DNA of 35,968 nt from the NCBI RefSeq assembly GCF_000311785.1, contig NZ_HE978549.1, positions 3,476 to 39,443 of the forward strand, given 5' to 3'. The position numbers were made by a program, and so were the translations under genes. Below, piece after piece: positions 1-35,968 of the stretch (positions are counted from its first letter, which is position 1; the number at the start of each line of letters is the position of its first letter). Source of the stretch: Brevibacillus massiliensis (GTDB lineage: Bacteria; Bacillota; Bacilli; Brevibacillales; Brevibacillaceae). Under the pieces are notes generated by a model. That model did not search any database. It saw only the letters and a list, made by a program, of their open reading frames with translations, and had not been told where the DNA came from.

Positions 1-930
1 TACGAACAGCCGTGAACCTGCGCAGCATACTTGGCCCTGGTTGAAAAAAATCCCCATCAAGGCGCCGGGAATCGCTTTGGAGAAGTCGGCGTCGGGGAAA
101 ATGATATTGGGCGACTTGCCTCCCAGTTCGAGCGACACCCGCTTCAAGTTTCCGGCCGCTTGTTGCATGATCAGTTTGCCAACCTCTGTCGATCCGGTAA
201 ACGCCACTTTGCGGATGCGCGGATGATTCGTTATGGCTGCCCCTGCGGTCGGCCCGTAGCCGGAGATAATGTTGACCACGCCATCCGGGAAGCCGGCCTG
301 CTGGATTAATTCCGCGAGATAGATGGCGGATAGCGGAGTCTGCTCAGCGCTTTTCAAAATAACTGCGTTGCCTGTAGCCAGCGCAGCACCTAATTTCCAC
401 GCGGCCAGCAGGAGCGGAAAATTCCACGGGATAATCTGGCCGACCACTCCGATCGGCTCACGCCGCGTGTACGTTAACATGTTCGGCCAGCCGAGTTGTT
501 GATCACTTCGCCGGACACTTTCGTCGACTACCCGGCGTAGTAGCGGAAGTGGTCGATTGCCAGCGGCACATCGACGGCACGGGCATGCCTGATCGGTTTA
601 CCGTTGTCAATTGTCTCCAGCTGCGCCAGCGCTTCCGCGTGTTCCTCCATCAGGTCGGCAAGCTTCCACAACATGCACCCTCGCTCGCTCGGAGTCACTT
701 TCGCCCAGTCACCCTGAAAGGCTCGCTCCGCCGCTTCCACCGCCCGGTCGACATCGGCTGCATCCGCTTCGTACACGATGTATCACCTGTCCTGTAGCTG
801 GATCGATTGTCTCGAACGTTTTGCCGGAGAGCGATTCGACAAATTCCCCACCGATAAACAACTTCTTGGGACCGCCCGCCAAAAAAGCGGCCACGCGAGG
901 GTCCAGCCCGACTTTTACCGTTTCTGCCAC
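1..930 (-). pseudogene. Aldehyde dehydrogenase (ALDH superfamily), broken and cut by the window edge
   Basis: NAD(P)-dependent aldehyde dehydrogenase remnant. The GTG start at 930 follows an AGGAGG seven bases upstream. The N-terminus carries the usual KLFIGGEFVES lead. The conserved [10 protein letters not shown] block lies near 100-150, and the motif [12 protein letters not shown], with the catalytic Cys codon at 25-27, is at the left edge. The frame is broken at least three times: a shift near 776, an in-frame TAG at 528-530 where homologues have Trp, and a shift near 480 just before [15 protein letters not shown]. The rest of the gene lies outside the window. It is divergent from a sigma-54 activator and carries a sigma-54 promoter, so it was probably an inducible acetaldehyde/acetoin-type or betaine-type dehydrogenase; the exact substrate cannot be read. 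Several independent lesions argue for real decay rather than one sequencing error. Confidence 0.85.
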
Positions 931-976
931 CTGATCTCCTCCTCTTTGTTTAAAAGTACGTACACCCTAAGAGAAA

Positions 977-992
977 AGCATATTCCATGCCA
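977..992 (-). promoter_or_regulatory. Sigma-54 (SigL) -24/-12 promoter of the ALDH gene
   Basis: Read on the minus strand the site is TGGCATGGAATATGCT. It fits the consensus TGGCACG-N4-TTGCW, with exactly 10 bases between the invariant GG and GC. Transcription would start near 965 and leave about 35 bases before the GTG at 930. It sits opposite an AcoR-type activator gene, which is the expected arrangement. The match is seen directly; activity is inferred, and its target gene is now broken. Confidence 0.75.
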
Positions 993-1021
993 ACAGGAAA
1001 CCGCTTACAAGCCAGCGATTG

Positions 1022-1060
1022 TCCTGCTATGCATCGCAGGATAATGGAACAGTTGCTCCA
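1022..1060. promoter_or_regulatory. Two dyads, candidate upstream activator sites for the sigma-54 activator
   Basis: Two adjacent inverted repeats lie about 60-85 bases upstream of the expected sigma-54 transcription start. The first is TCCTGC-N8-GCAGGA (1022-1041, perfect 6-bp arms). The second is TGGAACAG/TTGCTCCA (1045-1060, one mismatch per arm pair). Enhancer-binding activators of the AcoR type bind such dyads at this distance. The second overlaps the ATG at 1044 that could start the activator gene, so autoregulation is possible. Confidence 0.45.
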
Positions 1061-2724
1061 TACCCTGTGTAAAAATTATTTGAATGTTAATATAAAAGCA
1101 AATCGTCTTATTTCTGTCCAAGGGGTGAATCGCTTGCTGGAACCCGCCAGTGCACTGTTAAAAAAATCGTGGGAACGCAGCCGCAGGAATGGTGTAAATG
1201 CGTCGACAGCCAAGGATGCCATACTTGAAGAAGCTCAGTTCAGGTCGTATTGGGAACGAAAAGAAGAGTTCATCCGAATGATTGATCCGACCTTGGAGCA
1301 TTTGGCCCACTGGTTGAAACGGTCATACTCGATTGTCGTCCTCTGTGACACATCGGGCTACATCCTCGACTGCAAAGGCGATCCTGTATTCCTGAAAGAT
1401 ACGGAAAAAATCCAGGTGCATCGAGGGGCTTGCTGGTCCGAGCAGGTGCGGGGCACCAATTCCGCTGGCACCGTCATCATCGAGCAAAAACCGCTGGCAG
1501 TCGTGGGCAAAGAACATTACCTCGATATAAACCACATGCTCTACTGTGCCGCTTCCCCGATATTTGATCCGTACGGCGAATTGCTCGCAGTCTTTGACCT
1601 CAGCGGCCACTGCGAACGGTACCACCCTTCCTTGCTGGGGATGGTGGACGTCATGGCCCGCAAAATCGAAGACTGGCTCCTCATCCACCGCCCGGAGCGG
1701 CAAGTGGTCATCTCGCTGTATCCGAACAGAAGCAAAGCACCACGCCCTGCTCGCGGTCAATCAGGACGGCATTGTAATCGGCGGCAACCGGGAGGCGCAG
1801 CAGTTGCTGAAGCTGGACAAACAGCGATTCGGCCAAATCCAGCTGACCGATCTGCTCACCAACACGGAATCCTTGCTGCACAGGTCAAGCGGCGCCGCTT
1901 CACCCGATACGGTTCGCCTGCGCTGCAAGGAGTCCGGACAAAACAGTTGGCGGACATCCGTATTGCTCGACACTCGCCCCACGAAGTTCGCCGTGCCCAG
2001 TCACGCAAAGCCAAAAGCGAAGCAGCATCGATTTGGCGGACCTACGCTCTACTCCTTTTATGATATTTACGGCAGGGACGAAAAATTCCAGGCTGCCATC
2101 CGGCTGGCCAAACGAGCGGCAGCGACGGACTACACTGTCATGCTCTCCGGTGAGAGCGGCACGGGAAAAGACATCGTCAGCCAAGCCATCCACCTCGCCA
2201 GCATGCGCAGCAACAAGCCTTATGTCGCGATCAACTGCGGTGCGATACCGAAAAGCTTGCTGGAAAGCAAATTGTTCGTCTATGAAGCCGGAGCCTTCAC
2301 CGGAGCGAAGCAGTCGGGACAACCTGGAAAAATCGAACAGGCCCACGGAGGCACCCTCTTCCTCGATGAGATTGCCGAGATGCCGCCGGAAATGCAGGTG
2401 GCGCTGCTGCGGGTGCTGCAGGACTTCACCGTCACCCGCATCGGCGGCATAAAACCTATTCAGGTGGATGTGCGAATTATTACGGCCACCCATGCCGATT
2501 TGTGGAAAAACGTCCAGGAAGGCAAGTTCCGCGCCGATTTGTTTTACCGCCTACAAGGCGTACAAGTCACGCTTCCGCCGCTGCGCGAACGTGAGGATCG
2601 GTTGGAGCTGGCAAAGCTGCTGTTGAAGGGCATCGGGTCTGAGCTGGATCAGGGCCCGCTTTCCCTTACCACCGCAGCCGAGCGCTTGATTGAGCGATAT
2701 CCATGGCCCGGCAACGTCCGCTAA
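1044..2724 (+). pseudogene. AcoR-type sigma-54-dependent transcriptional activator, frameshifted and lacking its HTH
   Basis: Enhancer-binding protein that would activate SigL promoters. The first frame (to about 1735) encodes an N-terminal helical part and a GAF-like sensor with the AcoR-type block VRGTNSAGTVIIEQKP. Near 1720-1745 the frame shifts by one and the protein continues as LLAVNQDGIVIGGNREAQQ. The AAA+ domain has Walker A GESGTGKD (about 2149-2172), the sigma-54 contact loop GAFTGA (about 2290-2307), Walker B GGTLFLDE (about 2347-2370) and the end motif YPWPGNVR, directly followed by a TAA at 2722-2724. A shifted frame continues NSLRHY for a few codons; the Fis-type DNA-binding domain is absent and an IS remnant follows. 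The residue before the GAFTGA block is altered (FVYEAG where family members have FGYEAG). Start uncertain: ATG 1044 chosen; 987 is possible. Confidence 0.85.
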
Positions 2725-2855
2725 CTCGCTGCGGCACTACCCGTCCAATACGAACAAATGTATGTTCAAGCTGCATAATTTTCTCGATTCTTACTATCTA
2801 ATCTATTGACAGAGGTCCAAAAATAAAGTCGGCGTTGACATCATAGGTGCTTACA

Positions 2856-3182
2856 ATGGCAAAAAAATACCCCAGACAAGCGTTGGTCAAGACACTTAAA
2901 CTGGAAGCGATTCGACTGCATACCGAGGAAGGATGGAGTTACCGAAAGATCACGGAGCACTTAGGAATACAGGATAAAGATCGAGTAAAGGTCTGGATGA
3001 GGAATTATCGCCAGAAGGGACAAGCAGCATTTGAAGACAGGCGTGGGAATCCCTTTCGATTTGGAACGGAGCAAGAACGTGAACGACGACGTCTACAATC
3101 GGAGGTGGATGTCCTAAAAAAGTGGTTACAAATATTGAATCAGGAGGGTTGCGATGCAGGTACCGCGTCATCGACGAGTTGA
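2856..3182 (+). CDS. IS3-family transposase OrfA (HTH protein)
   Basis: About 108 residues. It starts MAKKYPRQ and carries the helix-turn-helix segment WSYRKITEHLGI (about residues 31-42) that recognises the element ends. The block WMRNYRQKGQAAFEDRRGNP and a C-terminal Arg/Leu-rich helix that pairs with the OrfAB fusion follow. ATG 2856 is preferred, with AGGTG eight bases upstream; an in-frame GTG at 2847 is the alternative. OrfA alone is usually a regulator of transposition. With orfB truncated it has no partner here. Confidence 0.8.
   Translation: MAKKYPRQALVKTLKLEAIRLHTEEGWSYRKITEHLGIQDKDRVKVWMRNYRQKGQAAFEDRRGNPFRFGTEQERERRRLQSEVDVLKKWLQILNQEGCDAGTASSTS
3116..3122 (+). other. Programmed -1 frameshift site (A AAA AAG)
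   Basis: The heptamer AAAAAAG lies in the orfA frame as A AAA AAG, the standard slippery sequence of IS3-family elements. A one-base backward slip puts ribosomes into the orfB frame and would give the OrfAB transposase. The site is read directly; activity is inferred from the family. Confidence 0.7.
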
Positions 3183-3363
3183 AGCATAAGCAAAGCATAA
3201 AAAGTCTTTGTGCTTACCTGGGTATTAGCCGAAGTGGGTACTACGCTTATTACAAACGCAAGGATAAGGATCCTAACCTCGAATTAAAGATGAAAATAAT
3301 GGCTATTATTTATAAACAACGAAACAAAACCTTCGGTTATCGTCGTATCGAGTCTATAAAATA
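3122..3363 (+). pseudogene. IS3-family transposase OrfB, N-terminal fragment
   Basis: The fragment begins at the slippery site and covers the N-terminal HTH_21-like region with the motif SLCAYLGISRSGYYAYYKR, then the start of the catalytic part at NKTFGYRRI. The open frame runs a few codons into the adjoining IS256-family terminus and stops at 3373. The whole DDE catalytic domain, roughly 200 residues, is missing, so it is inactive. Confidence 0.8.
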
Positions 3364-3377
3364 TTTTGTGTAAACTC
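3364..3377. repeat. IS256-type left terminal inverted repeat
   Basis: TTTTGTGTAAACTC matches the complement of 4788-4801 base for base. It marks the left end of the element and the point where IS3 orfB is cut. Confidence 0.85.
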
Positions 3378-3410
3378 TGAACCTACTGATTTACAATTTG
3401 ATTAGAAAGG

Positions 3411-4640
3411 TTGGGATTTTTTTTGAGCCTCATACCAAAAGAGCAACTCAGGCAGTGGATTAAAGAAAAAAATATGAAATCGATGGAGGATGTCCAATCT
3501 GCTTTAAAGGAACTGTTCGCAGACACCATCCAGGAAATGTTGGAGGCCGAATTGGAGACTAATCTTGGATATGCGAAGCATGACTCCAAAAGCAAACGAA
3601 CCACGAACAGCCGCAACGGTTACAGCAAGAAGACCGTTCGTTCCGAATACGGTGACATCGACATTCAGGTACCACGGGATCGAGATGGAGAGTTTGATCC
3701 CGTTATCGTGAAGAAGCATCAGTCAAATGTTACAGGGATCGAAGATCATATTCTTGCCATGTACGCCAAAGGTGTATCCACTCGCGACATTCAAGACCAC
3801 CTGCAGCAGCTCTACGGCATTGAGGTGTCACCAACCCTTATTTCTAACGTAACCAACAAAGTCATTCCCTTGATTACAGAGTGGCAGAATCGTCCGTTGC
3901 AATCGGTGTACGCTGTCGTCTTCATGGATGCGATTCACTTTAAGGTAAAGCAAGACGGAGCCATCGTCAATAAGGCCTATATGGTCATTGGCATCGATCT
4001 GGATGGCCACAAAGATGTGCTTGGTATCTGGATCGGAGAAAATGAATCCGCGAAGTTTTGGCTCCACGTCCTTAACGAGTTGAAGAATCGTGGTGTTCAA
4101 GATATTTTAATCACGTCCGTTGACAATCTGAAAGGATTTACAGAAGCCATATCGGCATGTTACCCGAAGACAGAAATTCAGAAGTGCATCATCCATCAGA
4201 TTCGGAATTCGATCAAGTATGTGTCATACAAGGACTTGAAGAAGATTACGGCAGAGCTTAAGCCCATCTACAAGGCTCCAACGGAGCAAGCGGCCTTAGA
4301 AGAACTAGATCATTTCGAGCAATCCTGGGGAAACAAATATCCTTTGCTGGTACGTTCCTGGCGGAATAATTGGGCTGAAATCGCCACTTTTTTCAAATAC
4401 CCACCCGAGATTCGAAAGATCATCTACACAACCAACGTGATTGAAAGTTATCATCGGCAGCTTCGAAAGGTCACGAAAGGAAAAGCAGTGTTCCCAACAG
4501 ACGAAGCCCTTCTAAAGATGCTGTATCTGGTGACGATGGATGTCTTGCGGAAATGGACGGGACGAGTTCAGAATTGGGGACAAATTCTTTTGCAGCTATC
4601 CGTTTTCTTTGGGGAACGTGTACAGCCTTACATCCGTTAA
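3411..4640 (+). CDS. IS256-family (mutator type) transposase
   Basis: 409 residues, full family length. This DDE transposase catalyses copy-out transposition of the element. Visible catalytic blocks: first Asp in VFMDAIHFKV, second Asp in TSVDNLKGF, the C/H block KCIIHQIRNS, and the Glu in TTNVIESYHRQLRK. The N-terminal part has the usual SRNGYSKKTVRSEYGDI and VPRDRDGEF segments. No disruption is visible, so it may be active. Start uncertain: TTG 3411 is directly preceded by AAAGG, TTG 3423 has better spacing, and ATG 3474 would lose the conserved LIPKEQLRQW lead. Confidence 0.93.
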   Translation: MGFFLSLIPKEQLRQWIKEKNMKSMEDVQSALKELFADTIQEMLEAELETNLGYAKHDSKSKRTTNSRNGYSKKTVRSEYGDIDIQVPRDRDGEFDPVIVKKHQSNVTGIEDHILAMYAKGVSTRDIQDHLQQLYGIEVSPTLISNVTNKVIPLITEWQNRPLQSVYAVVFMDAIHFKVKQDGAIVNKAYMVIGIDLDGHKDVLGIWIGENESAKFWLHVLNELKNRGVQDILITSVDNLKGFTEAISACYPKTEIQKCIIHQIRNSIKYVSYKDLKKITAELKPIYKAPTEQAALEELDHFEQSWGNKYPLLVRSWRNNWAEIATFFKYPPEIRKIIYTTNVIESYHRQLRKVTKGKAVFPTDEALLKMLYLVTMDVLRKWTGRVQNWGQILLQLSVFFGERVQPYIR

Positions 4641-4684
4641 CAAAGGAATGGCTTCATCCCCGAAGGGATTATCTTTTTCTCCAC

Positions 4685-4730
4685 CACTGGTGTCAAGGGT
4701 CCGCTTCGCCTTACGCCCTTGACTCCAGTG
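4685..4730. terminator. Large stem-loop inside the IS256 right end
   Basis: CACTGG-T-GTCAAGGG pairs with CCCTTGAC-T-CCAGTG around a 16-base loop, a 15-bp stem with one mismatch. It lies between the transposase stop and the right inverted repeat and probably stops transcription through the element. No T-tract follows, so factor-independent termination is uncertain. Confidence 0.45.
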
Positions 4731-4787
4731 ATTCCGAAAAAGATGTTCCAATTAGGGGGATGAAACCTTTTCATACATGGGTTGATT

Positions 4788-4801
4788 GAGTTTACACAAA
4801 A
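4788..4801. repeat. IS256-type right terminal inverted repeat
   Basis: GAGTTTACACAAAA is the exact complement of 3364-3377 and closes the element. Confidence 0.85.
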
Positions 4802-4826
4802 ATCTTGACAGACCCGCGTCAGCATA

Positions 4827-4848
4827 CGGCCTAGCAGCCGGGGTTTTT
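4827..4848 (+). terminator. Weak candidate terminator in the gap between IS256 and the immunity gene
   Basis: CGGC-N6-GCCG followed by GGG and five T. The stem is only 4 bp, so support is weak. The rest of the 113-base gap (4802-4914) holds no gene that I can see. Confidence 0.25.
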
Positions 4849-4914
4849 CTTACTGTCTACAAAATGGGGTCTTGACCATAGTTGATTACTCGTTTGGGGT
4901 TCTAACAGGACTAA

Positions 4915-5571
4915 TTAATTTGTTTGAAAAATACCATCTATTCTTTTCTTATCGTAATTCAAAATCCATTCATTACATTCTTGGTATAATGCCTTAATTG
5001 CTTCCCTCGTATTAGAAATTACATCTATCCCCCTATCATCATATAGATGAAAAATTGTGTTATTTGTTGTATTGATTATATAAGTATCTCCTATTACATA
5101 TGGTACTTTTCCAACATATTGATTTGCTAATGCTTCTAAAAAATTACTACTGTCAATATCTTCAACTTTACATTTTAAACAGTACCGATATGTTTGCGTA
5201 TCAAAATCATCATCTAAATCAGGGTAGCGAAAGGGGACTCTTATTTTACTTATCTTGCTTATTAGGCCTTCGCTAGACACATATCTTTTTAAGCTATTCA
5301 ATAATACTGGCTCATTCTTTGTAATAGGTTCGTCATCCCAACTATCCAAAAAGCTAACAAGAAAGATTTCATGGTTATCTTTATTTAGTTTGTGAAAAAG
5401 TGTTTGAGTACGGTAATAAATTTGTTCCATCCTTTTATTAAAATCAATTAAGTCATTACCACCGAGTTCAAATCTTACACCTATGGACCAATTGTAAAAC
5501 AACGGCTTTTTTAATTCTAATGTAGAATACGTCATTTTCATATACTCGTCGAGGTCAAAATTATAGTCCAT
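4915..5571 (-). CDS. DUF3885-domain protein, putative immunity to the RHS toxin
   Basis: 218 residues, soluble, no signal peptide. The C-terminal half matches what I know of the DUF3885 family: YRYCLKCKVEDID, then NTTNNTIFHLYDDRGIDVI and the ending YQECNEWILNYDKKRIDGIF. The N-terminal half (VRFELGG, FLVSFLDSWDDEP) is also family-like. Start ATG 5571 follows GAGGTG at good spacing. It is the last gene of the leftward cassette, 61 bases after the RHS stop, and is AT-rich like the RHS tip. A small intracellular protein directly after a polymorphic toxin is the standard place for its immunity gene; that role is inferred. The family has no defined biochemical activity known to me. Confidence 0.75.
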   Translation of the reverse strand: MDYNFDLDEYMKMTYSTLELKKPLFYNWSIGVRFELGGNDLIDFNKRMEQIYYRTQTLFHKLNKDNHEIFLVSFLDSWDDEPITKNEPVLLNSLKRYVSSEGLISKISKIRVPFRYPDLDDDFDTQTYRYCLKCKVEDIDSSNFLEALANQYVGKVPYVIGDTYIINTTNNTIFHLYDDRGIDVISNTREAIKALYQECNEWILNYDKKRIDGIFQTN

Positions 5572-5595
5572 TTGTTCACCTCATTTAAAATTCCT

Positions 5596-5616
5596 CAGGG
5601 GTCTTTTTGACCCCTG
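5596..5616. other. Perfect 8-bp hairpin between toxin and immunity genes
   Basis: CAGGGGTC-ttttt-GACCCCTG. It lies between the RHS stop (5633) and the DUF3885 start (5571). There is no T-tract on the transcribed strand, so it is not a standard terminator. It could stabilise or reduce the immunity-gene message. Confidence 0.5.
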
Positions 5617-5632
5617 TAGGTTAAGATGTTGG

Positions 5633-8600
5633 TTATTTAAGGTCAATAACTGTACCCGTCTGGCTTTTGTGTTTATCTAAAATAAAGTTACCATATTCGT
5701 CTGCATCGTATACCCAGTAAAGTTTATTTCCTCTTTTTTCAAACACTTTATATGCAGAACCTCCATGTCCAGTTAAATCCTTGGACCACCAGTATTTTCC
5801 GTCAAAATATGCTTTAACCTTTTGTCCCGCAAAATTGTATGTCAACTCCCCTTTTGAATATGACTTTATATCCCATTTAGCAGTTACGTTCTTACTATTC
5901 TTTAGAGTACCTGTTGTTACAGCTGACATAGGGTCATTAAAATCAGGGACTAATAATGCATAACCTTCTACGTATAACCTGAATCCAAGTGGGTCACTTT
6001 CTATTCTTTGGAGAGTTTCAATTCTTGCAATCATCATGACTTTATCTTCTGGTATCATGGCATCAGAGCTTTTCATAATGTCTGCCTCAGCTATACCTGC
6101 TTTTCTCATCTGATTGCGAAGAATCTCAGCCTGATTAGCCCAATATTGTCTTTGATCATCAGTAGTTGCTTTCTGGTATTGCCATTTCATTTCATTTATT
6201 GTCCAGTTAGCAGCAATCTTTGTACTCCAGTGTCCACTCGGATCCACATACCTCAACGGATTATTCTCCACATACACATACCGATTCAAACTCAACGGAT
6301 TATCCACTTGCCCCTTATACGTATCCTCCGAGATAAACCGCCCCACACCCGGATCATAGTACCGGGCCCGCAGGTAATACAGCTTGGACTCGTTGTCGTA
6401 CATCTCACCCGTATACTTGAACGGATTGGACATGGCCTCCTGCTGCGAGACGATGCTGCCCCAGCTGTCGTACTCGTAGCGATTGAGCGTCTCCCCGTTC
6501 ACATCCGTGATCGCGACGACATCCCCGTGGCTGTTGTACAGGTAATAGCCCGACTTGTTGCTGGCCGCGTCTTTGCGGAACAAGAGCTGGTTGCCCCAGA
6601 TGTTCTGCGCGGTGACATTTCCCTTGTCGTCAAGTTCTTCGATGACCTTTCCGTTCAGGTAGACGTAGTGGGTGGTCAGGTTGTTTTCCTGTTTGGTCGC
6701 CCGCAGTCCGTTGGCATAATACCGGTATGTTGTAGAAATTCCCGACGGATTGGTAAATTCCTTCAAGCGCTCCAGGCTGTCAAACGAAAAGGTGGTGTTT
6801 CCGACCGGCTGATTGGCGGCTCCGCTGAAGGATTTCCGGTTTCCACGGTCGTCGTACCCGTAGGATGTATCCCCTGTCGGCGTCGTTTCTCCCCTGAGGC
6901 GGTCCACCTTGTCGTAGCGGTACGAGAAGACCGTGCCATTCCGATTGGTCGCGATGACATTTCCGAATTGGTACTCGTTCGTCTCCGTCCACAAGACAGA
7001 TGCATTCTGCCGGTGGCTCACTTCCCGCATCTCGCCAAAGGAGTCCAAACGCTGCTCCTGCTTGATGCCATTGGGATAGGACAGGGTTAGCTTCTCTCCG
7101 TCGAGGGAGACATTGTAATCGTAGGTGACGGTTCCCATCTGCGGACTGAATACCTGTTGGATTCGCTGGGCCGCATCGTAGGTATACCGTACCGGCGTGC
7201 CGTCCGGGTAGACCAATTCATCGATCAGGTCGTCGTCATCCTTATACTTGATCTGGTAGTAGCGCCCAAAGGAGTGAATGCCGCTCAGACGCTGGAAGGG
7301 ATCGTAGGTGTAGCGGAGCTCGCGGACGTTGGCTTGGCCGGAGCCGTTGCTGTCCGTCTCCGCCTTCAACAGCGACGTATTCGCGTAGTACTCCATTGTC
7401 TGTGTATTCAGCAGACTGCCTGCCGGATTTTTTACCTCGATGCGGGACACGTCGTAAAACGGCGTATATGTGTAGTGATGAGTGTTGCCGTCCTTGTCTC
7501 GATAGAGCTTGACATCTCCGGTCAGGTTGTAGGTGTAGGTCTCGGTCTTCTGTCCCGGGACATCCTCTTCGCTCAGCTTCCAGGACAGTCCGTTATAGGT
7601 GTAGCGTGTGGTCAGCGTGCCGTTTTCCTTCACCGTCTCCAGGTTTCCGAGCGAATCATAGCCGTACCGATAGGTTTGCCCCTCCGGATCTTTCAGGTAC
7701 ACCAGGCTGTTCTTCAGGTTATAGCGATAGTTCCAGACGCGATTTTCCCCCGTCTGATCGGTGACGACTTTTTCGACAAGCTGGCCAAAAGCATCGCGCC
7801 TGTAGGTGGTAACGAGCGTTTGGCTGCCATCCCTGGTGCGCGCTGCTTCTTTTTCCACCGTCTGATAACGGTCCGCATACGTAGTGGTAATGAGCCCGTT
7901 GGTGGCGGTCACTCTGACCGTATCCTGCGGCAAATCATGCGCGGCGTCCTTAAGGGCGTTGGCCCGTTCGTAATACGTGATGCCAACCGGATCAATCGTC
8001 TTCCACAGCGTCCCGTCTTCATTATAGACGTACTCCGTCCGCTGGTCGGCCCGGGCGTTGGGATAGCTTGCCTCCAATTGACGGCCGTTCGCTCGGTAGG
8101 CATTGTACAACAGGTGGCGGATACGGGTGGATCCCGGTGCCTTCTGGCCTTGGTATTCCACTTCGCCAAACGGCGTGAATTGGGTCAGGTATTCGGTGCC
8201 ATCCGGCATCAATTGGGTCACTTTCCGCGCACTGTCGTCGTACTTGTACTCGATCGTCCGCGCTTCTCCCTGGTTGGCAAACGACTCCGTGCGAAGGCGG
8301 CCAAGCAGGTCGTAATCGTAGCTGACCTCGCTTTGGTCAGGATACGTCTGTGAGGTGATGCGCCCCAGCGGATCGTAGGTGGTTTTTACCGTCACATCCG
8401 CAAACGTCCCCGGCGCGGTTTCCACCCTCATCTGGATATTTGTGGGATAGATTCCGTACGCATCGTACGACAGCATGTTTTGCGTCAAGGTTTTGGTGCT
8501 GGTGCCGTAGCTGGTTTCGGAAACAGAAGCGACCCGCTTATTCTCGTACGTGTAGGCGCGCTCTGTCCTCTCCGCTGCGGTCCCCTGCTCCGACGGATAA

Positions 8601-10852
8601 GAATCCAGGATCGTCTCTTTTTTCAACAAATACGCTGATGTGTATTCATACGTTTCCCGATGAAAATATGCGTCGTCTGCTGCAGATTGCTTCGTCAGGC
8701 GGGTGGGCAGGCGGAGGTTATACGTAACGGCCCCCGTATACTCCCAGGTCGTCAGATTGCCGCGCGCATCGATTTCTTTTGTGACATCCCCAAACGAGTT
8801 GTACTCATATGTCTCGGTATTGGCATACTTCGGAATCTTGCTTAGGATGTCCGGAGTCAGCGCCTTCAAATCAGGCCAGAGCAGGTACTGGTAGACCTCG
8901 CTGTCTGCCGTCAGCCAAGACGGACGCCCGAGAAAATGGTAGACGTATTTTGGTTTCCTGCTTCTGTTCGCATACGTGTAGCTGGTGTATTGAACCGGCC
9001 GATACAAGTACTCTTTATCCCCTTCCGAGAGGTTCAACTGTCCGGATATCGCATCCGAGTCCCTTCCATCCTTTATATAGGTCTTCACCAGGCGAATCAG
9101 CGGATTTTTGTCCTGGTTGAACTCGTAGGTTGTCTCCACGTTGGACTGATACGAAGGGACGGTTCGCGAGACGACCAGATGCCCGTCCCGGTTTTGCGCG
9201 TTGGCGAGTCGGAAGTGGCCTTCTTTTTGGTTTTTCCAGATTTCATTTGTCGTCACGGGATAGGACACCGTGTCCGAATACCACTCTTCTGGCGATCCGG
9301 GTTGCAGCGGATTCGGCGTTTTCTGAAAGCGGTACTGTACAGCTGTCACCGGATGGTACGAGGTATAGGTCAATACCTTGTCATCGTGGTACAGCCGAAC
9401 GACGCCGCGTTTAAACGGATCGGGATTCTGCTGGTCGTAGGTGCTGTACGTATAGTCCAGAGACAGCCCTTCGACGGGGTAGGTGACCTGCTTGAGCAGA
9501 AGATAGTACAGATAGCTCTTCCCGCTGTCGTCCTGTCTGATATAAGCGGATGACTCTTTTCCTTCAAAATCCAGTGCAATCGTTTTGTTCGGGGCGGCAA
9601 ACCCGTAATTGGCCAGCAGGTTAAACTCCGTCTTGCCGTACAGGGACGGATCGTAATAACGATATTCCGCGACCGTTTTGTAGTTTTTTCCTTGGGTGTC
9701 CCACTCCCGCACTTGATTGAGCGTCCATACCTTCTTATTGGAAAACGAGGTGTAGTCGGAAAGGTACTCAATGTGCTTTAACAGTTTGCTCTTTTGAGAA
9801 TCGCTGTAGACTTTCAAATCTTTTACCGTGTTATCGATTCCCTTTTCCAGCACGATCAGGCGGCCAGCGCTGTCGGTAATCTCGATGTCCGCCCCGTAGT
9901 TGGGAATCCGGTACACGATCTGGTCTCCGTAAGCATTGGTCTTTTTGATGACCTGCCGGGTCTCATACTCGCCATGCCCGACATGCACGTCTTCCAGCGA
10001 AAAATCATAACTGATGCCGTTGATATCCAGTCTGGCGCCGATGTATGGGTAGTTATCGTTCATGCGGACCAGGGTCGCCCCCTCATAAGGGTAATTGACC
10101 CATTTGTCACCCTCCCGCTCCAGCACGGTGCCGTCGTCCAGGGTAAAGACGTACCTTAGGGCTCCCCGTTCATCCTTGCAGGAGTATGCGGGAGTTTTTT
10201 CGTCGTAATCACACAGGACATCTGTCTTGTAGTAACGCTCCAGCTTGGGGAAGTTAAAGCTCCAGCCGCTGGGAGCATTGTGCTCTTCCTGGTACTCTCT
10301 GTCCGCAGAGTCTGTTTCATTTTTGCCCCATTTCGTGGTGTAGGGCCGATCGAGCAGCCCGTCCAAAGAGGAGTAGCTTCGCTTCAACACCAGGTCAAGT
10401 CCGTGCTTTCCTTCCAGGACGAGATCGTTTTCCGTGATGTTAGCCGTACGGTACAAATCGTCCACTGGGGCATCCGTATTGTTTCGGCAGTATTGGTAGG
10501 GCAGCTCCTTTGCCGAGTATTTGACGTCCGGGTTGTCCGCGCTGGGAGCTGCCCCTCCTTCGATTGGCTGAAGTTCATCCTGTAATTGATCCGTTTCCGG
10601 AACCTGATCTGGTTCGTTCTCGACTGCTTCCTCACCATACGTCGGGGGAGCAGCCGATTCCGCATGTTCACCCAAAGTGTCTTGATGATGCTGGAGCCAC
10701 TCTCTCGTATCCGCGGGGCCTGCTTGGATGTTTGGTCTTAGCTGCTCGGTTTGCTCCCGCTCTGCTTGCTGACCGTACGTGATGCCCATCGGAAAACTCG
10801 TCAAAAGCAGCACACAGATGAGCATCACCTTGAAAAAGGCGTATCTATTCAT
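5633..10852 (-). CDS. Secreted RHS/YD-repeat polymorphic toxin with variable C-terminal tip
   Basis: 1739 residues. The Sec signal peptide is at residues 1-28 (FFKVMLICVLLLTSFPMGITYG). An N-terminal RHS shell region follows, then a long series of YD repeats (YDPLGRITSQTYPD, YDYDLLGRLRTESF, YTYDAAQRIQQVF and many more) that form the hollow shell. The core ends with YYLRARYYDPGVGRFISED, NRYVYVENNPLRYVDPSG, with the DPSG Asp at residue 1537. About 200 residues follow as the toxin tip. Its last 70 residues carry WWSKDLTGHGGSAYKVF and NFILDKHKSQTG, a His/Lys/Asp-rich pattern resembling small nuclease toxins; I cannot name the family. The ATG overlaps the upstream stop (ATGA), implying coupled translation. 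The tip and the immunity gene are visibly AT-richer than the shell, which suggests cassette exchange. Probable role: contact-dependent or released inter-bacterial toxin. Confidence 0.9.
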   Translation of the reverse strand: MNRYAFFKVMLICVLLLTSFPMGITYGQQAEREQTEQLRPNIQAGPADTREWLQHHQDTLGEHAESAAPPTYGEEAVENEPDQVPETDQLQDELQPIEGGAAPSADNPDVKYSAKELPYQYCRNNTDAPVDDLYRTANITENDLVLEGKHGLDLVLKRSYSSLDGLLDRPYTTKWGKNETDSADREYQEEHNAPSGWSFNFPKLERYYKTDVLCDYDEKTPAYSCKDERGALRYVFTLDDGTVLEREGDKWVNYPYEGATLVRMNDNYPYIGARLDINGISYDFSLEDVHVGHGEYETRQVIKKTNAYGDQIVYRIPNYGADIEITDSAGRLIVLEKGIDNTVKDLKVYSDSQKSKLLKHIEYLSDYTSFSNKKVWTLNQVREWDTQGKNYKTVAEYRYYDPSLYGKTEFNLLANYGFAAPNKTIALDFEGKESSAYIRQDDSGKSYLYYLLLKQVTYPVEGLSLDYTYSTYDQQNPDPFKRGVVRLYHDDKVLTYTSYHPVTAVQYRFQKTPNPLQPGSPEEWYSDTVSYPVTTNEIWKNQKEGHFRLANAQNRDGHLVVSRTVPSYQSNVETTYEFNQDKNPLIRLVKTYIKDGRDSDAISGQLNLSEGDKEYLYRPVQYTSYTYANRSRKPKYVYHFLGRPSWLTADSEVYQYLLWPDLKALTPDILSKIPKYANTETYEYNSFGDVTKEIDARGNLTTWEYTGAVTYNLRLPTRLTKQSAADDAYFHRETYEYTSAYLLKKETILDSYPSEQGTAAERTERAYTYENKRVASVSETSYGTSTKTLTQNMLSYDAYGIYPTNIQMRVETAPGTFADVTVKTTYDPLGRITSQTYPDQSEVSYDYDLLGRLRTESFANQGEARTIEYKYDDSARKVTQLMPDGTEYLTQFTPFGEVEYQGQKAPGSTRIRHLLYNAYRANGRQLEASYPNARADQRTEYVYNEDGTLWKTIDPVGITYYERANALKDAAHDLPQDTVRVTATNGLITTTYADRYQTVEKEAARTRDGSQTLVTTYRRDAFGQLVEKVVTDQTGENRVWNYRYNLKNSLVYLKDPEGQTYRYGYDSLGNLETVKENGTLTTRYTYNGLSWKLSEEDVPGQKTETYTYNLTGDVKLYRDKDGNTHHYTYTPFYDVSRIEVKNPAGSLLNTQTMEYYANTSLLKAETDSNGSGQANVRELRYTYDPFQRLSGIHSFGRYYQIKYKDDDDLIDELVYPDGTPVRYTYDAAQRIQQVFSPQMGTVTYDYNVSLDGEKLTLSYPNGIKQEQRLDSFGEMREVSHRQNASVLWTETNEYQFGNVIATNRNGTVFSYRYDKVDRLRGETTPTGDTSYGYDDRGNRKSFSGAANQPVGNTTFSFDSLERLKEFTNPSGISTTYRYYANGLRATKQENNLTTHYVYLNGKVIEELDDKGNVTAQNIWGNQLLFRKDAASNKSGYYLYNSHGDVVAITDVNGETLNRYEYDSWGSIVSQQEAMSNPFKYTGEMYDNESKLYYLRARYYDPGVGRFISEDTYKGQVDNPLSLNRYVYVENNPLRYVDPSGHWSTKIAANWTINEMKWQYQKATTDDQRQYWANQAEILRNQMRKAGIAEADIMKSSDAMIPEDKVMMIARIETLQRIESDPLGFRLYVEGYALLVPDFNDPMSAVTTGTLKNSKNVTAKWDIKSYSKGELTYNFAGQKVKAYFDGKYWWSKDLTGHGGSAYKVFEKRGNKLYWVYDADEYGNFILDKHKSQTGTVIDLK

Positions 10853-13221
10853 TCTGTACCTCCCGATTCCCCACTCCGCTGCTGCAGCTCTGTACCTGAT
10901 GCGGACGCTGGCGGAGGTGTTTTCTTGACGGTAGTGACATTTTCGTTTTGACCGTTCTTGGAATAGACAAATTCGATTTCCACCGCGCCATTTGCCAGGA
11001 TCGCGGCAATCCTGTTTCGCTCGTCGTACTGGTAGGTATACACCTTGGAGACGAGGGGATCCCGAAACCCGAAGGCAAACGGGCCGGAGGTGACATCAGC
11101 AGCCGCTCCCGCAATTTTGGATCTTGCAATCGTAATGGAAGCGTTGGGGACATCATCCGCCTTGCCATGCCGGATCGCCTGCCCGGTAAAGGAGATCGTC
11201 AGCTGCGTGTCACTGCTGCGCTCTACCTGGATCCCCAAACCTTCGGGCAGGTTGTTTACCGTGACGCCCGCTGACATATCGGCGGCAAAGGTGCCGTTGG
11301 ACAAGAACACCGTCTGCTTCGCCGTGATCCGGCCGTCGTTGGATTCGGCCTCAGGGATCAGCGCGCTTCCTACTGTAAGGACAGGAGCAGATGGATCCTG
11401 AAAGGCAAAAGTAAACGGGCCGGAAGTCAGTTCGGACGAGGCTCCCAGGATTTTTGCCTTTGCGACGGTGACGGCAGCATTGGTTACCTGATCGGCTGCC
11501 CTGTGGCGGAGGGCCCGGCCTGTAAACGAAATCGTCAACTGCGTATCGCTGTCCCGCGTCACGGAAATCCCCAAACCCTGTGGCAGGTTGTTTACCGTAA
11601 CACCTGCAGACAGATCGGCGGCAAAGATTCCATTGGACAAGAGCACCACTTGTTTGGCTGTGATGCTGCCGTCATTGGCCTGCGCTTCCGGGATCACGTC
11701 GCTGCCAAGGCGAATGCTTGGCGGTTGTATATCCCGTGTGGCCGACAGCCGCGTCATGAGGATTCTTTCGCCAAAGGTGCCGAGTACCACGTAGTAGTCT
11801 CTGCCGGAGACCAGATAAGGGCGCATCTCGGAGAAAGGATCTCTGCCAGGAGCATCGACGTTGAAGTCGATGAGCTTGGTCAGGTTCGGGTCGGCGTACA
11901 GCGCGAGAATCGTATCGCAATCTTCACCGTCTCCCTCATAAGGACTGGTTGCGATGATATGCGTGCCGGACTGGGCAGGGGTGAACCGGTAGACAAGCAG
12001 GGACTCTCCGGCGGCGATGACATCAATCGGCTTGTCTGTGGTCAGCACAGGAAAGCTCTCCGGCTTCATCTGTACCGTCAGGCGGGTGTGCAGATGGGTG
12101 TCTTCCGGTCCGGGCAGCAGCCTGAGATAATAACTTTTGAAGGCGGTCAATTCCACGCTAAACTCGGAAAATCTGGTATTGGAATTGGCATTGTCGTTGC
12201 CGCCGATAGAGCGAGTCAATTCCTCGTCGGAATACAGCTCCAACACGGTATCGTTCTCCCACCCTACACCGCCGTAAGGACCGGTAAAAAAGGTGTACAC
12301 ACCGGAATCGACCGGGATAAAGCTGTAGACTTGCCCCACCCCGGAAGGCAGGTCTACGTCGAGAGGCCGATTCAGAAAGATTTGATTCGCGCCAATCGTC
12401 AAGGTATAGGGATTGTACGGCGAGTAGTCATATTGGCCAAAACCGAGCACGACGATATAGTAGGTGTCCCCTTGCCGGGCTTGAAAGCTGACTTTTTCCG
12501 GCACTCCAACTCCGCCTTGTGATCCTGACTGGATCAGCTCTTCTCTCGAATTGAAGATGAACAGATCGTAATCGACGTCTCTGGGAACCTTTAACTGAAC
12601 AGTGATGGCACCATCCTTTGGCGCCGTCAGTTTGTAAAAATCGACATCGCCTTTTTGCGAGATGTAAGCATCCAAAGAGTTTCCAACGGCAACCGGGTAG
12701 GCTTCGGAAAAGTTGTTATTGGGCTCGAACGGGTCCCCGTCCGCATATAGCAGCGATGCCTGTGCCTGCTGCATCGAATGAGCGATGGCGAGAGGATGGT
12801 TGCCCAGCTGTGCCTCCGTTTCCGCGATCAGCTTTTGATAGGCCTCTTTGAGTTGATTAAAATCGCTTTGTTTGGAACGAAAATACGCCTCTCTTTCCGC
12901 TTCCATTGTTTTCGCGTCGCGGGGCTCTTTTTCCCAGTCTGTTGACGAGGCTGGCCATTGATGCATAGCCAAATTGCGAATCCGTAACCGGGTCTCTTCT
13001 TGTTTGATTTTTTTCGCGAGCGGTTTCTGGCCGCTCTTCATCGCAGCCTGGAACAGGTAGTCCAGTTTTTGCCGGGCATGCAAAAACTGCTGGTCCACCT
13101 GATCGATATACGAGGGAGCACTCGGCTGTTCTTTGGCAGCTGTCTGGCCCGGAGCCGCCAGACCGAAGAACGGTACTGTCAGCAGCAGCGACAGAACCGC
13201 TTGGATCCATTTCGTTTTCAT
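10849..13221 (-). CDS. Secreted PPC-domain protein with two tandem Ig-like repeats, partner of the RHS toxin
   Basis: 790 residues from ATG 13221 (AAGGTGTGAG upstream); a longer open frame exists but lacks the signal peptide at its front. Residues 1-29 are a Sec signal peptide (MKTKWIQAVLSLLLTVPFFG). Residues about 30-160 are helical and charged. Three beta-rich PPC-type modules follow (about 165-500), the first with the classic DPFEPNNNFSEA entry, GDVDFYKL and YYIVV. About 500-720 are two tandem repeats of 112 residues. The last about 70 residues hold one YD-like repeat (YTYQYDERNRIAAI) and a Ser/Pro-rich end. The stop overlaps the RHS start by 4 bases. It is probably a surface or carrier protein that works with the toxin; no enzyme motif was seen. 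Confidence 0.8.
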   Translation of the reverse strand: MKTKWIQAVLSLLLTVPFFGLAAPGQTAAKEQPSAPSYIDQVDQQFLHARQKLDYLFQAAMKSGQKPLAKKIKQEETRLRIRNLAMHQWPASSTDWEKEPRDAKTMEAEREAYFRSKQSDFNQLKEAYQKLIAETEAQLGNHPLAIAHSMQQAQASLLYADGDPFEPNNNFSEAYPVAVGNSLDAYISQKGDVDFYKLTAPKDGAITVQLKVPRDVDYDLFIFNSREELIQSGSQGGVGVPEKVSFQARQGDTYYIVVLGFGQYDYSPYNPYTLTIGANQIFLNRPLDVDLPSGVGQVYSFIPVDSGVYTFFTGPYGGVGWENDTVLELYSDEELTRSIGGNDNANSNTRFSEFSVELTAFKSYYLRLLPGPEDTHLHTRLTVQMKPESFPVLTTDKPIDVIAAGESLLVYRFTPAQSGTHIIATSPYEGDGEDCDTILALYADPNLTKLIDFNVDAPGRDPFSEMRPYLVSGRDYYVVLGTFGERILMTRLSATRDIQPPSIRLGSDVIPEAQANDGSITAKQVVLLSNGIFAADLSAGVTVNNLPQGLGISVTRDSDTQLTISFTGRALRHRAADQVTNAAVTVAKAKILGASSELTSGPFTFAFQDPSAPVLTVGSALIPEAESNDGRITAKQTVFLSNGTFAADMSAGVTVNNLPEGLGIQVERSSDTQLTISFTGQAIRHGKADDVPNASITIARSKIAGAAADVTSGPFAFGFRDPLVSKVYTYQYDERNRIAAILANGAVEIEFVYSKNGQNENVTTVKKTPPPASASGTELQQRSGESGGTE
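11050..11725 (-). repeat. Tandem 336-bp coding repeat (two copies)
   Basis: Two copies of a 112-codon module inside the PPC-domain gene, offset by exactly 336 bases. Each reads IPEA-x2-NDG, ITAKQ, LSNGxFAAD, SAGVTVNNLP, TQLTISFTG and SGPF. It resembles X2/Ig-like secreted-protein modules. Homogeneous copies point to recent internal duplication. Confidence 0.75.
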
Positions 13222-13340
13222 GGTCAGCTTCTCACACCTTTCTTGTAGATTCGGACACTGCGTCTTGTCTTGGCTGGAGCAGCCTGGTGACTGAATTTTC
13301 CGGATAAATTTGATGCTGGCTTGTATTTCACACACGTCAT

Positions 13341-13991
13341 TTAATCGATCACGTCTATCCCCACCGCCCGCCGCAGCGAGTTTGCCGCATGGTGGGCAGC
13401 CGCTTGCACTCCCTTGTCTCCACTCGCCATGTACAAAGCGCTCAGCACGCTGATGACTTTCTGCGTTGCTTGCTTGTCCAAGGGTTCCGTCGCAGGGTTT
13501 CGTTTGCTCTCTACCATAGTAAGGAAGCTTTCCCACCCACCGACCCGGCCCCTGATGATGTGCGGGCAGTTCTTGCCGCTCCAGCGGTTGTGCTGGACTA
13601 CGCAATCGATGGACAGGTTGAAATGCTCCAGCAGATAAGCCGTCAGCTCCGCGGCGTTGGCCTCCGCTTTGGCTCGATCCCCATCCGCGTTCTCGCAGAT
13701 CTCGATGCCAATACTCGCGCTGTTTCCGGGACCGCTGCCGTCACCGGCGTGCCAGCCTGCTTCGTCCAGCGGCAGATGCTGCACGATCGTCGTCTCGTCG
13801 ACGGTAAAATGCCACGAGACCATGCGTCTGGCTGCCTCATCGCTTTTTACGTACGCTGCGTGGGAGCGTGCATTTGCACCCGCTCCCTTGTTTCCTGTGT
13901 CGTGAATCGTGATATATTTGGGGGCGGTCCACTTTTTGCCCGGTCGGTTTGGACGGCCTACGGGGATGAAATCCTGGATGATAGGCAGCAT
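13341..13991 (-). CDS. Phage-type N-acetylmuramoyl-L-alanine amidase (endolysin)
   Basis: 216 residues. A zinc amidase (Amidase_2) that cuts the MurNAc-L-Ala bond of peptidoglycan, as in XlyA/CwlA-type endolysins. Visible ligands and motifs: ITIHDTGN (first His), VSWHFTVDE, LDEAGWHAGDG, GIEICEN, and QHNRWSGKNCPH (last His and Cys). The catalytic domain covers about residues 1-160. The last 50 residues form a helical tail (QKVISVLSALYMASGDKG) instead of LysM or SH3 repeats. There is no signal peptide, so it depends on the holin. Its ATG overlaps the holin stop by one base (TAATG). Confidence 0.92.
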   Translation of the reverse strand: MLPIIQDFIPVGRPNRPGKKWTAPKYITIHDTGNKGAGANARSHAAYVKSDEAARRMVSWHFTVDETTIVQHLPLDEAGWHAGDGSGPGNSASIGIEICENADGDRAKAEANAAELTAYLLEHFNLSIDCVVQHNRWSGKNCPHIIRGRVGGWESFLTMVESKRNPATEPLDKQATQKVISVLSALYMASGDKGVQAAAHHAANSLRRAVGIDVID

Positions 13992-14386
13992 TATTGGACG
14001 TCTCCTTTCCCTTTCAACACTTCGACCGCCCGCTTGACCAACTCCGGCACCGGCAGCCCGACCCGGCCGGCGTTTTCCAGAATGGACAGCAGTTCATTGG
14101 CCAGGTAAAAGAAGATCGCCGCATCGCGCAAAATGTGCTGCTCGCCCAGCGCCGTATCGACCAGATGGGCGATCGCCACCATCAAGAAGGTAAAGACCTT
14201 GCGGGCGATGCCGAGACGGCCCACTTTGCTGTTCAATCTTCCCTCTGCCCCTGCCGCCAGAATGCCTGTGACGTAATCAATCGCGACGAATGCAACCAGT
14301 ATGTTCAGCAGCATCGACCACCCCCCAAATAAAAAAGAGGCGGCAGCGCCCCCGAATGCGACTATTGATTTGAAGGTTGTTTCCAT
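13991..14386 (-). CDS. Phage holin (Holin_4 / TcdE-like family)
   Basis: 131 residues from ATG 14386 (AGGAGG 13 bases upstream; a TTG at 14431 is a longer alternative). A small membrane protein that permeabilises the cytoplasmic membrane for the endolysin. Segments seen: SIVAFGGAAASFLFGGW, MLLNILVAFVAIDYVTGILAA, the conserved SKVGRLGIARKVFTFLMVAIAHLVD and FFYLANELLSILENAGRVGLPVP, and a charged C-terminus. The IDYVTG and ENAGRVG motifs are typical of this holin family, which includes TcdE, the holin that releases large clostridial toxins. It is coupled to the amidase downstream. Confidence 0.92.
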   Translation of the reverse strand: METTFKSIVAFGGAAASFLFGGWSMLLNILVAFVAIDYVTGILAAGAEGRLNSKVGRLGIARKVFTFLMVAIAHLVDTALGEQHILRDAAIFFYLANELLSILENAGRVGLPVPELVKRAVEVLKGKGDVQ

Positions 14387-14475
14387 TGGGTTTGTCTGTC
14401 CTCCTTTTGTGCTGATAATAGATAATGACAAAAGAGGTCATGTGTGAAAGGATCATTTTCAGCCTTTTTAAATGA

Positions 14476-14510
14476 ACAAACTCCCCTGTTTTTAAGACAA
14501 GGGAGTTTGT
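14476..14510. terminator. Stem-loop after the protease gene
   Basis: ACAAACTCCC-c-TGT pairs with ACA-a-GGGAGTTTGT around a TTTTAAG loop, giving a 13-14 bp stem between the protease stop and the holin start. The plus-strand side is followed by TTTTGTT and the minus-strand side by an AT-rich run, so it may act in both directions. Confidence 0.6.
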
Positions 14511-14604
14511 TTTGTTGGGGCCACTGTGTTGTACGAACCGATCTTCGCCTTCAGAATTAGCTACAACGTTACTGTCCGTTCTGCCATAGTAGGGTTTCCT
14601 ATTG

Positions 14605-17429
14605 TTATGCCCATGAAACAGTCAAGTTGTCAATAGCGGAAAGACCGGTATCACTGTTTAGGGATTTCGCACTAAAAGTAATCGTTTGTTTACCTGTCCC
14701 TAATGCGATATTCCCGCTATTTTTCCAATCTGTTAAAGTGTTGGCACTAAATTTTTTCACTCTGTTTACAAGTACGGTTAATTCTGGCATTGAGTCACCA
14801 ACGAGTTTTCTCAGGGTATAGTCGAATTTCAAGTTACTTGTAGTCGCGCCAACAGGTACATCAACTGAAAAAGACACTTCTCTAATAGTCGTTAAGGAAG
14901 TTACTGTAGACATGCAGTAGTTACTGTTGCCTGCAGAACCTCCGTCCCCATTAAGTTTTTGTCTGTTCCAGGAATTTCCTTGCGGGGTATAGGTGTAATC
15001 GAATGTGCGTACATCGCTTTCAAAGTCGTCAATACGTGTAGTTGGTGTTACTCCACTAGACGTTGTCCCACTCTTTGTTGCACTTGTAGTACTGCCGTAA
15101 GCATTTTTAGCTACAACATAGTAACTGTAGGTTGTACCTGGAGAAAGCCCTGTATCGGTAAAGGTTGTGCTGGTCCGATCAGTTGCAATCCGAGCACCGT
15201 TTCTGTAGATATCGTAGCTGGCAGCACCTGAAGCAGAATAGGTCAGCGTCAAGCTGTTTGTAGTCGGCGAGCCGACTGTCAAGGATGGTGTGCCAGGTGG
15301 ATTTCCGGTGGCTGGTTGTGAAATATTTAATGTAAACGAGCCGGTTGTACTGCTTCCGTAGGCATTGATCTTGATGTAATACGTTTGCCCAGCCGTTAGG
15401 TTATAGTCAATCTTTGGCTGTAGATTTCCACCACCGTCATCGTTCCAATCAAGCTGTTTCCGATTTGCATCGTACAAGTAAGCTCGGAGGTCAATACTAC
15501 TTGACGTGGTGAACGTGTGTACTCCGCTTCGGGTCGGAACGAATTTGAAGTAAACTTCCTGACTGCCGTGTGCGATATTTCCGTTTGTACTACTACCTGA
15601 AAGAACGATCGGTGTTTCAAACGTGTCGCCAGGAATGTCATCAATTTTTGTAATATAAGTTCCGGCTGGACCGTACGGATAGTCAACGGTGTTCAATGCC
15701 GTAAGCTTCATGTAGTAAGTTTTAGCGGCAGTCAACTGCATGTCCAACTGCGGGTTTCCATTGGTGCCAGAGTTACGGTCGTAAGTAAGCAAATACTTGC
15801 CAGAATCGTAGACTCGCATTTCCGCAGAAAGACCTGTACCAAGGAAGGTACGAATTCGGTATCTACCAGTTGTAGCCGGTACAAAATTAAAGTAAACCTC
15901 ACGATTGGGGAAATACATGACGTTTAGACTTGATGAAAAACCTGTCCCAGCCAGAACAGCGGTTCCGAAAGAACTGCCGAGCATCTCCCCAACATAGAAG
16001 GAGAATGTTCCGTAATCTTCCTTATTCGCCGCATATATCACAATGTAATAGGTTTTACCTGCTTCGACATCAAGATAACCGTCACCTACTGTGTCAATCT
16101 TTCCGCCTTTGTCATTCGTGACGAATCTGTAGAAAGAGCCGAATGTTTTGTCTTTTACAGCCATTTCGACACGTTCAGTTACAGTCGCCACGTACTTCAT
16201 GATAGCGTAGCCATTTTTCTGTAGCTGAATGCCGCTCATAGTTTGATTACGAGAAATCGTAACAACGGCTGAAGCAGTTTTCGCAGTCCAAGGAGAAATA
16301 GCGCATCCTACGCCATACATGATGTCTTTGCCAGGTACACCAAAGTCATCGTAGTGCTCCAATATTTTCGCTTTCAATTGGTCTGCCGTATAGTTCGGGT
16401 ACATTTGCTTATACAAAGCTGCCATACCAGTAATGTGTGGAGCCGCACAAGATGTACCGCCGAATAATTCATAACGGTTGCTAATTCCATAAAAATCTGT
16501 ACCATCGATATTCTCTTGCGTTGGTTTAGGAGCCATAACACCGTCGCCTGGAGCAGAGATATCTACTTCGGGGCCGCGACTTGAATAATCTGCAATCACC
16601 CGATTAGGCGAAATACTGCCCACTGCAAGAGTGAACGGATATGCCGCCGGATACTTAACACAATTGTTTGGATCTGGCGTATTTGGTATACTTGCTTCAT
16701 TACCTGCCGAACATACAAACAATACACCATGATCCCGATACGCGGTCTCATAAACCCTACGATCACTCTCACCGCCGATTACACCACCGTAGCTACAGTT
16801 GATGATTTTTACTCCTTTTCCTATCAACCAGTTTATAGAGGAATAGATAGCATCTGAACTAAATGACCATGTTGATTCACAGGCTTTTGCACAATACAAT
16901 TCGACTTCTGGTGCAACGCCGACATAGCCCTTATTATTATCTTTTGCCCCAATAATTCCTGCAACATTAGTCCCATGAGGATGCATGTCTTCTTCTGCTG
17001 GATGATCAATCCATGGAGAAAATCTTTCAGTATACACTATGTCTTCATGATTACCAAAACCCGTATCAATCACACCAACTTTTACGCCTTGTCCTCTGTA
17101 TCCACGCGCCCAAAATTCGTGAATACCTGACATGATGTGCGACCATTCTGGAGGATTCTGACCCGCTGTCGCTTCTGTAGGGTAGTAATATTGATTTTCT
17201 TCGACAGCTAAAACATTCGGGTCATTCTTTAAATCGTTTAAGAGTTCGTCATCGACATTATCAATAATAAACACTGATGGTATGTTCTCTAAATTATGTT
17301 TAATGTACGGTCTTTTCGACAACCCTCTTGCAGCGTATTTTGCGGCATACTTCTCTACGTGCCTTTTTAGCTTTGCATTGTTGCCTTGTTGATCCTGATC
17401 CTTGAAGGGACAAGATAGACTTTACTCAT
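14605..17429 (-). CDS. Subtilisin-like serine protease (S8) with C-terminal PPC/Fn3 modules; one-base frameshift near the start
   Basis: The uninterrupted frame is 14605-17322 (905 codons from a TTG), but the best start is the ATG at 17429 behind AGGAGAGG. That frame reads MSKVYLVP, then must slip by one base at a GGG run (plus strand 17407-17409) to continue as FKDQDQQ into the protease. In the 905-residue numbering the triad is Asp86 (VGVIDTG), His116 (HPHGTNVAG) and Ser291 (GGTSCAAPH), with oxyanion Asn208 (SAGNEA). An inhibitor-I9-like leader precedes it (PNVLAVEENQYYY). Three PPC-like beta modules follow (about 340-670), then an Fn3 domain (about 675-760) and a jelly-roll-like end (about 765-905). 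No signal peptide is visible. It is the first cassette gene after the sigma factor and is separated from it by a terminator, so it probably has its own promoter. Release would depend on lysis or the holin. Confidence 0.85.
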
Positions 17430-17526
17430 GTTTTCCTCTCCTTTTGAATTGCAGAAATCCTTCCCGCAACTCTCCCATTTTCGATAAGCCCCCTTCGCCT
17501 CTCACCCATTACGGGCTTTCGTATGA

Positions 17527-17561
17527 CAAAAAAACAGCCTCATCCGGCGAGGACGAGGCTG
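17527..17561 (-). terminator. Factor-independent terminator of the sigma-factor gene
   Basis: CAGCCTC and GAGGCTG arms pair on the minus strand, followed by seven T. It overlaps the last codons of the sigma-factor gene and separates it from the protease gene. Confidence 0.8.
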
Positions 17562-18106
17562 CTTGCGATCCGCTGGGCGATTTTGTTCTGGGCGCGGGAG
17601 ATGTAGGTCTGGACGCTGCTCTTGGTGATGCCGAGCAGTTGGGCCACCTCTTCCAGCGAGAAGCACTCGCCGTGGGTCAGGACAAAACACTCCCGCTCCC
17701 GCTCGGTAAGCGAGGAGAGCACGCATTCCAACCGAGCCGCCTCCTGCTTGTCCAGGGGGCACGGGCTGCCGGCGGCGCTGTAGCTGAACAACACCTGCAT
17801 CAGCGCCGGATCCATCGGCCGTTCGCGTTCATATCCGGCCCGCCGCTCGATTCCCCGTCTGTTTCCGGGCTGGCGGCCGGTCTCCAGCCACTCGATTACG
17901 TAGTCGACGCTGCCGATCATTTCTTCTACCAGCCGGCGATCCCCCTTGTGCGAAGGCCCGTTTGAGACAGCTTTTGCTCTTCCGGTCAGCCTTTTCGCCG
18001 CGTTCAGGCGAACCAGCCGCTCGGCATCGTCGGCCTGTTTCAGGTGGCGCTGCAGGCGATTCAACGCTTTCTTCGTCTCCTGATACTCGCAAAGCAAATC
18101 TTTCAT
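17540..18106 (-). CDS. Xpf-like phage sigma factor / positive control factor (sigma-70 region 4 type)
   Basis: 188 residues. The N-terminal half is a helical, charged region (EYQETKKALNRLQRHLKQADDAERL). The C-terminal 60 residues are a sigma-70 region 4 helix-turn-helix: LSSLTERERECFVLTHGE, then FSLEEVAQLLGITKSSVQTY and ISRAQNKIAQRI. No regions 2 or 3 are seen. Length and layout match the PBSX late-gene sigma factor Xpf and related XpaF-type proteins. ATG 18106 has a GGGAGGGGG run upstream. It probably activates the protease, lysis and toxin genes downstream, as Xpf activates PBSX late genes; the promoter it reads is not identified. Confidence 0.8.
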   Translation of the reverse strand: MKDLLCEYQETKKALNRLQRHLKQADDAERLVRLNAAKRLTGRAKAVSNGPSHKGDRRLVEEMIGSVDYVIEWLETGRQPGNRRGIERRAGYERERPMDPALMQVLFSYSAAGSPCPLDKQEAARLECVLSSLTERERECFVLTHGECFSLEEVAQLLGITKSSVQTYISRAQNKIAQRIASSLVLAG

Positions 18107-18129
18107 GCCATTTCCCCCTCCCCGCCCGG

Positions 18130-18345
18130 TTATCTCGGCCTCGTGCCCCTGTCCTTCAAAAACTGCCGCGGCCCGGTATCGCCCATCAGCCGCCGAAACT
18201 GGCCGATGGTCAGTACGTCAGCCGGCTTTGTTGGCAGAGGCTTGCGGCGGCGCCGCTCTTTCGCTTTTTCCAAATGCTCTGCGAAGCTCACCAGCTTGCC
18301 TGTTTTCTGTCGTTTCCACTCCAACAGCTCGTAGATCTTTGCCAT
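18130..18345 (-). CDS. Small basic protein of the phage-like early region, unknown function
   Basis: 71 residues from ATG 18345 (AAGGTGG at good spacing). It reads MAKIYELLEWKRQKTG, a helical segment, then a highly basic stretch KAKERRRRKPLPTKP and a C-terminal TIGQFRRLMGDTGPRQFLKDRG. I do not recognise a family. The charge suggests nucleic-acid or polymerase contact. It ends 23 bases before the sigma-factor gene and follows a terminator, so the two are likely co-transcribed from a promoter inside or near that terminator. Confidence 0.6.
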   Translation of the reverse strand: MAKIYELLEWKRQKTGKLVSFAEHLEKAKERRRRKPLPTKPADVLTIGQFRRLMGDTGPRQFLKDRGTRPR

Positions 18346-18371
18346 GATTCGTCCCACCTTTTTCGCAAAAT

Positions 18372-18416
18372 AAAAAGGGCGCCAGCCACACCTGAGTCGG
18401 TGTTAAACTGACGCCC
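18372..18416 (-). terminator. Factor-independent terminator after the XtrA-like gene
   Basis: On the minus strand GGGCGTCAG pairs with CTGGCGCCC (one mismatch) and an inner ACACC/GGTGT stem; five T follow (A run at 18372-18376 on the plus strand). It separates the XtrA-like gene from the sigma-factor pair. Confidence 0.75.
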
Positions 18417-18448
18417 TCCCGTTGTCGGTACCAGGCCTGCTATGCGGT

Positions 18449-18652
18449 TTACAAGCGAACGCTTCTTCTTTCATCATATCCGGTGATCTTCCCTTGATAG
18501 CACTTCACGACGACGTCACCGTGCTCTACCAGTCTGACGAGATTGGCCTTGCTCTGCTTCGGATCGATCAGCACCATAACCGGTTCGCTGCCGACGGACA
18601 CCGTCACCGTCCTGTTCAGAGGATTGATCTGCAGCTCTTGCCATTCCTTCAT
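18449..18652 (-). CDS. XtrA-like small phage protein
   Basis: 67 residues, starting MKEWQELQINPLNRTVTVSVG. The middle LIDPKQSKANLVRLVEHGDV and the end VVVKCYQGKITGY recall the small XtrA/YqaO proteins of PBSX and skin, which have a similar pattern ending in HGxTxVxxHQGKV. In PBSX xtrA stands directly upstream of xpf, as here. Its role is unknown. It has a GGAGTGAGGT ribosome site. It is the first leftward gene from the divergent Xre control region, so it probably reports the repressor-controlled early promoter. Confidence 0.6.
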   Translation of the reverse strand: MKEWQELQINPLNRTVTVSVGSEPVMVLIDPKQSKANLVRLVEHGDVVVKCYQGKITGYDERRSVRL

Positions 18653-18712
18653 ACCTCACTCCTCACTTTCAGAGAGATTGTAAAATGGTTGCGGTTCGTA
18701 TCTAAAATGTAT

Positions 18713-18853
18713 TGTATTTCCGTCATTTTTGTAAAAGACTGTTTCTGCCCAAATTTTGCGGTTTTCTATTATTTTCAAAAGAATACCTGGTTATTCCAGC
18801 ATAACACTTATTTTTACTTGTATTTACGTCGAAATATCAATTGTATTTCCGAC
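18713..18853. promoter_or_regulatory. Three direct repeats, candidate Xre operators
   Basis: TTGTATTTCCGTC (18713-18725), TTGTATTTACGTC (18818-18830) and TTGTATTTCCGAC (18841-18853). They occur only in the 260-base gap between the divergent XtrA-like and Xre genes. The outer copy overlaps a possible leftward promoter and the inner pair lies upstream of the rightward promoter, the layout of a lysogeny switch. No gene lies in 18653-18919. Confidence 0.55.
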
Positions 18854-18862
18854 CTCGCTGTA

Positions 18863-18899
18863 TTACAATCTATGATATAAATGTCGGTATAATCGACTT
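18863..18899 (+). promoter_or_regulatory. Candidate promoter and dyad of the repressor gene
   Basis: TATAAT at 18888-18893 with TTACAA at 18863-18868 (19-base spacer, long). The -10 is embedded in the dyad GTCGGTATAATCGAC (18884-18898), so a bound repressor would block it. An alternative is TTGTAT (18841) - 17 bases - TACAAT (18864). The leader to the AGGGAG ribosome site is very short. Confidence 0.45.
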
Positions 18900-18919
18900 T
18901 TCACAGGGAGTGCGGCGTC

Positions 18920-19360
18920 ATGTCTATCGGAAGCAATATCAGGTTCTTTCGAAAACAAAACAAAATGACTCAAACCGAGCTGGCGAAAAAATCCGGCATT
19001 TCCAGATCGTATTTGGCTGACATCGAACACGACAGATACAATCCCAGCCTGGATGTGCTGAAGTCTGTTGCAGAAGCGCTGCAAGTCGGCACCCATATGC
19101 TCTTGGCAGACAATCCTCTCGCAGAGATCACCGCGGGCAAAAACCATCCTCCCCAACTGCTGCCGAAAGAGGAGAAAGATATCGCCAGGGACCTGGAGAA
19201 GATGCTGAATGATCTGGAGTCAAGCGAGGCGCTGGCGTTCCAGGGGGAGCCGCTAGACGAGGCCAGCAAGGAGCTGCTGCGCATCTCGCTGGAAAACTCC
19301 TTGCGGCTTGCCAAGCAGCTGGCCAAACAAAAATTTACCCCTCATAAATTCAGGAAGTAA
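18920..19360 (+). CDS. xre: Xre-family phage repressor (PBSX Xre-like)
   Basis: 146 residues. N-terminal HTH_3 domain: IRFFRKQNKMTQTELAKKSG, ISRSYLADIEHDRYNPSLDVL. The C-terminal part has the segment EEKDIARDLEKMLNDLESSEALAFQGEPLDEAS and ends in a basic FTPHKFRK. Both are typical of the PBSX/ICEBs1-type repressors that are inactivated by an ImmA partner. ATG 18920 follows AGGGAG. It is followed by an ImmA-like peptidase gene 21 bases on. It probably represses the leftward cassette through the repeats in the gap. Confidence 0.88.
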   Translation: MSIGSNIRFFRKQNKMTQTELAKKSGISRSYLADIEHDRYNPSLDVLKSVAEALQVGTHMLLADNPLAEITAGKNHPPQLLPKEEKDIARDLEKMLNDLESSEALAFQGEPLDEASKELLRISLENSLRLAKQLAKQKFTPHKFRK

Positions 19361-19381
19361 GCTTCGGAGGGGGATGGTTGA

Positions 19382-19813
19382 ATGCGAACAATCAAGGAGA
19401 CCGTATCGCAGCTTACCAAAAAGTATGGAACCAACGACCCCTTTGAGATTGCATCGCGGAAGAATATCCTGGTTCTCTTCGAACAGTTGGGAAGCACGCT
19501 CGGTTACTTTAATACCTACAAGCGAATCCGCATGATCCACATTAACAGGGACTCGACTGAAGCGGAGCAAAAATACACGTGTGCCCACGAACTCGGCCAT
19601 GTGATTTTACACCCTACAGTGAACACGCCGTTTTTGAGCAAACACACATTGTTTTCCATCGACAAGATTGAACGGGAGGCCAATGAATTTGCTGTCGAGC
19701 TGTTGATGCCGGACGAGTGGGTATACGAGAATCGGAATACGGCCATGACGATCTATGAGGCGGCTGCCGTATACGGCATACCGCCGGAAGTGGCGCACCT
19801 GAAAAAGCTGTAG
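19382..19813 (+). CDS. ImmA/IrrE-family metallopeptidase (anti-repressor)
   Basis: 143 residues. Zinc-peptidase motif CAHELGHVILHP (HExxH) with a downstream EREANEFAVELLMPDEWV that supplies the third ligand. In ICEBs1 and PBSX-like systems this protein cleaves the neighbouring Xre/ImmR repressor and switches on the element. ATG 19382 is preceded by GGAGGGGG. It lies directly after xre, so the pair forms the switch of the cassette. It corresponds to XkdA by family and position; the cleaved partner is inferred. Confidence 0.9.
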   Translation: MRTIKETVSQLTKKYGTNDPFEIASRKNILVLFEQLGSTLGYFNTYKRIRMIHINRDSTEAEQKYTCAHELGHVILHPTVNTPFLSKHTLFSIDKIEREANEFAVELLMPDEWVYENRNTAMTIYEAAAVYGIPPEVAHLKKL

Positions 19814-19858
19814 AACGATTCCCGAAGAAGGATAGGGGAAGAGTTCACTTGTGTCAAA

Positions 19859-19906
19859 GAAAAAAACGTGCAGACCTTGATCCGCTGTCTGGAACAGGGT
19901 CTGCAC
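19859..19906 (-). terminator. Terminator of the stalk-domain gene (convergent with immA)
   Basis: CGTGCAGACC (19866-19875) pairs perfectly with GGTCTGCACG (19897-19906). On the minus strand seven T follow. It ends the minus-strand gene and may also stop the repressor operon. Confidence 0.85.
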
Positions 19907-19931
19907 GTCGAATCGGCCATGTTAAGACCGA

Positions 19932-20648
19932 TTAAATCGTATCGCCGTCAAATTCGATATCACCGCTGCTGGCATCACCGTAAAAATCGTGAAGCTCTTC
20001 GTCTTCATAGCTGTCGATGATCGATCCGCTGATGTCGGCATCCTCGAATTCATCCCAGATGTCGTTGCAGATGTCTTCCACGAGCCTTTCTTTTTCGCTG
20101 GTGGTCAGATCGTTGTAATCATCCTCATATTCGTCAAGATCAACCTCGATTTCTACGTCAATATCGTCTTCATCTCCGCTCAAGCTGATGTTCCAGTTCA
20201 AGCCCTTATAATCTCCGTAGTCGTAATTAAGGTTGTCTTCCAGGTCACTGAGTCGTTCATCGATGTCGTCGCTGTTATTATTTTTGCTGATTTCTTCCTC
20301 AAGCTGGTCTTCCAAATCCTTGATCTTGGCATCCTTCTGTGCTATCTCCGCCTGCAGGGCAGCGATCCGCGGGTCCTCTTTGTCTGTGATCCCAACCGTA
20401 TATGTAGTGCCGTCCCAGGTGACATTCTTATTAAACACGCCAGCCATCATTCTCACGGGAATATAGGTCGTGCCATTGATGATGAACGGTTCGATGTCTG
20501 TGGGAACCAAGGTGTTGTTGTACATAATCTTGATGTTATTGTACATGGCCTGCACGGTTTTCGTTGTCACGGCAGCATCTGTTTTTGCCGGTATAAACGC
20601 CGCCAGCATCAATGCAGACAGAAGGATGATCGACTTTTTCTTCCACAC
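19932..20648 (-). CDS. Secreted protein with copper-amine-oxidase stalk domain and acidic C-terminus
   Basis: 238 residues from GTG 20648 (GGAGGAGGGG upstream). Signal peptide about 1-25 (IILLSALMLAAFIPAKTDA). Stalk domain at about 35-90 with the typical NIKIMYNNTLVPTDIEPFI, GTTYIPVRMMAGVF, VTWDGTTYTV. A coiled coil follows (IAALQAEIAQKDAKIKDLEDQL, about 97-120). The last 110 residues are very rich in Asp and Glu with few hydrophobic stretches, perhaps binding calcium or cell-wall cations. The stalk domain is common in Paenibacillaceae surface proteins and has no copper or oxidase function by itself. No operon partner. Confidence 0.85.
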   Translation of the reverse strand: MWKKKSIILLSALMLAAFIPAKTDAAVTTKTVQAMYNNIKIMYNNTLVPTDIEPFIINGTTYIPVRMMAGVFNKNVTWDGTTYTVGITDKEDPRIAALQAEIAQKDAKIKDLEDQLEEEISKNNNSDDIDERLSDLEDNLNYDYGDYKGLNWNISLSGDEDDIDVEIEVDLDEYEDDYNDLTTSEKERLVEDICNDIWDEFEDADISGSIIDSYEDEELHDFYGDASSGDIEFDGDTI

Positions 20649-20727
20649 AATAAACCCCTCCTCCAGGATTTTCTAAGTTTTGAAATCGATAATTCATAGT
20701 TTACCGATGAATTGTGTCAGGAGAATG

Positions 20728-20919
20728 TCAGGGCCTATTAAATTCGTCATGAAAGAAGAAATTGATCCTAGAGTATGACTGTTCCGAAAGCTGTGACGAA
20801 GACGGCAAAACGGACTTTTTCTGAAAGATACTGACCGTACAGTATCCATAGTATTCAATATCCCGAATATTATCAATATACCAACCATCCTCTTTTGATG
20901 GGATAGCCAGCGGACTCAT
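20728..20919 (-). CDS. Possible 63-residue protein after tetR
   Basis: Starts five bases after the TetR stop and reads MSPLAIPSKEDGWYIDNIRD. It has no clear ribosome site and no family that I recognise. An ATACTG-N6-CAGTAT dyad (20828-20845) lies inside it. It may be noncoding; otherwise the 276-base gap between the stalk-protein and TetR genes (20649-20924) holds nothing that I can identify. Confidence 0.2.
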   Translation of the reverse strand: MSPLAIPSKEDGWYIDNIRDIEYYGYCTVSIFQKKSVLPSSSQLSEQSYSRINFFFHDEFNRP

Positions 20920-20924
20920 CGGAT

Positions 20925-21491
20925 TTACTTGTAAGCGATGCCGTTTAACAACATCTCCATATAGGTTCGAATCAGCTCATCTTCCGGAACCGGGCCGTCA
21001 GGTTTGTACCACCTGTTGCTCCAATTGCACACGCCCAGAATGGCAAAGGTAACAAGATCGGCTCGCAGATCCGGACGGAACTCCCGGTTCTCTATTCCCT
21101 GTTCGATAATCTTCTGCAGATTTTTCCGAAATTCCCGCCGTTTTCTTCTGATGATCATGTAATTCTCTTCGTTAAGGTGGCGCAGCTCACGGTAGAAAAC
21201 CCTGGCCATCCGTCCTTGTGTGCGGATGTGTTTGATCAGCAGCGCTACGACCTCAAACATTTTTGTTTTCCAATCCTTGTCGGATTGAATCAGTATGTGC
21301 TCCTGCTTGACCAAAAGATCATCGATATACTGCAGTTGGATATCCATCAGCAATTGTTCTTTTGATTCGAAGTAATAGTAGAAGGTTCCTTTGGTAACGC
21401 CGAGCCTGTCGACAACGTCCTGAATGGAGGTTTGACTGAATCCTTTCAACTCAAACAAAGCAATGCTCTGTTCAATGATTTTATTCTTCAT
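20925..21491 (-). CDS. TetR-family transcriptional regulator
   Basis: 188 residues. N-terminal TetR helix-turn-helix: ALFELKGFSQTSIQDVVDRL, GVTKGTFYYYFESKEQLL. The C-terminal ligand domain is all-helical and ends GVCNWSNRWYKPDGPVPEDEL, a pattern common in TetR regulators of fatty-acid and acyl-CoA degradation (Bacillus FadR type). It lies directly downstream of the acyl-CoA operon and on the same strand, with a 184-base gap and its own promoter. It probably represses that operon and responds to an acyl-CoA; the ligand is not readable. Confidence 0.88.
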   Translation of the reverse strand: MKNKIIEQSIALFELKGFSQTSIQDVVDRLGVTKGTFYYYFESKEQLLMDIQLQYIDDLLVKQEHILIQSDKDWKTKMFEVVALLIKHIRTQGRMARVFYRELRHLNEENYMIIRRKRREFRKNLQKIIEQGIENREFRPDLRADLVTFAILGVCNWSNRWYKPDGPVPEDELIRTYMEMLLNGIAYK

Positions 21492-21527
21492 GAAATGGCG
21501 CCCCTTTCCCGAGACAGATAATTACGA

Positions 21528-21559
21528 CTATTATAATAGAAAGGCTTCATCCCCAACAA
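21528..21559 (-). promoter_or_regulatory. Candidate tetR promoter with palindromic -10
   Basis: On the minus strand TTGTTG (21554-21559) - 18 bases - TATAAT (21530-21535). The -10 lies in the perfect 12-bp palindrome CTATTATAATAG (21528-21539), a possible site of autoregulation. The gap 21492-21675 holds no other gene. Confidence 0.45.
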
Positions 21560-21675
21560 TTCCAACTAGAGCAGGTCACCAATTTTTATATGTACTTTCA
21601 GTAACTTCCTCGCCTCGCCGCTCACGCAAGAGAAATTCAGGTTCCAGCGTGATCAACTCGCGGTCGACAAAACGC

Positions 21676-22752
21676 CTAGAGTGCGTTTTTGAGCGTCAGT
21701 TCCCAAGCCTTTCGAATCAAGCTCCGGGCCAGATCACCCAATTGGGCAAACCGCTGGTCTTTGGTCTGGCCGTTTTTCCAACGAAAATAGATCTGCTGGC
21801 AAATCACCGCCCATTTGAAGTAGGAGAACGTCACATAAAAATGAATGCGGGTTACATCCCGCCCGCTCTTTTTGGCGTATCTCTCGATCAGCTGTACGCG
21901 CGTCATAAAGCCGGGCAGGACGGTTACCGGTGGAGTCCTCCTGTAGGCGAGCACCTGCAAGTCGTCTTCCTGGATCCAATAGCACAGCATACAGGCCAAA
22001 TCGGCCAGCGGATCTCCGATCGTCGTCATCTCCCAATCAAAAATCCCGATCATTTTCGTCAGATCATCGCTGTCGAACATGACGTTGTTCAACTTGTAAT
22101 CATAGTGAATAACCGTCGGTTCAGGCGAGATCGGCAGATGCTCCGTCAGCCACTTCTTCAGCTGCTCCACTCCCTCTGCCTGATCTGTTTTCGCCCGCTC
22201 GTATCTTTCGATCCATCCGTGCACTTGCCGCCGCATGAATCCTTCGGGATAGCCTATTTGTTCAAGGCCTGCCGCTTTGTAATCGACACGGTGAAGTTCT
22301 GCCAGCCGATCGATCATCACTTCCGAGATTTGCCGGCAAAGTGCGGCAGCAGAAGTGTGGTGCGCGGGGAATTGGGTATCGAGAACAATCCCGCGCCTTC
22401 GCTCCATGAGAAAAAAGGGGCTGCCGATCACACTGCGGTCATCACAGAAAACATATGGTTTCGGGGCAAGCGGAAAGACGGGATGAAGCCTGCTTAGTAT
22501 CTGGTACTCTCTCGCCATGTCGTGGGCTTTGGGCGCTACGGGACCGAGGGGAGGGCGGCGAAGCACCGCCTCCCACTCTCCAATCCGCAAGAGGTAGGTC
22601 AAATTGGAAGCTCCTGTGCCGAATTGTTCGATTTCCAGCGGCGACGAAACGGCAATATCCGTATTTTCCCGCAAGAATTTCTCCAGTCTATCGCGCTGCA
22701 GTTCTTCTCCTTTGCGGACAACAATCGTGTCACGGAACCTGTTTTTAGCCAT
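21676..22752 (-). CDS. Acyl-CoA-operon phosphotransferase (APH/choline-kinase-like fold)
   Basis: 358 residues from ATG 22752 (AAGGTGG five bases upstream). Kinase-like fold: N-lobe GTGASNLTYLLRIGEWEAVLRR, catalytic loop VIHYDYKLNNVMFD (HxDxxxxN) and metal-binding IFDWEMTTIGDPLADL. This subgroup is commonly encoded with acyl-CoA dehydrogenases, and is the same module fused to them in ACAD10/11, where it phosphorylates 4-hydroxyacyl substrates before dehydration. A similar role on a hydroxylated acyl-CoA is plausible here. It is the last gene of the operon, 17 bases after the thiolase. Confidence 0.88.
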   Translation of the reverse strand: MAKNRFRDTIVVRKGEELQRDRLEKFLRENTDIAVSSPLEIEQFGTGASNLTYLLRIGEWEAVLRRPPLGPVAPKAHDMAREYQILSRLHPVFPLAPKPYVFCDDRSVIGSPFFLMERRRGIVLDTQFPAHHTSAAALCRQISEVMIDRLAELHRVDYKAAGLEQIGYPEGFMRRQVHGWIERYERAKTDQAEGVEQLKKWLTEHLPISPEPTVIHYDYKLNNVMFDSDDLTKMIGIFDWEMTTIGDPLADLACMLCYWIQEDDLQVLAYRRTPPVTVLPGFMTRVQLIERYAKKSGRDVTRIHFYVTFSYFKWAVICQQIYFRWKNGQTKDQRFAQLGDLARSLIRKAWELTLKNAL

Positions 22753-22769
22753 AGGGACCACCTTGTCCG

Positions 22770-23942
22770 CTAATTTTCCCGTTCCAGAATCACCGCAATT
22801 CCTTGTCCGCCGCCGATGCATGCCGTCAACAGGGCGTAGCGTCCCGGCACCCGTCTCAGTTCGTAGACGGCTTTCGTGGCCAGGATCGCGCCGGTTGCCC
22901 CGAGCGGATGCCCGTGGGCAATCGCCCCGCCGTTTACATTTACCTTGTTCGGGTCCAGCTGAAGCTCCCGGTCACAGGCAATCACCTGGGCGGCAAAAGC
23001 CTCATTGATTTCGATTAGATCCATATCGTCCAAGGTCAGACCCGATTTCTGCAGCACTTTGCGGACGGCTGGCACCGGACCGATGCCCATGATATTCGGG
23101 TCGACTCCGGCCACCGCGCGGGAGCGAACGGTTGCGAACGGCTGCAAGCCCAGTTCCTTCGCTTTTTCCCGGGCCATGATGACCAGTGCGCAAGCTGCGT
23201 CGTTCAGCCCCGAGCTGTTCCCGGCAGTGACGCTGCCTCCCTCGACGAATGCCGGCGGGAGTTTGCCAAGGCCTTCCATGGTCGTCTGCGGCCGGGGATG
23301 CTCATCCTCGGCGAACAGGAAGGTTTCGCCTTTTCCCTTGGGGACCGAGACCGGCACGATCTGTTCGTCAAACCGTTTTTCTGCCATGGCATTGGCCATC
23401 TTCTGCTGGCTGGCCAGGGCAAACGCGTCCTGTTCTTCCCGGCTGATCCCATATTTTTTGACGAGGTTTTCCGCGGTGATTCCCATCGGAGGGTTGCCGA
23501 TTTCGCGCGGAGACAGCTGGGATTTTCTGAATGGGGGCGGCTGCACGCTGTACAGTTTGTCAGGCTTGCTCATCAGATACGGTGCCTGGCTGTAGCTTTC
23601 GATCCCTCCGGCGACATAGATGTCGCCATCCCCCGACTCGACCGCCTGGGCAGCCAAAGTGATGGCATTCAATCCCGATCCGCACTGCCGGTCAACCGTC
23701 AAACCGGGAATCTCCAATGACAACCCCGTCTTCAGTGCCGACAAGCGGGCGATGTTCCCTCCGCCGCTAAGCACGTTCCCCATGATGACATCGTCGATCA
23801 TATCTGCAGTCACCCGAGCCCGGTTCATCGCTTCCTTAATTACGGTCGCCCCGTAGTAGTGCGCAGGAAGCGTCGCCAACGCTCCCCCGTTTCTGGCAAT
23901 CGGCGTTCGCACCGCGGCAACAATGACAGCATCACGCTTCAT
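22770..23942 (-). CDS. Thiolase (acetyl-CoA acyltransferase)
   Basis: 390 residues, normal thiolase length. It cleaves 3-ketoacyl-CoA to acetyl-CoA in the last beta-oxidation step (or condenses two acetyl-CoA). Nucleophilic Cys87 in [11 protein letters not shown]; His in [16 protein letters not shown] near residue 346; second Cys in CIGGGQG near 376. N-terminus [18 protein letters not shown] is standard. The ATG at 23942 overlaps the end of the open frame through the deleted SDR. The FadA-like degradative role follows from the operon. Confidence 0.92.
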
Positions 23943-23978
23943 CCTGTTTCCCCCTTCCGTTTTTCCGGTCTGCTCTTC

Positions 23979-24154
23979 TTACATGGCATGGCTTCCGCCA
24001 TCGACGACCAGCACATGCCCAGTTTGCGCGAACAAACCACCACATTTGCTCCGGCTTCGGCAAGGGCCTCCGCTATTTGTTCGCCCAAGCCCCTGCCCCC
24101 GCCGGTAACGATCGCGGTCCTGCCGCCAAGGTCAAACAGTTCCCGAATGTGCAT
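23979..24154 (-). pseudogene. Short-chain dehydrogenase with most of the gene deleted
   Basis: The first 46 codons are a normal SDR N-terminus with the NAD(P) motif TGGGRGLG ([18 protein letters not shown]). They join near 24020 directly to the last 13 codons of an SDR in another frame, [13 protein letters not shown] and TAA (23979-23981). Roughly 200 codons, with the Ser-Tyr-Lys catalytic residues, are gone. In the N-terminal frame translation runs on to 23939. It stood between the acyl-CoA dehydrogenase and thiolase genes, so it was probably the operon's second alcohol or hydroxyacyl dehydrogenase. Confidence 0.85.
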
Positions 24155-24169
24155 ACTCTCCCTCCTCCT

Positions 24170-25369
24170 TTACGACCGCAATTCCGCCTTTGCGATGGCG
24201 GCGCGATGGACTTCATCCGGCCCGTCGGCGAGGCGCAGCGTCCGCGTTTTCGCCCACATCGCAGCCAGCGGAAAGTCTTCGCTCACGCCGGCGCCGCCAT
24301 GTGCCTGAATGGCCCTATCCAGCACCCGCAAGGCCACATTGGGAGCCACCACTTTGATCATCGCGATTTCTTTTTTGGCCTGTTTGTTCCCGACAGTATC
24401 CATCATGTAGGCGGCCTTCAGCGTCAAGAGACGGGCCTGTTCGATTTCGATCCGGGAATCTGCGATCCACTCCCGGACCACCCCCTGATCTGCCAGGGGC
24501 CTGCCGAAAGCAACCCGGCTTTTTGCCCGCTTCACCATCAATTCAAGCGCCCGCTCGGCTGCCCCGATCAGCCGCATGCAGTGGTGGATGCGTCGCGGTC
24601 CCAGCCGTCCCTGGGCGATGGCAAATCCTTTGCCTTCGCCCCACATCATGTTGCCGGCAGGCACCCGGACGTTGTCAAAGGTAATTTCCGCATGGCCGTG
24701 GGGCGCGTGGTCGTAGCCAAATACCGGCAGCATCCGTTCAATCTTGACGCCTGGCGTGTCCAGCGGCACGAGGATCATCGACTGCTGCTCATGCTTGGGG
24801 GCGGCAGAATCGTTCTTCCCCATCACGATGGCGATCTTGCAGCGGGGATCGCCGGCACCCGACGACCACCACTTGCGGCCGTTGATCACGTAGTGGTCGC
24901 CGTCCCGCACAATGGCCGCTTCGATATTGGTCGCGTCGGATGAAGCCACGGTCGGCTCCGTCATGGAAAAACAGGAGCGGATTTCGCCCCGAAGCAGCGG
25001 GACCAGCCACTGCTCCTGCTGTTCTTTCGTCCCGTAGCGCACCAGCGTCTCCATGTTGCCCGTGTCCGGAGCGCTGCAGTTAAACGCCTCCGGCCCGATC
25101 ATCGAACGGCCCATAATCTCACACAGCGGCGCATACTCCAGGTTGGTCAGCCCCGCTCCCCATTCGCTCTCGGGCAAAAACAGATTCCACAGTCCGGCCG
25201 CCTTCGCTTTTGCCTTCATCTCTTCCATGACAGGCGGGCTTTGCCAGCGGCTCGGCGCTTCATTCAACTGCTGCTCATACGTTTTTTCATTGGGGTAAAC
25301 GACTTCTTCCATAAACTGAGTCAGACGTTCCTGCAGAGCTTTGCTCTTGTCACTATGGTCAAAATTCAT
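24170..25369 (-). CDS. Acyl-CoA dehydrogenase (ACAD10/11-like)
   Basis: 399 residues from ATG 25369 (GGGGG run seven bases upstream). FAD enzyme that desaturates acyl-CoA to enoyl-CoA. Landmarks: [39 protein letters not shown] (FAD/substrate), [47 protein letters not shown], and the C-terminal [15 protein letters not shown]. This subgroup acts on long, branched or modified acyl chains. It pairs with an APH-like protein in the same operon, as in the ACAD10/11 fusions. Confidence 0.92.
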
Positions 25370-25404
25370 CACATTTCCCCCATATTTCTTCACTGGCCAA
25401 ATCG

Positions 25405-26157
25405 TCAGATTCCGCCGCGCACGTACAGGACTTGGCCGGTAATAAAGCTGGACTCCTCCGATACGAGAAAGAGGACGGCGTTGGCAATGTCAATCGGCTT
25501 GCCTGTTCTCCCCAGCAGCGACCGCTCTGCCGCCGCCCGTTTAAACGCTTCAAAATCGCTACCGACCCGCTCTGCCGTCGCCTTGGTCATGTCTGTTTCA
25601 ATGAACCCGGGGGCGATCGCATTTACGTTGATGTTGAATTTGCCAAGTTCGATCGCCAGTGTCCTGGTGAACCCTTGCAAGCCGGCCTTTGCCGTGGCGT
25701 AATTGAGCTGGCCGCGATTGCCCAGCGCTGAGGTGGAGCTGAGATTGACGATCTTGCCGTACCGCTGCGGCACCATGTATCGCTGAGCCGCCTGGGACGC
25801 GTAGAAAGAGCCTTTCAGATGCACGTTCATCACGGTATCCCAATCCTCATCCGTCATTTTGTGAACCAGATTGTCGCGGATCACCCCGGCATTATTGACC
25901 AGGATGTCAAGACGGCCAAACGTGTCGACGGCTTTCTGCACCATCTCCTCGACCGACTGCCGCTCGGTGATGTTGCACGGCACGGCAATCGCTTCGCCGC
26001 CGGACGCTTTGATCGCCGCTGCCGTTGCTTCGCAGGCGTCCGCCCGTATGTCGGTCACGACGACCTTAGCCCCTTCTTCGGCCAGCCGCCCGGCAGTTGC
26101 CGCTCCAATGCCCCGCCCTGATCCCGTAATAATAGCTACCCGATCTTTTACTCTCAT
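25405..26157 (-). CDS. SDR-family 3-oxoacyl reductase / hydroxyacyl-CoA dehydrogenase (FabG-like)
   Basis: 250 residues from ATG 26157 (GGGAG seven bases upstream; an ATG at 26163 is also possible). Classical SDR: cofactor [12 protein letters not shown], catalytic Ser in [16 protein letters not shown] (Tyr-x3-Lys), and C-terminal [12 protein letters not shown]. An Asp in VVTDIRAD after the second strand favours NAD over NADP. In this operon it more likely oxidises 3-hydroxyacyl-CoA to ketoacyl-CoA than works in fatty-acid synthesis. Confidence 0.9.
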
Positions 26158-26205
26158 ACTCATTCTCCCTTCCGTTTCACATCCCGAAATCCGGGACATG
26201 TCGTT

Positions 26206-26628
26206 TTACTGCTCTGCCGGAATCGCGTACTCGGCATGTCCCCGGACTGCCTTATTTCCTTCTTGCGTGGCAGCCCATACTTCACAGGAAACGATCTGCC
26301 TGCCCGCCTCGATCCGGGTCTCAAGCACCCGGCCTTCGCAGGTGAGCTCATCTCCGGGGCGGACCATTCCCGTAAACCGGACACCGAATATTCGCAGTTC
26401 TCCTTCCATGCCGATGACATCCGTCATGAGTTGGCCGACAAACGCCATGGTCAGCATGCCATGGGCGATGACACCGCCAAGTCCCGCCTCGAGGGCAAAC
26501 TCTTCCACGGTGTGAATCGGGTTGAAATCCCCGGAAGCCCCGGAGTACATGACCAGCTGTGTTTTGGTAATGGGCGGTTTCGTCAACGGCCCGATTGTCT
26601 CGCCCGATTGAAACAGTTTGTTTCCCAT
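26206..26628 (-). CDS. MaoC-type enoyl-CoA hydratase, catalytic hot-dog subunit
   Basis: 140 residues from ATG 26628 (AGGAGG nine bases upstream; GTG 26631 is the alternative). Hydratase-2 motif YSGASGDFNPIHTVEEFA with the catalytic Asp and His, then GGVIAHGMLTMAF. It adds water to trans-2-enoyl-CoA, giving the (R)-3-hydroxyacyl-CoA. The upstream gene encodes the matching non-catalytic half, so the active enzyme is probably a heterodimer, as in HadAB-type pairs. Confidence 0.88.
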   Translation of the reverse strand: MGNKLFQSGETIGPLTKPPITKTQLVMYSGASGDFNPIHTVEEFALEAGLGGVIAHGMLTMAFVGQLMTDVIGMEGELRIFGVRFTGMVRPGDELTCEGRVLETRIEAGRQIVSCEVWAATQEGNKAVRGHAEYAIPAEQ

Positions 26629-26641
26629 CACCTTCCCCCTC

Positions 26642-27079
26642 CTATCCCCGGTAGATCGTTGTCATCTTCGCGATGAAAACGGTTTCGTCGGATTCGTTGA
26701 CCCCTTTTTGCTCGTGGACCAAAAATGTCATCCGCCCCAGCTTTCCTTCCTTGTCGTAGACATCCACCAATTTCGTCGAGCAGTAGAGCACGTCGCCGGC
26801 GCATATTGGCTGGAAGTACCGGAACTCCTGCTCGCCGTGAATCAACCCTTCGCGCTTTATTTTGAAATCAGGGATGGCACCGTAGTCGAACGTGCGGCTA
26901 AATGTCGGCGGTGCGACGATGCGTCCGTAACGGGTGGTCTTCGCGTACTCCTCGTCGCGGTATATCGGATTCGGATCTCCGATCGCATCGGCAAATTTGC
27001 GGATCGCCCCTTTTTCCACTTCGTTTTTGACAGGCTTCGACTCCATTCCGACAAACCGTTGAAACAACTCTGCGCTCAT
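26642..27079 (-). CDS. MaoC-like N-terminal hot-dog subunit (FAS1-dehydratase-like)
   Basis: 145 residues from ATG 27079 (GGGGG upstream), the first gene of the operon. Motifs FADAIGDPNPIYRDEEYA and RIVAPPTFSRTF, HGEQEFRYFQPICAGDVL. The position equivalent to the catalytic His is Tyr (NPIY), so this is the substrate-binding half of a two-subunit hydratase whose catalytic half is the next gene, 10 bases away. Confidence 0.88.
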   Translation of the reverse strand: MSAELFQRFVGMESKPVKNEVEKGAIRKFADAIGDPNPIYRDEEYAKTTRYGRIVAPPTFSRTFDYGAIPDFKIKREGLIHGEQEFRYFQPICAGDVLYCSTKLVDVYDKEGKLGRMTFLVHEQKGVNESDETVFIAKMTTIYRG

Positions 27080-27103
27080 TGAATCCCCCATTCCTCGGAA
27101 ATT

Positions 27104-27119
27104 AACTGACCGGTTGGTA
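27104..27119. promoter_or_regulatory. ACCGGT-centred dyad, candidate TetR operator
   Basis: AACTGACCGGTTGGTA, an imperfect dyad centred on ACCGGT, lies between the -10 and the first gene of the acyl-CoA operon. Many TetR regulators bind GACCGGTC-type sites, and a TetR gene closes the operon. Support is positional. Confidence 0.35.
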
Positions 27120-27141
27120 TGTAGCTGCATTAGTCATTGAT

Positions 27142-27170
27142 ATTATATTCAAAAATATCAGTTAATTCAA
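27142..27170 (-). promoter_or_regulatory. Sigma-A promoter of the acyl-CoA operon
   Basis: On the minus strand TTGAAT (27165-27170) - 17 bases - TATAAT (27142-27147). The start would fall near 27135, about 55 bases before the first ATG. This is a near-consensus match in an AT-rich gap. Confidence 0.8.
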
Positions 27171-27213
27171 ATATTTTTCATTATTTATCTATTTTTCTGA
27201 ATAAAAAGTTGCT

Positions 27214-27451
27214 ATGATACTTGGTGAACATCCATTATTCAGCAAGGCGAATCTCACGGAGCAATTCATGAGCCGGAAGCGAAACGGGAATGCAAAGCGG
27301 CCGGACGATTTCACTATCGCTATCAAAATGGCGAATCGGCTGCCGATGTTTATCTGGCTCCGCCCTGTTTATGAACACTGTCGTCCAGCGGCTGGTCCAG
27401 CAGCAGCGATATGATCATTTGCTGGTGGTGTCGCATGCCGCCTTTATGTGA
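27214..27451 (+). pseudogene. Histidine phosphatase (phosphoglycerate-mutase family) remnant
   Basis: In one frame it reads ECKAAGRFHYRYQNGESAADVYL, and after a one-base shift near 27360 LFMNTVVQRLVQQQRYDHLL, VVSHAAFM, ending TGA at 27449-27451. These are the YRxxNGESxADVY and LVVSHA blocks of the histidine phosphatase family. The N-terminal RHG motif is missing. No ribosome site was seen. Clearly debris. Confidence 0.65.
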
Positions 27452-27757
27452 TTCCCTATGATCCGCAGAAGGCGAAAGCCAGTTGTTGGCGGCTGCCGGC
27501 GTCTCCCACGTCAAGCTCGACATCATCCTGAAACCCGACGCGTTCAGCATGCGGCTCGAGGATCGGGGAGGCCGTGCGGGCACAGCTGGACCAGGTCGGC
27601 ATCAAAGTGAATCTGCATCCGACAGAAGTGACCAAACTGACCGAAGAGTTTTTCAAAGTGTTCAAATATCCTGCCGCCATCGCCCGAACGTCCAACAGTA
27701 AGCGACCCGAAGTTTCAATTCCTCTCAATCGAAAAGCAGGCGGCTGGTTGTCTTTGA
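27452..27757 (+). pseudogene. Peptide ABC transporter substrate-binding protein (SBP_bac_5) fragment
   Basis: Across three frame changes it reads PYDPQKAKA, LLAAAGVSHVKLDIILKPDA, VRAQLDQVGIKVNLH and SDPKFQFLSIEKQAAG, then a stop. The YDPxKAKxLLxxAG and QLxxIGIKV blocks are the C-terminal landmark of oligopeptide-binding proteins. Both ends are missing. It joins directly to the phosphatase remnant, so a deletion probably fused two broken genes. From 27758 to 27908 no gene is seen. Confidence 0.65.
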
Positions 27758-27840
27758 CAGCCATTTCTCCTATGATAAGAAAAGCTTCTAAAGAAGCCCT
27801 TTCGAAGAAGCTGGTTCTTCCTTAGCGAATGCCTTTCATG

Positions 27841-27884
27841 CAGGATAAGGAAGCCATTTCAGGAAGTTATCCTTTCTTATCCTG
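27841..27884. other. 9-bp inverted repeat before the thioesterase gene
   Basis: CAGGATAAG (27841-27849) and its perfect complement CTTATCCTG (27876-27884), 26 bases apart, with a second inner copy of TTATCCT at 27868-27874. It ends 24 bases before the thioesterase start. It could be an operator or a leader hairpin; an A7 run follows, so as a terminator it would act only poorly on the plus strand. Confidence 0.4.
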
Positions 27885-27908
27885 TAAAAAAACAGGGGGT
27901 GGAGAAGA

Positions 27909-28310
27909 GTGGAGACAAAATATCTGCAGGAATTGAAACATGATTTTTCTGATGTTCCTTTTTGGCGGCACGTCGGCTGCGTAATCGAGAGCGTTGAAGA
28001 AGGACAGGCGGTGCTGTCGCTTACCATACAGCACCACCACATCAACGGCAATATGACGCTCCACGGGGGCATGTACGCCACCTTGCTCGACAACGCGATG
28101 GGCCTTGCTGCCCGTTCTCTCGGAGAGAGGAAAGTGGCGACGACCAACATGAATATTCACTACCTCTCCAGCATTGGCGAAGGCACCATCTACGCCCGGG
28201 GCCGGGTGGTCCATACGACCAAGCGGACGATTACAGCCGAAGCCAGAGTGGAGACCGCAGACGGCGAACTGTTGGCGATGGGAACCGGCAGTTTTCGCGT
28301 GTTCAGGTGA
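27909..28310 (+). CDS. PaaI-type hot-dog acyl-CoA thioesterase
   Basis: 133 residues from GTG 27909, with AGGGGGTGGAG upstream. Hydrolyses acyl- or aryl-CoA to free acid and CoA. The family motif INGNMTLHGGMYATLLDNAMG is present (HGG, catalytic Asp), and the strand VATTNMNIHYLSSIGEGTIYA is typical. It stands alone, facing the TRAP operon end. Given the neighbouring acyl-CoA operon it may recycle CoA from dead-end products. Substrate unknown. Confidence 0.88.
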   Translation: METKYLQELKHDFSDVPFWRHVGCVIESVEEGQAVLSLTIQHHHINGNMTLHGGMYATLLDNAMGLAARSLGERKVATTNMNIHYLSSIGEGTIYARGRVVHTTKRTITAEARVETADGELLAMGTGSFRVFR

Positions 28311-28357
28311 GAGGTTTGCCTGAGGCTCTATCAGCGTTTTCAGCAAATGACTGGATG

Positions 28358-28397
28358 GCGGCAGCCCCTGTCCTTTCGCCGGATGAGGGGCTGCCGC
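28358..28397. terminator. 12-bp perfect hairpin between convergent genes
   Basis: GCGGCAGCCCCT (28358-28369) pairs without mismatch with AGGGGCTGCCGC (28386-28397). It lies between the thioesterase stop (28310) and the dctM stop (28399) and probably protects or terminates both messages. No T-tract follows on either strand. Confidence 0.55.
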
Positions 28398-28398
28398 T

Positions 28399-29682
28399 CT
28401 ATGGTCCGAGCAAACCGGGCAGCCACATGGAGATTTGCGGGACGTAGGTGATCAGCAGCAAATCTGCCACGAGCAGCACGATAAAGGGGAAGATCCCGCG
28501 AATCAGATGTTCGAGCGAAATGTTGGCGATCCCCTGCACGATAAACAGATCGAGGCCGACCGGCGGGGTGATTAGTCCCAGGGCGAGGTTGACCACCATC
28601 ACCAATCCAAAGAAGACGGGGTCGATTCCCGCTGTTTTGATCAATGGCAGGAATAAAGGTGTTAAAATCGTGATGGCGGCAGACGCGTTTAAGAAACAGC
28701 CGGCGATGAACAGAATGATGTTGATCAACAGCAGTATCACGTACTTGTTGGTTGTGACGCCCATGATGAGAGCGGCCAATTGCCCGGGAATCTGTTCTGC
28801 GGTCAGCAGCCAGCCAAAAAGATTGGCTGCGGCGATGATGAATACAATCATCGCTGTCGTTATGCCGGCGCTCATCAAAGCATCGGGCAGCTGCTTCCAC
28901 TTTACATCTCTGTAGACAAACATCCCGACGAACAGGGCATAGGCGGCCGCAATCGCTGCGGACTCTGTCGGGGTGAACACTCCCGAACGTATCCCCACGA
29001 TGATGATGACGGGAAGCAGAAGCGCCCAGACCCCTTCTTTCAGGGCTTTTCGCAAGGTAGTCAGTTCAAAAGCGCCCCCTTGACGGTCATACCCCCTTTT
29101 CTTCGCCGTGAAGTAGTTCATACCCATGATCGATAAACCGATCAAGATTCCCGGAATGATGCCGGCTGTGAACAAAGCGCCGATGGATACCCCGGCTGTC
29201 ACACCGTAGACGATCATGGGAATGCTGGGCGGAATCACCACGGCGATCGTTCCGGCTGTCGCAACCGTAGACGCGGCAAAAGCCTTGTCATACCCCTTTT
29301 TTTCCATGACAGGAATCATCATTTTTCCGACAGCCGCCGTATCGGCAGCCCCTGAACCGGAGATTCCGGCAAAAAACATGCTGGCCAGCGTAGAGACTTG
29401 GGCCAGTCCCCCTTTCAGCCACCCCACGCAGGCGAATGCGACATTGGTAATCCGCTGGGCCATTGACCCCGCCATCATCAGCTCTCCGGCCAGCATAAAA
29501 AAGGGAATCGCCAGCAGCGGAAACGAATCTACCGCGGTAAAGAATCGCTGCGCAACGACGGTTAACGGGATCGGCACGGAACTGAGCCCGATCCCGCCAA
29601 TAGCCGCCAAAGACAGGGAGATGGCGATAGGCACACCGATTCCCATGCAGACAAATAACAGAAAAATAACCGGCAAAACCAT
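28399..29682 (-). CDS. dctM: TRAP transporter large permease (DctM)
   Basis: 427 residues, about 12 membrane segments, no soluble domain. The ion-driven translocation subunit of a TRAP carboxylate transporter. Family blocks: FPLLAIPFFMLAGELM, ASMFFAGISGSGAADTAAVG, STVATAGTIAVVIPPSIPMI, VFTPTESAAIAAAYA and NLALGLITPPVGLDLF. ATG 29682 follows AGAGGAGGGG. Last gene of the eight-gene operon, 13 bases after dctQ. Confidence 0.95.
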   Translation of the reverse strand: MVLPVIFLLFVCMGIGVPIAISLSLAAIGGIGLSSVPIPLTVVAQRFFTAVDSFPLLAIPFFMLAGELMMAGSMAQRITNVAFACVGWLKGGLAQVSTLASMFFAGISGSGAADTAAVGKMMIPVMEKKGYDKAFAASTVATAGTIAVVIPPSIPMIVYGVTAGVSIGALFTAGIIPGILIGLSIMGMNYFTAKKRGYDRQGGAFELTTLRKALKEGVWALLLPVIIIVGIRSGVFTPTESAAIAAAYALFVGMFVYRDVKWKQLPDALMSAGITTAMIVFIIAAANLFGWLLTAEQIPGQLAALIMGVTTNKYVILLLINIILFIAGCFLNASAAITILTPLFLPLIKTAGIDPVFFGLVMVVNLALGLITPPVGLDLFIVQGIANISLEHLIRGIFPFIVLLVADLLLITYVPQISMWLPGLLGP

Positions 29683-29695
29683 CCGAACCCCTCCT

Positions 29696-30289
29696 CTATC
29701 CGATTTTTTCCGCTATCGCAGGCTCTTCTTTTCTTCCTTCATCAACAGCTTCCCCTGACCTCTCCTTCCGATGCGAATGGACCGCCTCCGCAAGTAATGC
29801 AAACGAATGGAGCAAGCAAACGGCAGAACAGAGCAAGAGAGAGGCGTACATCACCGACATATTGAGATGCAGGGAAGGAGATAACTGCCCGTTGGTTATG
29901 ACTGCCATCTCAATTCCTTTGACCAATAGAACACCGAAAAACACGGAATTAAGGACTTCGACCGCGAGACTGCATCCTCGCTGCCACCGGGAGGGAAAGA
30001 ATTTCGTCACGATTTCCACTTGCGCATGGCCTTTGCTTTTGTATACCACGCCGATACCCAAAAATACGATCCAGATGAAGAGATAGCGGATGGCCTCTTC
30101 CAGCCAGGGGAAATTCAGCGCGGATAGATTGGCCTTGGGCAGCACACTTGTGAAAAAGGAGCTTTGCAGGATGTACCGCGAGAACACTTGGTAGATCGTA
30201 GCCAGAAAGGCCACCCCCATAAAAGTCACCACAACGTATCGTGACAGCTTGTCGACCCATTGGCTCAGCCTGTTTACCGATGCTCTCAT
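29696..30289 (-). CDS. dctQ: TRAP transporter small permease (DctQ)
   Basis: 197 residues with four membrane segments. The motif FLGIGVVYKSKGHAQVEIV (related to the GxxxxxxxGxHxxVD-type DctQ signature) and LNSVFFGVLLVKG are seen, and the C-terminus is charged and cytoplasmic. It forms the membrane complex with DctM. ATG 30289 has GGGAGG upstream. The protein is slightly longer than usual at both ends. Confidence 0.88.
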   Translation of the reverse strand: MRASVNRLSQWVDKLSRYVVVTFMGVAFLATIYQVFSRYILQSSFFTSVLPKANLSALNFPWLEEAIRYLFIWIVFLGIGVVYKSKGHAQVEIVTKFFPSRWQRGCSLAVEVLNSVFFGVLLVKGIEMAVITNGQLSPSLHLNMSVMYASLLLCSAVCLLHSFALLAEAVHSHRKERSGEAVDEGRKEEPAIAEKIG

Positions 30290-30337
30290 GTGAAAACCTC
30301 CCTTGGAGAAAGTCAGGAAGGGCGGAGCCTTCCCCTG

Positions 30338-31357
30338 TCAGTTCGTGTTTCTGATTTTTTCAATGAGGTCCTTGCCAATGGAATCCTGCATCTCCAGGTA
30401 AACGGGTTCCACCGCTTTGCGGAAGGAGTCCAGATCCGGATGTTCCTCCACCGTCATGCCATCCGCTTTTAACTGCTGCAAAAACTTCTCTTCGGATTCT
30501 TGGGAGACTTGCCGTTCATAGGCTCCCGCTTCTTTGGCCGCCTCTTTTACCGCCTGCTGCAGATCGGCAGGCAGCTGCTCCTGGGCCGCCTTGCTCATCA
30601 GGAAAATGGCGGCGTCGTAGGTATGGGCGTTCAGCGTCAAGTACTTTTGCACTTCATGAAATTTGTTCGTCGCGATTTGGGCCAAGGGATTTTCCTGTCC
30701 GTCCACGACTTTTTGCTCCATGGCGGTGTACAGTTCGCCGAAGGGGATCGGAGTCGGTGTTGCGCCCAGCGCATGAACAAAGGAGATGTAGGCGGGCGAC
30801 TCCTGTACGCGCAGCTTTAGCCCTTTTGCATCAGCCGCGGTCTTGATCGGCCTGACATTGTTTGTCAGATGGCGGTACCCGTTTTCCCAGAACGCCAAAT
30901 TCACGATCCCTTTTTGCAGCAGGTCGTTTGACAATTCCTGTCCGATCTTTCCATCGAGAACTTTTATCGCCTGCTCCCGATCACGGAACAGATAAGGCAG
31001 GCTGAGCACGTTTAATTTGGGGGCGAAGTTGGCGACGGGAGCAACCGAGCCGATGTGGAACTGAATGGTGCCTAATTGCAAGCCTTCGATTTGGTCGCGG
31101 CCGTTTCCAAGCTGGCTGCTGGGAAAAATGTCTATCTGGATCCTTCCCTTTGACTTCTCCGCGACGATCTGTTTAAATTTCTCCGCCCCCAGCTGATAGG
31201 GGTGTTCTCCTCCCTGGAGATGCCCCAACTTAAAGACAAACTCCGGCCCCGCGGAAGCGGCGATTGCCTGGTCAGAGGCCGCTTGCGGACCGCCGCCGCA
31301 GCCTGCGATGACGAAGATCATGCTCATCAAAAGCATTCTGATCGTTACTCTCCCCAT
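30338..31357 (-). CDS. dctP: TRAP transporter solute-binding lipoprotein (DctP)
   Basis: 339 residues. Lipoprotein signal with lipobox VIAGC (Cys about 20), so it is anchored outside the membrane as usual for Gram-positive TRAP systems. DctP blocks: FKLGHLQGGEHPYQLGAEKF, IQIDIFPSSQLGNGRDQIEG, LSLPYLFRD, and the carboxylate-binding Arg region LKLRVQESPAY with ALGATPTPIPFGELYTAM, VDGQENP. It binds organic acids. The operon suggests a 2-hydroxy acid, possibly sulfolactate. ATG 31357 follows AAAGGGGG. Confidence 0.94.
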   Translation of the reverse strand: MGRVTIRMLLMSMIFVIAGCGGGPQAASDQAIAASAGPEFVFKLGHLQGGEHPYQLGAEKFKQIVAEKSKGRIQIDIFPSSQLGNGRDQIEGLQLGTIQFHIGSVAPVANFAPKLNVLSLPYLFRDREQAIKVLDGKIGQELSNDLLQKGIVNLAFWENGYRHLTNNVRPIKTAADAKGLKLRVQESPAYISFVHALGATPTPIPFGELYTAMEQKVVDGQENPLAQIATNKFHEVQKYLTLNAHTYDAAIFLMSKAAQEQLPADLQQAVKEAAKEAGAYERQVSQESEEKFLQQLKADGMTVEEHPDLDSFRKAVEPVYLEMQDSIGKDLIEKIRNTN

Positions 31358-31369
31358 CTTGATCCCCCT

Positions 31370-32452
31370 TTAAAGTTGATCACGTGAAAGCAGCAGCTTT
31401 TTGGGAAACGTCACTTTGAGCTCTTTTCCCAAAGCGGCCAATTCCTTTTCTACCTCAGGCGGCAGCCGGATTCCCTTTGATACCCGTTCTGCACGCTCCT
31501 TTGCCCTGCGCTCGCCGGGAAACAGGATTTCTTTCACCCCGGGCATCCGCGGAACCGCTTTCATCTCTTGCAGCAGGACGCTCATCAGATGGGTAAAACG
31601 CTCCAGAGGCATAAATTTCTCCACGTCAAGCAGCAGGAAAAAGTGGCCCACATTCGCCTGCCCGCCGTCTTCGTTGTACAGGTTCTGGACATGCGGCCCA
31701 AAAGCAGCCCCGGACAAAACCCCTGTCAGCACTTCGACGGCAAGGGAAAGAGCGCAGCCCTTGGCCCCGCCTACAGGCAGGACAGCGCCGGCCAGTGCCT
31801 CTTCTGGGTCTTCGGTTTCCTCTCCGCGAGCATTGATCGCCCACCCTTTGGGGATGGGTTGTCCCTGTTTGGCGGCCAGAATGATTTTCCCCCTGGCGAC
31901 GACGCTGGTCGACATGTCAATCATCACCGGCGCCTCTGTTCCCGTGGGGAATCCGAAAGCGATCGGATTGGTCCCGAAGAATGCCCTCGCCCCTCCCCAC
32001 GGGGGGATTCCCGGCGGAGAATTGGTGAACACCATCGCAGCCAGCCCCTGGTCACATGCCATCTGACAGTAATAGGAAGCGGCCCCGAAATGATTGCTGC
32101 CGCGGACCGCGACGGCTGCCGCTCCGGTCTCCTTGGCGATCGACATTCCCTGCCTGCAGGCATGAACGGAGACGATTGGCCCCAGTCCGTTGTCCCCGTC
32201 AACCAGCAAGACGGACTCCCCCGTTTTTTTCATGGCAATCGCAGGGTTTGCGTGAATTCTCCCTTCCTTCATCCGTTTCGCATAGATGGGCAGCCGGCTG
32301 ATGCCATGGCTGTCGGTGCCCTCCAAATCAGCCCGAATCAGCACATCTGCCGCGACGGAAGCGTCTTCCCTGTTTACTCCCAGCCGCTCGAATACGAACC
32401 TGCAAAACCTTCTTAATTCTGCCGCAGCATATGTCATCGTTCGTTCACTCAC
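31370..32452 (-). CDS. Ldh-family (malate/L-lactate/sulfolactate type) NAD-dependent dehydrogenase
   Basis: 360 residues from GTG 32452 (ATG 32437 is a good alternative). The Ldh_2 family is unrelated to classical LDH. Motifs: ADLEGTDSHGISRLPIYAKR, catalytic-His block VRGSNHFGAASYYC, FTNSPPGIPPWGG, FFGTNPIAFGFP, and KGCALSLAVEVLTG. Members oxidise (R/S)-2-hydroxyacids, including ComC, (R)-sulfolactate dehydrogenase. The start overlaps the end of the GntR gene. It forms a pair with the D-2-hydroxyacid dehydrogenase of the same operon, which could supply opposite stereospecificity. Confidence 0.9.
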   Translation of the reverse strand: MSERTMTYAAAELRRFCRFVFERLGVNREDASVAADVLIRADLEGTDSHGISRLPIYAKRMKEGRIHANPAIAMKKTGESVLLVDGDNGLGPIVSVHACRQGMSIAKETGAAAVAVRGSNHFGAASYYCQMACDQGLAAMVFTNSPPGIPPWGGARAFFGTNPIAFGFPTGTEAPVMIDMSTSVVARGKIILAAKQGQPIPKGWAINARGEETEDPEEALAGAVLPVGGAKGCALSLAVEVLTGVLSGAAFGPHVQNLYNEDGGQANVGHFFLLLDVEKFMPLERFTHLMSVLLQEMKAVPRMPGVKEILFPGERRAKERAERVSKGIRLPPEVEKELAALGKELKVTFPKKLLLSRDQL

Positions 32453-33155
32453 GTTCGATTTGTTTTTGACGAATGATCGATTTTTCTACGCTGTTTAAAT
32501 GATCCAGCATCAGCTGTTTGGCTGTGTCTGCGTCTCGCAAAATGATGGAATCGACGATTTTTCCGTGTTCTTTGATCGATTGTGCGGCCCGGTCCGGAAT
32601 CCGGATCGACTCATTCCGCGCTTCGCCGAGCAGGTCGATGAGATGCAGCATAATGCGGTGCAGAACCGAATTCCCGGACATGCGGGTCAAAGCGAGATGA
32701 AACTTGTGGTCCAGCCGGGCCAGTGCCGCATAATCTCCTGCCTTGAGCGCCCGTCTGCTGTCGGCCAACATATGGGTCAACTCCGCTTCGCAAGCAGAAT
32801 CCACATGTTTGATGGCCCATTCGACCGCTTGCGTCTCCAATACCTTGCGAATCGCAAACAGCTCGATGATATGGTCATGCTTGACAAAAAAAGCCGACGT
32901 GATCTTGGCAAGCTGGGTATCGGCGTCGGCGACAAAGACGCCGTTTCCGTGCTTGATGTTCAGGTAGCCTTGCGCGGCCAGTATTTTAAATGATTCCCGG
33001 ATCGTGTTCCTGCTGACATTCATCAGCTGGGCCAATTCCCGTTCGCCCGGAATCCGTTCACCGGGGGCAAACTTTCCTTCGTATATCAAATTTTTGAGAT
33101 AGTCGACGACGGTGTCTGAGATATTCCTGCGATCTACCCGAAACGATTCAAACAT
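32445..33155 (-). CDS. GntR-family regulator (FadR/FCD subfamily)
   Basis: 236 residues from ATG 33155 (AGGTGAG upstream); longer in-frame starts lack a ribosome site. Winged helix at about 10-75: KFAPGERIPGERELAQLMNV, SRNTIRESFKILAAQGYL, KHGNGVFVAD. The FCD ligand domain carries metal-type residues (LDHKFHLAL, DxxFHxxL). It lies inside the operon it presumably controls, between the two dehydrogenase genes. It probably responds to the transported acid. Confidence 0.92.
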   Translation of the reverse strand: MFESFRVDRRNISDTVVDYLKNLIYEGKFAPGERIPGERELAQLMNVSRNTIRESFKILAAQGYLNIKHGNGVFVADADTQLAKITSAFFVKHDHIIELFAIRKVLETQAVEWAIKHVDSACEAELTHMLADSRRALKAGDYAALARLDHKFHLALTRMSGNSVLHRIMLHLIDLLGEARNESIRIPDRAAQSIKEHGKIVDSIILRDADTAKQLMLDHLNSVEKSIIRQKQIERE

Positions 33156-33175
33156 GTTCTCACCTGTATTCTCCT

Positions 33176-34123
33176 TTACCGAACCTGACAGACGCTTGGC
33201 TCTCCCCGCAGTACCCTCCCTATCTCCTCGGCGATCAAGATAGCAGTCCTCGTCTGTGATTCTTCCGTTACACCTGCAATATGCGGGGTGATGGCCACAT
33301 TTTCGCAATGCAGCAGCGGATTGGCAGGGTCGGCAGGTTCTTTTTCCAACACGTCCAGAACGGCACCGGAAATCGTTTGCTCCGTCACTGCCGCAAGCAA
33401 AGCGGCTTCGTCTATAATGCCCCCCCGGGAGGTATTGATGAGGTATGCCGCTTGTTTCATTTGCTGAAATTCTCGCGTGGAAAACATCGATTTGGTCTGG
33501 GGCGTCAATGGAACGTGGATGCTGATGTAATCGGATGTCTGCAGAAGATCAGCGAATGAGACAAGTCTTATCCCTGTCTCGGCGGCGGGAAAATCATGCG
33601 GCATGACAAGGGGATCATACCCGATCACCTGCATGCCAAAAGCCAGCGCCCTTTTCGCGACGCGGTGGGCGATCTCGCCCATTCCGACCAAACCGACTGT
33701 TTTTCCATACAATTCCATCCCGGCAAACCGCTTGCGGTCCCAGTTTCCCGCTTTGACATCCCTATCCGCCGCATGCAGGGGGCGGTTTGCCGCCAGCATC
33801 GCCGCCATCACGTATTCCGCCACGGAAATGGCATTGGCATTCCTCGCGTACAGCACTTTTACTTGGCGGGCATCAGCGCAGTCCAGATCGATATTATCCA
33901 GTCCGACGCCAAGCCGGCCGATGACTTTTACTTTTGATCCGGCCTGCAGCAGAGCGCGATCCACCCTTGTTTGATTTCGCACGATCAGCGCGTCTGCATC
34001 CCTCGCTTTTTGCAAAAGCCGGGCTTCATCGCTCCACAGCGTCTGATCGTAGTCCGCCTCGGCGTATTCCCTGATTCTTTCAAGCCCTTCCGGCCAGATA
34101 AACTCCGTTATCAACACTTTCAC
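33176..34123 (-). CDS. D-isomer-specific 2-hydroxyacid dehydrogenase (SerA/SlcC-like)
   Basis: 315 residues from GTG 34123 (GGGGTGG six bases upstream; an ATG at 34138 is possible). NAD-dependent. Rossmann motif TVGLVGMGEIAHRVAKRALA; catalytic Arg in LINTSRGGIIDE, Glu in LDVLEKEPADP, His in ITPHIAGVTEES. It lacks the regulatory domains of long SerA, so it is a catabolic type. In sulfolactate clusters this position holds SlcC, (S)-sulfolactate dehydrogenase. Together with the Ldh-family enzyme it could convert either enantiomer through the 2-keto acid. Substrate inferred. Confidence 0.9.
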   Translation of the reverse strand: MKVLITEFIWPEGLERIREYAEADYDQTLWSDEARLLQKARDADALIVRNQTRVDRALLQAGSKVKVIGRLGVGLDNIDLDCADARQVKVLYARNANAISVAEYVMAAMLAANRPLHAADRDVKAGNWDRKRFAGMELYGKTVGLVGMGEIAHRVAKRALAFGMQVIGYDPLVMPHDFPAAETGIRLVSFADLLQTSDYISIHVPLTPQTKSMFSTREFQQMKQAAYLINTSRGGIIDEAALLAAVTEQTISGAVLDVLEKEPADPANPLLHCENVAITPHIAGVTEESQTRTAILIAEEIGRVLRGEPSVCQVR

Positions 34124-34145
34124 AGGAAGCCACCCCATCTTGGCT

Positions 34146-34174
34146 GTGAGGCAAGGGGTCCCGCCTTGCCTCAC
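34146..34174. other. 11-bp perfect intercistronic hairpin
   Basis: GTGAGGCAAGG (34146-34156) and CCTTGCCTCAC (34164-34174) around a 7-base loop, in the 80-base gap between the lyase stop and the dehydrogenase start. No T-tract. It probably sets message stability and lowers expression of downstream genes relative to the lyase pair. Confidence 0.6.
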
Positions 34175-34203
34175 GACATTTGGCAACGGTTTTGACGATA
34201 GGA

Positions 34204-35379
34204 CTATATGCTGACGCCCACGCGATGGATCGCAAATCCGGTCTGCTCGTGCAGGATTTCGCTCTTCGTCAATTTCCCGCTGCAGGTTTCCAGCACTTCT
34301 TCGTAGATGAGTTCCCCGGCTTGTTCGATCGTCAGCTCATCCCGGAAGATGCCGCTCAGATCCAGCTCCATGGTGTCTTTCATCAAGGCAAAGGATTCGC
34401 TGTTGCCGGTGATTTTGATCGTCGGCATGATGGGGTGTGAAATCGTATGTCCTCCGCCTGTGCTGAAGACGAGGATTTGCGCGCCTGCAGCCGCAATGCC
34501 CGTAATCGATTCGCTGCCGTGGCCGGGCGTGTACATGACGTAGACACCCGGGTCTTTTTGCGTGCATTCCTCCGCGTATTCCAACCCGTTGATGATCGGG
34601 GCCGATCCTGACTTCATGTATGCGCCAAGCGATTTTTCTTCGATCGTGCTGAGTCCGCCCAGGATGTTGTCGCCGGTCGGCTGCGAACCCCGGATGTCTT
34701 CGCCGCTCGCAAGCGCCCTGCGCTCCAAATGCTCGATGTAGCCGACGATTTTCTCTCCAATCTCAGGGGAGACGGAACGCTGCCTGATGTATTCTTCTGC
34801 CCCCATCAGTTCCATGACTTCCGCCAAAACGGAGCGGCCGCCTTGGGCGATGATTTTGTCGGAGCAGACCCCCAGGGCCACATTGGAGCCAATGCCGGAG
34901 CTGGTGTCGGACGTGCCGCAGTTTAATCCGAAGAGCAGATTGGAGACGCTGACCAACTCCCTTTTTTGCTTGGACAATTCGCGTTTGATGTACAGGGCTT
35001 TTCGCGTCGCTTCCGCCGTCGCCTCAATCGCCCCGCCGGCCCGCCTGATGTTGACGACCTCAACCGGCTTTCCTGTCTTGGCGATCTCGGCGGCGATATC
35101 CTCCGCCGTACATCCTTCTTCCCGGAAGTGATCGATCACCACGACCCCGCCGACATTTGGGTTTTTCCCCATGCCGACCAAGGTTTTAAACGTCATACGC
35201 AGGTCCGGCCTCACCTGGCAGCGGCCCAGCGGGTGGGTGATCGCGACAGCTCCGCTGATGGTGGCGGCCACGCGTTCGGCTGTGGAGTTCGCATAAATCG
35301 TGCCGGACAGGATCAGTATGGTGTTGCGAATCCCGACCGACCCATTCGGACGGATATATCCCCAAAAACGGTCACTCAT
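34204..35379 (-). CDS. UxaA-family hydro-/sulfo-lyase large subunit (SuyB-like)
   Basis: 391 residues. The C-terminal catalytic portion of the altronate/galactarate dehydratase superfamily as a separate subunit. Starts FWGYIRPNGSVGIRN. Cys-containing blocks are GRCQVRPDL, EEGCTAEDI, FGLNCGTSDTSSGI and EECTQKDPG. It ends with TPGHGSESITGIAAAGAQIL, FSTGGGHT and IKITGNSESFALM. Split small/large pairs of about 106 and 391 residues occur in (2R)-sulfolactate sulfo-lyase SuyAB and in related sugar-acid dehydratases. Neighbours (two hydroxyacid dehydrogenases, TRAP) favour sulfolactate or a similar 3-substituted lactate. ATG is one base after the SAF gene stop, with AAGGAGG inside that gene. Confidence 0.85.
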   Translation of the reverse strand: MSDRFWGYIRPNGSVGIRNTILILSGTIYANSTAERVAATISGAVAITHPLGRCQVRPDLRMTFKTLVGMGKNPNVGGVVVIDHFREEGCTAEDIAAEIAKTGKPVEVVNIRRAGGAIEATAEATRKALYIKRELSKQKRELVSVSNLLFGLNCGTSDTSSGIGSNVALGVCSDKIIAQGGRSVLAEVMELMGAEEYIRQRSVSPEIGEKIVGYIEHLERRALASGEDIRGSQPTGDNILGGLSTIEEKSLGAYMKSGSAPIINGLEYAEECTQKDPGVYVMYTPGHGSESITGIAAAGAQILVFSTGGGHTISHPIMPTIKITGNSESFALMKDTMELDLSGIFRDELTIEQAGELIYEEVLETCSGKLTKSEILHEQTGFAIHRVGVSI

Positions 35380-35380
35380 C

Positions 35381-35701
35381 TCAAAGCGCCTCCTTTGCCG
35401 TGGCCACCTGGTACAGATCTCCGCGGCCGCGGTTGCTTTCGATATTGTGGATGTGGACGTGATCGCCGACCTGGATATCTGTCAACGCCGTTCCGATGCC
35501 GAGGCCGTATTTCCAGATCGCGTCGCCCTTGCGAATCGGGCGAACGGCGATCTTATGCCCGTAGGGAATATCTTTCAGAATCTCAATGGATTGGATCGCT
35601 CCGTCAAGCTCAATTTCCACCACCCGCCCTTTTGCCATATTCCTGCTGATGACGGTTCCGGTGTTGTCCTTTGGACTGATCACGTGAATCTCTCTTGCCA
35701 T
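35381..35701 (-). CDS. SAF-domain small subunit of UxaA-family lyase (SuyA-like)
   Basis: 106 residues. The SAF (AFP-like) domain occupies about 1-75 (AREIHVISPKDNTGTVISR, IPYGHKIAVRPI), followed by KGDAIWKYGLGIGTALTDIQ and GDHVHIHN, the hallmark of UxaA N-terminal domains. First gene of the leftward operon, with AGGAGG before ATG 35701. It forms the lyase with the next gene; length and split match SuyA. Confidence 0.87.
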   Translation of the reverse strand: MAREIHVISPKDNTGTVISRNMAKGRVVEIELDGAIQSIEILKDIPYGHKIAVRPIRKGDAIWKYGLGIGTALTDIQVGDHVHIHNIESNRGRGDLYQVATAKEAL

Positions 35702-35735
35702 GCCAAGGCCTCCTTTATTGTTTTTCGTATGCAGT

Positions 35736-35767
35736 GGTTGGAGTTGCGATGGTCAAATGCTCCAACC
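35736..35767. promoter_or_regulatory. 8-bp inverted repeat in the operon leader
   Basis: GGTTGGAG (35736-35743) and CTCCAACC (35760-35767), perfect arms 16 bases apart, 35 bases upstream of the SAF gene. Likely an operator (GntR or LysR) or a leader hairpin. Confidence 0.45.
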
Positions 35768-35820
35768 AATTTTGCCTGAGCCTATTAAAACACCGCCGTT
35801 TTGATCAGACAATAGATTTT

Positions 35821-35871
35821 GAATATTTTGATTTATTGAAATATTCGATAGGACAAATTGGGATTCCCAAT
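35821..35871. promoter_or_regulatory. Two dyads in front of the LysR-type gene
   Basis: GAATATTT-N10-AAATATTC (35821-35846) has the T-N11-A form expected of a LysR box. ATTGGGATTCCCAAT (35857-35871) is a second perfect dyad. Both lie in the 226-base gap between the divergent LysR-type gene and the SAF gene. No gene is seen in 35702-35927. Confidence 0.5.
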
Positions 35872-35927
35872 CATCACGATCCCTCTTCCTGTGTTATTGT
35901 TACAAAAAAAGGCAGGGTGATTTGGCA

Positions 35928-35968
35928 GTGAACCTCGACCATTTGAAAGTTTTTTATGTCGCGGCGAT
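35928..35968 (+). CDS. LysR-type regulator, first 13 codons only (cut by window edge)
   Basis: GTG 35928 with AGGGTGA upstream reads VNLDHLKVFYVAA, the standard first helix of LysR-type regulators (MNLxxLxxFxxVA). Only this stub is in the window. It is divergent from the lyase operon, the usual arrangement of a LysR activator and its target. Confidence 0.65.
   Translation, partial: MNLDHLKVFYVAA

Follow-up and report, generated by a model that had tools for sequence, protein, structure and literature searches.

A candidate sulfolactate-degradation operon in Brevibacillus massiliensis with a lyase of a SuyB sister clade

Sulfolactate is a sulfur compound of bacterial spores; it is also made from plant sulfosugars, as an end product of their breakdown. 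The locus described here raises the question of whether a spore-forming bacterium, Brevibacillus massiliensis, can use this compound, or whether its genes serve a sugar acid or another sulfonated acid. The window, by which we mean the whole stretch of 35,968 nucleotides that was analysed, covers bases 3476-39443 of contig 15 in a genome of 5.06 Mb. Positions 28399-35701 are filled by eight closely packed genes on the minus strand, read from 35701 to 28399. They are given below in their 5' to 3' order, preceded by the divergent regulator gene and the intergenic region.

35929..35968, plus strand: 5' end of the gene for a LysR-family regulator (start read; the remainder matches the LysR HTH and substrate-binding domains)
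35702..35928, no strand: intergenic region between LysR and suyA, likely a control region
35381..35701, minus strand: SuyA-like small subunit, SAF domain, 106 aa (Pfam, 3k3s match, orthologue identity)
34204..35379, minus strand: SuyB-like putative sulfo-lyase large subunit, GD_AH domains, 391 aa (Pfam, cysteines, trees)
33176..34138, minus strand: SlcC-like 2-hydroxyacid dehydrogenase (start 34138 or 34123)
32445..33155, minus strand: GntR/FCD-family regulator, 236 aa (start at 33155)
31370..32452, minus strand: ComC-like Ldh_2-family dehydrogenase, 360 aa (profile matches)
30338..31357, minus strand: TRAP solute-binding protein DctP (profile and structure matches)
29696..30289, minus strand: TRAP small permease DctQ (Pfam)
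28399..29682, minus strand: TRAP large permease DctM (profile matches)

The family of each operon gene was confirmed over its Pfam cut-off, and the gene set that an earlier note on this DNA had listed (a UxaA-type pair, a SerA-like and an Ldh-family dehydrogenase, a GntR regulator and a TRAP transporter) was found in full on the minus strand. Because the intergenic gaps measure only 1 to about 80 bases and the ComC-like and GntR genes overlap by 8 bases, the eight genes likely form one transcription unit. Comparison with orthologues favoured a start at 34138 (or 34123) over 34186 for the SlcC-like protein and at 33155 over 33308 for GntR. The order SuyA-SuyB-SlcC-GntR-ComC was found again in Halalkalibacter oceani and in G034, the only genome besides B. 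massiliensis, among 39 surveyed from the order, with this type of large subunit. Salirhabdus euzebyi has the same genes with GntR relocated. As the order recurs in these genomes, it is not due to chance. A search for relatives in viral contigs found none.

We consider it quite probable that this operon serves the use of sulfolactate. The earlier note had proposed this reading, and it gains support from the kinship of the large subunit with SuyB, from its loss of cysteines and from the sulfite exporters found beside the closest orthologous operons, all of which are properties of sequences and their neighbourhoods. The two subunits of the putative lyase, SAF small and GD_AH large, are encoded by separate adjacent genes, as in SuyAB. 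The small subunit lies barely over the SAF cut-off of Pfam (21.3 versus 21 bits); it matches the altronate hydrolase chain 3k3s with an E value of 3e-12 and is 73-76% identical to the counterparts that adjoin orthologous large subunits. The best NCBIfam match of the large subunit is the galactarate dehydratase model TIGR03248, far below its cut-off (138.9 versus 730.85 bits), and the same genome encodes two further large subunits of the family, dehydratase-type paralogues with 43% identity to the window protein. These matches and paralogues, together with the shared Pfam domains, are what one would expect if the lyase were a sugar-acid dehydratase of the altronate, galactarate, arabinonate or fuconate type, with sugar acids or keto-deoxy products as the substrates of the dehydrogenases and an aldonate such as erythronate as the cargo of the TRAP transporter. 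We regard this as very improbable, and the cysteines are the first reason. Four cysteines, the proposed iron ligands, are conserved throughout UxaA/GarD except in SuyAB (PMC6336799), and we took the loss of cysteines as a criterion from that work. In the window protein Y29, R53 and E87 replace three of the four and C154 alone is kept, whereas both paralogues in the same genome retain all four. The same three cysteines are missing in all reference SuyB proteins, and Gly-Arg at the second cysteine site is common to these and the window protein. The reference proteins were assigned by gene context and species: they come from the hps cluster of Cupriavidus pinatubonensis (L009), the suyA-suyB-exporter cluster of Paracoccus versutus (L011), Methylobacterium (L012) and an hpsN-SDR-suyAB-comC-exporter cluster (L092).

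The trees also contradict a sugar-acid dehydratase. A scan of named genomes with the clade alignment gave 62 loci, and the five closest named relatives of the window large subunit are all Bacillaceae. The clade as a whole, with a support of 100/99 in a tree of 61 rows, spans Bacillota, Chloroflexota, Nitrospinota, Acidobacteriota, Bacteroidota and haloarchaea. SuyB is its sister group in that tree (98/91) and stays so when the longest rows are removed (98/94), and in both trees UxaA, GarD and the paralogues of the same genome fall outside the group formed by SuyB and the window clade. AU tests rejected a grouping of the window clade with those paralogues (p 0.0153) or with the other dehydratase-like rows (p 0.0147). 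Because the stems are long, some risk of long-branch effects remains. The cysteine pattern agrees with the tree, yet it was drawn from the same alignment. Placement of the large subunit among sugar-acid dehydratases had been named beforehand as the outcome that would speak against sulfolactate; the protein instead groups with SuyB and shares its cysteine loss. Its identity to the reference SuyB proteins is about 36-40%, and it is sister to the reference group rather than inside it. A search of the literature found no published assay of a member of the window clade, which is apparently an uncharacterised sister branch of SuyB. Members borne on haloarchaeal plasmids are labelled just 'UxaA family hydrolase' in the public records examined. 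SuyAB has been predicted in Chloroflexi sulfo-TAL clusters (PMC9594981), in Halorubrum (PMC10468875), in peatland Acidobacteria (PMC6018796) and in the spore-former Thermanaeromonas (PMC9826295). Leaving aside to which clade those genes belong, such a pathway was already foreseen from annotation.

Cleavage of sulfolactate would release sulfite, and an exporter for sulfite or sulfate in the gene cluster was one of the features looked for. The earlier note had seen no such gene in the window, and profile searches of the window and its flank agree. It is in the closest relatives that exporters adjoin the orthologous operons. In G034, whose large subunit is 88% identical, the entire operon including the TRAP genes is repeated, with a TauE gene immediately after DctM and a PF03601 gene nearby. 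The locus of Halalkalibacter oceani likewise has a PF03601 exporter, and its LysR gene is divergent; apart from the position of GntR, the Salirhabdus locus agrees with it. Elsewhere in its genome B. massiliensis encodes one PF03601 and four TauE proteins; as the PF03601 protein and the best TauE are only 37% and 27% identical to those of the G034 locus, they are not clear relocated orthologues. Across the clade we found exporters at 30 of 60 loci (one, L038, is a weak match), a count to be read as a guide, since the profiles, built in this analysis, drew partly on eight of these loci, and since the set includes short loci and a few near-duplicates. All six of the closest Bacillota loci (L021-L026) and most haloarchaea have one; the profile search found none at the Nitrospinota loci of the clade and none at 12 dehydratase-type control loci. 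All 10 exporter proteins submitted to Pfam were confirmed. The lack of an exporter in the window with its flank, and at the Nitrospinota loci, counts against the sulfolactate reading. The exporters beside orthologues and their absence from the dehydratase-type loci argue further against a sugar-acid dehydratase, as does an operon that has no gene for a sugar-acid aldolase, a kinase or an FAH protein.

Other neighbours bear on which sulfonate is cleaved. The haloarchaeal loci carry, beside exporters, Ldh_2 (ComC-like) and SerA-like (SlcC-like) genes, and HpsN/HpsO-like genes adjoin the large subunits at L015 and L083. Loci of Chloroflexota and Halanaerobiaceae have LarA, transaldolase-like or aldehyde dehydrogenase genes. 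In both HpsN/HpsO-like and sulfo-TAL-like settings sulfolactate is the expected intermediate (PMC9594981), and these distinct contexts point to the same compound. It is nevertheless conceivable, if improbable, that the clade consists of distinct sulfo-lyases whose main substrate is another sulfonated hydroxy acid, for example a sulfonated dicarboxylate produced by Sdh-like and fumarase-like enzymes. The clade is separate from the reference SuyB, SdhAB-like and fumarase-like genes adjoin L022 and L024-L026, SdhAB and ArgH-like genes adjoin L007 and L016, and a LarA homologue at L029 scores as a malate racemase. Against this stand the members with HpsN/HpsO-like or sulfo-TAL-like genes, and the operon in the window contains neither Sdh nor fumarase genes.

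For sulfolactate as the substrate, a pathway can be proposed from the gene families. The anionic substrate would be imported via DctPQM, and (R)-sulfolactate would be split into pyruvate and sulfite by the SuyAB-type lyase. The SlcC-like and ComC-like dehydrogenases would convert (S)-sulfolactate to sulfopyruvate and this to (R)-sulfolactate; an interconversion of this kind by SlcC and ComC has been proposed for Chromohalobacter (PMC9594981). The sulfite may be exported by an exporter encoded elsewhere in the genome, or assimilated. The SlcC-like protein shares 41% identity with SlcC of Methylobacterium and groups with it, and not with SerA, in a quick tree (SH-aLRT 92), a tree in which the SlcC-like proteins of haloarchaea and Variovorax are placed elsewhere. 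Of all models, the ComC-like protein matches the L-sulfolactate dehydrogenase model NF040650 best, at 273.6 bits. This is far below the 500 bits set as the curated cut-off for an equivalog, a point against the sulfolactate reading, and we call the protein ComC-like only. A ComC-like protein of a haloarchaeon, encoded next to SuyAB and TauE, also falls short of that cut-off, with 340 bits, and a ComC tree gave no resolved placement for the window protein. The TRAP set is complete, with DctP, DctQ and DctM all in the operon. The solved structures closest to DctP are from a group for which pantoate or erythronate has been reported, mostly as co-purified ligands. This would suit import of an aldonate for a sugar-acid dehydratase, but these structural relatives neither favour nor exclude sulfolactate.

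The operon may be controlled by its internal GntR protein and by the divergent LysR protein, orthologues of which occupy the same position in L021-L024. Matches in a promoter and terminator scan were no more common than in shuffled sequences, with no promoter-like site above chance at 35702..35928, so we claim no promoter. Beyond the end of the window, the LysR gene is broken by 1474 unread bases (contig positions 39444-40917), and CGCGGCGAT flanks this stretch on both sides. The arrangement could reflect an insertion that duplicated 9 bases of its target, an assembly gap or a masked stretch, and control of the operon may be altered in this strain.

Where the bacterium would meet sulfolactate is a separate matter. 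In spores of B. subtilis sulfolactate is reported to make up about 5% of the dry weight (PMC517825). Since B. massiliensis encodes ComA and ComB (of the yitCD type, adjacent to each other and on another contig than the operon) as well as Spo0A, it probably makes spore sulfolactate itself. A dedicated recycling of this sulfolactate does not fit the distribution of the genes: every one of the 39 genomes surveyed from the order has ComA but just 2 have the window-type large subunit, and in six further lyase-carrying Bacillota ComA is absent throughout. The presence of one is therefore not tied to that of the other. The link with spores made in the earlier note is thus plausible for this genome but not specific to the lyase, and reclaiming of spore sulfolactate is possible. 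With a seemingly complete set of candidate pathway genes in a spore-former that has ComA and ComB, it can now be asked whether sulfolactate is reclaimed at germination or whether the cells feed on that of others. More broadly, a SuyB sister clade with members as distant as Bacillota and haloarchaea, and with exporters and alternative racemases as neighbours, would widen the known range of C3-sulfonate degradation.

SuyAB is found together with SlcC and ComC in Paracoccus and Chromohalobacter salexigens, and SuyAB also occurs in Cupriavidus pinatubonensis. The operon of B. massiliensis resembles these systems in its two-subunit SAF and GD_AH arrangement, the same cysteine loss, two dehydrogenases of the same families, exporters at orthologous loci and a sister position in the tree; it differs in having a TRAP importer, an internal GntR and a divergent LysR gene, and no exporter at the locus. 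Within the window clade, the Chloroflexota proteins (60-66% identity), which are accompanied by transaldolase-like, aldehyde dehydrogenase and LarA genes, are probably the enzymes predicted as SuyAB in sulfo-TAL clusters (PMC9594981); compared with those clusters, the window has SlcC-like and ComC-like genes in place of LarA and no sulfoglycolysis genes. The UxaA/GarD-type dehydratases share the domain family, and the two-gene architecture is common to the paralogues of the same genome, but these proteins keep four cysteines, fall outside the group of SuyB and the window clade and have no exporter nearby. ComA and ComB concern the same metabolite, but in its synthesis and not its breakdown, and their distribution is unlike that of the lyase. 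The kind of pathway is already known; its putative lyase here comes from a sister branch of SuyB.

The LysR gene divergent from the candidate sulfolactate operon is interrupted by 1474 unread bases, with CGCGGCGAT bordering the stretch at either end:

L004 (own contig, right of the window) 1445-2918, contig C15:39444-40917: unread stretch, immediately right of the window

Such borders fit an insertion that produced a 9-base target duplication; the split may also be an assembly gap or masking. Elsewhere in the host genome, sulfolactate-synthesis genes of the ComA and ComB types adjoin each other, and every one of the order's 39 genomes has ComA. The host genome also has two paralogues of the large subunit that are of the dehydratase type. 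The first has FAH-, SDR-, and aldehyde dehydrogenase-like neighbours and the second TRAP and alcohol dehydrogenase-like genes; both probably represent sugar-acid pathways.

Contig C11:89911-91358 (L146, L149): adjacent ComB- and ComA-type genes
L005 687-6459: dehydratase-type paralogue
L006 1852-10652: dehydratase-type paralogue
Window 20925-27130 (-): series of thiolase-, acyl-CoA dehydrogenase-, SDR-, and MaoC-like genes, with a TetR-like regulator gene

The last of these, read by eye only, is an acyl-CoA degradation cluster with no relation to the candidate sulfolactate operon.

In other genomes, a LarA-type nickel racemase homologue adjoins the large subunit at three loci from which SlcC is absent. 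These homologues are candidates for a sulfolactate racemase that would stand in for the two-dehydrogenase route.

L029 11295-12620: LarA-type homologue
L036 8360-9646: LarA-type homologue
L040 4200-5495: LarA-type homologue

Downstream of the large subunit, Nitrospinota, Acidobacteriota, and Bacteroidota members (L042-L054, and also L036 and L039) encode a protein of about 190-230 aa. Pfam gave no family match for the two tested (L044 and L036), nor did NCBIfam for the one tested (L044).

L044 7618-8274: example of this protein
L036 11112-11726: same
L039 4334-5020: same

Among the nearest Bacillota loci, succinate dehydrogenase-like and two-part fumarase-like genes lie beside the SuyAB-type genes:

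L022 14000-18491
L024 11509-16007
L025 12290-16745
L026 12442-16858

The haloarchaeal counterpart is an adjoining set of SdhAB and ArgH-like genes (L007, L016). This adjacency is seen in several separate lineages and hints at an additional substrate, a sulfonated dicarboxylate. Other haloarchaeal clusters combine SuyAB, ComC, SerA-like, and PF03601 genes:

L018, L019, L059-L068, L072, L077

There they cluster with sugar ABC transporters, a Gfo6-like sugar dehydrogenase, a mandelate-racemase-family dehydratase, a DHDPS-family aldolase, and an aldehyde dehydrogenase, a candidate archaeal sulfosugar pathway of the Entner-Doudoroff type.
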